A stretch of DNA of 64,000 bases from Acinetobacter sp. CS-2. GTDB lineage: Bacteria > Pseudomonadota > Gammaproteobacteria > Pseudomonadales > Moraxellaceae. How positions within the stretch are numbered: the first letter of the stretch is position 1; each line of letters opens with the position of its first letter. Location of the stretch: positions 2,046,001-2,110,000 of the forward strand of contig NZ_CP067019.1 in assembly GCF_016599715.1 (NCBI RefSeq). The letters are read 5' to 3'. Below, piece after piece: positions 1-64,000 of this stretch. The position numbers and the translations under genes are program-made. The notes below the pieces were generated by a model. It was not told the DNA's origin and made no database searches. It saw nothing but the letters and a program-made list of their open reading frames with translations.

Positions 1-31
1 ATTTAATTAATCGCATTTTTTTGATCAGTAA

Positions 32-148
32 TTACTTCACTTCTTTCAAGCAATAACGGCATACCTTAATTTCTTTACCATCAATCGTGTATTCAATTTC
101 AGTCGCATCATGAAGACCAAATAAACGCCTTAAGAAACAATGAAGCAT
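32..148 (-). CDS. small CxxC protein, 38 aa, unknown function
   Basis: I do not recognise a named family. The 38-residue product begins MLHCFLRRLFGL and ends with CRYCLKEVK, so it holds a CxxC pair that could bind a metal or form a disulfide. The ATG at 148 is preceded by a GGAG Shine-Dalgarno with about 6 bases of spacing, which supports real translation. A strong terminator-like hairpin with a nine-T tract lies directly upstream of the ribosome binding site, suggesting attenuation (inference). Seen: ORF, SD, CxxC. Function unknown. Confidence 0.55.
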   Translation of the reverse strand: MLHCFLRRLFGLHDATEIEYTIDGKEIKVCRYCLKEVK

Positions 149-162
149 TACTTTTCTCCATG

Positions 163-201
163 CAAAAAAAAAGCCCACACATGGAAAGACGATGTGGGCT
201 T
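163..201 (-). terminator. terminator-like hairpin in the leader of the CxxC gene
   Basis: On the minus strand an 8-bp stem (AGCCCACA/TGTGGGCT) is followed by nine T residues and then almost at once by the GGAG ribosome binding site of the 38-aa gene. It may end an upstream transcript or act as a conditional attenuator. A second 7-bp hairpin (AGAAACT/AGTTTCT) lies about 30 bases further upstream at 230-248. Confidence 0.6.
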
Positions 202-365
202 ATAAACTAAGGATCTTGAAAGACCATTCAGAAACTACAGCAGTTTCTATTGACTATTTTGTACACTATTCAAGTAACATTCAGTGGCGGAATATACCAA
301 AAATTAAAATATTACTAATTTAATCAAAATTTTAGAAAGACTTGATTAATAATATATTAAATATT

Positions 366-403
366 AAAAAACCCGCTTAATCTGGGGATGTGATTAAGCA
401 GGT
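366..403 (-). terminator. rho-independent terminator, possible end of a small RNA
   Basis: On the minus strand an about 11-bp stem made of CCTGCTTAATC and GATTAAGCGGG is followed by six T residues. No protein gene lies directly upstream on that strand, so it may end an unannotated small RNA starting near 460-480. Confidence 0.55.
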
Positions 404-585
404 GAAGTCTTTGATAACCATTTTATTATTTTTATTAATGCTGTGCTCTCTTGATGTAGTTAAAAATTATCACTCTAAAGCAAATTACAAAGTATAAAAA
501 ATATGCATAAATAGTTTCTGTTCGGTTACTTTAAGTTATTTTTGATTTTTGTTAGACAATAATAATTATTAAAATCTAATCTGGG

Positions 586-700
586 TGCCCTGATATTGCT
601 TACACAAAAAACATTTCTCAGGGCATTAAAAACGCTCACATTGCTGTGAGCGGTTATGGTACTTCTCGTCTTTCCGAGTGTCAGTCGTTTTTCCCAGCTA
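586..700 (+). other. hairpin-rich structured stretch, possible phage-derived leader
   Basis: Nested inverted repeats are visible: GCCCTG pairs with CAGGGC across about 28 bases, and CGCTCACA pairs with TGTGAGCG. In one frame the plus strand also reads AHIAVSGYGTSRLSECQSFF with no usable start, before a stop near 755. Such conserved hairpins and peptide-like phrases remind me of regulatory leaders near ash-type genes of P4-like prophages. That is a memory-based inference, not a match I can verify. Confidence 0.25.
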
Positions 701-1157
701 GGCGATATATAACTTCGTCTAACCTGATAAAAAATTACCCGGTATTTGCTATTTAATCAATCAGTTTATTTCGTAATTTTTTGATAAATATCACGTTTAT
801 TTCACAGCTGATCTGATTTTGAATTGATCACCACAGAAGTTCTATGCTTTGGTCCATAACGACTCACAATTAGACAAACCTAACATGCATAGTCTGCTTT
901 ACTTGCTTTCGTTCTAAGTTTTTGTTTGGGTTGTCACCCCCATGCGAGATTTTTACTCTAAAGCATGTTCTGCTAAGCGACACCAAAGCAGGTTTAAGCC
1001 ACTATGGCTATGAGGTGACGTGAACCGCACTTTCTTAGCTTAGGTATTTTCATGACGTAAATTCCAAAAATCTTGACGTAAATTTAACTGCAATATCGGT
1101 AAAAAGTAGTGATTATAAAAAAGATAGTGCAGATAACGGTGAACATTCCTCAAGACA
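701..1157. other. gene-poor stretch, possibly degenerate prophage sequence
   Basis: No ORF with a plausible start and ribosome binding site is seen. Short open stretches on the plus strand (for example around 940-1020, encoding SKACSAKRHQSRFKPLWL before a stop) look like decayed coding sequence. It abuts a tRNA gene, a common integration site, but I found no duplicated tRNA 3' end marking an attachment site. Confidence 0.25.
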
Positions 1158-1159
1158 AT

Positions 1160-1201
1160 AAAAAAGGGTTTTAAGCTACTGATTTCGCTTAAAACCCTTA
1201 T
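1160..1201 (-). terminator. terminator downstream of tRNA-Val
   Basis: A 12-13 bp inverted repeat (AAGGGTTTTAAGC with GCTTAAAACCCTT) followed by a T run on the minus strand lies directly 3' of the tRNA gene and should end its transcript. Confidence 0.8.
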
Positions 1202-1220
1202 AACATAACGTTTAGAATAT

Positions 1221-1297
1221 TGGTAGGTATAAGCAGACTCGAACTGCTGACCTCTACGATGTCAACGTAGCGCTCTAACCAACTGAGCTATACACCT
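1221..1297 (-). tRNA. tRNA-Val (anticodon GAC)
   Basis: The minus strand reads AGGTGTATAGCTCAGTTGG at the 5' end and finishes TATACCTACCA, giving a 77-nt tRNA with encoded CCA. The anticodon loop CTACG-TTGACAT-CGTAG places GAC, which reads valine codons GUC/GUU. The T loop GTTCGAGTC is canonical. The gene stands alone with its own terminator downstream. Confidence 0.95.
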
Positions 1298-1328
1298 AAG
1301 TATTGTGAATCATATTCACTTTTATTTT

Positions 1329-3341
1329 TTAAGACAAGTGCTTTCTATTATTTTTTAAAGTATTTGCACATGTTTTAAGCATTTTTCTAAATTGCTTTAT
1401 TTGCTGGTGATTTTGCATTAAAGAATAGTGCTGTTGCTGATAATGCTGTGCTGTTTGAATAAATATCTGTTGCTGGTCCTGTTCTGCCCGTTCAGCCAAA
1501 CGAAGCATCCAGCTATAAAAAGTTTCTGCAGGCTGCTTGCGCAAGCTGAGTTCCAATTGTTTGGAAAATTGTTGAATGGCACGCTCATAATCTGAAACCG
1601 ACCGACTGTTTCGATAAAAAATCCAGATAAAATAAACCGCCACCACCAGCAGAATACTCAATAACATGATGATACTGCTGGCATAAGCATTTTTAATACC
1701 CAGCTTGGACAACCAGCCTTGCTGCTTTTCGGCATCATAGCCCACCACCTTGCTTTGCCATTGATAACTCGCATAGTCACTCCAGATTCTCAGGTTTTTC
1801 ATCACTGCAAACTGGCGATATCTCCATTTCTGTTCTTTATTGCCCAAAATACTGCGATCACTTTCAATATAATTTTGCATTCCCCCATCTATGCGTTGTG
1901 GCGCGATAATCGCTGTAGGATCGATTCTTTGCCATTTTCCATGCAACAAGACTTCGGTCCATGCATGTGCATCGAGCTGTCGCACCTCCCAGCTGGCTCG
2001 ATCAGGGGCAAGTTGTCCACCCTGATAACCCACCACTACACGTGCAGGTATGCCGACATAACGCATAAGCAAAGCAAAACTTGAGGCATAATGCTCACAA
2101 AAACCACGACGTGATTGAAACAGAAATTCATCTATCCGGTTTTCTCCCAGCAAGCCGGGATTCAAGGTGTAGGCAAAATCATTATTTTTATACCACTGCA
2201 AAATATTGCTGACATAGCGTTCAGGTTGCTGTCCACTCCGCTTGAACATCTCGAATGCAAACTGGCGTGATTGCTCATCCAAGCGCTCTGGAATTTTGGT
2301 ATTGATCTGTTGCAAAAATCCTGTTTTATATAAAGTCTGTTCTTGCGACTGAGCATTGCCCAGCCATCGCAATGCAATCGGCTGATTCTGCAAAATTTGT
2401 CGTACCGGCGTAATACGGCCATCCTGTTTTAACTGATAGTTCTGTTGTAATGGTCGCGATTGTTCGAGTCCCATCACCCACATCACATGAGGATCAGCAG
2501 CTAAATACTGATAATTAAAACTGTATTTTCCGTTCTTTAGATTTTGAATTGCGACCGGTTTTTCATTGACAAAACTGCTAGTCCAGGTTTTACCGTCATA
2601 CTGGTCTAAAACCATCGCTCGCCAATATAAATCATTGCGGTCTGGCAATTGGTTCATATCGCCAATAATTCGAAATGCCAGACTGCTTGACTGCGACAAC
2701 TCGGCAATATCCCCTGGTGACATGCTGTCACTCATCCCAGTGACACTTTTTTGTACCGGGATCGGAATCGCCCAAAGCGGCGGCAAGCGGGGGAAAAACA
2801 CAAACAGTAAGATAAAAAAAGGCAACGCCAGAATCATGAATTTACCCACATGTTTGGCATCAGTTTGCAATGCGCCAGATGAATTTTGCAATTGTCTAAA
2901 TTCATGGGTTTGTAAACGGTACAGGCCAATCAGGCAGCTGAGTAAACAGAGCAGCACCATCAGTGCCATCCAGATGGACTGGCTAAATAAAAATGAACTG
3001 GCACTAACAAACATGGCAAAATTAAACAGGATAATGACATCACGTTTATTCTTGCTTTCTAAAGCCTTAGCAAATAAGAAAGTCGATAAAACGGCAACTC
3101 CAGCTTCTATACCAATAAAAGTTTGATAGTTAAAATAAATTACAGCCAAAGCTATGAAAGTCAGGACAAAAGTCCATATTCTGGATAAAGCCCTGGATTG
3201 ATCTTTTAAGCTATAAAATAAAAAAAGAATCATCAGGGCAAAAATAAGGCTTAATAGCAGCGGATTAAACCCAACCTGTGCCAGAAGTATCAATGACAGG
3301 GTCATCAGTATCGAGGTTCTGATCTGTGTATCAATCATCAT
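1329..3341 (-). CDS. TgpA-like transglutaminase membrane protein (DUF3488)
   Basis: This 670-aa inner-membrane protein has about six N-terminal transmembrane segments (residues 10-195), a periplasmic transglutaminase-like domain (about 370-500) and one C-terminal membrane helix near 560 followed by a cytoplasmic tail. The catalytic triad is visible as Cys in GFCEHYASS, His in LDAHAWTEV and Asp in QRIDPTA. It starts directly after the DUF58 stop codon (TAAATG), so the two are translated together. MoxR-DUF58-TgpA sets are common in gammaproteobacteria; the P. aeruginosa homologue TgpA is essential. The substrate is unknown. The family call is firm and the exact role is not. Confidence 0.88.
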   Translation of the reverse strand: MMIDTQIRTSILMTLSLILLAQVGFNPLLLSLIFALMILFLFYSLKDQSRALSRIWTFVLTFIALAVIYFNYQTFIGIEAGVAVLSTFLFAKALESKNKRDVIILFNFAMFVSASSFLFSQSIWMALMVLLCLLSCLIGLYRLQTHEFRQLQNSSGALQTDAKHVGKFMILALPFFILLFVFFPRLPPLWAIPIPVQKSVTGMSDSMSPGDIAELSQSSSLAFRIIGDMNQLPDRNDLYWRAMVLDQYDGKTWTSSFVNEKPVAIQNLKNGKYSFNYQYLAADPHVMWVMGLEQSRPLQQNYQLKQDGRITPVRQILQNQPIALRWLGNAQSQEQTLYKTGFLQQINTKIPERLDEQSRQFAFEMFKRSGQQPERYVSNILQWYKNNDFAYTLNPGLLGENRIDEFLFQSRRGFCEHYASSFALLMRYVGIPARVVVGYQGGQLAPDRASWEVRQLDAHAWTEVLLHGKWQRIDPTAIIAPQRIDGGMQNYIESDRSILGNKEQKWRYRQFAVMKNLRIWSDYASYQWQSKVVGYDAEKQQGWLSKLGIKNAYASSIIMLLSILLVVAVYFIWIFYRNSRSVSDYERAIQQFSKQLELSLRKQPAETFYSWMLRLAERAEQDQQQIFIQTAQHYQQQHYSLMQNHQQIKQFRKMLKTCANTLKNNRKHLS

Positions 3342-4268
3342 TTAAGCCTGTGCCAAAAGTTTTTTAGCCTGTAATAACTGGCTATTACCCAAACCTGCAG
3401 CCAGTTCAGCTTGCGGCAAAAAAACTGCATATGCACACTGCATTTGCTCACATTGTTCAATTAAGCCCATCATGAGGCTCAGTTTTTCTTCATGCTGAGT
3501 ACTCGGCATATTCTGATAATGAATTTCAATATTCGGCTGCTCATTGTGCTGTTCAAATACCTTGATATATAAACCTTGGCCACGCGCTGCCTGCTTCCAT
3601 GACACTGCTTGCAAGCTATCTCCCGCCTTGAAATTATGCAGTTCACGAAATTCATCCATATCCGGCTCAAAACTGTGTTGATGCTGCTTGTTTTCTGCAG
3701 GATAAAAAGCAGCTTTGGGTGCCACCCATGAATATTCTTTCAAGTAAAAATAGGTCCAGGCACGCACCAGCCCAAAAGGATAAACTGAATAGACCTGAAG
3801 GGTTGGATAATCAAACCTCCCTCTTTTTTCAGCAAAAAATGACAAGGTCATGTTTTGCTTCAATTCTGAAATAAAGATTTTTTCCAAATGCTGGCTGGTT
3901 TTAACCCACAAATAACGCGGCTGCTTTTGCGCTTGCTGAAAATGGAGTTGCAAATCCAGTTGATGGCCCACCTGCCCAACTTCATTGACTGAAACCTCAA
4001 CCTTGAGCCCATGCAACTGCTTAAAGGTTAAATAAAAGCTGATACATAAAATGGCACTGACAAGAAAGCAAAAACCCAGAATCAGGTTGTTGGCATAATT
4101 TACCCCGGCAATAAAGGTCAGCAAAATCAACACTAGATACAGGTATCCCTGCTGATAGATAAAAATCAGAATGTCTTTTTGCGAGAGCTGTTTGATTTTT
4201 TTAAACTGGAAGCGTTTCGCTAACCATTTGTGCCACGGCTGGGTCAAAAGTGTAGTCAAGTCAATCAC
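3342..4268 (-). CDS. DUF58 domain protein
   Basis: The product is about 308 aa with two N-terminal transmembrane helices (residues 30-85) and a soluble DUF58 region containing the typical YPFGLVRAW and EFRELHNFKAGDSLQAVSWK stretches. DUF58 proteins sit between MoxR ATPases and transglutaminase proteins and have a von Willebrand A-like fold. The ORF can start at GTG 4268, but a TTG at 4259 has AAGGG about 8 bases upstream and may be the true start. The MoxR partner upstream carries a stop codon, so coupled translation may be weak. Confidence 0.85.
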   Translation of the reverse strand: MIDLTTLLTQPWHKWLAKRFQFKKIKQLSQKDILIFIYQQGYLYLVLILLTFIAGVNYANNLILGFCFLVSAILCISFYLTFKQLHGLKVEVSVNEVGQVGHQLDLQLHFQQAQKQPRYLWVKTSQHLEKIFISELKQNMTLSFFAEKRGRFDYPTLQVYSVYPFGLVRAWTYFYLKEYSWVAPKAAFYPAENKQHQHSFEPDMDEFRELHNFKAGDSLQAVSWKQAARGQGLYIKVFEQHNEQPNIEIHYQNMPSTQHEEKLSLMMGLIEQCEQMQCAYAVFLPQAELAAGLGNSQLLQAKKLLAQA

Positions 4269-4271
4269 CCT

Positions 4272-5234
4272 TTAGCTGATCTGGACTTGCTGCATCAGTT
4301 GCAAGGTTTCTGCTTCACTTAAGCCTATACGATGCGACACCACAGCGGCAAATACTGCCTGTACATCATCTAGAGTCACATAACTACGCTGTTCAATAAA
4401 GGCGTGCGCCTGAGCTGCTTTTTTCAAGGCTAATAATCCGCGGGTCGATAAACCATGCGGGCTTTTACGGGTCTCAGCAGCCAGATCCAGCAGATAATCC
4501 AGCACTCCGTCGGCAATATAAAGCTGTGTCACCAATTGTTGAATGGCTAGAATTTCATTTTCATTAAAGACATGTTGCAAGGTTGAAATCAAGGCATAGC
4601 GGGAATCTTGCTGTAATAGCAGTTTTTCTGCAGAACGTGATGGATAGCCCAGTGACAAGCGCATTAAAAAACGGTCGAGCTGCGATTCAGGCAAACTATA
4701 AGTTCCACTCTGAAACAACGGATTTTGCGTAGCGATGACCCAAAAAGGTCGCGGTAAGTCATAACGCACTCCATCTACCGTCACCTGGCCTTCTTCCATC
4801 GCTTCCAGCAAAGCACTTTACGTTTTGGGACTACAGCGGTTAATTTCATCAGCCAGCAAGATTTGAGTAAAAATAGGTCCCTGCTTGAATTCAAACTGAT
4901 GCTCTTTCTGGTTAAACATGTTCACCCCAATCACATCACTGGCAAGCATGTCATTGGTAAACTGAATACGCTGAAACTTCAATCCGGCAATATGCGACAA
5001 GGCACTGGACAAGGTAGTTTTACCCAGACCCGGCAAATCTTCAAACAGCACATGTCCACCGGATAGCAAACAACATAAAGCCAGTTTGGTTTGCTGTTCT
5101 TTATCCAAAATAATGCGATTGATTTGAGTCAAGAATGCCTGAACTTTTGCCGCATAAGATTCCACCTGAAAATTCAGCTCTTGTTGCGCTAGCGTGAGTT
5201 CCTGTTTTTGAACTTTATTCATACCCCAAATCAC
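4272..5234 (-). pseudogene. moxR-type AAA ATPase broken by an in-frame stop (CAA to TAA)
   Basis: One uninterrupted frame of 321 codons encodes a MoxR ATPase except for TAA at 4818-4820. The first part has Walker A (GLGKTT) and Walker B (LLADEIN). The second part continues SALLEAMEEGQVT, sensor 1 (WVIATQNP) and the C-terminal lid domain. MoxR proteins read PKTQSALLEAMEE here, so a single C-to-T change turning Gln into stop explains it. The truncated 138-residue product would lack sensor 1 and arginine-finger regions. The start is GTG 5234 or ATG 5222. A sequencing error remains possible. Confidence 0.82.
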
Positions 5235-5246
5235 ACTCTTTCCCCA

Positions 5247-5282
5247 ATAAAAAACGGTGCATGATTAACATACACCGTTTTC
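5247..5282 (-). terminator. terminator of the cstA-ybdD transcript
   Basis: AAAACGGTG and CACCGTTTT pair around the loop TATGTTAATCATG on the minus strand, followed by a T run. It lies between ybdD and moxR and leaves very little room for a separate moxR promoter. Confidence 0.75.
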
Positions 5283-5330
5283 CGGTTTTTCCAAATAAAT
5301 CAGAAGATTTCAGACAAAGATATCTTCAGG

Positions 5331-5633
5331 CTAGCAGGGACATTTTTTCATTCCACCGCCTGCGCTTGGATAACGTGCATCCACGCAGTGACGGTAAAAT
5401 GTTTTGGCATCCATGGGGGTTAAATCAGCATGATGTTTTGCCATATGCGCCAAATAGGTCTGATAATCTGGCACACCTACCATTAAGCGAAAGCTTTGCT
5501 GCAGGCGTTGCCAAATGAGCTGAATGGTTTTAATGCCATTTAGCATCAAAAACTGTTTCGGTTGAGCCAATACCGTAAACTTGATGATTTTACCCAGTGC
5601 CAGTTTTTGGCGAATTTGATCTTTTAGACTCAT
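5331..5633 (-). CDS. YbdD/YjiX family small protein
   Basis: A 100-aa cytoplasmic protein with the family features WQRLQQSFRLMVGVPDYQTYLAHM and a C-terminal CVDARYPSAGGGMKKCPC. In E. coli the homologues YbdD and YjiX are encoded directly behind the CstA and BtsT transporters. Here it overlaps the end of cstA by 4 bases, so it is translationally coupled. It probably supports transporter function; the mechanism is unknown. It is somewhat longer than the usual 65-70 aa because of an N-terminal extension; an internal ATG (MLNGIKTIQL) might be an alternative start. Confidence 0.85.
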   Translation of the reverse strand: MSLKDQIRQKLALGKIIKFTVLAQPKQFLMLNGIKTIQLIWQRLQQSFRLMVGVPDYQTYLAHMAKHHADLTPMDAKTFYRHCVDARYPSAGGGMKKCPC

Positions 5634-7735
5634 TTCACCTCTCCTGCCACTTCATTGGAGCTAATCTCATCACTGTAAATGGCTTCAGATTCATGCACAG
5701 TCGGATTTGGATTTGCCAATGCGCGGCGAATGACACCAATCGCAGCAAACAGCATCACCACCGCCACAATCATGAAGAAACCGCACAGTACTGCATTAAT
5801 CTGATTAGAGAACACAATCGTTTGCATTTCAGCAATGTCTTTGGCTGGCTTTAAGATTTCTCCACGAGCAATGGCATCAGAGAAACGGTTGGCCTGTGCC
5901 AGAAAACCAATTTTCGGATTTTCATGGAAGATTTTTTGCCAGCCAGCAGTCATACAGGTAATGAACAGGAAAATGGTGGGAACAATCGTGATCCAAACAT
6001 ATTTTTCTTTCTTCATTTTAAACAGAATGACTGTGCCTAAAATCAGTGCCATAGCTGCCAGCATTTGGTTACCAATACCGAATAGTGGCCATAAGCTGTT
6101 AATTCCACCGAGCGGATCAATCACACCCTGATAAACGAAGAAACCCCAGCCTGCAACAGCGACTGCGGTACCCAACAAGTTACCAAAGAAATTGTGCGAT
6201 TGTTTCACCGCAGGAATTACAATACCGACAGTATCCTGAACCATAAAACGGCAAGCACGTGTACCGGCATCTACCGCTGTTAAAATAAACAATGCTTCAA
6301 ACAGAATGGCAAAGTGATACCAGAACGCCATCATGGAACGGTTATTGAAAATTTCCGTAATAATGTGCGCCATACCAATGGCAAATGTTGGAGCACCACC
6401 AGTACGTGAAAGAATCGAACTTTCACCCACTTCCTGAGCAAGCAGGGTCAAGGCTTCAGGTGTCACCACAAAGCCTAAAGTACGTACCGCTTCTGCCGCA
6501 CTTTCCACCGTTGTACCGAGGACCGCAGCAGGTGCGTTAATTGCGAAATATACGCCAGGCTCAAGAATGGTCGCGCAAATCATTGCCATAACCGCAACGA
6601 AAGATTCCATCAACATGCCACCATAACCGATCACGCGAATATCCACTTCGTTATTAACCAGTTTAGGTGTCGTACCTGAAGAAACCAGGGCATGGAAACC
6701 GGAAATGGCACCACAGGCGATGGTAATGAACAGGAACGGGAACATCGAACCGGCAAAGACAGGACCTGTACCATCCACGAAATGCGTTACCGCCGGCATT
6801 TTCATTTCAGGCAATGCCACCATAATGCCCACGGCCAGACCGGCAATCACGCCAATCTTCAAGAAGGTAGACAAGTAATCACGTGGAGCTAGCAACAGCC
6901 AGACCGGTAATGCAGAAGCAATGAAACCATAAGTGATCAGACACCAGGTCAACTGCGTACCTGAAAGGGTAAAGATGGGCCCCCAGTACGGATCAGCTGC
7001 CACATTACCGCCATAGACAATCGCCAGCATCATCAGCACAAAACCGATGATTGAAACCTCGGCAATTTTTCCCGGACGGATATAACGCATATATACGCCC
7101 ATAAACAAGGCGATTGGAATAGTGGCTGAAATGGTGAATACACCCCATGGACTGTTGGTTAGGGCTTTCACCACCACCAAGGCAAGCACAGCAAGAATAA
7201 TGATCATGACGCCTAATGCACCTAGCATCACAATGATACCGGCAAAAGAACCAAGCTCCTGCTTTGCCATTTCACCCAGTGATCGTCCATCACGGCGGGT
7301 CGAAATAAACAGGACTAAAAAATCCTGCACAGCGCCTGCAAGTACAACACCGACCAGCAACCAGATGGTTCCTGGCAGGTAGCCCATTTGTGCCGCAAGA
7401 ATTGGCCCGACTAAAGGCCCGGCACCGGCAATGGCTGCAAAGTGGTGTCCAAACAGGACATATTTATTGGTAGGCACATAATCCAGACCATCTGCCAGAC
7501 GGTGAGCGGGGGTTAAACGTCTGGCATTGAGTTCAAAAACTTTATTGGCAATAAATAAGCTATAGAAGCGATAAGCGATGCTATAGACACAGATGGCAGC
7601 TAAAACCAGCCAAACTGCATTGACATGCTCACCTCTGCTGATTGCAAGTATCCCAAAGGACACCGCACCTAGAACTGCCACCAGAAGCCACACTATTTTG
7701 GAAGTTATTGATAACTTCGGTTGAATCGTTTCCAT
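5630..7735 (-). CDS. cstA: CstA-type pyruvate/peptide transporter
   Basis: A 701-aa polytopic inner-membrane protein with about 16-18 hydrophobic segments. It carries the CstA signatures FGHHFAAIAGAGPLVGPILA and the long conserved TGGAPTFAIGMAHI region. CstA and BtsT import pyruvate (and have been linked to peptide uptake) on carbon starvation. The length matches E. coli CstA (701 aa). It forms a two-gene unit with the YbdD-like gene and is followed by a terminator. A promoter should lie in 7736-7850, but I cannot assign boxes with confidence. Confidence 0.93.
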   Translation of the reverse strand: METIQPKLSITSKIVWLLVAVLGAVSFGILAISRGEHVNAVWLVLAAICVYSIAYRFYSLFIANKVFELNARRLTPAHRLADGLDYVPTNKYVLFGHHFAAIAGAGPLVGPILAAQMGYLPGTIWLLVGVVLAGAVQDFLVLFISTRRDGRSLGEMAKQELGSFAGIIVMLGALGVMIIILAVLALVVVKALTNSPWGVFTISATIPIALFMGVYMRYIRPGKIAEVSIIGFVLMMLAIVYGGNVAADPYWGPIFTLSGTQLTWCLITYGFIASALPVWLLLAPRDYLSTFLKIGVIAGLAVGIMVALPEMKMPAVTHFVDGTGPVFAGSMFPFLFITIACGAISGFHALVSSGTTPKLVNNEVDIRVIGYGGMLMESFVAVMAMICATILEPGVYFAINAPAAVLGTTVESAAEAVRTLGFVVTPEALTLLAQEVGESSILSRTGGAPTFAIGMAHIITEIFNNRSMMAFWYHFAILFEALFILTAVDAGTRACRFMVQDTVGIVIPAVKQSHNFFGNLLGTAVAVAGWGFFVYQGVIDPLGGINSLWPLFGIGNQMLAAMALILGTVILFKMKKEKYVWITIVPTIFLFITCMTAGWQKIFHENPKIGFLAQANRFSDAIARGEILKPAKDIAEMQTIVFSNQINAVLCGFFMIVAVVMLFAAIGVIRRALANPNPTVHESEAIYSDEISSNEVAGEVK

Positions 7736-7854
7736 GTAAAGCCCTCATATCTAATGCATAAATCAGCATTCATTTTTTATTGTTCGGTATACTGCTGTTT
7801 TTTCCCTTGCGACTGTACTCCTCATATTTTGCTTTTCATCTAATACTTTGGCAT

Positions 7855-7884
7855 AAAAAAAGGGATGATTTTGATCATCCCTTT
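7855..7884 (-). terminator. efp terminator
   Basis: AAAGGGATGAT/ATCATCCCTTT inverted repeat with a T tract on the minus strand, 25 bases past the efp stop. Confidence 0.85.
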
Positions 7885-7908
7885 CGATAATAGTCTATTT
7901 TAAAACCA

Positions 7909-8478
7909 TTATGCACGTTCTAAATAGTCACCCGTACGAGTGTCTACACGAACGCTTTCTTCTTGCTGTACGAATAATGGTACACGAACAACAGCGCCAG
8001 TTTCGAGTTTAGCTGGCTTGCCACCGCCGCCAGAAGTATCACCACGTACGCCTGGATCAGTTTCCACGATTTTCAATACGACGAAGTTTGGTGCACTTAC
8101 TGTCAATGGAACGCCATTGAATAACATAATTGTACAAAGTTCGTTAGAATCGTCTTTTAACCATTTTGCAGCATCACCCATTGCAGTTTTGTCTGCAGTA
8201 ATCTGTTCAAAAGTTTCAGGATCCATGAAGTTCCACATTTCACCATCATTGTACAAGTAGTTCATTTCTACTTCCACGATGTCCGCTGCTTCTAAAGAGT
8301 CACCCGATTTAAAAGTTTTTTCTAAAACTTTACCTGTTTTAAGGTTACGAAGTTTTACACGGTTGAATGCTTGACCTTTACCAGGTTTTACATATTCATT
8401 TTCCATGATTGAACATGGGTTGCCGTCAAGCATTACTTTAAGGCCTTGCTTAAAGTCATTTGTAGAATAATTGGCCAT
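7909..8478 (-). CDS. efp: translation elongation factor P
   Basis: A 189-aa three-domain EF-P, which relieves ribosome stalling at polyproline stretches. The modification loop [10 protein letters not shown] places Lys34 at the tip, the residue beta-lysylated in EpmA/EpmB organisms. The C-terminus keeps the TGDYLERA ending. epmB lies divergently only 70 bp away, which fits the lysine-modification route rather than rhamnosylation (EarP would need Arg here). EpmA itself is not in the window. Confidence 0.97.
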
Positions 8479-8548
8479 GAAAGGCTCGCTCCAAACTTAC
8501 TAACTTAAATCTATTAATGCTAGACTAGCATTATTTTTAACATCTGGC

Positions 8549-9565
8549 ATGATAAACTATTTGTATCAAGAGCAAAACTGGCAATCTCAACTGAGTGACC
8601 TGATTACGGATCCTTTAGAGTTGCTTGAAACACTTCAGCTCTCGCCTGATCAATTATTATCAGGGGCAATCCTGGCTTCTGAAAAGTTTAAGTTGCGTGT
8701 TCCCCGTGCGTTCGTCGGAAAAATGAGCATTGGCGACCCGCTTGACCCTCTGCTGTTACAAGTATTACCCCATCATCTGGAACTTGAAGATCATCCTGGT
8801 TTTGTAACCGATCCTTTAGGTGAGGAACAGGCCAATCAACAGCCAGGCGTATTACATAAATATAAATCGCGTTTTTTACTCACCTTAACCGGGGCTTGTG
8901 CAGTTCATTGTCGTTACTGTTTCCGCCGCCATTTTCCTTATCAAGAAAACCTGCCAAAAAACGAAGATTGGCCAAATATTAAACAATACATTCAAAATCA
9001 ACCAGATATAAATGAAGTTATTTTGAGCGGTGGCGACCCGCTTACCCTATCAAATCGAAAACTTGCCCTGTGGATTGAACGTCTTGAGTCCATGCCGCAA
9101 ATTAAATTTTTGAGAATTCATTCACGGGTTCCGATCGTAATCCCCAACCGTGTCGATGAAGAGCTGATTTCCTTATTAAAAAACAGTAGGCTGCGCATTA
9201 TTCTAGTGGTACACTCAAATCATGCCGATGAGCTGGACGAGTTTACCTGTTCCAAACTTTCAGCGTTGGTTCAACATCAAATTACCGTGCTGAATCAGGC
9301 AGTTTTATTAAAAGGGGTTAATAATTCTGCGCAGCCGTTAGTGGACTTAAGTTATCGTCTGTTTGAAGCGGGCGTGATGCCATACTATTTACATGTATTA
9401 GACAAAGTAAAAGGTGCCCATCATTTTGACTTAAGTCCTGAAGAAATTAATCTGATATATAAAGAGGTTTTAGAGAACCTGCCGGGATATTTGGTTCCTA
9501 AACTCGTTAGGGAAATAGCGGGCGAAAAAAATAAAACACCGCTTTTTGGGGTTTCAACTTTTTGA
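8549..9565 (+). CDS. epmB: EF-P beta-lysylation protein EpmB (radical SAM lysine 2,3-aminomutase)
   Basis: A 338-aa radical SAM enzyme that converts (S)-alpha-lysine to (R)-beta-lysine for EF-P Lys34. The [4Fe-4S] motif CxxxCxxC is visible as CAVHCRYC (Cys117, 121, 124), followed by EVILSGGDPL, the lysine-aminomutase signature. It is divergent from efp with a shared 70-bp promoter region, which supports the assignment to EpmB rather than a catabolic KamA. The length matches E. coli EpmB (342 aa). Confidence 0.95.
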   Translation: MINYLYQEQNWQSQLSDLITDPLELLETLQLSPDQLLSGAILASEKFKLRVPRAFVGKMSIGDPLDPLLLQVLPHHLELEDHPGFVTDPLGEEQANQQPGVLHKYKSRFLLTLTGACAVHCRYCFRRHFPYQENLPKNEDWPNIKQYIQNQPDINEVILSGGDPLTLSNRKLALWIERLESMPQIKFLRIHSRVPIVIPNRVDEELISLLKNSRLRIILVVHSNHADELDEFTCSKLSALVQHQITVLNQAVLLKGVNNSAQPLVDLSYRLFEAGVMPYYLHVLDKVKGAHHFDLSPEEINLIYKEVLENLPGYLVPKLVREIAGEKNKTPLFGVSTF

Positions 9566-9578
9566 GTTAATAATAACG

Positions 9579-11324
9579 ATGCTTATGAGTAATTCAGATA
9601 TCTTCCAAACACCAACAGAGTTAAAGTTGGAAAAATTAAGCTTCTGCCCAACCAATGCAAAAGGCTTACAAGACTGGGTATGCAATTTATCCATTCTTCA
9701 ATTGGGGAATTCGTCCAAAGAACTTTTCAATGCCTTGCTGGAAATATCAGAACTTAAATGTCCGGAAATGTTGCGTTTTGACTTGATTCAAATCCTGCAT
9801 CCTACCCTGGATAATGTTTTAGGCAGCCTGGAAAAGCATTTTTTCAATCAGGGGCTGATGAGCAATGACCGCAGCGACCAGATCATTGAGCTAGCGATAC
9901 TGCTACGTAGTCATTTTGCCAAAATTTATATCGATATTTCAAAACGCTGCAACACCCAGCTCAGTATGCAAAAGTTTTCTCTATTTGCATTCAATCAAAA
10001 GAAGAGTTTGCAAACGGCCAGAATTGTGTCTACTTATTATGCTTTGCAGCAATTGTCTTTATTGCTTTATCAACAACATTTGCTCTATAGCACGCCTTTA
10101 TTTGGACAATGGTTAATTGCACATCAGCTGATTGAATGTGCAATTAAAAATAATTTTTATCAAACCAATATCAATCAGATTTTAGACACGCAGCATCCTT
10201 TACAAACCGTTGCTCAGGCTTATTCACAACTGGTATTGCTGGAAATTCTGAATACCCATCAAATTCGGCCTTCTGAAATGCAAGGCTTATATTTATGCAG
10301 TTTTGACTGGGCCAAACTGGTTCATGTCTTACCCAAAGAAACCTCGCTTTCTCGCTATATTGTCGATATCAATAAAGACTATCCACCTGTTTTTAATATC
10401 AATCAGGCCAGTCTTTACAAACCGACTATCTATATTTCAACACAAAATTTATTAGATCATCTGTCTGAAACCCAAACCAAAAAGTCTGGTTACTTATCAC
10501 GTAATGAAAAGCTATTTTTAACCCCGGCCCTGCACTTTCATATTCACAATCTGCTTACCAGCAATACAGAACGCCGTCATGAACGTTATGAATATTCTGC
10601 ACAATTACAAATCTGTTTTAGTCTTTCGGTGGCACACTTTTACCTCTCTAAGGGCAAAAACTTTCATGAAACTCTGGAATTAGATACCAATTATCAATTC
10701 CATAATGAAAGCAGCTTTATTAATTCGATGAATTCGAATATCCCAGCTGAAATGACTACAGCAAAAACTTTGGATCGTGAAGCCAAACAGATTTATTCCG
10801 CAGAAGTTCTGGACATCAGTGTCAATGGTTACAGAATTAAATGGAATGGCTCTGCACCTTCGAATTTGAAAACTGGCGAATTTATTTTAATTCAGGAAAA
10901 TACTCATAGTCCTTGGCGTGGCGGTGTGATCCGCTGGATCAAGCAGTCAACAGCCAAAAGCCTGGAACTGGGACTAGAAGTCTTGGCACAAGATTTATTC
11001 CCTTGTGCTGTCATGATCAAAACAGATCGTCATAGCAATAATTACCAACCTGCCCTAATCGTTCAGTCTAGCCAAGTTGATGAGGTATCCACCAGCCTGA
11101 TCGTGTCTGGTTCACATATGTTTAGGGAAAAACAAACTATTCATTTACGCCTGGGACGAGAAGAAATAAAAATTTATCTCACCAAAGCACAAATCATTAC
11201 ACAAAGTTTTATCCGTTTTGAGTTCGAATTACTGAATGAGCAACAAGAAAACCTGATCAACAACTTTATTAATAAGCAAACGAATGAAGTCAAGAATCAC
11301 GATTTATGGGAAGCATTAAAGTGA
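9579..11324 (+). CDS. PilZ-domain protein, putative c-di-GMP receptor
   Basis: The product is about 581 aa. The N-terminal 320 residues are alpha-helical and match nothing I recognise. The C-terminal part carries both PilZ signatures: RxxxR as RRHER (Arg332) and DxSxxG as DISVNG (Asp412), separated by an unusually long 80-residue spacer. Both binding motifs being intact predicts cyclic di-GMP binding. It starts 13 bases after epmB, so it may share its transcript, and its stop overlaps the GTG start of the FimX-like gene (GTGA). ATG 9585 is an alternative start; a TTG at 9546 inside epmB is unlikely. Confidence 0.75.
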   Translation: MLMSNSDIFQTPTELKLEKLSFCPTNAKGLQDWVCNLSILQLGNSSKELFNALLEISELKCPEMLRFDLIQILHPTLDNVLGSLEKHFFNQGLMSNDRSDQIIELAILLRSHFAKIYIDISKRCNTQLSMQKFSLFAFNQKKSLQTARIVSTYYALQQLSLLLYQQHLLYSTPLFGQWLIAHQLIECAIKNNFYQTNINQILDTQHPLQTVAQAYSQLVLLEILNTHQIRPSEMQGLYLCSFDWAKLVHVLPKETSLSRYIVDINKDYPPVFNINQASLYKPTIYISTQNLLDHLSETQTKKSGYLSRNEKLFLTPALHFHIHNLLTSNTERRHERYEYSAQLQICFSLSVAHFYLSKGKNFHETLELDTNYQFHNESSFINSMNSNIPAEMTTAKTLDREAKQIYSAEVLDISVNGYRIKWNGSAPSNLKTGEFILIQENTHSPWRGGVIRWIKQSTAKSLELGLEVLAQDLFPCAVMIKTDRHSNNYQPALIVQSSQVDEVSTSLIVSGSHMFREKQTIHLRLGREEIKIYLTKAQIITQSFIRFEFELLNEQQENLINNFINKQTNEVKNHDLWEALK

Positions 11325-13420
11325 GAAATCCATTATTGTCTAAAAAGTTAAAACGTACTGAAACACGTTTACTCATTATCGATGATAATCAAATACGTTT
11401 TAACCAAATTCGTGACCTTTTAACATCCAGTGAACATTTAGTACATGCAACCTTGCTGGATGATTTACAAAACTTTGAAAAGCAATTACATCACACTTGG
11501 GATCTGGTTATTTTTGGTCGTGCTTATGACTTAAAATATGAACAGGCGTTAAGCTTAATCCGCCTATCCAAGCAACCAAACCTTCCAATGATCCTGCTCA
11601 AACCTGATGATTATCAGGCCGATCAATACGCAGGTTATATTCGTAAAGGGATTTATGACATTCTTAATCTGGATTATCCAGATCGTTTTTATATTGGTCT
11701 TTTACGTGCCCTTTCACTCAGTCGTTTGCTGCTGACACAACAACATTTAATGGAAGAGCTAGAAACAGCTCAAACCCAGGCCCAGTCTTTAGTTCAAGAG
11801 AGCAACAAAGCGATTGCACTGATTCAGGAAGGTATTCATGTCCAGGCAAACCCTGAATATTTAGCACTTTTTGGACTTAACAATGAAGATGATATTGTTG
11901 GACTTCCCTTACTCGACCTACTTCAGCCTAAAGATTTAAATGATTTTAAGTTACGTTTTAAAAAAATTTCACAAGGTCAGTTTGATTTAGGGCGTTTTGA
12001 AATCAACAGCTTAAATCATCACATATCTGTTCCAAACCCGCTTAAAGTTGAGTTTTTACCTTCTACGAATGAAGAAGATGCCGTACAAATTACGATTGAT
12101 ATTGAATCTTCACCATCAGTTCAGCCTACATCTACAACAGCCGATGCTCCAAAGTCCAATACCTATCAGCTGATTAATCGTACCATCACTCAACAACCTT
12201 CAGATATTAATGCCCTCGTGGTATTTTCCCTGGCTTCTTGTCCTGATAATATTTTTAAAGAGGAGTGGGATACACTCAAAAATTATTCCACTAATATCAA
12301 GGATTTTTTAAAAGAGCAAACTCATGCTCCATTATTTCAAACAAGTTTTGGTATTTATGTGGGCTTGTTCCAAGCCGAATCTAAAGCCAAATTAGAGTCC
12401 AAACTTATCGGTTTAAGTTCATTAACTAAACCGCAATTATTGTCCATTGATCACACATCCTATCCGCTGAATCTCAGAATTGGCTATACACTGCTCGATA
12501 CTGAAATACGTGATGAAAAACATTTTGAACAATTTATTGCTACAGCTTACAAGACTGCTTTACCGAAAAATCAGCCGACTCCTGCACTTGAATTAGAAAC
12601 ACCGTTAAACATTCCAAGCATTGAGCTACAGCAACCCGAAATTAAGGCAGTACCTAGTTCACCTGAAGCAGCCCTACTCAGAGCCTTGCAACAAAGCTTA
12701 GATCGCGGTGAAATTCACCTTAAATATCAACAGCTCTACGATAAGCAAGACACTAATTTATATACTTATGAAGTCACTAGCGGCTTTATTTATGAAAATG
12801 CCTGGAAAGATCTGGTTAGCTTAAGAGAACTTGCAGACGATCCTGAGTTATCCATTAAACTGGATCGCTGGATATTAGTGGAATCATGTAAACAACTGCA
12901 TAATTTCATTACTCAATATCCTGAAGCAAAATTGATTGTGAATTTGAATAAAGCGGTACTATTACACGACCGAAGCTTCCCTGAATTCATTTCCAAACTC
13001 ATTACCATTGTCCGCAGTAAATTGAAGCATCCATTAGTTTTACAATTTTCAGAAGAAGATATTAGTCAAAATATCTCAGATGCTCAAAAGTATATTGCCC
13101 AGTTACGTCAATTTGGCGCTGAAGTTTCCCTCAGAGACTTTGGTAATAGCATTTATAGCGAGTCGATGTTACGTCAACTTGATGTAAATTGTTTAACTTT
13201 ACATCAGAATTTGACCAAAATGCTGCAGACAGAAAAATCGACGCAAGAATTACAGGAAAAGCTGAGTGCCTTCCAGGAAATTAAAGCTAGCGAAATCATG
13301 CTGCGCGATCTCAATGACATGACTCTGTTTGCAAACGCATGGAACGTGGATGCTCGTTTTATTCAGGGCGATTATTTCCAGAAAAAACTGGATCATTTGA
13401 TTGATGTACAAGACCAATAG
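11321..13420 (+). CDS. FimX-like REC-PAS-degenerate GGDEF-degenerate EAL protein
   Basis: About 699 aa. The order is a response-regulator-like N-terminus (LLIIDDNQIRFNQIRDLL), a PAS region (about 155-270), a GGDEF-like region without the motif (about 300-420) and an EAL-like C-terminus (about 450-690) in which the catalytic EAL is replaced (YEVTSGF). This architecture is that of FimX, a non-catalytic c-di-GMP receptor that promotes type IV pilus twitching in Pseudomonas. GTG 11321 has GGGAAG 7 bases upstream and overlaps the preceding stop (GTGA), so I prefer it; ATG 11306 in the same frame is an alternative without a good SD. Confidence 0.8.
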   Translation: MRNPLLSKKLKRTETRLLIIDDNQIRFNQIRDLLTSSEHLVHATLLDDLQNFEKQLHHTWDLVIFGRAYDLKYEQALSLIRLSKQPNLPMILLKPDDYQADQYAGYIRKGIYDILNLDYPDRFYIGLLRALSLSRLLLTQQHLMEELETAQTQAQSLVQESNKAIALIQEGIHVQANPEYLALFGLNNEDDIVGLPLLDLLQPKDLNDFKLRFKKISQGQFDLGRFEINSLNHHISVPNPLKVEFLPSTNEEDAVQITIDIESSPSVQPTSTTADAPKSNTYQLINRTITQQPSDINALVVFSLASCPDNIFKEEWDTLKNYSTNIKDFLKEQTHAPLFQTSFGIYVGLFQAESKAKLESKLIGLSSLTKPQLLSIDHTSYPLNLRIGYTLLDTEIRDEKHFEQFIATAYKTALPKNQPTPALELETPLNIPSIELQQPEIKAVPSSPEAALLRALQQSLDRGEIHLKYQQLYDKQDTNLYTYEVTSGFIYENAWKDLVSLRELADDPELSIKLDRWILVESCKQLHNFITQYPEAKLIVNLNKAVLLHDRSFPEFISKLITIVRSKLKHPLVLQFSEEDISQNISDAQKYIAQLRQFGAEVSLRDFGNSIYSESMLRQLDVNCLTLHQNLTKMLQTEKSTQELQEKLSAFQEIKASEIMLRDLNDMTLFANAWNVDARFIQGDYFQKKLDHLIDVQDQ

Positions 13421-13430
13421 GTCTTGTACA
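13405..13430. repeat. 26-bp perfect palindrome across the fimX-like stop codon
   Basis: TGTACAAGACC and GGTCTTGTACA form an 11-bp perfect stem around AATA and include the TAG stop at 13418-13420. No T tract follows, so it is not a standard terminator. It could be an RNA 3'-end stabiliser or a protein-binding palindrome. Confidence 0.6.
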
Positions 13431-13467
13431 AGGTCTGTAATTGAGTCATTGATGAAATAGCGGACCT

Positions 13468-13496
13468 AAAAAACGGGCAAGAAGCCCGTTTTTTTC
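13468..13496. terminator. bidirectional terminator between fimX-like gene and rpmE
   Basis: AAAACGGGC with GCCCGTTTT around a short loop, with A and T tracts on both sides, lies between two convergent genes. Confidence 0.88.
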
Positions 13497-13506
13497 ATTT
13501 TGGGTA

Positions 13507-13731
13507 TTAACGTTTGATAGAACGTGACATACCTGCAAAACGTTGTTTGAATTTGTCGATACGGCCGCCAGTGTCCACATTCTTTTGTTTACCAGTATAG
13601 AATGGGTGGCATGCTGAACATACGTCTAGGTAAATTGTTTCTTTACCAAGCGCTGAACGAGTTTCGATTACGTTACCACATGAACAAGTAGCAACTAATT
13701 TTTCATATTTTGGGTGAATATCGGCGCGCAT
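13507..13731 (-). CDS. rpmE: 50S ribosomal protein L31 (zinc-binding type)
   Basis: A 74-aa ribosomal protein of the large subunit. Four cysteines (C16, C18, C38, C41 in TCSCGN and [10 protein letters not shown]) form the zinc site, so this is the zinc-containing L31 and not the zinc-free YkgM type. The IHPKY start motif and length are typical. It is monocistronic with its terminator just downstream. Confidence 0.97.
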
Positions 13732-13934
13732 CGTCGATTACTCCTAAGTTAAGAAAGGCTTATGCTGTCATCGCAATTGATCACTCTCATGATTCATGAG
13801 GAATAAGCTTGATCCAGGAAAAAGCCAGACCAACACCACAACAGACCATTCTTTTGGCCCACCGAGACGGATACCGTCAGAGCTAAGCACAACAAGTGGG
13901 CGTAATTATACGGGAAAAAATAACAGATAGCGAA

Positions 13935-14933
13935 TTATTCTTTACACTCTTCTATCGCGTTAAACTCATCTACCGGATGTTTTGACCAGTAGTTGGCAAT
14001 CACCCCACAGACCATCAACTGAATTTGATGAAAAATCATAATCGGTAACACAATCATACCCAACGGCTGCCCAATAAACAGGATTTGCGCCATAGGCACC
14101 CCGCTGGCCAATGTTTTTTTGGAACTACAGAAAAACATCGCAATCTGATCTTCCCGGTTGAAACCCAACCATTTCGGAATGTATAAAGCCAATAGCATAA
14201 TGATGGTCAAGAATACTGAACAGGCTATGGTCAAAATCAGCAACGTCTTCCAGCTCACTTCTTGCCACAAACCGGCAACCACCGCCCCACTAAATGCCCC
14301 ATACACCACCATGAGAATAGTACCCTGATCGAATGCTTTGACAATACCGGGTAATTTCAACATATACGGATAAACATAAGGACGTAATATCTGCCCCAAT
14401 ATAAATGGGACCAGTAACAATAAGGTAATTTGAAGAATTGAAGATGTAGGATCAAAGCCATGTTGCGATTGGCCTAAAATAAAGAAACTGACCAATACAG
14501 GAGTAATAAACATCCCGACAATATTGGAAAATGAAGCACTGCACACTGCACTGGCGACATTACCTTTTGCCACCGAAGTAAATGCAATGGAAGATTGTAC
14601 GGTGGATGGCAAGAAGCACATAAACAGGAAGCCCCAGTACAATTCTTTTCCCAGCATTGGTAGAAGAATCGGTTTGGCCAATAGACCTAAAAGCGGAAAT
14701 AAGGCAAAAGTGAAAGCAAAGACCACCACATGAAATTTCCAGTGCAGCATGCCTTGTACTACTGCTTCTCTGGACAGTTTAGCGCCATGCAAAAAAAATA
14801 GAATTGCAATCGCTATGGTCGTAATGACTCCAAAAACCTGTGCAGTGCCACCTGATACGGGAGCTATACTGGCCAAAATTACCATCACTACCAGCAAAAT
14901 GGTAAAGCGGTCCAATGCCAACAATTTTAACAT
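13935..14933 (-). CDS. bile acid:sodium symporter family (YfeH-like) transporter
   Basis: A 332-aa membrane protein with about ten hydrophobic helices, of the SBF-like family; conserved stretches include LFFLHGAKLSREAV, FMCFLPSTVQSSIAFTS and SSKKTLASGVPMAQ. I chose ATG 14933 (MLKLLALDRF) because AGGAC lies 8 bases upstream and the length equals E. coli YfeH (332 aa); a longer reading from 15002 has no good SD. The substrate is unknown. The gene stands alone; the upstream neighbour gloA is on the same strand 228 bases away. Confidence 0.85.
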   Translation of the reverse strand: MLKLLALDRFTILLVVMVILASIAPVSGGTAQVFGVITTIAIAILFFLHGAKLSREAVVQGMLHWKFHVVVFAFTFALFPLLGLLAKPILLPMLGKELYWGFLFMCFLPSTVQSSIAFTSVAKGNVASAVCSASFSNIVGMFITPVLVSFFILGQSQHGFDPTSSILQITLLLLVPFILGQILRPYVYPYMLKLPGIVKAFDQGTILMVVYGAFSGAVVAGLWQEVSWKTLLILTIACSVFLTIIMLLALYIPKWLGFNREDQIAMFFCSSKKTLASGVPMAQILFIGQPLGMIVLPIMIFHQIQLMVCGVIANYWSKHPVDEFNAIEECKE

Positions 14934-15160
14934 TATTACGTCCTGTAAATGACAGCCAATAAAAAACCCAATAAGTGATTTTACCTTGCGGTAAAGTTTC
15001 ATCTTACTGGGCTGAATAAATAAAGCCAGTGTTTCAACTCAATGTTGAATATTTAGTTTATCTATATCACTTTATGATGAGACTTCTTTCATCAATTCCT
15101 TTTATTTATCCTTATGGGAGAAAAAATAAAAAGAGTGTCAATAATGAGCAAAGAAGTCTA

Positions 15161-15565
15161 TTAGTTATTTCTAGCATTGACATCTTGCTGAATCAGCTCG
15201 ATTTTATAGCCGTCTGGATCTTCAACAAAAGCGATCACGGTAACACCACCCTTCATTGGACCAGCTTCACGCACCACCTTACCACCACGTGCCTTGATCT
15301 CTTCACAGGCTTTATAGGCATCATCGACCGCAATCGCAATATGGCCATAGCCATTGCCCAGCTCATAACTTTCTGTGTCCCAGTTATGCGTCAATTCCAG
15401 TACGGTATGGTTTTCTTCATCACCATAGCCGACAAAAGCCAGAGTGAATCGACCTTCTTCATAATCACGTTTACGAAGCAAAGTCATACCGAGTACTTCA
15501 GTATAAAACTTTAAAGATTGTTCCAGATTGCCTACACGTAACATGGTATGCAGCATGCGCATCAT
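15161..15565 (-). CDS. gloA: lactoylglutathione lyase (glyoxalase I)
   Basis: A cytosolic metalloenzyme isomerising the methylglyoxal-glutathione adduct to S-lactoylglutathione. The metal ligands are visible in the family pattern: His in RMLHTMLRV, Glu in VLELTHN, His in YGHIAIAV and Glu in YKIELIQQ. About 133-134 aa, the usual size. Two adjacent ATG codons occur; the second (15562, MRMLHTM) fits the canonical N-terminus. Confidence 0.96.
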
Positions 15566-15787
15566 TCATTTTCCTATGTTTCAATTTTTACAGACACTAT
15601 AGGGAGTTGCTGTGGAAAATTCAATTTCGCAATCTGGTAGTAGATATCATTTATTATTCCACGTCCCCATTATTATTACATTTTTAAATCAATATTCTGC
15701 TTAACAGCACAGCGCACGATAATGATGGAGTCTTTGCTTAGGCTATTTAAAAAATAAGACTGAACCTTTACTGCAATTTTTAGCCAA

Positions 15788-15828
15788 AGAAAAAACCCAT
15801 TTCATCTTCAAGACAAAATGGGTTTTTC
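15788..15828. terminator. terminator downstream of ampG
   Basis: AAAAACCCATTT/AAATGGGTTTTT stem of 11-12 bp with flanking A and T tracts, 24 bases past the ampG stop. The upstream stretch 15566-15787 holds no gene that I can see. Confidence 0.8.
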
Positions 15829-15851
15829 ATTCATTTTTTTAAAATTTGAGC

Positions 15852-18014
15852 TTAATTGGACTGTTGCTGATGTTCACGCAACAGCTTCGCCACCCAGACC
15901 ACCAAGATTAAAATTGGAATGCCAATCAGCGTGGTCATAAGGAAGAAATTCGGATAACCGATATTGGTCACAATGGTTCCTGAGTAGCCGCCTAAAATCT
16001 TCGGCGTTAAAGTCATCAGCGAACTGAAAATGGCATATTGTACTGCCGTGAAAGATACACTGGTTAAACTGGACAGGAATGCGATGAATGCTGCACCTGC
16101 CAAACCAGATGCCAGGTTATCGACAATAATGGCAAAATATAACCACAGTGAACTATAAGGTTTAATGACCTTGCCGCTAATTTCAACATCGTCAGCCGAT
16201 TGAACATTGATTGCAGCTAAAGGCTGTACATCAATATCCAGATCTTTGGCTGTAGTTAAGTTCATATCGATAGTATAGCGATGCTGTGCGCTTAAAATGG
16301 CTTTGTCATTATCGATCACTTCAGCCACAAGCTGTTTTGATGCTGAATTTACCAGGCTTTCTGCTGGAATAGCGGTGCTAAATACACCTGTTTTGTCCAG
16401 ATTGGCATCAAATTTTTGACCGTCCAAACTCAGGACAATTTTTTGTGTTTCATTCAAGGGCTGCCCAACATACTGGCCCCGTACCACCAGACTGTTCTGT
16501 TGTTCATTTGAAGCAATAACATTATCGCTGGTCACCGGCAGAATTTGCATCATGCCTGATTGAGCACCTTGCTGTTGCGCATTCTGTTTTAAATAGGGAA
16601 CTGTGCTCACTACTGAGGGTTGTGTATCATCTTGATATTGCACTTGAACCTGTACTGCATTGGCTTGTGCCAAAACCTGACTCGGCACTTTCAGTTTCCA
16701 GTAACCCACTTCATCCGATTGAACCTGATACTTGTGCTGACCTACCGTGACTTGAACATCATGGGTTGGCTGACCAGATTTGACCAAACCAATAAAAATC
16801 AGGTTAGTTGAACTGGCCAGCACCGCACCGACAAACATCAGTTTCATAATGTTCATACGCTGTGCCAGCAAGCCACCCAAGAAACCACCGACCAGACTGA
16901 AAATCACCCCATAAATTTTTACTGCTTCCGCAATCTGCTCTTTACTGAAGTTTAAATCCTGATAGAACACATTGGAGATGACCCCGGCAATAATGTCTGA
17001 GATGCGATAGAAACCGATGAGCAATAACAGAACCAAAGCCAGTTTTAAGCCATAGCGTCTAAAAAAATCGGCAATCGGACTGATCCAGGTTTCCATAGCC
17101 ATTTGCTTGTTGACCGCACCCATTTTGACCAATAATGAGCCCAGCAATACGGCTACCGCAGCAGATCCAACAAAGCGCAAGGTTTCAAAGCAAAACAGCA
17201 ATAATGAATCGGTAATTGCAAATTGTGCCTTAACAGATTCGGTTAGAGTTCCGGAAAAAATATAGCTCAATACAAAGCCAATCACGGCAACAAAAAACAC
17301 GGCCACCAGACGATAGTAATCACTACGCTTATAATTTTTATAAGTACGATCAACCTTCGGTTCACGAATCACTAAAGTGGTGATAATTCCGACCAGCATG
17401 ACTGCTGCCATAACCAAATAAGTGATTTTCCAGGCGCTATAAATATAGTTTCCCTTAGCCGTTCCAAGTGAGGCCGCAAGGAACAAGGCACCTGCACCGG
17501 CCACAATCATCCCGATGCGATAACCTGCATTATAAGTCGAGGCAAGCACTGTCTGCATTTCAGTTTCTGCAAGCTCAATACGATAGGCATCAATCACAAT
17601 ATCCTGAGTTGCTGCAGAGAAACCGAGTAATACGGCTCCTGCTGCCATCTGATACAAATAGCCCTGACCAAGTGCTGGATTAGAAAAAGCCATCATACAA
17701 ATGGCACTGATAATTAAAACTTGTGCAATCAGCAACCAGGCCCGACGACGCCCCAGCTTTTGAGTCAAAAATGGCACCGGCAACTCGTCAATCAAAGGCG
17801 CCCAGACAAACTTGAATGAATAGCCCAGGGCTGCCCAGCTAAAAAAGGTTACTGCACTTTTTTCAATACCGGCTTCACCTAGCCATAAAGACAGACTGGA
17901 AAAGATCAAAAGAATGGGAATACCGGCTGAAAAGCCTAAAAACAGCATGATCAATGCACGACGATCGAGAAAAGCAGTAAAGGCAGATTTCCACCCTGTA
18001 GATTGTGTTGTCAT
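15852..18014 (-). CDS. ampG: AmpG-family muropeptide permease with Ig-like insertion
   Basis: A major-facilitator transporter of the AmpG family, which imports GlcNAc-anhydroMurNAc peptides for cell-wall recycling. The N-terminal half shows SAGIPILLIFSSLSLWL, FKFVWAPLIDELPVP and GFSAATQDIVIDAYRIE, all typical of AmpG. At 720 aa it is much longer than E. coli AmpG (491 aa). The excess lies at about residues 420-620, between transmembrane helices, and contains two beta-rich repeats resembling bacterial Ig-like domains (each with a VxVxGQ start). The last two or three helices follow. It could also be an AmpG-like transporter of other substrate. Confidence 0.85.
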   Translation of the reverse strand: MTTQSTGWKSAFTAFLDRRALIMLFLGFSAGIPILLIFSSLSLWLGEAGIEKSAVTFFSWAALGYSFKFVWAPLIDELPVPFLTQKLGRRRAWLLIAQVLIISAICMMAFSNPALGQGYLYQMAAGAVLLGFSAATQDIVIDAYRIELAETEMQTVLASTYNAGYRIGMIVAGAGALFLAASLGTAKGNYIYSAWKITYLVMAAVMLVGIITTLVIREPKVDRTYKNYKRSDYYRLVAVFFVAVIGFVLSYIFSGTLTESVKAQFAITDSLLLFCFETLRFVGSAAVAVLLGSLLVKMGAVNKQMAMETWISPIADFFRRYGLKLALVLLLLIGFYRISDIIAGVISNVFYQDLNFSKEQIAEAVKIYGVIFSLVGGFLGGLLAQRMNIMKLMFVGAVLASSTNLIFIGLVKSGQPTHDVQVTVGQHKYQVQSDEVGYWKLKVPSQVLAQANAVQVQVQYQDDTQPSVVSTVPYLKQNAQQQGAQSGMMQILPVTSDNVIASNEQQNSLVVRGQYVGQPLNETQKIVLSLDGQKFDANLDKTGVFSTAIPAESLVNSASKQLVAEVIDNDKAILSAQHRYTIDMNLTTAKDLDIDVQPLAAINVQSADDVEISGKVIKPYSSLWLYFAIIVDNLASGLAGAAFIAFLSSLTSVSFTAVQYAIFSSLMTLTPKILGGYSGTIVTNIGYPNFFLMTTLIGIPILILVVWVAKLLREHQQQSN

Positions 18015-18198
18015 TACGTTGTTTTTTTCTGCAAAACTGAATGCTGCTATTCAAACGCTTAATAAGTTCAGTTTCAACAATAATTGTGAAATCATTATTT
18101 TATTTTGTCGATAAAAACGACCTGCGCGCTTGAATTTTTCAACTAAACCTGTATACCTTTAAATCTCTATTGCAATATTTTAGTTTTGGATTTAAACA

Positions 18199-20838
18199 GT
18201 GCCCCAAAAACTCGATCAAATGAATTCTTCATTATCTGCAACAACTACAGTGACTCAACCAGACCCTCTACAAAGCAGTTTAATTTCAGCATTCGATCAA
18301 CCGGAAATTCAAAACACCCTGACCAAAACAAAGCTTCAACCCAAGCAACTGACGCATATTCCCAATCTTGAAAAAATTCCTGCGTCAACACGAAGAATCA
18401 AACCGCTCAATAACTTTCTTGGGCAAGATCGCGCACGTGCCTCTGTTGAAGCAGGCATCGCTTTGCCTTACTCGGGCTATAATATTTTTGCGGTAGGCAC
18501 AGCAGGCTTAGGTAAACGCACCATGATCAAGCGTTTACTGCAACAGCATGCCAAGACCATGCAAACCCCGAATGACTGGGTCTATGTCAACAATTTCAAG
18601 TTTCCCCGTCAGCCGATTGCACTTGAACTTCCGCCTGGACAAGGTCCTAAATTCCAGGCCTTGCTGCATCAAACCTGGCAAACCATCTTAAAACAGCTGG
18701 AACGGCGCTTTACTGCGGAAACCTATCACAACCGTATTGAAATGATTCGCGAGCAAACTGGCGATGAACAGCAATCAGCCTTGGTCGAACTGACCAAAGA
18801 AGGTGCAAACTTTGACTTAAAACTGATTTCGCAAGATGATGAACACTGTTTCGTGCCGGTTCATCTTAAAAACAATGAATATCAGGAAATGTCTAAAGAA
18901 GACATTAATGCCTTGGATAGCAAACAGCGCGCAGAAATTGCTGCAAACATTCGCTACATGAATAAAAAACTGGAGCGGTTGGGCCTACATTTAGGTGATC
19001 TGGAAGATGATGCACGAGATCAGGTCCAGCATCTCAACCGTGACATTGCTAAACAGGTGGTGATGCCGCGTATTGATCTGATTCAGAACAAATATCCCGA
19101 TGTCGATGGCCTGACAGAATATCTGCAATATTATGCGGAAGATATTATCAATAATGTAGAAATTATTCTCGAGCAAGAAGAGGATGATTTTGCTCCGGGC
19201 ATCTTCAGTCGCGTGCCTTCACGTTATCAGGCCAACATCATTGTTTCCTACAAACCCAATAGCGGTGCGCCGGTGATTTTTGAAGACTTCCCGACCCACT
19301 ACAACTTGTTAGGACACGTGGAACAGCTTACTCAAAATGGGACCATCACCACCGATTTCACCCTGATTCGTCCGGGTTCACTACATCGGGCGAATGGTGG
19401 TTTTCTGATGCTCGAAGCTGAACAACTGCTGGAACAGCCTTATGCTTGGCAAGGTTTAAAACGTGCCCTGAAATCTGGAAAATTAAAGCTGTCCTCGCTG
19501 GAACATATGCTGACCTTAACCGGCAGCATCTCCATCGAACCACAAGCGATTCCATTAAATATTAAAGTGATTTTACTTGCAGAACCTGAAATTTATTATG
19601 AAATTTTAGAACTGGAACCTGAACTCGGCAGCGTGTTTAAAATTCGTGCCGACTTCACCGACACATTACAACGTAATGACATTAACGAACAAGCCTATAT
19701 GCAACTGATTGCAGACTATGTTCAGGCAGACAAGCTATTACCTTTCGACCGTTCTGCGCTAGCTGCACTACTCACCGACTCAAGCCGTCAGGCAGAAGAT
19801 CAAAGTTCCTTGTCATTACATGCCTTAACTTTGGGAGATCTGATCCGGGAAGCGCATCATCATGCAGCACAAGCCGGTGATAAAACCGTTTCGGAAAAAC
19901 ATATCAATACCGCACTAGATCATCGCAAGTATCGCTTGGGTTATTTACGTGAATTGTACTGGCAAGATTTAACGCGTGGCACGCAGTTAATCGAAACCAA
20001 AGGCCACCGTTTGGGTCAAATTAATGCCCTATCGGTGATTCAGTATGCCGATGTCGAATTTGGCTTACCTTCACGTTTGACTGCATCGGTCTATCAAGGT
20101 GGCGGTGACATTCTGGATATCGAGCGTAGTGTCGAATTGGGGGGCTCACTGCATGCCAAAGGCATATTGCTGATGTCTAGTTTTCTGAAAGCGCATTTTG
20201 GTCGTGAACAGATGCTGCATTTTTCGGCTGCCCTCGCCTTTGAACAAAGTTATGGTCAAATCGACGGTGACAGCGCAACCGTAGCTGAGCTTTCTGCCCT
20301 TATTTCTGCCATTAGCCAGTTACCGATTGACCAGTCCTGGGCCATTACCGGCTCCATGAACCAGTTGGGTCAGGTTCAGCCAATTGGCGGTGTCAATGCC
20401 AAAATTGAAGGTTTCTATGATGCCTGCAAGCTGCAAGGCTTAACAGGCAAACAGGGAGTGATTATTCCACATCAAAATATGGAACACCTGATGTTACGTC
20501 ATGATGTGATTGAAGCTGTAGCCAAAGGTCAGTTCCATATTCACGCCATTGAAACCATTGACCAGGCTCTAGAAATTTTAATGGCACGTCCTGTCGGCAC
20601 ACTGAACAAAAAAGGCCGTTACAGTAAAGGTTCCATTTATGCAGCAGTCATGGCGCAATTAGAATATTGGCAGGCGCTTGAAGATGGTGCTGAACTGGAA
20701 GAAGAACCGAAGAAAAAGAAAAAAAAGAAAAAAGACAAGAAAAAAACCAAAGGTGAAGCATCTGCCAATGAAGCTGTAACCACTGCAGCAGTTGAGCCGA
20801 AAGCCAATGAGCAAGACCCACTCGCAGAAAAAGTATGA
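18199..20838 (+). CDS. Lon-like ATP-dependent protease (LonB/AAA_32 type)
   Basis: An 879-aa protein with an N-terminal AAA region (Walker A GTAGLGKRTM near residue 113), a long helical insert with the AAA_32 region, and a C-terminal Lon-type S16 protease domain. The Ser-Lys dyad is at Ser692 (DGDSATVAE) and Lys735 (GGVNAKIEGF). The last 60 residues form a lysine-rich tail (runs of K near residues 838-852) unlike Lon. It differs from the housekeeping Lon by lacking the LAN domain. The start is GTG 18199; ATG 18220 is an alternative. Confidence 0.88.
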   Translation: MPQKLDQMNSSLSATTTVTQPDPLQSSLISAFDQPEIQNTLTKTKLQPKQLTHIPNLEKIPASTRRIKPLNNFLGQDRARASVEAGIALPYSGYNIFAVGTAGLGKRTMIKRLLQQHAKTMQTPNDWVYVNNFKFPRQPIALELPPGQGPKFQALLHQTWQTILKQLERRFTAETYHNRIEMIREQTGDEQQSALVELTKEGANFDLKLISQDDEHCFVPVHLKNNEYQEMSKEDINALDSKQRAEIAANIRYMNKKLERLGLHLGDLEDDARDQVQHLNRDIAKQVVMPRIDLIQNKYPDVDGLTEYLQYYAEDIINNVEIILEQEEDDFAPGIFSRVPSRYQANIIVSYKPNSGAPVIFEDFPTHYNLLGHVEQLTQNGTITTDFTLIRPGSLHRANGGFLMLEAEQLLEQPYAWQGLKRALKSGKLKLSSLEHMLTLTGSISIEPQAIPLNIKVILLAEPEIYYEILELEPELGSVFKIRADFTDTLQRNDINEQAYMQLIADYVQADKLLPFDRSALAALLTDSSRQAEDQSSLSLHALTLGDLIREAHHHAAQAGDKTVSEKHINTALDHRKYRLGYLRELYWQDLTRGTQLIETKGHRLGQINALSVIQYADVEFGLPSRLTASVYQGGGDILDIERSVELGGSLHAKGILLMSSFLKAHFGREQMLHFSAALAFEQSYGQIDGDSATVAELSALISAISQLPIDQSWAITGSMNQLGQVQPIGGVNAKIEGFYDACKLQGLTGKQGVIIPHQNMEHLMLRHDVIEAVAKGQFHIHAIETIDQALEILMARPVGTLNKKGRYSKGSIYAAVMAQLEYWQALEDGAELEEEPKKKKKKKKDKKKTKGEASANEAVTTAAVEPKANEQDPLAEKV

Positions 20839-20853
20839 TTTTTTCTGAGATAT

Positions 20854-20881
20854 AAAAAAGCGCCTTCAAGGCGCTTTTTTT
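20854..20881. terminator. bidirectional terminator between lon-like gene and grxD
   Basis: AAAAAAGCGCC-TTCAA-GGCGCTTTTTT, a GC-rich stem with flanking A and T tracts between convergent genes. Confidence 0.9.
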
Positions 20882-20903
20882 AATTCAACTTCACATCACT
20901 GAA

Positions 20904-21245
20904 TTAAGCTTCAGGTGCCGGGCTGTACTGTTCGACCAAAGGTTTTAACTCACCTTTTTGGAACATATCTAGCATGATATCGCTACCACCGATCAATTCA
21001 CCATTGATCCACAATTGTGGGAACGTAGGCCAGTTAGCAATTTTCGGTAAAGTTGCACGGATATCCGGGTTTTCCAAAATGTTGACATAAGCAAATGGAC
21101 GACCAATTTGACTGAGTGCTTCTACTGCACGTGCAGAGAAACCACATTGTGGAAATTGTGGTGTACCTTTCATGTAAAGTAATACTGCATGTTTAGCAAT
21201 TTGGTCACGAATTAACGCTTCAGTATCGCGTACTTGTTCAGTCAT
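20904..21245 (-). CDS. grxD: monothiol glutaredoxin Grx4 (CGFS type)
   Basis: A 113-aa glutaredoxin with the monothiol active site CGFS (FPQCGFSARAVEAL), the WPTFPQLWINGELIGGSDI glutathione/Fe-S binding stretch and a typical length. Such proteins bind and transfer [2Fe-2S] clusters with BolA partners. I chose ATG 21245 (MTEQVRDTEAL) because GAGGA precedes it; a longer reading to 21419 has no family support and would overlap the argD start. Divergent from argD. Confidence 0.95.
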   Translation of the reverse strand: MTEQVRDTEALIRDQIAKHAVLLYMKGTPQFPQCGFSARAVEALSQIGRPFAYVNILENPDIRATLPKIANWPTFPQLWINGELIGGSDIMLDMFQKGELKPLVEQYSPAPEA

Positions 21246-21408
21246 TGATAAATCCTCAACTAATCTGCCTCGCATTATACCCAAAACTGGAGGAAACAGT
21301 ATGTCTAAAGCAATAATTCCATTTTTATTTACATTTGGGCTTTTAATCTGTCCTGGATTTTGCTTATATAAACTTTTATTTTTCCCTCCTAACAGATAAG
21401 AGTTAGTC

Positions 21409-22620
21409 ATGAATAACATTACCCTTGCTCCTGTGCAAACTGATCAACCATCTCATTTGATGCCGGTATTTGGCCGTCAGCCGATCAGCTTTGTCCGAGG
21501 ACGAGGTTCTTATCTTTATACTGAAGACGGTACTGAATATTTAGATGCATTGACCGGTATTGCAGTATGTGGCTTGGGTCACTCACACCCTGCGGTAACT
21601 GAAGCAATTGCTGAACAGGCAGCTACCCTGATTCATACCAGCAACATTTTTGAAGTACCTTGGCAAACCGCTGCTGCACAGAAACTGGCTGAAGTTTCAG
21701 GTATGGAAGAAATTTTCTTCTCGAATAGTGGTGCAGAATCAAATGAAGGTGCAATTAAAATTGCGCGTAAATTTGGTCATATGCAAGGGGTAGCAACACC
21801 TAAAATCATTGTTGCAGATCATTCTTTCCACGGTCGTACTCTGGCGACCCTTTCAGCGACGGGTAACAAAAAGGTTCAGGAAGGTTTTGCACCTTTGGTT
21901 GAAGGTTTTATCCGTGTGCCATTTGGTGATATCGAAGCAATTGAAGAAGCGGCCATCCATCACCCAGACATCGTGGCAATTCTGGTTGAACCGATTCAAG
22001 GTGAAGGTGGTGTAAATACTGCACCTCAAGGTTTTAGCTATCTGGAAGAAATTCGTCAAATTTGTAATCAGCATAACTGGTTGATGATGCTGGACGAAGT
22101 TCAAACGGGTAATGGCCGTACCGGTAAATACTTTGCTTATCAGCACACCAATATTGTTCCAGATGTACTCACCACTGCCAAAGGGCTAGGCAATGGTTTC
22201 CCAATTGGTGCGGTGATGACTCAAGGCCGTGGCGTTGGTGTTTTAACTGCCGGCAACCATGGTTCAACTTATAGTGGTACTGCCTTGGGTTCACGTGTGG
22301 TTTATACGGTTATTGATACCATTCAAAAAGAACATCTGGTTGAAAATGCCGAAAAAATGGGAAGTTATATCGTTGAGCAGTTAACCCAGCAACTGGCTGA
22401 TCAAAATATTAGCGTTCGTGGTTTCGGTCTGATGATTGGTATTGAGTTACCAAAAGCCTGTGGCGAATTGGTCAATGTGGCACGTGATGAATATCATTTA
22501 ATTATCAATGTGACTGCAGGTTCTGTAATCCGTTTATTACCGCCACTCAACATTAGCCAACAACAGGCTGATCAGTTGATTGAACGTCTGGTTAAAATGA
22601 TCAAGGCTTATTTAGCTTAA
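21409..22620 (+). CDS. argD: acetylornithine aminotransferase
   Basis: A 403-aa class-III PLP aminotransferase of arginine biosynthesis, converting N-acetylglutamate semialdehyde to N2-acetylornithine (often also succinyl-DAP). The PLP lysine is Lys258 in TTAKGLGNGFPIGAV; the cofactor-binding SNSGAESNEGAIKIAR and DEVQTGNGRTGK are present. Single gene with a terminator at 22637. Other class-III members are possible, but the motif set and length fit ArgD best. Confidence 0.92.
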   Translation: MNNITLAPVQTDQPSHLMPVFGRQPISFVRGRGSYLYTEDGTEYLDALTGIAVCGLGHSHPAVTEAIAEQAATLIHTSNIFEVPWQTAAAQKLAEVSGMEEIFFSNSGAESNEGAIKIARKFGHMQGVATPKIIVADHSFHGRTLATLSATGNKKVQEGFAPLVEGFIRVPFGDIEAIEEAAIHHPDIVAILVEPIQGEGGVNTAPQGFSYLEEIRQICNQHNWLMMLDEVQTGNGRTGKYFAYQHTNIVPDVLTTAKGLGNGFPIGAVMTQGRGVGVLTAGNHGSTYSGTALGSRVVYTVIDTIQKEHLVENAEKMGSYIVEQLTQQLADQNISVRGFGLMIGIELPKACGELVNVARDEYHLIINVTAGSVIRLLPPLNISQQQADQLIERLVKMIKAYLA

Positions 22621-22636
22621 GCCTTCAACCCAGTCT

Positions 22637-22663
22637 AAAAAAGCCGCTAATCGCGGCTTTTTT
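22637..22663. terminator. bidirectional terminator between argD and LysR gene
   Basis: AAAAAAGCCGC-TAAT-CGCGGCTTTTTT, strong stem between convergent genes. Confidence 0.9.
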
Positions 22664-22674
22664 ATGCTTCATTT

Positions 22675-23604
22675 TTATGAAACTGCCTGGTAAATTCTTC
22701 CGCCGGGTAACTGGCTAAAGTATTGTTTTAATGCATCCAGACAACGATGAACCTTCATGGGTTGCTGATCTTTTTTTGCCGTGATGGCATATAAAGTGAA
22801 ATTTTCCAGTTTCCACTCTGGTAAAACCTCCACCAGAGCACCATTCATTAAATCCTTTTGTACATCCAGATATAAAATTCGTGCAATACCATGCCCTTGC
22901 AAACATAATGATTTTGCAACCAGGACATTATTGGTACTTAAGCGTGATTTCATTTCCAGATTCACTGTTTTATCTGACGCCGCATGTTGAAATGAAAAAT
23001 GTTGATAATTTTTCATAATATTGATTGGAATCAGGTCATGATGGTTTAAATCTTCAGGCCGCGATACAGGCGCCGACTGATTCAAATAACTTGGAGAAGC
23101 CACCAACACCTGCTCTACCAGAGCCAGAGGCATCACATTCAAATGATGATCTTCTATTTTTGGGCTCATGCGTAAAGCGATATCGATACGCCCTTCAAGT
23201 ATATCAATATATTGATTATCGGCTTCTAAATGGACTGCTAAACCACGATGTGCCTGCATCCAGTGAGACAATGCAGGAATCACATGATTGGCACCAAGTT
23301 CCGGGGTTGTAGCAATGCGTAAATCCCCCACCAAGTCATCGCGTAACTCGTTGATACGGATTTTCCCACGCTCTGCAGCGGCAAGCATTTCTTGACAGCT
23401 GTGGAAAAAAGCCTGTCCAGCTTCAGTCAAATTCAATTTTCTTGTAGATCGATGTAGAAGTGTCACTTCCATTTCATTTTCTAAAGAACGAATTTGCTGA
23501 CTCACGGCGCTGGTCGTGATTCCTAACTCACGTGCAGCACCGCTAAACGAGTTTTTTTCAACAACACAAGCAAACACACCCATTGCTCGAAGTTGATCTA
23601 ACAT
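22675..23604 (-). CDS. LysR-family transcriptional regulator
   Basis: A 309-aa regulator with an N-terminal winged helix (residues 1-60, FSGAARELGITTSAVSQQIR) and a LysR substrate-binding domain. The N-terminal sequence is of the common CrgA/PecT-like subgroup whose ligands vary. No adjacent divergent gene reveals its target: nlpD lies upstream on the same strand and argD is convergent. Confidence 0.92.
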   Translation of the reverse strand: MLDQLRAMGVFACVVEKNSFSGAARELGITTSAVSQQIRSLENEMEVTLLHRSTRKLNLTEAGQAFFHSCQEMLAAAERGKIRINELRDDLVGDLRIATTPELGANHVIPALSHWMQAHRGLAVHLEADNQYIDILEGRIDIALRMSPKIEDHHLNVMPLALVEQVLVASPSYLNQSAPVSRPEDLNHHDLIPINIMKNYQHFSFQHAASDKTVNLEMKSRLSTNNVLVAKSLCLQGHGIARILYLDVQKDLMNGALVEVLPEWKLENFTLYAITAKKDQQPMKVHRCLDALKQYFSQLPGGRIYQAVS

Positions 23605-23697
23605 AAATTTCCCTCTGAACTTATAATTACTTTATCTTTCCGATAAAAGCAACTCATTGTATTATACGGCGAAATTTATGTTTTGTATTTGTAAAAT

Positions 23698-24507
23698 TTA
23701 ATTTATTGGTAAAACGATGGTCGGATTGATAGGTTTACCATTTAAACGCACCTGAAACTCCAGCATAGTACGATTTGTACCCGTTGAACCCATTTCAGCA
23801 ATTTTCTGCCCTGCTGTCACATTCTGGCCACTGCTCACATTCATTTTGCTGTTGTGGGCATAAGCGGTAATGTAGCCATCGATATGCTTGATCAGAACTA
23901 AATTGCCATATTCTTTCAAACCATCAGCCGCATAGACTACTTGACCATCAGCCGCAGCAAAAACCGCATCTCCAGTATTACCACCATAACGAATACCCTT
24001 TACATTTGCAGCCACATTAAAGTTTGCAATGACTGCGCCATTACTTGGTTTTACCCAGCGCAAAGCAGAGACTTTCGAAGATGCTACGGGGGCAGTCGCC
24101 GTGGTTGCAGGAACTGTAGTTTTAGCCGGTGTAGTCGGAAGTTGAACGGTTTGACGCTGAATCGGTGCGGCTTGGGTCACCGCTTGTGTAGTGGTAGTGC
24201 GACGTGAGCCTGAATCTTTTAAACGTAAAGATTGACCGACATAAATGCGATAGGGTGGCGCTATATCGTTCATATCGGCAACACTGGTATAAGACAGACC
24301 ATAACGTGCAGCAATTCCGCTTAATGTATCTCCAGATCGAACCGTATAGTAATCCGGTGCAGCCGCATAACGTGTTGCATTATGAACTTGTGGTTTTGAA
24401 GCACAGCCACTCAAAATGGCTGTGGCAATAACAGCTGTAGACAAGACCATGGTTTTCAACAAACCCACAGGCGCAGCAAATAAGCGATATGGTGACACCA
24501 AGTGCAT
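23698..24507 (-). CDS. nlpD: NlpD-like LysM/M23 lipoprotein
   Basis: A 269-aa outer-membrane lipoprotein. It has a lipobox at LSGC (about residue 35), a LysM domain (YTVRSGDTLSGIAARYGLS) and a C-terminal LytM/M23 domain. The M23 zinc ligands are altered: the family HxxxD and HxH are partly replaced (RYGGNTGDAVFAAADG; ITAYAHNSKM), as in NlpD/EnvC activators, so it is likely a non-catalytic amidase activator for cell separation. SD AGAGGAAG precedes ATG 24507. It follows surE, as in many proteobacteria. Confidence 0.9.
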   Translation of the reverse strand: MHLVSPYRLFAAPVGLLKTMVLSTAVIATAILSGCASKPQVHNATRYAAAPDYYTVRSGDTLSGIAARYGLSYTSVADMNDIAPPYRIYVGQSLRLKDSGSRRTTTTQAVTQAAPIQRQTVQLPTTPAKTTVPATTATAPVASSKVSALRWVKPSNGAVIANFNVAANVKGIRYGGNTGDAVFAAADGQVVYAADGLKEYGNLVLIKHIDGYITAYAHNSKMNVSSGQNVTAGQKIAEMGSTGTNRTMLEFQVRLNGKPINPTIVLPIN

Positions 24508-24623
24508 TAATCTTCCTCTCTACACATTAAGTCTATTTATTGGTTTGCACTAAGATTAGCAAAAAAGCATCTGAAAAATAGGGGCAATTCTGCTTTTTCA
24601 CAAAGTTATAACACTACTGGGCA

Positions 24624-24926
24624 TTATTTGGAAAACTCTGCATGTAATGTGTGCAAAATCTCATAATTTGTCGCATCCATTTGAATCGGCGTAATGCTGA
24701 CATAGCCATTTGCCACCGCAAAAAAATCCGATTCTATTTCAGTTAAACCTTTTTTAGGTTCAGCGACAGCCTCACCTGACAAACCAATCCAATAAACCTG
24801 ACGTCCACGTGGGTCTACATGACTGCTAATCGGTTTAGATTGACTGCGACGTCCCTGATAAGTAATTTTTGAACCTCTCAATTCAGATATATCTGGAATA
24901 TTCACGTTAAAAATATGACGTGGCGG
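24624..24926 (-). CDS. surE: surE 3' exon (C-terminal 100 residues)
   Basis: Starting at CCG CCA CGT this exon encodes [18 protein letters not shown] and the family stretch [14 protein letters not shown] followed by [18 protein letters not shown]. Joined to the 5' exon at 26761 the frame continues without a missing or extra codon (LPTL|PPRHIF), giving about 256 residues, the normal SurE length (E. coli 253). On its own it is not a full protein: it needs intron splicing. Confidence 0.85.
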
Positions 24927-24966
24927 GGTGAGTAGACCAAGGGAATTTCACCCTTAGCCCCTCGCA

Positions 24967-25000
24967 GAACCGGACATGAACCTCTCAGCTCATCCGGCTC
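24967..25000 (-). ncRNA. group II intron domain V
   Basis: Minus-strand 34-nt hairpin starting GAGCCGG and ending CCGGTTC, with a GAGA tetraloop. The AGC catalytic triad is at positions 2-4. Domain V is the catalytic core of the ribozyme, and its intact look suggests splicing competence. Confidence 0.85.
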
Positions 25001-25003
25001 CCA

Positions 25004-26245
25004 TTATCCAACCGATGGTAAACATCCCATTTTCCAGTGCACAAAGGCATTTGGAAAATCACGCGCAAGTCGCCCTAAGGCATATCTAGCCCGTCTTTTA
25101 TGACGGGCCAAGTTTTTATACTTACGCCTCATCCAGCGTATAAGATAAGCATTCATGTGTTGCCAGATCGCTGACATTGCTGAACCATGGAATCGACCAT
25201 AGTATTGCTGCCAACCTTGAAGAATTGGATTGAATATTGCAGATAAATCACTTAATTCGCGATTACACATCAGATGTAGATGCCATTTCCGAATAGTCTG
25301 TCGCATTGCTTTAAGTGCATCACGACTGACTGCAGGAGAGAAATTTACATAAACTCTTTTATACTTGTCCACAGCCTTACGGGGCCTAAACGTGTACCCG
25401 AGAAAAGTAAATTGAACATCGGGATATGCTTTACGACGATTAATATCTTGGCAATAAACAATCTTTGTCTTGTCTGGATGCAATTCGAGACCACATTCAC
25501 GAAATCGTGCATCGATCTTTTGTAAAACAAGTTTGGCTTGAGATAAACTCCGACAATGAATTACGCCATCATCTGCATAACGGCAGAACCGTACACTTTG
25601 AAGATGTTTCGTAATCCACATATCAAAAGCATAATGCATAAATAAATTCGCCAATAAAGGACTCACAACACCACCTTGTGGTGTGCCGCGATTCCTTTCT
25701 AAAAGATGGCCATTTATGTGTTGCATTGGTGCTTTTAACCAACGTTGCACATATAAAAGAATCCATGGAATTTCACAGTGTTTCTTGAGTGCACGCATGA
25801 GTAAATCATGGTCGATGTTATCAAAGAGACCTTTGATATCAAATTCCACAACCCAGTCATAATCCCAACTTCGTCTCCTCACTATCGCAATTGCATCATG
25901 GGCAGAACGCCCCGGACGATATCCATATGAGTTTGGATGAAATAATGGATCAATTTTCGGCTCTAATAAGAGCTTAACTGCTGTTTGCGCGACTCGATCT
26001 GCAACTGTTGGAATACCTAGTATACGCACGCCACCTGACTTCTTTGGAATCGGAACAGCCTTAACTGGCGGTGGAAAATAACTGCCAGAACAAAGTCGAT
26101 TCCATAGTTTGTATAGGTTGTTCTTTAAATGCTTTTCGAATTGCTCAATAGATTCATGATCAACGCCTGGAGCGCCACCATTCTCTTTGACTTTTTTAAA
26201 TGCCTCCCAGATTAACGCTTTAGGAATGTTAAATGGTTTGGTCAT
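25004..26245 (-). CDS. ltrA: group II intron reverse transcriptase/maturase
   Basis: A 413-aa intron-encoded protein. The RT core is intact (RT-3/4 TVADRVAQTAV, FDIKGLFDNIDH, GTPQGGVVSPLLANL and the catalytic YADD in FCRYADDGVIH), followed by the maturase X domain (ILQGWQQYYGRFHGSA). No HNH endonuclease motif is visible, so mobility probably depends on replication-fork or nicked targets. The start is ATG 26245, with AGGAGGAG about 10 bases upstream; longer readings are intron RNA. No frameshift or stop. Confidence 0.93.
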   Translation of the reverse strand: MTKPFNIPKALIWEAFKKVKENGGAPGVDHESIEQFEKHLKNNLYKLWNRLCSGSYFPPPVKAVPIPKKSGGVRILGIPTVADRVAQTAVKLLLEPKIDPLFHPNSYGYRPGRSAHDAIAIVRRRSWDYDWVVEFDIKGLFDNIDHDLLMRALKKHCEIPWILLYVQRWLKAPMQHINGHLLERNRGTPQGGVVSPLLANLFMHYAFDMWITKHLQSVRFCRYADDGVIHCRSLSQAKLVLQKIDARFRECGLELHPDKTKIVYCQDINRRKAYPDVQFTFLGYTFRPRKAVDKYKRVYVNFSPAVSRDALKAMRQTIRKWHLHLMCNRELSDLSAIFNPILQGWQQYYGRFHGSAMSAIWQHMNAYLIRWMRRKYKNLARHKRRARYALGRLARDFPNAFVHWKMGCLPSVG

Positions 26246-26760
26246 AAAGTTTTGCTCCTCCTGCTTGCACAGTTGACAAATCCGTAGACCTGGATAATGC
26301 AACCCCTTCGCTCCATTACCATTACAGTAACTTCAACACTACTACGAGTTGCTCCGCCCCTTGGTGACGCATTGCTATTATCAGCCTTGCCTTTTGAGCT
26401 TGTGCCTTTCGCTTGACATCGCCACCGAAGGTTCCCGCAGTTCAACGTAAGAGCCTGAATTAGGATCGCGCTGCCTCTACGCCGGACACCGAATGGCCCG
26501 TAAGCAGGTAACGGCCAAACTAATCGCGGGGTAACTTCCATCCCCGGTTTTGATGTCATTTGAGTACTTTCGACACTTGAACGGCAGTTCACTGTTGTTC
26601 GCCTTCCTAATTCTTACCTGACATCTCTACGATGCCTTTTCCATAACGCTCACGACCGGGACTTTTGATCCAAGCCGCTTATGGTGGTTTGCTACCTGCT
26701 CCTGCAAGCCGATAGCGAGGGGCCATACCCTCATCTCTTACGCCGCTTGCTGCGGCACAC

Positions 26761-27228
26761 TAAAGTCGGCAACCCCTGGGCAATAAAATCATGTACCCAT
26801 TTTGCTGCTACGGCATAATCGTTCGGATTGTCATAAGAACGGACATTGGGACCGGCCATGGAGACGGCAATAGCCGGTTGTTTCATTAGGCGGCCTTCGA
26901 AGGCGGCTCCGACAGTACCAGAATAAAGCACATCATCGCCCAGATTTGCCCCACTGTTAATTCCGCTGACCACCAGATCAAATTCAAAATCAAATAAGCC
27001 GTTCATGGACAGATATACACAATCTGCAGGTGTTCCATTGACTGCCCAGACATCTGCTGAAATTTGAACAGGTCGTAAAGGACGATCTAAGGTAAGTGCA
27101 CTGGAAAAACCACTGCGTTCACTTTCAGGAGCAACGATGACTACACGACCAAGGGGAGCCAAAGCTTGAGCCAAGGCCTGAATACCGGGAGCAAAAACGC
27201 CATCATCATTGGCAATTAATATATTCAC
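26761..27228 (-). CDS. surE: surE 5' exon (N-terminal 156 residues)
   Basis: SurE is a 5'/3'-nucleotidase with exopolyphosphatase activity in stationary phase. This exon holds the metal-binding [15 protein letters not shown], the [12 protein letters not shown] stretch and [19 protein letters not shown]. It stops making SurE sequence after LPTL, where intron RNA (GTGTGCC) begins; without splicing translation would add VCRSKRRKR and end at 26731. It is the first gene of the surE-nlpD unit. Confidence 0.88.
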
Positions 27229-27338
27229 TTAAACATCTCTTAACGGTTAAAAATGACTAATCAGAACATTTGATTGAATTGTATAGAAAATTATATATAT
27301 TTGACGCTCAACATCCATTCAAAAAGTGTGATTTAAAA

Positions 27339-27713
27339 ATGACTAAAAGCATATCATTTCGTGGCTTATTGGGGTTAGGCATTGCGGCATTATTATCTTC
27401 TACAGTGTTCGCCAATGATGGTTTATCTCTGGAAGAAGCCAATACAATTGTGAAAGAAGACCTTGCTTCAACTCAGGTGATGGCTGAAGTATGTCCTGCT
27501 ATTATTGGTAAAAATGCAAAATTTGATCAAAACATTCAGCTGTTGATTAAAGCTTATCTGCAAGACTATTCAGATCAGTCGATGACTTTTGATAAAATTC
27601 AAGCAGATTCAGAGTATAAATCTGTCCTAGAGGAAGCTCGCCAAGCGGCAAAAGAAACCAGTAAAGATGAACAAAAATCGGTTTGCGAAGATGTGGTAAA
27701 TTATCAGGTTTGA
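27339..27713 (+). CDS. MCR_0457-family periplasmic protein, copy 1
   Basis: 124 aa with a Sec signal peptide (MTKSISFRGLLGLGIAALLS...FA, cleavage near residue 25). The mature part has Cys in AEVCPAI and Cys in KSVCEDVV, conserved in the next paralogue and likely forming a disulfide. I recognise this as the Moraxellaceae MCR_0457 type. Function unknown. Start at ATG 27339; a longer reading from 27270 would destroy the signal peptide. A terminator follows. Confidence 0.75.
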   Translation: MTKSISFRGLLGLGIAALLSSTVFANDGLSLEEANTIVKEDLASTQVMAEVCPAIIGKNAKFDQNIQLLIKAYLQDYSDQSMTFDKIQADSEYKSVLEEARQAAKETSKDEQKSVCEDVVNYQV

Positions 27714-27771
27714 TCATTCGGTCTTGTTTTATATAAGTTATCTAAAATATTAAACATCTTATTATGACCAC

Positions 27772-27806
27772 AGGCATAAAGCAGATTCCTCTTTATGCCT
27801 TTTTTA
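27772..27806 (+). terminator. terminator after MCR_0457 copy 1
   Basis: GGCATAAAG/CTTTATGCC stem with a T6 tract on the plus strand. Confidence 0.85.
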
Positions 27807-27947
27807 ATCCTTGGCTGTTTTCATATTTTCTTGATGAACGTCATCATTTTCAACAGCTTTAATACATTTGTGTACTTACAATTACCCAAAATACCGTTAA
27901 TCTTATTTTTATTATTGTGATGTTTTTAAATCATTCAGGTCTGTTTA

Positions 27948-28334
27948 ATGAAATTATCTATGCTTAAACCGCTTTCTTTGGGACTGTTAACCACTGCTGC
28001 CATGACCCTGTCTATGATTCATGCAGCCACACCAGATGAAAATATTGAAGTAACGCCACTACAAAAAGTCACCCAGCAAGAGCTGGCAGCCATTTATGTA
28101 CTTTCAGAAGTATGTCCAGATTTAGTGAATGATCGCGCTCAATTTGAACAAGGTTATGCCAAGCTGGCACAAGAATATTTACCTGCCGACAATAATGCGG
28201 TTTCGAGCCTGGCTAAACTCAGCCAAGAGAAAAAATTTGAACCTGTTTTAGCTGAAGCACGTAACGATGCAAAAAAAGCTGGAGATGCAAAAAATCAGGA
28301 AATTTGCCAAGAACTCACCACATACAGCAAATAA
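27948..28334 (+). CDS. MCR_0457-family periplasmic protein, copy 2
   Basis: 128 aa with a signal peptide ending near IHAATP. It is a paralogue of the gene just upstream: both share EVCPDLV/EVCPAII, a following helix with YAKLAQEYL, and a C-terminal Cys (QEICQEL). The tandem pair is separated by a terminator, so they are independently transcribed. Role unknown; small and acidic. Confidence 0.75.
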   Translation: MKLSMLKPLSLGLLTTAAMTLSMIHAATPDENIEVTPLQKVTQQELAAIYVLSEVCPDLVNDRAQFEQGYAKLAQEYLPADNNAVSSLAKLSQEKKFEPVLAEARNDAKKAGDAKNQEICQELTTYSK

Positions 28335-28453
28335 CACAAATTGGTTACAATACTTTTGAAAATAAGCTGATTTCCCCCATAGAAGTCAGCTTTGCTTTGT
28401 CCTAAAATGCAAAGCTCTTTGTGCTTATTATTAAGATATTGGAACCACCCAGA

Positions 28454-29602
28454 ATGACCCACAAAAGCGCCCTTGCTGCATTATTACTATTGCCGAGCTT
28501 CACATACGCAGCAACTGTCTTATCTGCACCGCCAGAACTCAATAATAAATCTTATGTTTTAATGGATTATGAGACAGGGCAAATCCTCGCATCAAAAAAT
28601 GAAAATGAAAAATTAGCACCTGCTTCAATGACCAAGATGATGACCAGCTATATCATCGAACAAAAGTTATTGAGCGGTGAACTCACTGAAAATGAAAAAG
28701 TTCGTATGAACGAATCTGCGTGGTGTCGTGGTAGCAGCACGGAATCATGTATGTATGTCCCGCTTAACGGGACTGCAACAGCACTGGAAATGCTGCGTGG
28801 GATTATCATTCAGTCTGGTAACGATGCCTCTAAAGCTATGGCAGAACATATTGCCGGCAATGAAGGTACCTTTGCGCACATGATGAACCAGGAAGCAAAA
28901 CGTATTGGCATGACCAATACCAGCTTCATCAATGCAACGGGTATGCCTGCAGAAGGTCACTACTCGACTGCCAAAGATATGGCAACACTTGCGCAACATA
29001 TCATTCATGACAGTTCAAAATATTATCCAATCTACTCTGAAAAAGAATTTAGCTTTAACGGCATTAAACAAGGTAACCGTAATGCCTTGCTTTATACTGA
29101 CCCAAGTGTAGACGGTTTAAAAACCGGTCATACTGAAGAAGCTGGCTATTGCTTAACCACTTCCGCTAAACGTGGCCCAATGCGTTTAATTTCCGTGATT
29201 TTTGGCGCACCAAGCATGAACGAACGTGCCTCACAAACACGTGAAATTTTGGCTTGGGGTTATGCAAACTTTGAAACTGTTAAGGTTCAACCTGCCAATC
29301 AGGTTTTAGCCAAGTCAAAAGTTTGGTATGGCAAAAGCAATGATGTTCAAATTGGTCTGGCAGAAAACTTTAACGTGACCATGCCTAAAGGCGAAGCCAA
29401 TGCCATTAAAACTCAATTGGTCGTACAACCTAAACTGACTGCACCGTTGAAAAAAGGTCAAGTGGTAGGTAAATATGTAGCTACTTTAAACGGTAAAGTG
29501 ATTGCAGAAAAACCGCTTGTTGCTCTTCAGGCAGTTGAAGAAGCTGGTTTCTTTGCAAAAATGATTGATCACATCAAACAATTCTTCGCAAACTTGTTCT
29601 AA
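28454..29602 (+). CDS. dacC: D-alanyl-D-alanine carboxypeptidase (PBP5/6 type)
   Basis: A 382-aa low-molecular-weight penicillin-binding protein that trims the terminal D-Ala of peptidoglycan pentapeptides. Active-site motifs are SMTK (SxxK), SGN and KTG (GLKTGHTEEAG). Signal peptide MTHKSALAALLLLPSFTYAA, C-terminal beta domain and an amphipathic C-terminal anchor (FFAKMIDHIKQFFANLF). Start at ATG 28454 gives 382 aa, the usual Acinetobacter PBP5/6 size; an upstream reading from 28421 spoils the signal peptide. Confidence 0.94.
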   Translation: MTHKSALAALLLLPSFTYAATVLSAPPELNNKSYVLMDYETGQILASKNENEKLAPASMTKMMTSYIIEQKLLSGELTENEKVRMNESAWCRGSSTESCMYVPLNGTATALEMLRGIIIQSGNDASKAMAEHIAGNEGTFAHMMNQEAKRIGMTNTSFINATGMPAEGHYSTAKDMATLAQHIIHDSSKYYPIYSEKEFSFNGIKQGNRNALLYTDPSVDGLKTGHTEEAGYCLTTSAKRGPMRLISVIFGAPSMNERASQTREILAWGYANFETVKVQPANQVLAKSKVWYGKSNDVQIGLAENFNVTMPKGEANAIKTQLVVQPKLTAPLKKGQVVGKYVATLNGKVIAEKPLVALQAVEEAGFFAKMIDHIKQFFANLF

Positions 29603-29632
29603 GCACAGCTTTAGACTTAAGTTAAAGCATCC

Positions 29633-29656
29633 ATACTTCGGTCTGGGTGCTTTTTT
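29633..29656 (+). terminator. dacC terminator
   Basis: AAAGCATCC...GGGTGCTTTTTT: stem with a TACTTCGGTCT loop, followed by a T tract. Confidence 0.75.
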
Positions 29657-29695
29657 ATTTTATAATGCTTGAAAACCACAGATTGAAATTTTCAC

Positions 29696-30238
29696 ATGGC
29701 TAAAAACATTCGTCCCTATTTAGATACCACACCGCAGATTGATGATTCATGCTATGTTGATGACATGTCTGTCGTCATTGGCGATGTGGTACTTGCTGAA
29801 AATGTTTCGGTGTGGCCGTTTGCCGTGATTCGTGGCGATGTCAACCATATCCGTATTGGTAAAAATTCCAATGTGCAGGATCATGCCATGCTGCATGTCA
29901 GCCATAAAAAAGCCGATAAACCTGAAGGTTCACCTTTAATTATTGGCGAAGATGTGACCATTGGTCATCATGTGACTTTACATGGCTGTACCATTGGCAA
30001 TCGGGTATTAGTGGGGATCAACACCATCGTTTTAGATGATGTGGTGATTGAAGATGACGTGATGATTGGTGCAGGCTCTTTGGTTCCACCACGCAAACGT
30101 CTGGAAAGTGGTTATTTATATGTCGGCAGTCCGGTACAGAAAGTTCGTCCGCTTACAGAGAAAGAAAAAGAATTTTTGCCTTATTCGGCAAGACATTATG
30201 TGAAGGTGGCGAATAATTATTTAGATGAAACACATTAA
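29696..30238 (+). CDS. gamma-class carbonic anhydrase family protein
   Basis: A 180-aa left-handed beta-helix (hexapeptide-repeat) protein of the YrdA/PaaY group. Histidine ligands of the inter-subunit metal site are visible in VQDHAMLHVS and DVTIGHHVTLHGC. Size and C-terminal helix fit the family. It is probably a trimeric cytoplasmic enzyme; whether it has carbonic anhydrase activity cannot be told from sequence. Confidence 0.88.
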   Translation: MAKNIRPYLDTTPQIDDSCYVDDMSVVIGDVVLAENVSVWPFAVIRGDVNHIRIGKNSNVQDHAMLHVSHKKADKPEGSPLIIGEDVTIGHHVTLHGCTIGNRVLVGINTIVLDDVVIEDDVMIGAGSLVPPRKRLESGYLYVGSPVQKVRPLTEKEKEFLPYSARHYVKVANNYLDETH

Positions 30239-30422
30239 TTATTAAGCTATAGAAGCCGATAGAATTAATGAGCATTAGAAATAAGGTATCTCTAAATGAA
30301 TATTTATTAGTCTTGAATGCAAAAAAATTAAAGACATGATAAACAATAGGTTACATTGTATGCCATTTAATATTTAAACAGGTGCAAAATAACTATGAGA
30401 GTTGATTAATTTTAGGAAAAAT

Positions 30423-30698
30423 ATGAAGCATTTTCTCTATGTCGGGTTACTGTTAATTACTGGCTGTGCAAGTACAGGAGTCATCCCTATTGGTACAGAT
30501 TCTTATTTTATTGGCAAAAAAGATGGTACACCTGGGCTAGGAGTATCTTTAGAAAACAAAGCTTCTGTATATAGAGAAGCTAATGACTTTTGTAAAAAAA
30601 ACAATCAAACGATGATAATTCTGGACGAAAAAACTATACCCGCTATTCCTGCAAGACTAGGTTCTACTGAATTAAAGTTTAGATGCCAAAAAAACTAG
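30423..30698 (+). CDS. small putative lipoprotein
   Basis: 91 aa with a lipobox LLITGC after a hydrophobic N-terminus (MKHFLYVGLLLITG), so it should be lipidated at Cys. A conserved-looking FCKKNNQ and C-terminal KFRCQKN give two further cysteines. SD AGGAAAA is 6 bases before ATG 30423, supporting this start rather than 30402. No family recognised. The following DNA is AT-rich with imperfect ATTTAA repeats (30713-30742). Confidence 0.6.
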   Translation: MKHFLYVGLLLITGCASTGVIPIGTDSYFIGKKDGTPGLGVSLENKASVYREANDFCKKNNQTMIILDEKTIPAIPARLGSTELKFRCQKN

Positions 30699-30769
30699 GT
30701 TTAATACCTAATAAAATTTAAATTTAAATTTAAATTTAATGAAATATTAAAGATAAAATTAATTTTACG

Positions 30770-31206
30770 ATAGATATTGGTATTTTTTTCACCTGAATAT
30801 TGACTATCTGCCTACAACTTTTCAAATACTAATATCTCTACTTTTTCAACTGAATCTGAATACTTGTGGTTACCGAATTACTGCATGATCGAATAACGCT
30901 GAGATTCGGTATAGCTTAAATGAAAATACACATTTTAATGACTTGAGTAATGAAATAGTCGAAAATTTAGATGGTAATATTTATCTTTTTTTTAAAAAAA
31001 CCAATTCTAAACAAAAACTTATTTATTTTCTTGATAATAACAAAATAATTTTAGGCATTCCTTTTGCTAAATTAATTACTTATGCAGAATATGGATAACT
31101 GGACAAAGCTCGAAATGAATATCTGGCTTTAATTCAAAATAAATCACGCAATTTATTCTTACTTAAGAAAGTACAAGAACTAGCAGCTAAATTTAAAATC
31201 AATTAA
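30770..31206 (+). pseudogene. decayed ORF of unknown function, two in-frame stops
   Basis: A single frame reads through as coding-like sequence (for example DYLPTTFQILISLL, RYSLNENTHFNDLS, IYLFFKKTNSKQKLIYFLD, LDKARNEYLALIQNK) but is broken by TGA at 30886-30888 and TAA at 31096-31098. It ends at a TAA at 31204-31206. No start with SD is obvious. It could instead be chance open sequence in AT-rich DNA. No family recognised. Confidence 0.4.
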
Positions 31207-31290
31207 CCAACTGAAGTTTCAATTCAGATCAGCATAGCCACCACGCGCTAAATTTTGTAGAATACCCCTTTTATCCCATGGTGCTTTTCT

Positions 31291-31776
31291 ATGACCGCTT
31301 GGACTGCCCACGTTACCGTCGCTACTGTTATTGAAAAAAATGGAAAATTCCTGTTTGTTGAAGAACATACTCAAGGTGTAACGCATACCGTATTTAACCA
31401 GCCTGCAGGTCATGTCGAATGTGGCGAAACGCTCATACAAGCAGCCATTCGTGAAACCATGGAAGAAACCGGGCATGATGTAGAAATTACAGACCTGCTT
31501 GGCATATATACCTATACTCCGCCAATGTTCCCTGACCGTACCTATTTCCGTTTTTGCTTTTTAGCCACAGATCTGCATCATCATACAGATGCAAAACTGG
31601 ATACTGGAATCGTGGGTGCCGTCTGGATGACATTGGACGAACTGGAAGAATCTGCACGCGCACGTAGTCCCTTGGTGATTAAAGCCGTCAAAGATGCCTT
31701 ATCCGGTCAAAAATATCCTTTATCGCTCGTTTATGAGCACCAAAATTCTCCCCTATTTACAACTTTGGATGCCTAA
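31291..31776 (+). CDS. nudJ: NudJ-type Nudix hydrolase
   Basis: A 161-aa phosphatase with a full Nudix box ([22 protein letters not shown], positions 36-58). In E. coli NudJ hydrolyses thiamine pyrophosphate precursors and nucleoside diphosphates. The gene order nudJ-mnmA-hflD-purB matches E. coli, which is the main reason for this name. Stop at 31776 lies 4 bases before the mnmA ATG at 31781. Confidence 0.87.
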
Positions 31777-31780
31777 TCCT

Positions 31781-32914
31781 ATGCAACAACGTGTCATCGT
31801 CGGTATGTCTGGTGGTGTAGATTCATCTGTGTCTGCAGCACTTCTTCTTCAACAAGGTTATCAGGTTGAAGGTCTTTTCATGAAAAACTGGGAAGAAGAT
31901 GACGGCACGGAATACTGTACGGCGATGGAAGACCTTGCCGATGCGCAAGCAGTGTGTGACAAAATTGGCATCAAACTGCATACCGCCAATTTTGCCATGG
32001 AATATTGGGATCGTGTGTTTGAGCACTTCCTGGCAGAATATGCGGCTGGTCGCACCCCAAACCCGGATATTTTATGTAATAAAGAAATCAAATTTCGTGC
32101 CTTTTTAGATCACGCCGTGAACTTGGGTGCAGACTTTATTGCCACAGGTCATTACTGCCGTCGTGGTGAAACCATGACCAACTCGCGTGGTGAAGAATAT
32201 GCACCTTTATTACGCGGATTTGACCAAAACAAAGACCAGACTTATTTCCTGCATGCCGTACATGGCCGTGAAATTAACAAGACTTTGTTCCCTGTCGGTG
32301 AAATTGAAAAGCCACAAGTGCGTAAAATTGCTGAAGAACTGGGTCTGGCAACCGCCAAGAAAAAAGACTCCACCGGAATCTGCTTTATTGGTGAACGCCG
32401 TTTTAATGACTTTTTAAAACAATATCTTCCAGCCCAACCCGGAAAAATTTTACTGGATACCGGCAAAGAGGTTGGTGAACATCACGGCTTAATGTACTAT
32501 ACGCTCGGTCAACGTGGCGGTATCGGCTTAGGTGGTCTGAAAGGCGAAGCCGAAGGCGCCTGGTTTGTGCTTTATAAAGATATTGAAAACAATCGCCTTG
32601 TTATTGGTCAGGGTCATGAGCATCCACTAATGCAAAGTACTATACTTTGGAGTGAAGCGATTGACTGGGTCGCGGGTGAGCAGGATATTCCAGTAACAGG
32701 TTTCCGCTGTACGGCTAAAACCCGTTATCGCCAGCCGGATCAGGCTTGTGTCATTTATCAAGATGCCGATATGCCAAATGGCGTACGTGTTGAATTTGAC
32801 GAACCGCAACGTGCGGTGACTCCAGGACAAAGTGTAGTGTTCTACGCAGATGAAGTTTGTTTAGGTGGCGGTGTGATTCATCATACCAATGCACCAAAAC
32901 CTGATTTTATTTAA
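31781..32914 (+). CDS. mnmA: tRNA-specific 2-thiouridylase MnmA
   Basis: A 377-aa enzyme that thiolates U34 of tRNA-Lys, -Glu and -Gln using sulfur relayed from TusE. The ATP-binding SGGVDSS motif is at residues 11-17, and the catalytic cysteines sit in [12 protein letters not shown] and STGICFIG. I chose ATG 31781 ([12 protein letters not shown]), which gives the usual length; the frame opens earlier, at 31694 and 31769. Confidence 0.97.
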
Positions 32915-32930
32915 AAAGGAAGCGATAGGC

Positions 32931-33662
32931 ATGGCTGAGTTACCCTTTCAACAGCCTCGGACTTTGAATGTACGTCAGAACCGTGCTTTGGCGTTGGCAG
33001 CTGTGTTCCAGTCGACACAGCTGACCCATATGACAGCCATGTCAGGACAACACAGTATTGGTGAAAATGGCAGCTTCTATTTAGAACAACTGATTAAAGC
33101 CAGCCTGAATATCCGTCCTACTTCCAATGAATCCTGTCAAACCCTAGACTTCTTTAATCAACTGGCCGATATTTCCCTTGGCTTAAAAACATTAGAAAGC
33201 AGCATTACCCAACCTTTTAATCCTTCTCCTAAATCACGTTTACCGAAATTTTCCAACGCCAAATTACCAATGAGTTATGCCATGGCGTTGTTACAGTTAG
33301 AGAAAAAAGTCTATAGCAATCCCAAGTTTGTTGAAATTATCGAACAATCACAACAAAAAATTCTAAAACAGCTGTCTTTTTTCGATAATAACTATTTACA
33401 TCCCAGCATTATTGCCAACCTTGCCCAAACCTATATAGACACTGCGGGACAAATTAATCCCCGCATTATGGTCAAGGGTAATGCCGAAGCATTTAAAGAT
33501 AGTGCCCATACCAACCGAATTCGCGCTTCCCTGTTTACTGGCCTGCAACTGGCGCACTTATGGCGTCAGTTAGGTGGCAGCTCATGGGGCATGATTTTTA
33601 GCAAGCGCAAGCTGCTCCAGGATATTCAAGATCTTGCCCGTTTACAGTATCAGGTGGTTTAA
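32931..33662 (+). CDS. hflD: HflD homologue (DUF489)
   Basis: A 243-aa helical protein of the HflD family (high frequency of lysogenisation; in E. coli it interacts with lambda CII). It sits between mnmA and purB as in E. coli. It reads [16 protein letters not shown] at the start and [19 protein letters not shown] near the end. SD AAGGA lies about 12 bases before ATG 32931. The 33-aa upstream extension readable to 32889 is not supported. Confidence 0.92.
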
Positions 33663-33716
33663 CCTGATCATGAACGAATTTTTATTATTCGCTTTACGTT
33701 TAATTCCAAAGTTTAA

Positions 33717-35114
<1,398 letters not shown>

Positions 35115-35128
35115 TTCGAAATAAATCT

Positions 35129-35158
35129 AAAAAGCGAAGCTTCGGCTTCGCTTTTTTA
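35129..35158 (+). terminator. purB terminator
   Basis: AAGCGAAGC-TTCG-GCTTCGCTT with a UUCG loop and T tract; among the strongest terminators in the window. Confidence 0.93.
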
Positions 35159-35258
35159 TTAGAATAGAATCTGTTGATAATTCATCTATGTTTGTAACCA
35201 CATAAGCCATTGATGAAATTTCAGCACTTCCTATAAAACTTTGCCAATACAAGAAATA

Positions 35259-35951
35259 ATGATTGAACATCAATTGAATATCAAACACTGGGTTGCTCTT
35301 GCAGTACTCACTATTGCGGTAATCATCGCCAGTATCCATCCTTTAGAATTTGAAGCATATCTACTGCATCAAGCCGGTACCGTGTTTATGCTGGTGCTGC
35401 TATTGTTTACCCAAAAAAAAATTGGCATGAGTTTTTATAGTTTTGTGCTCTATCTCATTTTTTTACTGATCCATATTATCGGTGCACATTACCTCTATTC
35501 CTATGTTCCCTATAACGAATGGCTAATTCAGCTGTTCAATTTTGACCTTAATCAATCGATGGGCTGGTCACGCAATATGTATGACCGTCTGGTGCATCTT
35601 GCCTGTGGTGTACTGCTCTACCCAGTGTTACTACGGCTGTTTCATGTATGGCTGCCTGAGGCCAAACCCTTCACGCTATTTTTATTAGTCGTGCAATTTA
35701 TCATGGCCACCAGCTTAATTTATGAATGGCTTGAATGGCTGATTGCCATTGGTTTATCACCGGAGGAAGCAGAAAATTATAATGGGCAACAGGGAGATAT
35801 GTGGGATGCACATAAAGATATGCTGCTTGCAACAGTCGGCGCTGCAGGCTATGGCCTTCTTGATTTATGTTATAAAAGCTTAGCTAAAATACCGCAACCA
35901 GAAAGTGACCACACGTCCAAGGATAGCATTCAGGCAAACAGGGAACCATGA
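35259..35951 (+). CDS. DUF2238/YjdF-family membrane protein
   Basis: A 230-aa integral membrane protein with about six transmembrane segments. Family features are MYDRLVHLACGVLLYP, IYEWLEWLIA and GQQGDMWDAHKDMLLATVGA; the conserved Glu and Asp in EWLEW and GDMWDAHKD lie in or near the membrane. Function unknown. ATG 35259 with AAGAAA upstream is preferred to a TTG at 35241. Confidence 0.82.
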   Translation: MIEHQLNIKHWVALAVLTIAVIIASIHPLEFEAYLLHQAGTVFMLVLLLFTQKKIGMSFYSFVLYLIFLLIHIIGAHYLYSYVPYNEWLIQLFNFDLNQSMGWSRNMYDRLVHLACGVLLYPVLLRLFHVWLPEAKPFTLFLLVVQFIMATSLIYEWLEWLIAIGLSPEEAENYNGQQGDMWDAHKDMLLATVGAAGYGLLDLCYKSLAKIPQPESDHTSKDSIQANREP

Positions 35952-36152
35952 GTCAGCTTCAGCCTCCCCCAGCTCTACTTTGTCAGCCATTTTTCAAGCA
36001 GAATACTATTTACTCCCAATATACTGAAACCGGATCAGTAAATCCGTTGCAGAAGTGGTTCTACGCTAAAGCATAAAAAACCTGTGCTCATTTATTTTAA
36101 TTTCCTCATAAGGGGGGATCAAATTGAATCGGATATTAAGCTACAGTCAGTC

Positions 36153-36184
36153 AAAAAAATTGCGCTCATCAGAGCGCAATTTTA
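36153..36184. terminator. terminator downstream of sohB-like gene
   Basis: AAAATTGCGCTC/GAGCGCAATTTT stem around TGAT, with a long T tract on the minus strand. Confidence 0.88.
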
Positions 36185-36205
36185 AAATCAGCAAACAGCT
36201 TTCAA

Positions 36206-37168
36206 TTAAAGTTTAGGGTCACGCATTTGTAGCAAATTTGCATTGGCTTTACTCAATGATTCCATCACTTTATTCATCACTACAGGGACTAGACCGTCAG
36301 CTATTTGCGCCGCTTGTAGACCCAGCTTTTCACCCAGTGTCGGTTTACGTCGAGTTTCAATCACAAAGACTTCATGTTGTGGCAATAAAGCAAGTAAATA
36401 TTCATCTGAAGTTTGCAGCTTATCTACCAGATTCAATTCAAGCGCATCTTTTCCATACCAGTGCTCACCAGTTGCCACTTTTTCAACATTCAACTGCGGA
36501 CGATACTTTTCAACAAAGTGCTTAAACAGCTCATGCGTCTGCTGTAACTCTTGTTCAAATTTGGCTTTACCTTCAGCGGTATTTTCACCAAACATGGTTA
36601 CGGTACGTTTAAACTGACCTGCGGTATAAAGTTCAAAGTCGATGTGCTTTTCTTTCAGCAGACGGTTAAAGTTTGGTACCTGTGCAACCACACCAATGGA
36701 ACCGACCACGGCAAATGGTGCAGATACAATTTCATTGGCAATACAGGCCATCATATAGCCACCACTGGCTGCGACTTTATCGACACAGATCGTCAGGTTA
36801 AAACCGGCATCGCGCAAACGCACCAGCTGGGCAGCTGCCAGACCATAGCCGTGCACCATACCGCCCGGGCTTTCCAGACGTACCACAACACGGTCACGCC
36901 CTGCTTTTGCAGTGGCTAAAATCAGGGTAATTTCTTCACGCAAGTTTTCTACGGCAGAGGCTGCTGTGTCACCTTTGAAGTCAAGCACATAAATTTTTTG
37001 ATTATTCTTTTTACGTAAACGCACTTCTTTTGAAAGCTGTTGGGCAAGATGCAGTTGTTCCAATTTAGATGCAGTCGCTTGTGCAATTTTTTTTCGTTGT
37101 TCATTTACACGTGCGTTTAAATGGTTGATACGGATTTCAGCGGGTAATTTGGGGTTGTGAAATAACAT
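36206..37168 (-). CDS. sohB: SohB-like S49 family serine peptidase
   Basis: A 320-aa signal-peptide-peptidase-like protein with the Ser-Lys dyad Ser135 (KVAASGGYMMA) and Lys187 (YTAGQFKRTV). It has the ALPPGGMVH-like oxyanion stretch (LESPGGMVHGYG). Unlike E. coli SohB (349 aa) no N-terminal transmembrane helix is obvious, so it may be cytoplasmic or peripheral. The gene is monocistronic. Confidence 0.86.
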   Translation of the reverse strand: MLFHNPKLPAEIRINHLNARVNEQRKKIAQATASKLEQLHLAQQLSKEVRLRKKNNQKIYVLDFKGDTAASAVENLREEITLILATAKAGRDRVVVRLESPGGMVHGYGLAAAQLVRLRDAGFNLTICVDKVAASGGYMMACIANEIVSAPFAVVGSIGVVAQVPNFNRLLKEKHIDFELYTAGQFKRTVTMFGENTAEGKAKFEQELQQTHELFKHFVEKYRPQLNVEKVATGEHWYGKDALELNLVDKLQTSDEYLLALLPQHEVFVIETRRKPTLGEKLGLQAAQIADGLVPVVMNKVMESLSKANANLLQMRDPKL

Positions 37169-37220
37169 AAAAAATCTATTCTCAGTTTAATTCGGTTTAT
37201 ATCTTTAGATTAGGTCAATT

Positions 37221-37892
37221 TCAGCATTTTTCAATAGTATTATTACGATTGCGTTTAGCTTGTTCACATCGAATCAACCCCCTATATTGTGTCATAATAG
37301 CTTTCACCGCGAATAAACGAACATACAGCCAAAACCATCCCGAATATAACACCCCTATAATGACCGCATTAATTGGCCACCACGTCTGAATAAAGAAATT
37401 ACCACGTCTTGAATTTTCAAATGGTGTGATTAATGAATACATTAAAACAAACAATATAATCAAAAAAATGAGAAAGAAATACTCCCCAAAGCGTGTATGC
37501 AACAAGGGGAATTTACCTTCCTGTTGTGCTTTTTGATAACGATATAGTTTAACTTCAGCATTTGCTCTAATGTAGGTACGCCACTTTTGGCCAAACTCAG
37601 TATTATATTTTTGTCTTTTCAATAGAAAATAAAGGACAAAACCCATCGAACTCGACACAATCACAAAAATATCATAAAGCCATCGATGGTAATTTGTCAT
37701 GCCGCGGCTTTGCGACGTTAGAAACAAGCCGTCATAATCAGGGATCAAAACTGCAATGACTATACTCAGCCCAACCATGAAAACAGCAAAATATTGATCT
37801 ATATACACTGTGCCAAATAAGATTTGAAACACCTCTTTTAAGGCACGACGTGTGATTTTAGCGTGCTCTCGCTCTTCAAGTGTAGGCTGCAT
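37221..37892 (-). CDS. membrane protein of unknown function
   Basis: 223 aa with four hydrophobic segments (about residues 35-55, 75-95, 135-155, 175-200) separated by basic loops; both ends face the cytoplasm by the positive-inside rule. SD AAGAAG is 6 bases before ATG 37892. I do not recognise a family. Neighbours (sohB-like, pstB) give no functional hint. Confidence 0.7.
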   Translation of the reverse strand: MQPTLEEREHAKITRRALKEVFQILFGTVYIDQYFAVFMVGLSIVIAVLIPDYDGLFLTSQSRGMTNYHRWLYDIFVIVSSSMGFVLYFLLKRQKYNTEFGQKWRTYIRANAEVKLYRYQKAQQEGKFPLLHTRFGEYFFLIFLIILFVLMYSLITPFENSRRGNFFIQTWWPINAVIIGVLYSGWFWLYVRLFAVKAIMTQYRGLIRCEQAKRNRNNTIEKC

Positions 37893-37933
37893 TCTTCTTT
37901 TATGGTTGGATTCTTAATCTGTTAATTATAACG

Positions 37934-37959
37934 AAAAAAGAGCCTTACGGCTCTTTTTA
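37934..37959. terminator. terminator of the pst operon
   Basis: AAAAAGAGCC-TTAC-GGCTCTTTTT lies 16 bases past the pstB stop, between it and the start of the 37221-37892 gene; T tracts on both strands. Confidence 0.9.
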
Positions 37960-37974
37960 GATATGGTGTTCAGA

Positions 37975-38901
37975 TTAACCGAAGCGACCGGTAATATACG
38001 CTTCAGTCAATTGGTGATCTGGCTGAGTAAAGACTTTTTCAGTCGAATTGACTTCAATCAAGTCACCCAAATGGAAATAGGCAGTACGGTCAGATACACG
38101 TGCAGCCTGTTGCATCGAGTGCGTTACAATCGCAATGGTATATTGGGTTGAAAGTTCTGAAATCAGTTCTTCAATTTTAGCCGTTGCAATCGGGTCCAGC
38201 GCTGAACATGGCTCATCCATCAGAATCACTTCCGGACTAACCGCAATAGTACGCGCAATACATAAACGCTGCTGCTGACCACCTGAAAGACCTGTACCCG
38301 GCTGGTTTAAACGGTCTTTGACTTCATTCCACAGCCCCGCTTTATGCAGGCTATTTTCCACAATTTCTTCCAGGTCGTATTTATCACGCGCCAAACCATG
38401 CAGTTTAGGACCATACGCCACGTTATCAAAAATTGATTTCGGGAATGGGTTCGGTTTCTGGAACACCATACCAACTTGTGCACGCAGTAAAACTACGTCC
38501 AGATTCGGGTCGTAGATATCCTGATTATCAAGCATCACCTTACCGGTCACGCGACAGGTATCAATGGTGTCGTTCATACGGTTTAAGGTACGCAGGAAAG
38601 TTGATTTACCACATCCCGATGGACCAATAAAGGCAATCACTTCATTTTCATAGATATTGATGTCAATACCTTTAATGGCTTCTGCTTCGCCATAGTAAAC
38701 ATGGACATCTGAAGTACTTATTTTAACATTCGATGTTTCATTTTCTTTTTTCGTTGAAGTATGAGTATCGAATTGAGAAACAAATGAAGTACCAGGATGT
38801 TTTTGATCGACTTCGGGAGCGATAAACTGTTTCTGTTCTGGATTCACGGATTCATCCTGTTCTAAGGAATTTGCTTGTGTCATAGCTGTTACAGTATTCA
38901 T
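37975..38901 (-). CDS. pstB: phosphate ABC transporter ATP-binding protein
   Basis: 308 aa; energises high-affinity phosphate import. Walker [10 protein letters not shown], signature [13 protein letters not shown] and Walker [13 protein letters not shown] are intact, and the family-typical [11 protein letters not shown] is present. The first 55 residues are a low-complexity hydrophilic extension absent from E. coli PstB (257 aa). Last gene of pstSCAB, 13 bases after pstA. Confidence 0.97.
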
Positions 38902-38914
38902 ATATTGTCCTCAC

Positions 38915-40306
38915 TTACCAGCGCACTTCAAGTTTCTTACGTAACCAGATGGCAAGGCTGTTCAAACCAACCATCAGCGCCAGTAAGACAATAATTGCGG
39001 CAGCAGTACGTCCTTCAAAGAAGTTACGTAATTCGTTACCCTGCCATAAGAAAATTTGTACCGGTAATGCAGTAGATTGATCGAGTGGTGTCGCTGGCAC
39101 GCTTGCTACAAAAGCACTCATCCCAATCAGAAGTAAGGGTGCGGTTTCACCGAGGGCTTGTGCTACCCCAATAATGGCGCCGGTTAAAATACCAGGAAGC
39201 GCCAAAGGCAGCACGTGATGAAATACCGTTTGTACACGGGAAGCACCCAGGCCCAATGCCGCCTGACGAATGGATGGTGGTACTGCTTTCAGTGATGCAC
39301 GTGTGGTAATAATCACGGTTGGCAAGGTCATCAGACTCAGTACCAGACCACCGACCAATGGTGCAGAAAGGGGTAAATGCATCCAGCCAATAAAAATGGC
39401 AGCGCCGAGCAAACCAAAGACTATCGAAGGAACCGCTGCCAAGTTATTGATATTCACTTCAACAACATCTGTAATCCAATTTTTAGGCGCAAATTCTTCA
39501 AGATAAATAGCTGATGCCACACCAATCGGAATCGAGATAAAAATCACGATCAGCATCATGAACACTGAGCCCATGAATGCACCTGCAAGACCAGAAGTTG
39601 CAGGTGAACTGCGTGAGTCCGGATTGGTAAAGATATTGGTATTAAAGCTATTCTCAATCACACCTTTGGCTTTTAAATCATCGGCAAGCTGGCGAATTTC
39701 AGGACTAAGCTGTTGCTGGTCATCAGGTAAACTGCGATCAATATTACCTGCTAACCATACATCGACATTGGCATCGGCCAGAATCTTGATCTCTTCTTTT
39801 TTGCCAATTAGCGTTGGATCAGCCATTACCATATCACGCAAGCGATAGGCCTCTGAACTGGTATACAAAGCGGATAAATCATCACGTTTTGAGGCAATTG
39901 AAGGATCTTTTGCAATCATGCCATTAACAATCAAGGCATCCCAATCCACCATGCCCATTTCGGTTTGCCAGGCAATGGTACGCTCCGCAAACTGGGCTGG
40001 AGATTCGCCATCCTTCTGCGTAGGTTTTGCACCCACCTGAATGATGGCAGGATCGAAATAGACCGGTACAGAGAGACTGCTTTGCCAGAATGCAGGTAAG
40101 CCTTTCGCTAAAATACTTCCGAATAAAAGCACCACAAAGAACAAACCTGTCACAACTGCAGAAAAGCCTAAAATACGGAATGTCTTTTCTTTACGATGAC
40201 GTTTGGCTAAAGAACTGGCAATTCTCTGTTTACGTTTTTCGCGTAATTCAGCTGCAGCTTGTGGGTCAAAGCTTTGCCCCATAGAAGATGTATTTGATGT
40301 ACTCAT
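38915..40306 (-). CDS. pstA: phosphate ABC transporter permease PstA
   Basis: 463 aa, longer than E. coli PstA (296 aa). After the first membrane helix (about residues 45-70) there is a periplasmic insert to about residue 235, then the permease core with EAFVAKNW-like and ALGETAPLLLIGMSAF segments and the EAA loop (ALGLGASRVQTVFHHVLPLALPGI). The start overlaps the pstC stop by 4 bases (ATGA), so translation is coupled. Confidence 0.95.
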   Translation of the reverse strand: MSTSNTSSMGQSFDPQAAAELREKRKQRIASSLAKRHRKEKTFRILGFSAVVTGLFFVVLLFGSILAKGLPAFWQSSLSVPVYFDPAIIQVGAKPTQKDGESPAQFAERTIAWQTEMGMVDWDALIVNGMIAKDPSIASKRDDLSALYTSSEAYRLRDMVMADPTLIGKKEEIKILADANVDVWLAGNIDRSLPDDQQQLSPEIRQLADDLKAKGVIENSFNTNIFTNPDSRSSPATSGLAGAFMGSVFMMLIVIFISIPIGVASAIYLEEFAPKNWITDVVEVNINNLAAVPSIVFGLLGAAIFIGWMHLPLSAPLVGGLVLSLMTLPTVIITTRASLKAVPPSIRQAALGLGASRVQTVFHHVLPLALPGILTGAIIGVAQALGETAPLLLIGMSAFVASVPATPLDQSTALPVQIFLWQGNELRNFFEGRTAAAIIVLLALMVGLNSLAIWLRKKLEVRW

Positions 40307-41682
40307 TCGTATTGCTCGCGATATTTACGCACGATATACAGTGCAACAATGTTTAAACCTAACGTAATGACAAACAGCGTTAGACCTAATGCAAATGCCA
40401 CCAAAGCTTGCGGGCTGGCAAAGTCGGTATCGCCGGTTAACTGGTTCACAATGGTAATAGTAACTGTAGATACGGCTTCTAGCGGATTGACATGCAATAA
40501 TGGACTATTCCCTGCTGCCAGAACCACAATCATGGTTTCACCAATCGCACGTGATGCGGCAAGTAGGAATGCGCCAATAATCCCCGGCAGTGCAGCAGGC
40601 AGAACCACCTGACGAATGGTTTCAGACTTGGTTGCACCCAGCCCTAAAGAACCATCGCGTAGTGCACGTGGCACCTGGGTAATAATGTCATCCGACAGTG
40701 AAGATACAAACGGAATAATCATGATGCCCATGACAAAACCGGCAGTTAAGGCACTGGTTGCATTAATGTGTAGTCCAATGCTTTCGCCAAGCAACTTGAA
40801 GAATGGGCCAATCACCATCAATGCAAACACGCCATAAACAATGGTTGGAATACCGGCTAAAACTTCAATGGCAGGTTTTGCCCAGGCACGAAAACTTGAA
40901 GGTGCATATTCAGCCAGATAGATAGCAATCATCAGTCCAACAGGAACCGCAACCAATAAGGCGATCCCGCTCACCATCAGGGTTCCCCAGATTAATGGCA
41001 ACAGGCCATAACTGCCTTCTGCATTTCCAGAAGTACTAAATCCAGGGTTCCATTCCGTACCAAAAAAGAAATCGATCGGACTTACAAAATGGAAAAAGCG
41101 CATGGCTTCGCTAAACATCGAAAGTACAATTCCGATGGTGGTTAAGATGGCCACACCGGAACATAGAGCCAAGCCCCAATTAATGATTTTTTCAACCTGG
41201 TTACGGGCACGATATTGCTGGACAATGCGCTTTTTAGCCATCACCAGACCCGCCAAAGCGGCACAAATCACTAAAGCCAATTTAGCAAAAGAACTAATGG
41301 TTTCAATTTTTGCGAGTTGCTGTGCGGCTGCAATTTCATAGGCTGCGGCTTGATCACTCACACCAAAACCCGAAGCAATCGCTTTAACACGATCAATGAG
41401 CACTTCTATGCCGGCACGATCCAATGTCGCTGCAACATTTGCAGGGACATTATTTAACACCACATGGCGCAGAATGTTCGGTTCGACAATATTCCAAACC
41501 AGTAAAATTAAAAAAGCAGGGATACCACACCATAAAGCCACCAGTGCCCCGTAATAGCCAGGACGCGAGTGCAACTTTGCAGTGTTATTTCCCTTACCTG
41601 CTAGGTTACGGCTTTTTGATAACCCGATTTGATAGGCGATGGCAATTAATGCCAACAACACGCCCATAAGTAGCAGATTCAT
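40303..41682 (-). CDS. pstC: phosphate ABC transporter permease PstC
   Basis: 459 aa (E. coli 319 aa). Two N-terminal helices with a periplasmic insert (about residues 80-130) precede the permease core with GLGATKSETIRQVVLPAALPGIIG and SRAIGETMIVVLAAG. I chose ATG 41682 (MNLLLMGVLL) because GGAGAA lies 7 bases upstream; a longer reading from 41703 is not supported. It pairs with PstA. Confidence 0.95.
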   Translation of the reverse strand: MNLLLMGVLLALIAIAYQIGLSKSRNLAGKGNNTAKLHSRPGYYGALVALWCGIPAFLILLVWNIVEPNILRHVVLNNVPANVAATLDRAGIEVLIDRVKAIASGFGVSDQAAAYEIAAAQQLAKIETISSFAKLALVICAALAGLVMAKKRIVQQYRARNQVEKIINWGLALCSGVAILTTIGIVLSMFSEAMRFFHFVSPIDFFFGTEWNPGFSTSGNAEGSYGLLPLIWGTLMVSGIALLVAVPVGLMIAIYLAEYAPSSFRAWAKPAIEVLAGIPTIVYGVFALMVIGPFFKLLGESIGLHINATSALTAGFVMGIMIIPFVSSLSDDIITQVPRALRDGSLGLGATKSETIRQVVLPAALPGIIGAFLLAASRAIGETMIVVLAAGNSPLLHVNPLEAVSTVTITIVNQLTGDTDFASPQALVAFALGLTLFVITLGLNIVALYIVRKYREQYE

Positions 41683-41732
41683 GTATTCTCCAGCATTTTT
41701 CAATTTTCATGCTTTGAAAAACTTGTCTATAC

Positions 41733-41770
41733 AAAAAAGCCGAAGGTAGAAATTATTCTACCGTCAGCTC
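41733..41770 (-). terminator. imperfect terminator between pstS and pstC
   Basis: On the minus strand AGCTGACGGTAGAA and TTCTACCTTCGGCT pair with two mismatches around TAAT, then six T residues. Position between pstS and the permease genes suggests partial termination, giving more pstS than pstCAB mRNA. Confidence 0.7.
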
Positions 41771-41781
41771 ATTTATCCTAA

Positions 41782-42807
41782 TTACTTAACCGCTTTACCG
41801 GCTTTCAAATTTGCAAGAACTTTGGCACGTTCTTTGTCTGACATAGAAATCAGACCAGCTTTTTCCAGTTTAGAGCCTTTACCTGAAACTTTCTTATTCA
41901 GGAAGTACTCAGAATACTGTTGTAAGCCTTTGATTGATTTAAGGTGCTCACCTTTTACGTAGAAGTACAATGGACGTGATACCGGGTAAGAACCATTTAG
42001 AATAGTTTTCTCTGATGGGGTCACATTGTTCACTGTAGCTACACGTAATTTGTCACGGTTTTGGTCATAGAAACCTAAACCAAACACACCTACTGCACTT
42101 GGAGAAGTTTTTAAACGTGCAAGTGTTTCAGTATAATCGCCAGAAATTTCAATGACTTTTCCGTCTTTACGGAAATTTGAACATGCTTTCTTCTGAGCAT
42201 CTTTGTCTAAGTTTTTGAAGTATGCGTAAGATTCACAACCTGCTTCAACCATTTTTTCCTGGAACACTTCACGTGTACCATGGTTAGAAGCTGGAATTAC
42301 CAATGTAATTGGTTCATTTGGAAGTGCTTTGTCAATTTGATTCCAGCGTGTATACGGGTTTGGAACCAATTTGCCTTGTGAAGGCAACTGTGCAGCCAGT
42401 GCAGCAAATACATGTTGTGGACGTAATTTATAAGCTGCTTTCTTTGAGTTAGATGCGAATACAATACCGTCATAACCTACTTTAACTTCGATTACTTGGT
42501 TTACGCCAGCTTTTTTACATGCAGCCAATTCAGTATCTTTGATTTTACGAGATGCATTGGCGATGTCGATGGTATTGTCACCTACACCCTGACAGAATTG
42601 TTTTAAACCGCCAGATGTACCACCAGAACCAACAACCGGTGCTTTAAATTGCGGGAAAGTATTACCAAATTCTTCTGCTACAATACTTGCATATGGCAAA
42701 ACAGTTGAAGAACCAGCAATCTGGATGGTGTCACGAGCTGCATTTGCGGTTGTTGCTACAGCTGCCCCTGAAAGTGCTAAAGCAAGTGCGATGTGGTTTA
42801 AGCGCAT
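41782..42807 (-). CDS. pstS: phosphate-binding periplasmic protein PstS
   Basis: 341 aa with a Sec signal peptide (MRLNHIALALALSGAAVATTANA). The mature start RDTIQIAGSSTVLPYA holds the phosphate-binding IAGSSTV motif, and VGSGGTSGGLKQFCQG supplies the second site. It delivers phosphate to PstCA. Strong upstream Pho boxes indicate induction at low phosphate. Confidence 0.97.
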   Translation of the reverse strand: MRLNHIALALALSGAAVATTANAARDTIQIAGSSTVLPYASIVAEEFGNTFPQFKAPVVGSGGTSGGLKQFCQGVGDNTIDIANASRKIKDTELAACKKAGVNQVIEVKVGYDGIVFASNSKKAAYKLRPQHVFAALAAQLPSQGKLVPNPYTRWNQIDKALPNEPITLVIPASNHGTREVFQEKMVEAGCESYAYFKNLDKDAQKKACSNFRKDGKVIEISGDYTETLARLKTSPSAVGVFGLGFYDQNRDKLRVATVNNVTPSEKTILNGSYPVSRPLYFYVKGEHLKSIKGLQQYSEYFLNKKVSGKGSKLEKAGLISMSDKERAKVLANLKAGKAVK

Positions 42808-42899
42808 TCTTTTCTCTCTTCAATAGATGCAATTTTGAAGTACGCTACTTTTTATAAAGTTTTGTACTTATTTCGATGATTGCATTTTGATTTTAGAAT

Positions 42900-42939
42900 A
42901 TGACAATCAAGTTACAGCTTTGTGACGCTTTTATGATAA
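42900..42939 (-). promoter_or_regulatory. PhoB-binding site: four 11-bp repeats (two Pho boxes) upstream of pstS
   Basis: Read on the minus strand the repeats are TTATCAT, GCGTCAC, CTGTAAC and TTGTCAT, each 7 bases separated by 4-base AT-rich spacers (AAAA, AAAG, TTGA). The E. coli Pho box is CTGTCAT-N4-CTGTCAT. The block ends 93 bases before the pstS start, so it should drive the pst operon under phosphate limitation. Confidence 0.8.
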
Positions 42940-43263
42940 TTCATTTCTTTTGTAGGATTTTTAAAAATATCTTTTAAATTCAATAACTAAAAACCAATCA
43001 AAAATATTATTCAAACATTGTTTTTGAGTACGAATTTGTAATATTTCTTAAATCTGTCATTTTCTCATGCCTTCTGTTTCTACTTGCAGGGTGTTTATTC
43101 TATGTACAGACCATAAAAATGTTCTGTTTCTGGATTTCTTTTCTATCTGTATCAGGCTTTCACTTTCCCCTCTCAAAGTTACACTACTCTAATTTTTACC
43201 ACCACTTGTCCAAATCTCTGAAATTCATACAACATGATTTTGTCATATAGTCAAAAATAAATA

Positions 43264-43281
43264 ATGACAGTGATATGACCA
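43264..43281 (-). promoter_or_regulatory. distal Pho box candidate
   Basis: On the minus strand TGGTCAT-ATCA-CTGTCAT fits the 18-bp Pho box with one or two mismatches, but lies 457 bases upstream of pstS. No gene starts right downstream. The rest of 42808-43498 holds no protein gene that I can support; it is AT-rich. Confidence 0.5.
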
Positions 43282-43498
43282 TACACAGTAAAACAATTAA
43301 AAATTTTAATCATGATTGATCCGCTCACATGGTCTTTAAAGAACATGACTGCAACTTGCTTGCAGAATACTGGTCTGTAAAAGGTTTTTGTCTGTAATTT
43401 ACAGCTTGAATTTAAAGCAAAACTTTTCAACCACATCTCTTCCAATCAGATCAATATTGATACCTCATAAATCAAATGAGGTTGTACAATCTTAAACA

Positions 43499-43530
43499 CA
43501 AAAAAAAGGAGACCGTATGGTCTCCTCCTT
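43499..43530 (-). terminator. terminator of the dat-ddc operon
   Basis: GGAGACC-ATAC-GGTCTCC stem followed by eight T residues on the minus strand, 17 bases past the ddc stop. Confidence 0.9.
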
Positions 43531-43546
43531 TCACACAGACAATCAA

Positions 43547-45079
43547 TTAATCAATTGCCGGTGTATATGTACCGTCCGCGATTGGACCTTTGATACGATC
43601 AGCCTCTGCAAGCACAAGGCCAAGCAGGTTCTTCACGTTATCTAAAGTCGCAACTGGACTAAGTGTAGTCATCTTCAAGGATTGAACATCACCCACTTTA
43701 GTCACACCAATATTCGCTTCACCACGGGCAAACAGTTCATCCGCAACGTTCTGGTTCAATGTATCTAACAATTCAGCAGGATAGCCTGCTGGCACTACAC
43801 GGAACAATACAGAAGCAAATTGCGGTTCAACCAGAAGCTCTAGACCATCAGTCGCTTTAATATAATCAGCAACATCACGGGTCAGTTTCACGCCATGATC
43901 GATCATAGAACCATAAAGCTCTTCACCCAATGCTTCAACCGTCATCCACAATTTCAACGCATCAAAGCGACGAGTCGTTTGCAATGACTTGGACACCAGG
44001 TTCGGCACGCCATGTTCTTCATCATAAGCAGAGTTCAAGTACTCAGCCTCATAATGCATGAAACGGTAGTTGGCTTCGTCTTTTAACAAGAACGCGCCAC
44101 ACGAAATGGTCTGGAAATAATGCTTATGGAAATCGAGTGTCACGGAATCAGACAACTCAATACCATCGAGCATAGAACGATAGTCATTAGACAGAATCAG
44201 TGCACCACCCCAAGCTGCATCAATGTGCATCCACGCGCCATATTTGTTAGTGATTTCACGAATCTGTTTTAATGGATCAATCGCACCGGCATCAGTCGTA
44301 CCTGCAGTTGCAACTACGCAAGCCACAATCTTGCCTTCAGCCTGAAGATGCGCCATGGTTTTTTCCAGTGCATCTACATCCATCTGTGCATTTTCATTTA
44401 CAGGAACAGTGACTACAGACTGGAAGCCCATGCCCATCATCGCCATATTCTTTTGCACAGAGAAGTGTGCATTTTCAGAACAGATGACCTTGACATTACG
44501 CATCGCATCAGCAGGAATACCATCGCGCTGAACTGACCACGGATTGCCGTTTTCGTCTTTCCAGTTTTTCGCGATGCAGGCATCACGCGCAAGCAGTACA
44601 CCCATCAGGTTCGACTGGGTACCGCCAGAGGTGAATACACCTGCCTGACCTGAACCATAGCCGACTTTTTGACGCAGCCAGTCAATCAACTGCACTTCCA
44701 TCAATGAACCGGCCGGGCTTTGATCCCATGAGTCCATAGACTGGTTGGTTGCATTAATCAATACTTCTGCAATCTGGCTTGCCACCATGGTCGGGCAATG
44801 CAAATGTGCTAACGAGTGCGGATGATGAACTTTCAGGCTTTTATTTAAGAAAAGCTCAACCATACGTTCAAGAGATTTGTGTAGCCCCATGCCTTCTTTT
44901 GAAGGATGAAATGCAATCGCACTGCGTAGCTCTTTAATGCTGCCGCCAGTGTACATTTTGTCGTTTTGCAACCATGCAGAAACGGCTTTTACCGCTTCGT
45001 CCATTGCTGACTGATAGTCAGCAATAGAACCTGCATCATTGCAGAATAACGCTTTACGGTGTTCTGCAAAATCTACCAT
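43547..45079 (-). CDS. ddc: L-2,4-diaminobutyrate decarboxylase
   Basis: A 510-aa group-II PLP decarboxylase making 1,3-diaminopropane from L-2,4-diaminobutyrate. The PLP lysine sits in [16 protein letters not shown], and [19 protein letters not shown] and [11 protein letters not shown] are typical. It is encoded 3 bases after dat, the enzyme that makes its substrate, in the arrangement known from Acinetobacter. Diaminopropane supports growth and surface motility in this genus. Confidence 0.96.
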
Positions 45080-45082
45080 GCC

Positions 45083-46456
45083 TTATGCACCTCGAACAGC
45101 AACAAGCGCTTCAGCAATTGCTTTCTTAAAGCGGGCAATCACTTCAACACATTCCTCTTGGGTGATGATAAGCGGGCAAAGTAAACGAATCACAGTACCG
45201 TTACGACCACCTTTTTCTAACAACAGTTTGTTATCGAAACATGCAGCCTGGATTGCAGCAGCCAATTGAGAATCACCAGGGAATGAACCCATATGATCTG
45301 CTTTTTGGCGTTCGTCAACGATTTCAATACCGATCATCAAACCACGGCCACGTACGTTACCGAGACATGGGAATTCCACTGCTAATTTTTTCAATTCAGC
45401 TTGTAAGAAATCGCCACGTTCTTGCGCATTTTGTGCAAGATTTTGTTCTTTGATGGTTTTGATAGTCGCAAGACCTGTACCCATCGCCAACTGGTTACCA
45501 CGGAAAGTACCGGTGTGACCTGCTGGCTGCCAAGCATCAAACTTGCGTTTAATACCCAGTACTGCAAGTGGCAAGCTACCACCTACAGCTTTAGACATCA
45601 CCACTACGTCAGGTTCAATACCCGCATGTTCAAAGGCAAACATTTTGCCTGAACGTCCAAAGCCTGCTTGAACTTCATCAAGAATCAACACGATATTGTG
45701 TTTTTCAGTCACTTCACGGATTTTCTTCAACCATTTAACCGGTGCAGTCACCACACCGCCTTCACCTTGAATCGCTTCAAGAATCACAGCTGCTGGCTTG
45801 GTTACACCGCTTTCTACATCTTCAATGAAGTTTTCGAAATAATAAGTCAAGGCATCAACACCCGCTTCACCGCCAATGCCTAATGGGCAACGGTATTCAT
45901 GCGGATATGGCATAAACTGTACGCCTGGCATCAAGCCATTGACTGCATTCTTCGCAGACAGGTTACCTGTCATTGCCAAAGAACCGTGTGTCATACCGTG
46001 ATAGCCACCTGAGAAGCTGATCACTGAGCTACGACCGGTATAAGTTTTTGCTAATTTAATTGCTGCTTCTGTACCGTCTGCACCAGACGGACCACAGAAC
46101 TGTAGGCAATACTCTTCCTTCCCACCAGGGAGTTGTTCGAGTAATGCTTCAGTAAATGCATCTTTTAAAGGTGTCGTTAAATCTAAAGTATGTAATGGAA
46201 GACCGCTTGCAAGCGTATCTTGGATACTTTGAATTACCGCAGGATGATTATGGCCTAAAGCCAATGTTCCTGCCCCAGCTAAACAATCGAGGTACTCTGT
46301 ACCTTCAACATCAGTAACCCAACAACCTAAGGCTTTTGCTATCGCTAACGGCAATTTACGTGGATAGCTACGAACATTGGATTCCATCTGGCTTTGGCGA
46401 GTCAAATAGTATTCGTTAGTAGACTTAGTGGCAGGATTTACAGAAGAAACGCTCAT
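45083..46456 (-). CDS. dat: diaminobutyrate-2-oxoglutarate transaminase
   Basis: A 457-aa class-III aminotransferase that forms L-2,4-diaminobutyrate from aspartate semialdehyde with glutamate as donor. The PLP lysine is in [17 protein letters not shown], with [18 protein letters not shown] and [13 protein letters not shown] nearby. First gene of dat-ddc. Its promoter lies in 46457-46600. Confidence 0.96.
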
Positions 46457-46932
46457 ATCGAATTACCATCTCTGATATGGGTTGAAAGAAATAAGTCGGG
46501 TGACTTGTGGTCCTTTGACTCGGTGCTTTATAGAATCTAGTTTGACGACTTGATTTATACATCATAACTAAACGGCGGATGATACAGAATTTTTCAATAA
46601 AATAAACAAGTTTTATGACTTTATCTGCCCAAAACCGATCAAAAAAATATATCAAGCCAATTCTTAGATTGAATTATCATCTTACAGTGTGACAGACTAA
46701 AGAAAACCTTATTTTTATACTTTTTTTATGCAACAGATTAAATGAACGTAACCGTTCAAGTTAAATCAAGTTAAGTAATTAATTTTTAAATATTTTATTT
46801 GCAAGCCATTTTTTATAAGATTGATCAAACCATTTACAATCTTGACACAAAGTCTACAAAAAATCCTCATGAAGTAGCGATACCATGTTTATTAAAGGCT
46901 GAACTTTTCTTTACAAAAAATAGGTAAAAATA
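46457..46932. other. divergent intergenic region between dat and the SIMPL gene
   Basis: About 476 bases of AT-rich DNA. No ORF with an SD, no strong terminator and no clear operator repeats were seen. It should hold the promoters of dat (minus) and of the gene at 46933 (plus), but I cannot place boxes securely. Confidence 0.5.
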
Positions 46933-47637
46933 ATGCGATATTTAACTCTCTCTTCTCTGGTACTTACTAGCCTACTTTCAACAGCTACCTTTGCGCAGCC
47001 AACAGAGCAGCTGAATTATAATTTAGTCAATGTCCAGGCTGAAGCCACTCGCCAGATTTCCAATGATGAAATGTATGCGGTTTTATATATTGAAAGAAGC
47101 AAGAAGCAGCCAGCTGAACTTTCAGCCCTCATTACACAACTCATGAACCAGGCCATAGCAGCGTCGAAAAAATACCCGCAAGTGAAAGTTGAAACGGGTA
47201 CACAGAGCACTTATCCGGTGTATGACAATGACAGCCAGAAATTGAAAGAATGGCGTGGCCGAGCTGAAATTCGCCTAAAAAGTACCGATTTTAAAGCCGT
47301 CAGCCAGTTAATCAGCGAATTACAACAAAACTTCCAAACCCAGTCGATCAACTTTACCGTTTCCGATGCACAACGTAAAAAAGTGGAAAATGAATTGATG
47401 GTGGAAGCATCGAAAAACTTTCAGCAACGCGCACAAATGTTGACTTCGGCATGGAATAAATCAGGCTATCAATTGGTTAACCTCAACCTGAATACCAATA
47501 ACTATTACCCTCAACCGGTAATGATGCGTGCCAATATGGCGAAATTTGCAGGTGCTGAGGCCGCTGATGCACAAAATGTTGAGGCCGGTGAATCAAAAAT
47601 TACCGTTAATGCCAATGGTTCAATTCAGTTTAAATAA
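46933..47637 (+). CDS. SIMPL domain (DUF541) periplasmic protein
   Basis: 234 aa with a signal peptide (MRYLTLSSLVLTSLLSTATFA) and a DUF541/SIMPL domain: VQAEATRQISNDEMYAVL, YPVYDNDSQKLKEWRGRAEIRL and the C-terminal VNANGSIQFK typical of YggE-like proteins. Such proteins oligomerise in the periplasm; the role is uncertain (stress tolerance has been proposed for YggE). A single gene. Confidence 0.85.
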   Translation: MRYLTLSSLVLTSLLSTATFAQPTEQLNYNLVNVQAEATRQISNDEMYAVLYIERSKKQPAELSALITQLMNQAIAASKKYPQVKVETGTQSTYPVYDNDSQKLKEWRGRAEIRLKSTDFKAVSQLISELQQNFQTQSINFTVSDAQRKKVENELMVEASKNFQQRAQMLTSAWNKSGYQLVNLNLNTNNYYPQPVMMRANMAKFAGAEAADAQNVEAGESKITVNANGSIQFK

Positions 47638-47723
47638 TTAAATAGACTTCTTTCATAAATCACTTTTCAATTACCACAAGTCGTTCTTAAAGCCAAAATC
47701 AAAAATAGGCTTTAGCAAATATT

Positions 47724-47822
47724 GGAGTCATGAGTGTGGCATGGATGCCACACGTTTCCCATCACGACAAGGATGTCGTGTATGGGAAACAAAAGGTTTT
47801 TGTCTACTTTTGACCTTTCAAA
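47724..47822 (+). repeat. hairpin-rich repeat-like intergenic element
   Basis: Two adjacent hairpins: GTGTGGCATGGATGCCACAC (8-bp stem) and CCCAT-CACGACA-AGGA-TGTCGTG-TATGGG (12-bp stem with a bulge), then CTACTTTTGACCTTTCAAAAGTAG (9-10 bp stem). Three stems in 100 bases with no ORF suggests a dispersed element like a REP/BIME. I recall similar motifs downstream of genes in related genomes but cannot count copies here. Confidence 0.5.
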
Positions 47823-47945
47823 AGTAGAGCTAATGCCTACGCAAAGGTATAAATATTTAGACAATTAAATGAGGCAATGCTGATTTTAAAAATCAAATAT
47901 TGAATATTTTTGGCTTATGCAAGTTCTCTAATGAGGATTTAAATA

Positions 47946-47972
47946 AAAACCGTGTAAATACACGGTTTTTTA
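47946..47972 (+). terminator. terminator in the SIMPL-yaaW gap
   Basis: AAAACCGTGT-AAAT-ACACGGTTTT followed by T residues. It could end the SIMPL transcript about 310 bases downstream of the stop. Confidence 0.8.
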
Positions 47973-48003
47973 ATGAACTAAAGAGGCGATTTACAACAAT
48001 ATA

Positions 48004-48303
48004 ATGACAATTTTTTTAAGAGTTTCAGTCTATTTTCTTGTAAAATATATAACATTCCTCTGCTTTCATCCCTTCCGACTCTTGCATGTCCATCAAAGTT
48101 TAAATCTTGATTTGCTTAGCATTCTTAACGTGCCTGAACACGTGTCTCCTGTGATGATACATATTGAAAAGCTAATTTCATACATTCAGGAAAAGCTTTC
48201 AATTTTGGATGATGTGAATATTGCATACAGAAGTGTTCGCCAAATTAGTGGATTTTTATTATATTCATTAAGCAGATCATTTTGTTTGATCTCAAACACA
48301 TAG
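48004..48303 (+). CDS. doubtful small ORF, 99 aa
   Basis: An open frame of 99 codons with a hydrophobic, tyrosine-rich start and a more ordinary soluble part (MIHIEKLISYIQEKLSILDDV). No SD at ATG 48004 and no family recognised. It could be a remnant or chance frame; an internal start at the ATG of MIHIEKL is equally possible. Listed because the interval is otherwise empty. Confidence 0.2.
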   Translation: MTIFLRVSVYFLVKYITFLCFHPFRLLHVHQSLNLDLLSILNVPEHVSPVMIHIEKLISYIQEKLSILDDVNIAYRSVRQISGFLLYSLSRSFCLISNT

Positions 48304-48337
48304 CATCAGCATCATAAAATAAACAGGCTATTTCAAT

Positions 48338-49557
48338 ATGGCCAGTATATTGGGGTTAAACGTGAATCAAGCGATCCTAGATGACAAATTCTTATCGAAT
48401 CATCTTTTATATAAGCTATTAGAACAGGCCACTGACGAAGAAAAATTACAACTCACCCGAATTGTCATGAACGATCGTGATAAAGCTCCTTATTCTTATA
48501 CTCACCCCCTGCATGTCGATAAACTTTTTGATGAAATCACCTGCTCGGGTGGTAACTCCTTTGCAAATGTCTGTCGAGGTCAAGGCAATAGTTATCTTGA
48601 TATGCTGGATGATGTCGCCAAGACCATTTTAAAGAAAAAGCCTTTTACCCGTTATGAGCAAATAGAGCACTACGATAAATCAGAGTGCTATGATGACCAT
48701 ATTCAAGAATTCGCACTTCAGATTTATTTAAAAAAAATAATATCAAGTTTAGCAATGACATAGAAGGATTCCGAGAAAAAATCCAGACCAAAACAGAGCT
48801 TAGAAAAACCCCTGAAAAATATCAAACCTATTTACCTCAGGTAAAACGCACATTAGAAATCTTCCTAAACAAACATGCTAGAACCATTGAAGAGCAGATT
48901 GTGTATAAGCTACTTGATATCAGCTATAGCAAGATGAGCGATATAGAAAAACAGCAGTTTGATCAGGCTGTTCAGAACATTGCCCTAGAAAAAGGTTTAA
49001 CAAATAAAAAATTAGCGCGTGGTGTTGCAGGTCTCATTGTTTTGGGTGAAATAGGCGGATTTACTACCTATATGCTGATGAGCATTTTTCTCTCCAAGAT
49101 TGGTTTAGGTGTGTTCGGATTTGGAGTCTTTACCGGTGCATCGACCTTATTAGGTATTGTGCTTGGCCCAGTCGGGTGGGCAGCGATTGCAACATGGGTG
49201 TTATGGGGGTTTACTTCACCCAATAAAACAAAAATATCCAAAATTGTCGCGACGATTGCCCTGATTCGTTTACGTTTACATGATGAAGAAACAGAACGGC
49301 GAGCTGCCAAAAAAGCACAAGCAGCTTTGGCTAAAATAGGGACAGCTAAATTATGGGCAGCCTTGAGTAACGAATCTAAATCATCTAACCTATTGGCATC
49401 TAAGCTAGACATAGCAACAGCAGTACCTAAACGTTCAAGTATAATGAACAAAAGTGCTCTTACATTTTTACGTCCACAAAATCCGCAACAAGCGTATTTA
49501 GATATTCATCGCAAGAAAAAAAGAATCGCTATTGAAATCGCTACTTCTAATTCATAA
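48338..49557 (+). pseudogene. YaaW-family (DUF3944/UPF0174) gene with poly-A frameshift
   Basis: Two frames join into one protein. The first (48338-48763) encodes 130 sensible residues with the YaaW-like block SGGNSFANVCRGQGNSYLDMLDDVAK. At a run of eight A residues (48728-48735) the sense moves to the other frame, which reads NNIKFSNDIEGFREKI through VYKLLDISYSKMSDIEKQQF and continues to 49557 with two glycine-rich hydrophobic segments (about 49030-49215). One base inserted or lost in the A run explains it. Programmed slippage or a sequencing slip are alternatives. YaaW function is unknown. Confidence 0.72.
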
Positions 49558-49588
49558 AAAATCCCGCTTTAAAGCGGGATTTTTTTGA
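49555..49588. terminator. bidirectional terminator between yaaW-like gene and proB
   Basis: AAAAAATCCCGCTTT-AAAGCGGGATTTTTTT, a perfect stem between convergent genes. Confidence 0.92.
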
Positions 49589-49599
49589 ATCTATAAAAC

Positions 49600-50733
49600 T
49601 TAGTAAATCGCCATATGATTGCGATGGATCATCTCTAGCGAACGTGCTTCACCTAACACCTGATGCACTTTATCAGAGGCCAAGCCTTTGACAATTTCCG
49701 CAGAACGCGAACTGAAGTTGACGCGACCAACAGCAATGCGATGACCCTCTTGGTCTACACACTCCACCACATCACCACGCTCAAAGTGACCTTCCACCGC
49801 TTTTACCCCTACAGGTAACAAGCTGCGGTGATTGTCTTTAATCGCTTTTACTGCACCATCATCAAGAACCAAACGACCAGCCGTTTGTAGATGTGCCGCC
49901 AACCATTGCTGATGTGCGGTAATACGGTCATTATCCGTGATAAACAAGGTTCCTAACAACTCACCCGACATTAAACGCGCCAAGACATTGTCACTTTCAC
50001 CGCTGGCAATCAGGGTTGGACAACCTGATTTTGCCGCCAGACGCGCAGCACGGACTTTGGTCAGCATACCGCCACGACCAAATTTACCGCCACCACCGGC
50101 CATATCAAACAGGCTTTCATCCAAAGCACGCACGGTATGGAACAGTTTGGCATTCGGATTAGAACGTGGGTCGGAGTCAAACATGCCTTGCTGATCGGTC
50201 AGGATAATCAGCAAATCTGCATGCACCTGACCTGCCACCATAGCGGCCAAGGTATCATTATCACCAAAGCGGATTTCATCAGTCGATACCGTGTCATTTT
50301 CATTGATCACCGGAATCACACGCCAGTCAATCAGGTTCTGTAAGGCATCACATGAATTGAGATAGCGACGGCGGTCTGCCAGGTCATCGTGAGTCAATAA
50401 AACCTGCGCCGTTTGAATGGAATGATTTTCCAGAACACTCGACCAGGTTTGAATCAGCCCCATTTGACCTATGGCAGCACAAGCCTGAAGACTGGGTAGA
50501 TCGGTGGGTCGATTCTCAAGTTTCATTCGCACCATACCTTCAGCCACAGCACCGGAAGACACCAGAATAATCTCATGTCCTGCATTGTGCAGATCTGCAA
50601 TCTGTTTCGCCCAATGCGAAATTGCATCCAGATCTAACCCTGTTCCGTTTGCTGTGAGTAAAGATGATCCGATTTTAACAACGATTCGTTTACAAGCCTT
50701 GAGCTGACGTTGCCCATCTACCACTTCTATCAT
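49600..50733 (-). CDS. proB: glutamate 5-kinase
   Basis: A 377-aa enzyme catalysing the first step of proline synthesis, ATP-dependent phosphorylation of glutamate. The kinase domain shows [28 protein letters not shown] and [13 protein letters not shown]; the C-terminal 90 residues form the PUA domain. The start is 30 bases downstream of the obg stop, so the two are probably one transcript, a common proteobacterial pairing. Confidence 0.97.
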
Positions 50734-50762
50734 CTTGTCCTCAGTTACTCTTATTGCAGAGC

Positions 50763-51977
50763 TTAACGTACGTAGTACACTTCCATTTCACCATCATCAC
50801 CGTCTTCATCATCATCGTCATCACCTAAAATACCGGCAAGACGCTGTTGACGACGCATCTCACGATACGCTTCTTTCGCTGCGATGGTTTGTTCACGTGT
50901 TTCAGCTTCAAGCTGGTCACGGAACGCTTTTAATTGTGCTGCGTATTCTGGATCTTCAGCTTCGAGTTCACGTTGTTTCTCGATTTCATCCATGAGGTAA
51001 TACACAACTTCTTTAGTCCCTTCAGACATGAGGCCTGAAGTTTTGAATACCGGACCTGCCCATTGCATTTCCTCAAGAAGATGCTTACACCATTCTTCAC
51101 GCGTATCTTCGTCAAGTTGGTCAACCTTGTTCAGCACCAGTACCACTGGTAATTTAGCAAGTGTTGGAGAGAATTTTTTTAACTCATTCAAAATTGCTTT
51201 GGCATTGTGTGCCGGATCTGAGCCGTCAATCGGTTGTACATCAACAATGTGCAACAAAATACGGGTACGGGCCAAATGCTTAAGGAAACGAATACCCAGA
51301 CCCGCACCTTCAGATGCACCTTCAATCAGTCCGGGAATATCGGCCATCACAAATGAACGGTGACGGTCAGCATCAACCACGCCCAGATTCGGCACCATGG
51401 TGGTAAATGGATAGTCTGCAACTTTTGGTTTTGCAGCAGAAACCGCACGAATAAAGGTCGATTTACCTGCGTTAGGCATCCCAAGCAAGCCAACATCCGC
51501 CAATACTTTAAGTTCTAGACGCACTTCACGGAATTCACCTTTGGCGCCGTGAGTACATTTACGTGGTGAACGGTTGGTAGAAGATTTGAAGTGAGTATTC
51601 CCTAAACCACCTTCACCGCCTGCTGCAACCAATACACGCTGACCATCAGCGACCAGGTCACCGATGATATCGCCAGATTCTGTATCTACAATGGTAGTTC
51701 CAACCGGAACCAGTAATACGGTGTCTTCACCGCCGCGGCCTGCACAGTTTGCACCGCGACCATTTTTTGCACGTTCTGCACGAAATTTACGTGTATAACG
51801 ATAATCTACTAGGGTGCTGGTGTCATCGTCGGCCTGAATATAAATACTACCGCCACGGCCACCGTCACCACCATCTGGACCACCAAATGGTACGAACTTT
51901 TCACGGCGAAAACTGGCTACGCCATTGCCACCGTCGCCAGCCTCTACGGTAATGACTGCTTCATCAACAAAGCGCAT
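50763..51977 (-). CDS. obgE: Obg-family GTPase (CgtA)
   Basis: A 404-aa ribosome-assembly GTPase. It has the glycine-rich Obg fold (residues 1-158, [20 protein letters not shown]), the G domain (G1 [10 protein letters not shown]3 [10 protein letters not shown]4 NKVDQ) and an acidic C-terminal tail ([19 protein letters not shown]). First gene of the obg-proB unit. Confidence 0.97.
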
Positions 51978-52246
51978 GCTGCCAATCCTCTAAAAACTTT
52001 AAAACCCCATATTCTGCCATATTTTAAAGAATTTCTCGAATATATTTATTCAGCACTCCATGAAGATGACTGAATTTAGTTTTATTTTATAAACATCAAT
52101 CAAAAAGCTGATGTTGTCCGATCTTTTTGCCAAGCAATTATTTTCCAACCGTTGATATAAATTAATGATCACATGATTGATTTTACTTATTTCAGAATCT
52201 GAACAACTCTCCTTATAGTGCATGCAGCGTTGTTTGAGTCCTGATC

Positions 52247-53440
52247 ATGTCTTTGCCAAAACCTGAAACTGTCAGCCCTTTGTCATCACAATTTGTATTG
52301 CTTATGGCAATCGCCTGCGGTTTATGTGCAGGTTCGGCTTATTTTAATCAGCCGCTGATTTATTCGATTGAAAAGAGTTTGAGAATTAACACCAGTCAGG
52401 CTGGCTTAACCGTCGTGCTTGCCCAAATTGGTTATGTACTTGGCTTAATGCTGTTGGTGCCTTTAGGCGACTTCCTGAATAAACGTAAACTTGTGGTCAG
52501 TTTGATGGTATTTGCTGCCATCTCGCAAATTCTGCTGTCATTGAGCACCACCCTTAGCACCTTATATCTTTTCACCCTGTGTGCTACCTTTGGGGCAATT
52601 TCCGCTCAGGTTTTGATTCCTTTTGCCTCAACAATTAGTCCACCCGAATCCAGTGCTGCAACGGTTGGAAAACTCATGAGCGGTTTGGTGATGGGGATTA
52701 TCCTGTCACGGACCTTTGCTGGTTTTGTCTCAACATACTGGTCCTGGGAAGCTGTGTATTTATCCAGTGGCGTGATCACCCTGCTGTTTGCTGTTGTGAT
52801 GTGGAAAAAATTACCGAATACTCAACCTCAAACTGGCTTAACCATCAGCAGTATTTACCGTTCATTGTTTACACTTGCCCGAAACAATCCACATTTAATC
52901 CGTCGTGCCTGTGCCGGTGCTTTGGGCTTTGGTATCTTGTCGATGGTCTTTACCTCGATGACCTTTGTCCTAGGCAATGCGCCTTACTACTTTAGTGATT
53001 TTGAAATTGGCCTGTTTGGCTTGCTCGGTGTTATCGGGATTTATTCATCGAGCTGGTCGGGCAAAACTGTGGGGCAAGGCAAGGAAAATCTGGTCGCAAA
53101 ACTGTGTATTTTTCTGATGCTGTTTTCATGTATTCCCCTGTTCTTTGCCCAGCAGAATATTTGGGTTTACGCAATTGGGGTTTTGATGAGTTATTTTGGT
53201 CTCACCGCCTTTCATGTCCTAAACCAAAATCTGGTTTACCGGATTGACCTAAAAGCACGCTCACGAATTAATGCAGTCTATATGACCATCTATTTTTCGG
53301 GTGCAGCTTTGGGTTCGCTGGGTGCAGTATATGCATGGGAACACTTTGGGTGGATTGGCTGTGTTGCACTCGGTCTGGTCTTCTCGATTGGAATTTTGCT
53401 GATTGACCGTTTTGATTTTAGCCAAATGAAAAAGGTTTAA
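52247..53440 (+). CDS. MFS transporter, putative exporter
   Basis: A 397-aa major-facilitator protein with about 12 transmembrane helices. The first loop reads YVLGLMLLVPLGDFLNKRKL, the MFS motif A (G-D-x-x-x-R/K-K/R). It resembles the YnfM/YfcJ-like arabinose-efflux-type group. Substrate unknown. The 269 bases before it show nothing certain. Confidence 0.85.
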   Translation: MSLPKPETVSPLSSQFVLLMAIACGLCAGSAYFNQPLIYSIEKSLRINTSQAGLTVVLAQIGYVLGLMLLVPLGDFLNKRKLVVSLMVFAAISQILLSLSTTLSTLYLFTLCATFGAISAQVLIPFASTISPPESSAATVGKLMSGLVMGIILSRTFAGFVSTYWSWEAVYLSSGVITLLFAVVMWKKLPNTQPQTGLTISSIYRSLFTLARNNPHLIRRACAGALGFGILSMVFTSMTFVLGNAPYYFSDFEIGLFGLLGVIGIYSSSWSGKTVGQGKENLVAKLCIFLMLFSCIPLFFAQQNIWVYAIGVLMSYFGLTAFHVLNQNLVYRIDLKARSRINAVYMTIYFSGAALGSLGAVYAWEHFGWIGCVALGLVFSIGILLIDRFDFSQMKKV

Positions 53441-53667
53441 ATTCAGCACAAGGAATAGACCACAAGGTTTATTCCTTTAAAACTTTATAAGACTTAATCC
53501 CTAAAATGGATAAACATTTATCCTGTGAATCTCTTCCTGATAAGCCTTTGAATCAATATAGAAAAATTTCTACAGACCATAACCAAAGTCCGATACCTTA
53601 CCAGTAAAGTCACCACCAGATTTCCGGCCTTTCCAGCTAATGACTACCCACAAAGACAATTTAATTC

Positions 53668-54042
53668 TTATTTAGCAATACGGTCTTTATTTTCCAAAAT
53701 CTCAGGCAAACTCCGCTCTACCCAGTCAATCAAGTAATTCATTTTTTCTGCGGCTTGCGAGCCTAAAATGGTCAGCTGATATTCCACTTTGGGTGGCACC
53801 ACCGGATAGACGGTACGTAAAATAAAACCATCCTGTTCCAGCATTTTTAGCGTTTGTGACAGCATTTTTTCACTCACCCCTTCAATGCGCTGTTTCAGCT
53901 CACTAAAACGATGCACCCCCTCACTTAAACAACGTAGAACCAATACCGACCATTTGTTCGCGAGATGTTCCAATATTTCCCGTGATGGACATTCATTCGA
54001 TAACACCTGCCCCAACAAAGGACTGATCGCATATTTACTCAT
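53668..54042 (-). CDS. HxlR-family transcriptional regulator
   Basis: A 124-aa winged-helix regulator. The HxlR features are CPSREILEHLANKWSVLVLRCL, the ELKQRIEGVSEKMLSQTLKMLEQDGF recognition helix region, and VPPKVEYQLT. The conserved Cys in NECPSREIL can act as a redox or electrophile sensor in some members. Convergent with the MFS gene; its targets are not evident here. Confidence 0.92.
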   Translation of the reverse strand: MSKYAISPLLGQVLSNECPSREILEHLANKWSVLVLRCLSEGVHRFSELKQRIEGVSEKMLSQTLKMLEQDGFILRTVYPVVPPKVEYQLTILGSQAAEKMNYLIDWVERSLPEILENKDRIAK

Positions 54043-54200
54043 TCAAGCTCTCTCCATCTGTATATTTTTATCTTTTACTTACTATTTTTAATGTACTTAC
54101 CATTTGTAAGCTATCAGATTAGAATTTCGGCTACAAGTATCATTTTTTAATTAAATTCAGTAAAAATTTCTGCTTATAGCATGAGCTTAAAATAACGGCA

Positions 54201-54233
54201 TAAAAAAGGAGCCTCTATAGAGACTCCCTTTTA
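54201..54233 (-). terminator. gap terminator
   Basis: AAAAGGGAGTCTC/GAGGCTCCTTTT hairpin with mild mismatch, then T6 on the minus strand, 14 bases beyond the stop of the GAPDH gene. Confidence 0.75.
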
Positions 54234-54246
54234 CTACTTTAACAAA

Positions 54247-55704
54247 TTATGCATTTGTTTCAGCAGGAATTTTTGGGTAGCTTACGCCGCCCATCTGTTC
54301 TGCGATACGTAATACCTGGCAGCTATAACCCACTTCGTTATCGTACCAAACATAGCAAGTTAAACGGTTGCCTGAAGTGATTGTTGCTTGCGCATCAAAT
54401 ACACCTGCAGTACGTGAACCGATAAAGTCAGAAGATACCACTTCAGTTGAGTTGGTATAACCGATTTGACCTTGAAGGTTTGAGTTGATTGAGATTTGAC
54501 GAATGTATTCGTTCACTTCTTCACGATCTACTTCTTTCTCAAGGGTCAAGTTAAGAATAGCCAATGAAACATTTGGTGTAGGAACGCGTACAGAGTTACC
54601 AGTCAACTTGCCTTTAAGCGCAGGTAATGCTTTAGCAACCGCTTTAGCAGCACCTGTTTCCGTAATAACCATGTTCAATGTTGCAGCACGGCCACGACGG
54701 TCAGCTTTATGGTAATTGTCGATCAGGTTCTGGTCGTTAGTGAACGAGTGAACTGTTTCAACGTGACCATTCAGCACTTTGTATTTGTCTTCTAACACTT
54801 TAAGTGTTGGCGTGATGGCGTTAGTGGTACAGCTTGCAGCAGAGATAATGGTATCTTCATCAAGAATGTCGGCTTGGTTCACACCGTATACAACGTTCTT
54901 CATGTCACCTTTACCTGGTGCAGTCAAGATTACGCGTGCAGCGCCTGGGCATTGAAGATGTTGAGCAAGACCTTCAGCATCACGCCATTTACCAGTGTTA
55001 TCAATCACCAGTGCATTGTTAATACCGTAAGCAGTGTAGTCCACTTCAGATGGGCTAGATGCATAGATCACTTTGATGAAGTTACCGTTTGCAATAATGG
55101 CTTCGTTTTCTTCATCAACTGAAATTGTGCCTTGGAACGGACCATGGATAGAGTCGCGACGCAGCAATGAAGCACGTTTTTCCAAATCACCATCAGATGA
55201 TTTACGCACCACGATTGCTTTAAGATTTAAACCACGACCCAAACCTGATTGGCCAATGATTAAACGCGCAAGAATACGACCGATACGACCAAAACCGTAA
55301 AGAACAACATCTTTGCCTTCTACAACCTTCGCATTACCTGCTAAAGATTTCACTGCTTCAGCAACAAAAGCGTCTACATCACCGCCTTTTTCCTTGAATT
55401 CAACAGCAAGTTTACCTAGATCAATTTCTGCTGAACCAATATTTTCAATTTTAGCTAAAGCTTCTAAAATCGGGAAAGTGTGAACCACAGAAAGCTCAAC
55501 ATCCATAACACGTGTACGGCGATGCGCTTTTAAAATCTGGATTACTGAACGGTTAACTAAAGAACGACCGTATACAGAAGTCACGATATTTTTTTCACGA
55601 TATAGTTGACCAATCAGGGCAATCATACGTTCCGCGATTTCTTCACGGTTTTTCCAGCGACCTTGGTGCTCTGCATGTAGGGCGATGATAGTGTCTTTGC
55701 TCAC
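54247..55704 (-). CDS. glyceraldehyde-3-phosphate dehydrogenase, long form
   Basis: 485 aa. The GAPDH core starts near residue 125 (DVVLYGFGRIGRILARL) and includes the catalytic Cys in SAASCTTNAITP and the C-terminal WYDNEVGYSCQVLR. About 125 extra N-terminal residues (IALHAEHQGRWKNREEIAERMI...) are helical and present in the long Gap of several gammaproteobacteria. The long form could serve gluconeogenesis or PLP metabolism. SD is not strong. Confidence 0.9.
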   Translation of the reverse strand: MSKDTIIALHAEHQGRWKNREEIAERMIALIGQLYREKNIVTSVYGRSLVNRSVIQILKAHRRTRVMDVELSVVHTFPILEALAKIENIGSAEIDLGKLAVEFKEKGGDVDAFVAEAVKSLAGNAKVVEGKDVVLYGFGRIGRILARLIIGQSGLGRGLNLKAIVVRKSSDGDLEKRASLLRRDSIHGPFQGTISVDEENEAIIANGNFIKVIYASSPSEVDYTAYGINNALVIDNTGKWRDAEGLAQHLQCPGAARVILTAPGKGDMKNVVYGVNQADILDEDTIISAASCTTNAITPTLKVLEDKYKVLNGHVETVHSFTNDQNLIDNYHKADRRGRAATLNMVITETGAAKAVAKALPALKGKLTGNSVRVPTPNVSLAILNLTLEKEVDREEVNEYIRQISINSNLQGQIGYTNSTEVVSSDFIGSRTAGVFDAQATITSGNRLTCYVWYDNEVGYSCQVLRIAEQMGGVSYPKIPAETNA

Positions 55705-55972
55705 AGCTACGTCCTCTAATTAATTGTATATCTAGGCATAAATTTCAAACCCGACAATTGTAAAGGAATTATCAGCAACTTTGAATCAAAAGCTGAATGT
55801 TCAACGTGCTTTTTACGATATATTCACTATAAATTTATAAAATAGTTGTAATTATTTTCATGATTTTACTGTTAAAAGATCAGAAAACGATTTAAAAAGT
55901 AAAAGTATACTTTTTTGTTAAATGTTGCTTAATCACACAACCTGAGTTTTTACCCAGTTTACCGAATGCAGT

Positions 55973-56902
55973 CTATTTCAAACGATCCTGATAGTTTTCC
56001 ACATTTTGATTCAATGCACGCTGTTTATGCTTTTGTTTGATGATATGAATTGTGCCTTCAATGACCAGCAATAAAACGGCAATCCAGATGGGAATATATG
56101 TCAGCCACTCTCCTGCCTCAACCCGTTCCCCCAACACAATAGAAGCAAAGGCCAAAAGCACGGGCTCGAGATAACTCAGCAATCCAAAAATCACAAAGGG
56201 CAAATAACGGCTGGCCAGCATATAACTGCCCAGTCCCAACGCACTTAAAAAACCCAGGCCAATCACGGCAATAATTAAATGTGGAAAATGAGCCATTAAA
56301 CTCAGACTATCGCTATGCATAAAGCCCAAGTAAAAAGCCACTGGCAAAATGAGGCATAAATCCCACCAGAAACCGCCCAAATGATCCGTTTTAAAGACCC
56401 GGCGTAAAAAGAAATATAAGGGATAAGCCAAAGCAACATAAACCGTTTCCCAGGCGATACTGCCGATGCGCCAGATTTCGTGTCCTACTCCTAAAATGGC
56501 CAACATCACGGCAGCCAACTGCCATTTCGACAGTTTTTCCTTATAAAGCACACAACCCACCAGCACCATCACCAAAGGCAACAGGAAATACCCCAGTGAA
56601 ACTTGCAGACCACGGCCATTAATGGGGCCCCAGAGAAACAGCCACAGTTGTGTGGTACAAAGCAGGGAACTAAAAATCAGCCAGATCAGGAACACAGGCT
56701 GTTTAACCATACGCTTAAAAATCTGGGAAATATGCTGCAAATCACACGACCACCACATAAACAGGGTTAGGAACGGTAGCGTGGCCAGCATGCGCCAGGC
56801 AAAAGTCTGTTCGCTGTCCAAAGGTTTTAAAAATTGCGTATAAAAATACAACACCCCAAAAGTAACGGATGCCAATACTGACAAAGCCAAGCCTTTATAC
56901 AT
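55973..56902 (-). CDS. rarD: EamA-family transporter RarD
   Basis: A 309-aa drug/metabolite transporter with ten transmembrane helices. It reads MYKGLALSVLASVTFGVLYFY at the start, LPLVMVLVGCVLYKEKLSKWQLAA in the first repeat and FLSALGLGSYMLASRYLPF later, as in RarD. The substrate is not known; RarD was named for chloramphenicol sensitivity in Pseudomonas. Length is typical. Confidence 0.88.
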   Translation of the reverse strand: MYKGLALSVLASVTFGVLYFYTQFLKPLDSEQTFAWRMLATLPFLTLFMWWSCDLQHISQIFKRMVKQPVFLIWLIFSSLLCTTQLWLFLWGPINGRGLQVSLGYFLLPLVMVLVGCVLYKEKLSKWQLAAVMLAILGVGHEIWRIGSIAWETVYVALAYPLYFFLRRVFKTDHLGGFWWDLCLILPVAFYLGFMHSDSLSLMAHFPHLIIAVIGLGFLSALGLGSYMLASRYLPFVIFGLLSYLEPVLLAFASIVLGERVEAGEWLTYIPIWIAVLLLVIEGTIHIIKQKHKQRALNQNVENYQDRLK

Positions 56903-56997
56903 CTTTTACCTCAAGGGGATTCTTCATTTCATGACTTTACGAAACCATCCAAAATACTGGATCATTCAACTTTAAAACCGGAGCTATCTTAACAAAT

Positions 56998-57023
56998 AAA
57001 AAACCATGCCTAAGCATGGTTTT
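56998..57023 (-). terminator. terminator of the lipocalin gene
   Basis: AAAACCATGC-TTAG-GCATGGTTTT followed by T residues on the minus strand. Confidence 0.85.
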
Positions 57024-57049
57024 GAACTTTTGTTAAAGTATGCAGTATG

Positions 57050-57637
57050 TTACCTGATCGTCTGCTTGGTATGAATCACATCACCCACGTCATAGCCCAA
57101 CGACTTGGCATATTCCAAATATTCATTGACGACTGCCTGATCAGGTTGTGGAGTACGGGACAATACCCACATGTATTTGCGGCGTGGTTCCCCCACTAAT
57201 ACCGTCTGATAATTTTCATCAAGTTTAAGCACCCAATAATCACCTCGACCAAAGGGTAACCAGCGAATCGCTTCAGGCAAGAAACTGACTTTTAACTTGG
57301 TATTAAAAGGTGCATTTTCAATAAATGCCTCTCCAATCGACTGGGCGAGGTTACCCTCTTTGGTATAGCAGCGGTTATCTACAACCACATTGCCGTTCTC
57401 GTTCAGGGTATAGGTCGCGGTGACATCACGATCACACTTGTTTTGAAAATACAGCGGCTTGCGAGCCACTTCATACCAGACACCCAGATATTTATCCAGC
57501 TCAACCTTTTCCACCGTTTGTAGTGGCTTGGTTTGCGCATATGCCATTGTCGCCATACCCAAACCCAGCAATACAGCTCCACCGACAGCAATTTTAGCCA
57601 GTTTATAGCCCGCTTTTGGAAGATTATCGCCTGTCAT
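57050..57637 (-). CDS. lipocalin family protein (Blc-like)
   Basis: 195 aa with a signal peptide (cut near YAQTKPLQ). The lipocalin motif GxW is seen as YLGVWYEVARKP, and the C-terminal RTPQPDQAVVNEYLEYAKSLGYD ends the barrel. No lipobox cysteine is evident, so unlike E. coli Blc it may be periplasmic and not lipid-anchored. Substrate unknown. Confidence 0.88.
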   Translation of the reverse strand: MTGDNLPKAGYKLAKIAVGGAVLLGLGMATMAYAQTKPLQTVEKVELDKYLGVWYEVARKPLYFQNKCDRDVTATYTLNENGNVVVDNRCYTKEGNLAQSIGEAFIENAPFNTKLKVSFLPEAIRWLPFGRGDYWVLKLDENYQTVLVGEPRRKYMWVLSRTPQPDQAVVNEYLEYAKSLGYDVGDVIHTKQTIR

Positions 57638-57797
57638 AAAAGTACCTTTCAGTCAAAATTTTAAATTCTTTAAGTGCTTACACATTTAAAAATAACGACT
57701 CCAACCCAAGCATACTGTAGCGTTATGTAAGGTCTGTTGACATTTCATATATGGATTGCCAACAGACCTTAATTATTTTGCAATAAAAATCAAAAAG

Positions 57798-59822
57798 TTA
57801 GCTAAACATCTGTGCCTTCAGGCGAACTATTTCATCACGCAGTCGCGCTGCCTGTTCAAACTGCAATTCTTTCGAAGCTTTGAGCATCTCTTTTTCCAGT
57901 TTGGACAAATGTTTTGCCAGCAATTTAGGGTCTGCCAAAATGTGACGCTCATCCGCACTTAAGGCACGCGCCTGATCCGAAATTTTCTCGTCAATTTGGT
58001 CATCAGTCAGTACTTCACCGGTATCAATATCCTGACTATTCTGACGCTTGGTGCTGCGCGGTGTAATGCCATGCAGCTCATTAAACTCGATCTGTTTGGC
58101 TCGGCGGCGCTCAGTTTCATCCATGGCTTTTTGCATGGAGTCGGTAATGCGATCTGCATACAGAATGGCTTTACCGTTCACGTTACGTGCAGCACGACCA
58201 ATGGTTTGAATCAGTGAGCGCTCCGAACGCAGGAAACCTTCTTTATCGGCGTCCAGAATGGCCACAAGGGACACTTCCGGCATATCCAGACCTTCCCGCA
58301 GCAGGTTAATGCCGACCAGCACATCATGTACACCGCTACGCAGCTCATGGATAATCTTGGTACGCTCCACGGTATCAATATCGGAATGCAGATAAGCCAC
58401 TTTGACCCCGTATTCTTTTAAATACGAGGTTAAATCTTCTGCCATCCGTTTGGTCAAGGTTGTCACCAGAACACGTTCATCCAGTTCCTTACGGATATTG
58501 ATTTCCGATAGCACATCATCGACCTGAGTCAGCACGGGGCGAATTTCAATTTCAGGATCGACCAGTCCGGTTGGGCGAACCACCTGCTCGGCAATCTGCT
58601 GCGCTTTTTCCAGCTCATATTTGGCCGGCGTTGCACTGACATAAATTGTGGATGGAATAATACGTTCCCATTCTTCAAACTGCATCGGACGGTTATCTAA
58701 CGCACTCGGCAAACGGAAACCATAATTGACCAGATTTTCCTTACGTGAGCGGTCGCCTTTATACATGGCACCAATTTGTGGCACCGTGACATGCGATTCA
58801 TCAATAATCAGCAAGGCATCATCGGGAATATAGTCAAATAAGGTCGGTGGTGCCTCGCCTGCCGGACGGCCGGACAAATGACGTGAATAGTTTTCGATGC
58901 CGTTGGTATAACCCAACTGCTGCATCATTTCCAAGTCATAGCGGGTACGCTGTTCAATACGCTGTGCTTCCAGTAATTTGTCATTAGCCCTAAAGAAACC
59001 TAAACGCTCCTGAAGTTCCTCACGAATGGTGCCAATAGCACGCTGTAAATTATCCTTCGGAGTAACATAATGACTTTTAGGGTAAATGGTTACGCGTGGA
59101 ACTTTACGCACCATTTTTCCGGTTAAGGGATCAAACCAGCGAATCGAATCAACTTCATCATCAAACAGTTCAATACGGATGGCATCCTGATCTGATTCAG
59201 CCGGGAAAATATCAATAATTTCACCACGGATACGGTAAGTACCACGCAAGAATTCCAGTTCGTTACGGCTATATTGCATTTCTACCAGACGGCGAATAAT
59301 GTCATCACGGCTGATCCGGTCGCCCTGCACAATATGCAGCAACATGCTCATATAGGCATTCGGATCACCCAGACCATAAATAGCAGACACCGACGCGACA
59401 ATGATGGCATCACGGCGTTCGAGTAATGACCGGGTCGCTGAAAGGCGCATCTGGTCTATATGATCATTAATCGCCGAGTCTTTTTCAATAAAGGTATCGG
59501 AAGATGGCACATACGCTTCAGGCTGATAATAGTCGTAATAGCTGACAAAATATTCAACCGCATTATTGGGGAAAAATGACTTGAACTCGCCATACAGCTG
59601 TGCAGCCAAGGTTTTATTATGTGCCATGACGATGGTGGGACGCTGTAACTGGGAAATCACATTGGCCATGGTATAGGTTTTACCTGAACCGGTTACCCCC
59701 AACAACAACTGGTCGTGATAGCCTTTTTGAATACCTTTGACTAATTTTTCAATGGCTTGTGGCTGATCCCCCGCAGGCTGATAGCTGGTCACTAATTCAA
59801 AAGGTTGATGACTATCCGACAT
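57798..59822 (-). CDS. uvrB: excinuclease ABC subunit B
   Basis: A 674-aa DNA repair helicase-like protein acting with UvrA and UvrC. Walker [12 protein letters not shown], the beta-hairpin [18 protein letters not shown] and Walker [11 protein letters not shown] are present, and the UVR interaction motif lies at the C-terminus ([22 protein letters not shown]). Monocistronic. Confidence 0.98.
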
Positions 59823-59986
59823 ATTATTCAGCTTCTATACACTAATGCAGTTTGAATGATATGAGGGTTAAAGCTCAACATTCAATATCAATCTCCTGAT
59901 ATTTAGCGAGGGACTCATATAAAGAAAATTGCAACATTTTTGTCTTGACCGCATGTGCATTCAATAGCAACATGAGACAAAGCCTC

Positions 59987-60793
59987 ATGATCACAATAAA
60001 GCCTATGACTTACCATTACCATGACGAAAGTATTGTCAAAAATCTACCGGAAGATACCGTTTTTGTCTTTGGCAGCAACATGGCAGGAAACCATGCAGGT
60101 GGGGCTGCGCGTACTGCCCTGCAATACTTTGGCGCAATGCAAGGCGTAGGACGTGGCTGGTCAGGTCAAAGTTATGCCATTCCCACCATGAACGAGCATT
60201 TGCAACAGATGCCCTTGTCGCAAATTCAGCACTATATTGATGATTTCAAGATTTATACCAAAAACCATCCGAAAATGACCTATTTCATTACCTCGGTGGG
60301 TTGTGGCATTGCTGGCTATAAAACCGAAGAAATTGCCCCAATGTTTAAGGGTATTTCACATAATGTGATTTTTCCCATTTCATTCCGTCCTTTTGTAGAA
60401 AGAGCCTTACCCAAGCTGACCCGTCATTTTCTCAGAACGGTATTTACCGATGAGGTTATTTTCTCCTCCCCAGATGAAGATATTACTGCCTCTTTAGATT
60501 TATCAGAAAATGAAAAAAGTGCCGCCCGAATTATTCTTAATACCCAAATGTACCCAACCGACAGTAATGGCCGGGACCGAAATTTTGAAATTTCAGACAT
60601 TTTGCATGTGTTAAACGGCAAGATTTTTGACTGGCAAGACCATTCAGAAGGTTCGATGATGTTTGGCGGAGTCATTCTGGGTTTGCTTGAACTCTACAAT
60701 ATCAACGAAAAAGACTTTATGGATGTCTGGCAAGGTGAACGTGAAATTTCTGCGCCTAAGCCAGAAAACAAGGCCCGTAGAGCCAGTCGCTAA
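59987..60793 (+). CDS. macrodomain-like A1S_2505-type protein
   Basis: About 268 aa. The region VFVFGSNMAGNHAGGAARTA resembles macrodomain/ADP-ribose-binding loops (GSN-x-G-x-H-x-G-A), and FITSVGCGIAGYKTEEIAPMF fits the second glycine loop. I recall such proteins as the A1S_2505 'phage non-structural' type in Acinetobacter, so a viral or ADP-ribose signalling link is possible. Starts at 59972, 59987 and 60005 are equally open; no strong SD. Function unproved. Confidence 0.65.
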   Translation: MITIKPMTYHYHDESIVKNLPEDTVFVFGSNMAGNHAGGAARTALQYFGAMQGVGRGWSGQSYAIPTMNEHLQQMPLSQIQHYIDDFKIYTKNHPKMTYFITSVGCGIAGYKTEEIAPMFKGISHNVIFPISFRPFVERALPKLTRHFLRTVFTDEVIFSSPDEDITASLDLSENEKSAARIILNTQMYPTDSNGRDRNFEISDILHVLNGKIFDWQDHSEGSMMFGGVILGLLELYNINEKDFMDVWQGEREISAPKPENKARRASR

Positions 60794-60824
60794 GCTTTAA
60801 TCCTATTTCATAAAACCGATCTTG

Positions 60825-60852
60825 AAAGCCAGTTCCAGAATTGGCTTTTTTT
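60825..60852 (+). terminator. terminator of the macrodomain-like gene
   Basis: AAAGCCAGTT-CCAG-AATTGGCTTT with a G:T pair, then a T tract. Confidence 0.75.
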
Positions 60853-60988
60853 ATCTACCTAATTTTTTTTATTTTGAGATACCCTACTCATTAAAAATAC
60901 ATATTATTTTACTTATCATATTATTTTAAAATCATTTTTTACATCATATACTTGATACTTAAATTCTAAAAAATAATGAGCGCCTTAA

Positions 60989-62446
60989 ATGGACATGCTG
61001 AACTCCCCTTTTTTTGAACTCTCTCCCGTTGCCATGTGGCTGGAAGACTATAGTGAAATCAAAAAACAATTTGATCTTTGGCGTGATCAGGGCGTGCAAG
61101 ATCTGTTCAGTTTCCTGCAAGAAGATGAATCACGTATTCTTGCATGCGCAAAAAAAATTAAATTATTAAAGGTCAATTCTAAAACCCTTGAACTTTATCA
61201 GGCCAATGATTTTGAACATCTATCGCAAAACCTGCAATTAGTCTTTAAAGAAGATATGGCAAAAACCCATATCCACGAACTGGTTGCGTTGTGGAATGGT
61301 GAAACCCGTTTTTCCAATTCTGCGGTAAACTACACCTTGACTGGAAAGCGCCTGGATATCCAGCTCAAAGGCATTGTACTGCCGCAACATGAACGGGATT
61401 TATCCCTGGTATTAATTACCACCGAAGACATCACTTCTTATACTGAAGCCTGCCGTAAGGAAGAACGAAGCCGCCATCTGGCAGAGGCACGCTTTACTTA
61501 TTCTCCAACCTCTCTTTGGATAGAAGATTTCAGCCGTATTAAAATTAAACTGGATCAATTACGTAAATTAGGCATTGAAGATTTTGCCACCTTTCTGGAT
61601 GTGCATAGCGAGTTTGTCATTGAATGCATCAAGGAAATTAAAGTCATTGATGTCAATCAAGCCACCCTCGATTTGTTTGGTGCAGCCAGTAAAGAGATTT
61701 TATTAAAAAATCTTCATAAAGTTTTTGCTGAGGAAATGGTTCGAACATTCCGGGAACAATTGATTGAACTGTGGAACGGTCATCTGCATCATCAACGTGA
61801 AGTAGTCAATTACGCAATTGATGGCAGCATTCGCCATGTACTGCTGCAATTTACCGTATTTCCGGATTATCTGGATGACTGGAGCATTGTACAGGTTGCC
61901 CTGACTGATATTACTGCGCGCAAAAAAGCTGAACATTATCTTGAATATTTAGGCAAACACGACGTACTCACCCAACTGTACAATCGTTCTTTTTATGTGG
62001 CAGAACTGAACCGGCTTGAACGCAATTTATTACATCCAATCTCGTGTATTTTTATAGATTTAAATGGACTGAAAATACTGAATGATAGCGAGGGACATGA
62101 TGCAGGTGACGGTGTCTTACGGCGTATAGGCAACATCCTGAACCAGTTGATTCAGCATACGCCCTATTCTGCCTCACGTATTGGCGGAGATGAGTTTGTA
62201 GTCCTTTTACCGGGTGCAGATGAGGCTGCCTTACAAAACTGCCTGCAAAGTCTGCAGGAACTTTTGTCGGTGGACAATCAATTTTATGCCAATCAGCCGA
62301 TCAGCCTGTCTATAGGTCATGCGACAAATTTGCCGCATGAACGGATTGAAGATATGCTGAAGCGTGCTGACCTGGAGATGTATCACCAGAAAAAGAATTA
62401 CTATCAGAACCATGATAGACGAAACCAACTTTATGACTCGAATTAA
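60989..62446 (+). CDS. diguanylate cyclase with two PAS-type sensor domains
   Basis: 485 aa. Two tandem homologous sensor domains (about residues 1-150 and 165-315) each begin with SPVAMWLEDYS or SPTSLWIEDFS and contain an ALWNG/ELWNG motif. They precede a GGDEF domain with intact IGGDEFVVLL, so c-di-GMP synthesis is expected. No membrane helix is seen; it is probably a soluble sensor. The duplicate domain suggests a sensor amplification. Signal unknown. Confidence 0.9.
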   Translation: MDMLNSPFFELSPVAMWLEDYSEIKKQFDLWRDQGVQDLFSFLQEDESRILACAKKIKLLKVNSKTLELYQANDFEHLSQNLQLVFKEDMAKTHIHELVALWNGETRFSNSAVNYTLTGKRLDIQLKGIVLPQHERDLSLVLITTEDITSYTEACRKEERSRHLAEARFTYSPTSLWIEDFSRIKIKLDQLRKLGIEDFATFLDVHSEFVIECIKEIKVIDVNQATLDLFGAASKEILLKNLHKVFAEEMVRTFREQLIELWNGHLHHQREVVNYAIDGSIRHVLLQFTVFPDYLDDWSIVQVALTDITARKKAEHYLEYLGKHDVLTQLYNRSFYVAELNRLERNLLHPISCIFIDLNGLKILNDSEGHDAGDGVLRRIGNILNQLIQHTPYSASRIGGDEFVVLLPGADEAALQNCLQSLQELLSVDNQFYANQPISLSIGHATNLPHERIEDMLKRADLEMYHQKKNYYQNHDRRNQLYDSN

Positions 62447-62473
62447 ATATCCAAAACCCCAGTTTAACGGCAA

Positions 62474-62506
62474 TAAAAAAGCCATGGTCAGACCATAGCT
62501 TTTTTA
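62474..62506. terminator. bidirectional terminator
   Basis: AAAAAAGCCATGGTC-A-GACCATAGCTTTTTT between the diguanylate cyclase and the small gene on the other strand. Confidence 0.88.
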
Positions 62507-62522
62507 TTTTTATATGAAGAAC

Positions 62523-62702
62523 TTAACGCTTGCCCATGGAACGGCGTGTACCACGTGGTGGCATCCAGGTACGATCAGCATAGCGCTGCGGTTTAGGGCG
62601 TAAATCTTCCAAGACTTCATCGGAAGAATTCTCATCTGCCTTTTTCATCGGGAAAGGTAAATTAACCAAGGTTTTTTTCTTGGGCGTATTTTGGGTGCTC
62701 AT
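62523..62702 (-). CDS. small basic conserved-looking protein, unknown
   Basis: 59 aa, rich in Lys, Arg and Pro (MSTQNTPKKKTLVNLPFPMK at the start, PPRGTRRSMGKR at the end). No hydrophobic segment, so soluble and possibly nucleic-acid binding (inference). Start at ATG 62702; a GTG at 62711 is in frame but less likely. It ends just before a terminator shared with the opposite gene. No family recognised. Confidence 0.55.
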   Translation of the reverse strand: MSTQNTPKKKTLVNLPFPMKKADENSSDEVLEDLRPKPQRYADRTWMPPRGTRRSMGKR

Positions 62703-62711
62703 ATGATTCAC

Positions 62712-63135
62712 TCAAGGATTTCTGCAGCATATTGTACGGAAAAATGCTTCTCAGTGCGAGACAGGATTTTAGCTCATGGTGCAATCACTTGAGTCAATTG
62801 CTTTAGTTATGCCAGCGATGATCTGTTTTTAACTACATCGTCATCAGCATTGACCACATCAGCCCCTATATCAACGCTATTAATGCATTAAAAATATATA
62901 AATATCATCTCAATTCCTGCCTGTTATTAACCTACAAAAACTTTATCCATTAGCAAAAACAGCAGCTTACATAAAATTATTTTTCTTCATGTTCCTGAAA
63001 CAAAACAGTTAATTTTTTACATGAATACTACTCGATTAATATTTTTGAGTAACAAAATGATTTTTCTCTAAATATAGAATAAGAAATGTGAACAAAAAAA
63101 AATGAATAATCGCAAAATGGACATGGAGTCCCTGA
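62712..63135. other. intergenic region upstream of the OmpW-family gene
   Basis: About 424 AT-rich bases. No other gene, terminator or repeat with support was seen. It presumably holds promoters for both flanking genes; GGAG at about 63125 serves the porin gene. Confidence 0.4.
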
Positions 63136-64000
63136 ATGAAAAAAACGTTATTTTGTATGATGTCGTCTCTTGCTGCCCTACCCACTGTAAGCTATGCCGA
63201 TTCACATTATTTCAGCTTAAAAGATGGCGATGGTTTTAAACGCTTTTCTGTTTCTGTCGGTGCCCTACATGTCATGCCGCAGGGTAAAGCCCAGCCCTTT
63301 CAGGTGAATACAGCTGTTAAAAATGGTGAAGTTGCCAAGAATGGCGATATTCAGGTCGATACTGTATTAAACAACCTAGATCCGGAGGTCAATCAGACTG
63401 CACTTGCCACCGTTTTAAGAGGTTTGGGCTTTTTTACCGGAGGTCAGCTTGGAAGCGAACTCAGTGGCAGCTCACAAATTTATGGGCTGGAACAATGGGA
63501 TAACCCAGGTACAGGCCTAGAGGCCGATGATGTCACAACACTGGGGATCATGACCAATTACTTCTTTACAGATAACCTTTCCTTTGAAATCAAAGCCGGT
63601 ATTCCGCCCAAAGTTGACTTACAGGGTAAAGGAAAGATTTATGCACCCTTCTCGGCTGTAGCAACACCGCAAATTGGTAACTTGCCCTTAGAATTCCTCA
63701 ATATTGATTTGCAAAACAATATCTTTATTACCGATTTAGAAGCTCATGGACCTGCTGCCTCGGCTCGTGCCTGGACACCGGCCTTTGAGTTCCAGTATCA
63801 CTTTGGTAAAACCGGAGTCAATAAATTCCGCCCTTATGTTGGTTTAGGTTTGATGTATGCTTATTTCAATGAACTGGAAATCAATCCGCGTACAGAACAG
63901 GACTTGATTGCAGCTGGTCATATGATTGCCAACATCAAACAAGGCAATACCGGAGCTTCACTGGAAGCTAAACCGAGTAAAGCCAATCCTCAAGTCAACC
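63136..64000 (+). CDS. OmpW-family outer-membrane protein, cut by window end
   Basis: At least 288 aa are visible without a stop. The signal peptide is MKKTLFCMMSSLAALPTVSYA, and the mature part shows beta-barrel segments (GIMTNYFFTDNLSFEIKAG, FRPYVGLGLMYAYFN) characteristic of OmpW. E. coli OmpW is 212 aa, so this is a longer family member with insertions in its extracellular loops. SD GGAG is 9 bases before ATG 63136. The 3' end is missing here. Confidence 0.85.
   Translation, partial: MKKTLFCMMSSLAALPTVSYADSHYFSLKDGDGFKRFSVSVGALHVMPQGKAQPFQVNTAVKNGEVAKNGDIQVDTVLNNLDPEVNQTALATVLRGLGFFTGGQLGSELSGSSQIYGLEQWDNPGTGLEADDVTTLGIMTNYFFTDNLSFEIKAGIPPKVDLQGKGKIYAPFSAVATPQIGNLPLEFLNIDLQNNIFITDLEAHGPAASARAWTPAFEFQYHFGKTGVNKFRPYVGLGLMYAYFNELEINPRTEQDLIAAGHMIANIKQGNTGASLEAKPSKANPQVN

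What the first reader, a model, noticed from the sequence alone, without database searches (positions are those of the whole stretch)
24624..27228. surE is split by a complete group II intron and the reading frame is restored exactly
The exon joint (LPTL|PPRHIF) recovers a 256-aa SurE with no lost codon, the 5' end is GTGTG, and domains V and VI and the maturase look intact. Splicing would be needed for SurE to be made. Group II introns without an endonuclease domain usually avoid the inside of conserved housekeeping genes, so this could give intron-controlled SurE levels and polar effects on nlpD.
Basis: partly seen in the sequence, partly recalled or inferred. Interest (0 to 1): 0.75.

Follow-up and report, generated by a model that had tools for sequence, protein, structure and literature searches.

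The report
Mobile group II intron inside surE
A mobile, probably self-splicing RNA element that normally lives inside transposase genes has jumped into a bacterial housekeeping gene at a look-alike site, where cutting itself out of the messenger would restore the normal protein.

Summary
In an Acinetobacter genome, surE (27228..24624, minus strand) is split by a complete 1,834-nt group II intron (26760..24927, same strand) encoding a 413-aa reverse transcriptase/maturase without an endonuclease domain. Removing exactly GTGTG...CTCACC rejoins a 256-aa SurE. All 29 relatives compared have uninterrupted surE with no extra codon at the joint; no other listed genus genome has a split frame. The unusual CC 3' end is confirmed by 24 empty transposase-gene home sites.

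Best reading: a recent off-target jump of an IS3-homing intron. Of 21 distinct insertion sites, 17 are transposase-like. The surE site copies the home site (GGGT....GACTTTA|C) and pairs with an EBS1 loop that covaries with targets. A second copy, identical over 1,834 bases, lies elsewhere in the genome.

Splicing is plausible but not shown. Intact exons prove little, because the insertion is recent. SurE was not found in 5 of 169 good-quality genus genomes, so loss looks tolerated. Regulation of SurE and polarity on nlpD have no support. RmInt1 jumping into oxi1 is a close published precedent. New member of a known kind.

The parts
26761..27228 (-). surE exon 1 (156 codons, GTG start)
   Evidence: PF01975 E 1.9e-50 (query 26734-27228); up to 97% identity to SurE of other genus genomes
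24927..26760 (-). group II intron, 1834 nt, GTGTG...CTCACC
   Evidence: boundaries from the exon joint, from 24 empty IS3 home sites and the junctions of other copies
26616..26732 (-). Rfam group-II-D1D4-2 match
   Evidence: RF01999, 109.5 bits
26533..26539 (-). EBS1 loop GGAAGTT (intron nt 222-228)
   Evidence: 10-nt hairpin loop in the D1 fold and alignment; covaries with IBS1 across sites
26761..26767 (-). IBS1 GACTTTA, last 7 nt of exon 1
   Evidence: 6 of 7 pairs with EBS1, the same as at the commonest IS3 home site
26774..26775 (-). GG at -15/-14 of the 5' exon, shared by 19 of 21 distinct insertion sites; distal recognition element (inferred)
25004..26245 (-). intron-encoded protein gene, RT + maturase, 413 aa plus stop, no endonuclease domain
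   Evidence: AGGAGGAG upstream of the ATG
24966..25001 (-). domain V helix
   Evidence: RF00029 match 24927-25002; fold
24930..24963 (-). domain VI helix with bulged branch-point A at 24933
   Evidence: fold z -4.69
24624..24926 (-). surE exon 2 (100 codons plus stop); first base C is IBS3
   Evidence: 12 NCBIfam SurE models match it, no Pfam model at E 0.001; joint
23698..24507 (-). nlpD-like gene downstream of surE
   Evidence: ORF; same strand and downstream of surE in 29 of 30 loci, the miss being the own-genome locus L022, which ends before it

Best explanation
A retromobile, endonuclease-less group II intron of a family that homes to the D-[IF]-T-Y-I codons of IS3-family transposase genes moved recently into surE by reverse splicing at a site that mimics its home site (GG at -15/-14, IBS1 GACTTTA, C at +1). 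It sits in the sense orientation, probably in the lagging-strand template. When surE is transcribed, the precursor should be able to splice by the ordinary pathway (branch-point A in DVI, EBS1-IBS1, maturase made from the intron), giving the exact 256-aa SurE; unspliced message gives a truncated 165-aa product. Shown: anatomy, exact boundaries, home-site identity, EBS1/IBS1 covariation, recency. Inferred: that this copy splices in vivo and how well; that the insertion is nearly neutral because SurE is dispensable in the genus.
For: Boundaries and frame. 24 empty IS3 sites among 30 fetched loci, against the occupied ones, give the same CTCACC 3' end. An empty home gene (L081) is an IS3-family transposase (NF033516, 323.5 bits, cut-off 160) with the site in the rve core. 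Of 21 distinct full-length sites 15 carry the IS3 motif and 2 more are transposase-like by my reading of the translation across the joint. GGGTNNNNGACTTTAC, which the joined surE site spells, otherwise occurs once in the own genome, in an empty IS3 copy. EBS1 covaries with IBS1: base -4 and its partner are complementary in 20 of 24 informative rows (Fisher p = 0.003, rows not independent by descent), and L069 has EBS1 and IBS1 changed together. Zero of 1834 differences from the second own copy; 1 difference from plasmid copies L146, L148 and L150, 4 to 5 from the five others compared. The six chromosomal copies whose contig length and dnaA position were at hand are co-oriented with replication, against 8 of 20 empty IS3 copies, Fisher p = 0.017. 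[quoted passage not shown]
Against: No RNA data. Position -1 is an A.G mismatch with EBS1 here, as at the Acinetobacter IS3 sites. The 3' splice site lies in a run of four C (ACC|CCG); a one-base slip would frameshift SurE; RmInt1, with such a run, makes circles with an extra C, although 35 of 35 ligated-exon sequences were correct in vitro (PMC4238363 section 6). Loose matches to the site rule are common: 10 in 127,958 window positions, and GG plus IBS1 plus C gives 5 own-genome sites against 10 for the reversed control pattern, so surE is a good but not a unique match. The only three residues private to this SurE among 12 compared all lie in exon 2, which could hint at relaxed constraint. 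The replication result rests on six sites and on assuming the terminus opposite dnaA; one of the six lies within 5% of it.
Confidence: 0.85

Rival explanations
1. The insertion is in effect a surE knock-out: splicing is too poor or imprecise to give useful SurE, and the strain tolerates the loss.
For: No SurE match in 8 of 175 genus genomes, 5 of them among the 169 at least 90% complete and at most 5% contaminated; the Pfam SurE model finds none in any of the 8. Introns in an IS element and in a plasmid gene are described as very and moderately inefficient at rebuilding exons (PMC3522654 passage); RmInt1 is said to limit its host IS this way (PMC4238363 abstract). Three private residues, all in exon 2.
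Against: The cis elements checked for splicing are present, and near-identical copies are spread over plasmids and genomes, which implies working lariat formation in the lineage. Exons are undamaged, though too little time may have passed.
Confidence: 0.35
2. Splicing of the intron is regulated and sets SurE (and nlpD) levels.
For: Only the position of the intron in the gene and nlpD lying downstream on the same strand.
Against: Recent insertion with no divergence from the second own copy, so little time for adaptation; absent from the relatives checked. The promoter scan found fewer sites than shuffles (4 against a mean of 7.9) and no terminator-like site on the minus strand inside the intron (5 in the region against 3.2), so it says nothing about nlpD.
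Confidence: 0.06
3. Assembly artefact joining two loci through the repeated intron.
For: Two identical copies of the intron exist in the chromosome.
Against: The two sides are the two halves of one surE gene in order, with exact joint, followed by nlpD as in the relatives; the other copy has its own distinct flanks.
Confidence: 0.02

Closest known systems
RmInt1 of Sinorhizobium meliloti (IIB3/class D; PMC5894124 passages and section 4, PMC4238363 abstract and sections 6, 7, 10)
   Same: IEP without endonuclease; homes to an insertion sequence; ectopic insertion in a host gene with similar IBS; bias to the lagging-strand template; C at the penultimate and last intron positions and a run of four C at the 3' splice site
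   Different: Different home (ISRm2011-2). The RmInt1 IEP itself was not obtained, so class D membership is untested; a 54.6%-identical S. meliloti IEP (L155) did not show RmInt1's 1884-nt length
recA intron of Geobacillus kaustophilus (cited in PMC3522654, passage seen; original paper not seen)
   Same: Active group II intron inside a conserved housekeeping gene
   Different: There the gene is called essential and the intron host-adapted; here the insertion is recent and the gene appears dispensable in the genus
groEL-associated intron of Azotobacter (PMC4465626, passage seen)
   Same: Group II intron at a host gene; an A. vinelandii IEP is 71% identical to this one (P0111), but whether it belongs to the groEL intron was not established
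   Different: Lies close to the 3' end of groEL, not in the middle of the frame
E. [quoted passage not shown]
   Same: Home in IS3-family elements
   Different: Sequence relation not tested

Membership tests
mobile group II intron | 5' end GTGYG | tested here: met
   GTGTG
mobile group II intron | domain V and domain VI with bulged A | tested here: met
   RF00029 57.5 bits; fold
mobile group II intron | IEP with RT and maturase domains | tested here: met
   RVT_1, GIIM, TIGR04416 above cut-off
mobile group II intron | EBS1-IBS1 pairing | tested here: met
   6 of 7 pairs at surE; 5 to 7 of 7 over 25 site rows, with covariation
mobile group II intron | 3' end AY (a consensus, recalled; not an absolute criterion) | tested here: not met
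   ends CC, like RmInt1 with C1883 and C1884 (PMC4238363 section 7); distant relatives such as L063 and L076 read GAC at the extrapolated end
mobile group II intron | splicing in vivo | not testable with these tools
   no RNA data
RmInt1-like (class D, IIB) | no endonuclease domain | tested here: met
   only RVT_1, GIIM and a marginal RdRP_1 in 413 aa
RmInt1-like (class D, IIB) | IEP falls in class D on a tree | not tested
   no labelled class references at hand
RmInt1-like (class D, IIB) | lagging-strand-template bias | tested here: inconclusive
   6 of 6 occupied against 8 of 20 empty, p = 0.017, small sample, terminus assumed
group IIC / class C | insertion after terminator hairpins | tested here: not met
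   no systematic hairpin scan was run; by eye one site (own copy 2) follows a hairpin, while 17 of 21 are transposase-like

The most novel reading that the evidence does not exclude
An IS-homing, endonuclease-less group II intron is caught soon after entering a host housekeeping gene in frame, and its splicing (with a four-C 3' splice site open to slippage) now sets how much full-length SurE the cell makes, possibly varying with conditions.
Probability: 0.08. Interest if true: 0.6.

Novelty: new member of a known kind. Interest (0 to 1): 0.35.

Why it matters
It is a clean natural case of a selfish intron leaving transposase genes for a conserved host gene through a home-site mimic, with exact boundaries, an identical sister copy and an empty home site in the same genome. 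That makes a debated question directly testable: how well endonuclease-less bacterial introns rejoin exons when the exon is a host gene. Part of the mimic is coded by conserved SurE residues (GG at -15/-14 and C at +1 in 29 of 29 relatives), which suggests how a host gene can stay a standing target.

Tried and rejected
Considered and rejected: (1) intron end at the canonical AC one base earlier; this would frameshift SurE, and empty IS3 sites exclude it. (2) EBS1 at intron 426-432, a first guess that pairs 7 of 7 with the surE site; dropped because the loop at 222-228 changes with the target in relatives, above all in L069, and the other does not. (3) A classical IBS2 at -8 to -13: these bases vary; only GG at -15/-14 is kept, so I call it a distal element (IBS2 or protein contact, undecided). 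(4) dN/dS of surE as a sign of splicing: low against the three nearest sisters (dN 0.013-0.014, dS 0.37-0.52), but the insertion is too recent for that to count. A first version of this count was out of register by two codons and is discarded. (5) Pattern search GG+7N had the wrong spacing; one search has the right one (5 sites, reversed-pattern control 10, so no enrichment). (6) Identifying L155 as RmInt1: the 1884-nt test failed. (7) Empty sites for own copy 2: sister hairpins are too variable to fix the boundary there. (8) Literature: searches listed no title on a group II intron in surE; one search is uninformative because 'sure' is an English word, and only the listed papers' titles and abstract starts were seen.

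Rows dropped: empty IS3 copies on other contigs and in genomes whose chromosome length was not at hand were left out (8 chromosomes used); the listing is itself cut and capped at four scored per genome. Relatives without both ends under the identity cut (such as L058, L060, L144) are not among the 21 sites. In one search there were 43 plasmid records with a match; 11 of the 40 listed were fetched.

Full report
What is there. On the minus strand of the window, surE (27228..24624) is interrupted by a group II intron of 1,834 nt at 26760..24927. It begins GTGTG, has Rfam matches for D1-D4 and for DV/DVI, a DV/DVI that folds far better than shuffles with a bulged A seven bases before the 3' end, and a 413-aa ORF with reverse transcriptase and maturase domains but no endonuclease domain in Pfam or NCBIfam. 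The D1 region folded alone is not better than shuffles (z -1.36). Joining the exons gives a 256-aa SurE; the two other 3' boundaries tried destroy the frame. Without splicing the frame stops after 165 residues.

Where exactly does the intron end? Two lines show that this is right. First, 29 of 29 surE genes compared from the genus have no codon more or less at the joint. Second, the same intron sits in IS3-family transposase genes, and 24 of 30 fetched home-site loci are empty and readable, all with exactly the sequence that results from removing GTGTG...CTCACC. Copies in Cupriavidus, Undibacterium and Methylocalor plasmids end the same way. RmInt1 of Sinorhizobium also has C at its last two positions and a run of four C at the 3' splice site (PMC4238363, abstract and sections 6, 7, 10 read).

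What the intron is. Close copies are spread over Acinetobacter: 14 of 175 genus genomes have a match at E 0.001, 9 of them full-length, two only of 32 to 48 bases; 31 of 43 plasmid records with a match are Acinetobacter. An empty home gene, L081, is an IS3-family transposase with the site in its integrase core. Collapsing copies with both ends to distinct sites gives 21: 15 carry the IS3 D-[IF]-T-Y-I motif across the joint, 2 more are transposase-like by my reading of the translation (L143, L145), and 4 are other: surE, a hairpin elsewhere in the same genome, and two plasmid sites. So this is an IS-homing intron whose regular home is the transposase core.

How it chose surE. An alignment of D1 from this intron and eight relatives shows a variable hairpin loop at intron nt 222-228. 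Read as EBS1 it pairs with the last seven exon bases in 5 to 7 of 7 positions at all 25 site rows, and changes with them: the EBS1 base facing -4 is A where the target has T, and T where the target has A, in 20 of 24 rows (exceptions L054, L062, L008, L058; Fisher p = 0.003 if rows were independent, which they are not by descent). In L069, a 76%-identical relative in another gene context, both sides are changed and still pair 7 of 7. The surE site has the same IBS1 (GACTTTA) as the commonest IS3 site, GG at -15/-14 as in 19 of 21 sites, and C at +1. The string GGGTNNNNGACTTTAC occurs otherwise once in the 3.57-Mb genome, in an empty IS3 copy. Under looser rules such sites are not rare: 10 in 127,958 window positions, and a GG-spaced pattern gives 5 in the genome against 10 for its reversed control. 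In 29 of 29 relatives GG and C+1 are present in surE, as part of conserved Gly and Pro codons, but only 6 of 29 reach 6 pairs with EBS1.

Replication. dnaA lies at base 7 of the chromosome contig. With the terminus assumed opposite, the surE copy, the second own copy and four chromosomal IS3 copies in three other genomes are co-oriented with the fork (6 of 6), against 8 of 20 empty IS3 copies on the eight chromosomes used (Fisher p = 0.017). This fits insertion into the lagging-strand template as described for RmInt1 (PMC5894124 section 4), but the sample is small, the listing was cut, and one occupied site lies within 5% of the assumed terminus.

Age and effect. The surE copy and the second own copy (C1:1159742-1161575, beside an S24-type repressor-like gene, and a weak DnaA-family ATPase match; I read it as prophage) differ at 0 of 1,834 bases; of eight other copies compared, three plasmid copies differ at 1 and five at 4 to 5. 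The insertion is therefore recent, and intact, low-dN/dS exons are what a fresh insertion would show. The three residues private to this SurE among 12 sequences all lie in exon 2; too few to weigh, but they lean towards relaxed constraint if anything. No second SurE was found in this genome. Of 169 good-quality genus genomes 5 have no SurE match, and the Pfam model finds none in any of the 8 non-matching genomes, so loss appears tolerated. nlpD lies downstream on the same strand in 29 of 29 relatives examined, so one transcript is possible, but no promoter or terminator evidence bears on polarity.

Splicing. The cis elements checked and the maturase are present, and the lineage is mobile, which needs excised lariat. 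I put about 0.6 on enough splicing to give some full-length SurE and leave the amount open. An intron in an IS element is reported as very inefficient at rebuilding its exon (PMC3522654 passage). The ACC|CCG joint is a run of four C, where a slip of one base would frameshift SurE; RmInt1 with such a run made aberrant circles but 35 of 35 ligated-exon sequences were correct in vitro.

Against what is known. Introns in bacterial housekeeping genes are rare but on record (Geobacillus recA in PMC3522654, Azotobacter groEL in PMC4465626, cyanobacterial and CL/ML cases in PMC4424553; passages seen), and ectopic insertion of an IS-homing endonuclease-less intron into a host gene through IBS similarity is published for RmInt1 and oxi1 (PMC5894124). 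This case is a new, well-delimited member of that kind.

Noticed in passing
own genome C1:1159742-1161575 (L002): Second, identical copy of the intron directly after a terminator-like hairpin (GCCTGATC...GATCAGGC) in a region with an S24-type gene; two homologous hairpin sites elsewhere in the genome (L140, L141) are empty.
   Followed up: partly
own genome C1:1545268 (L105): An IS3 home site (GGGTCAGTGACTTTAC) is left empty; it is oriented against the replication fork if the terminus lies opposite dnaA, though only 2.6% of the chromosome from the assumed terminus.
   Followed up: partly
L150 (plasmid p7E072658): A copy between a mobilisation gene and a replication gene, with IBS1 AACTTTC pairing 7 of 7 with EBS1: another non-transposase site.
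   Followed up: no
L151, L152 (plasmids pALWVS1.1, pMsp179): A copy at an unannotated site that resembles a transposase site in its last bases but lacks the D-I-T-Y-I frame.
   Followed up: no
G047, G148, G149 (also G129, G147): Genomes of the genus at least 90% complete without any detectable SurE.
   Followed up: partly
window 829-992 (-): Pseudomonadales-1 RNA (RF03046, 69.9 bits, gathering 68) near a tRNA at 1224-1297.
   Followed up: no
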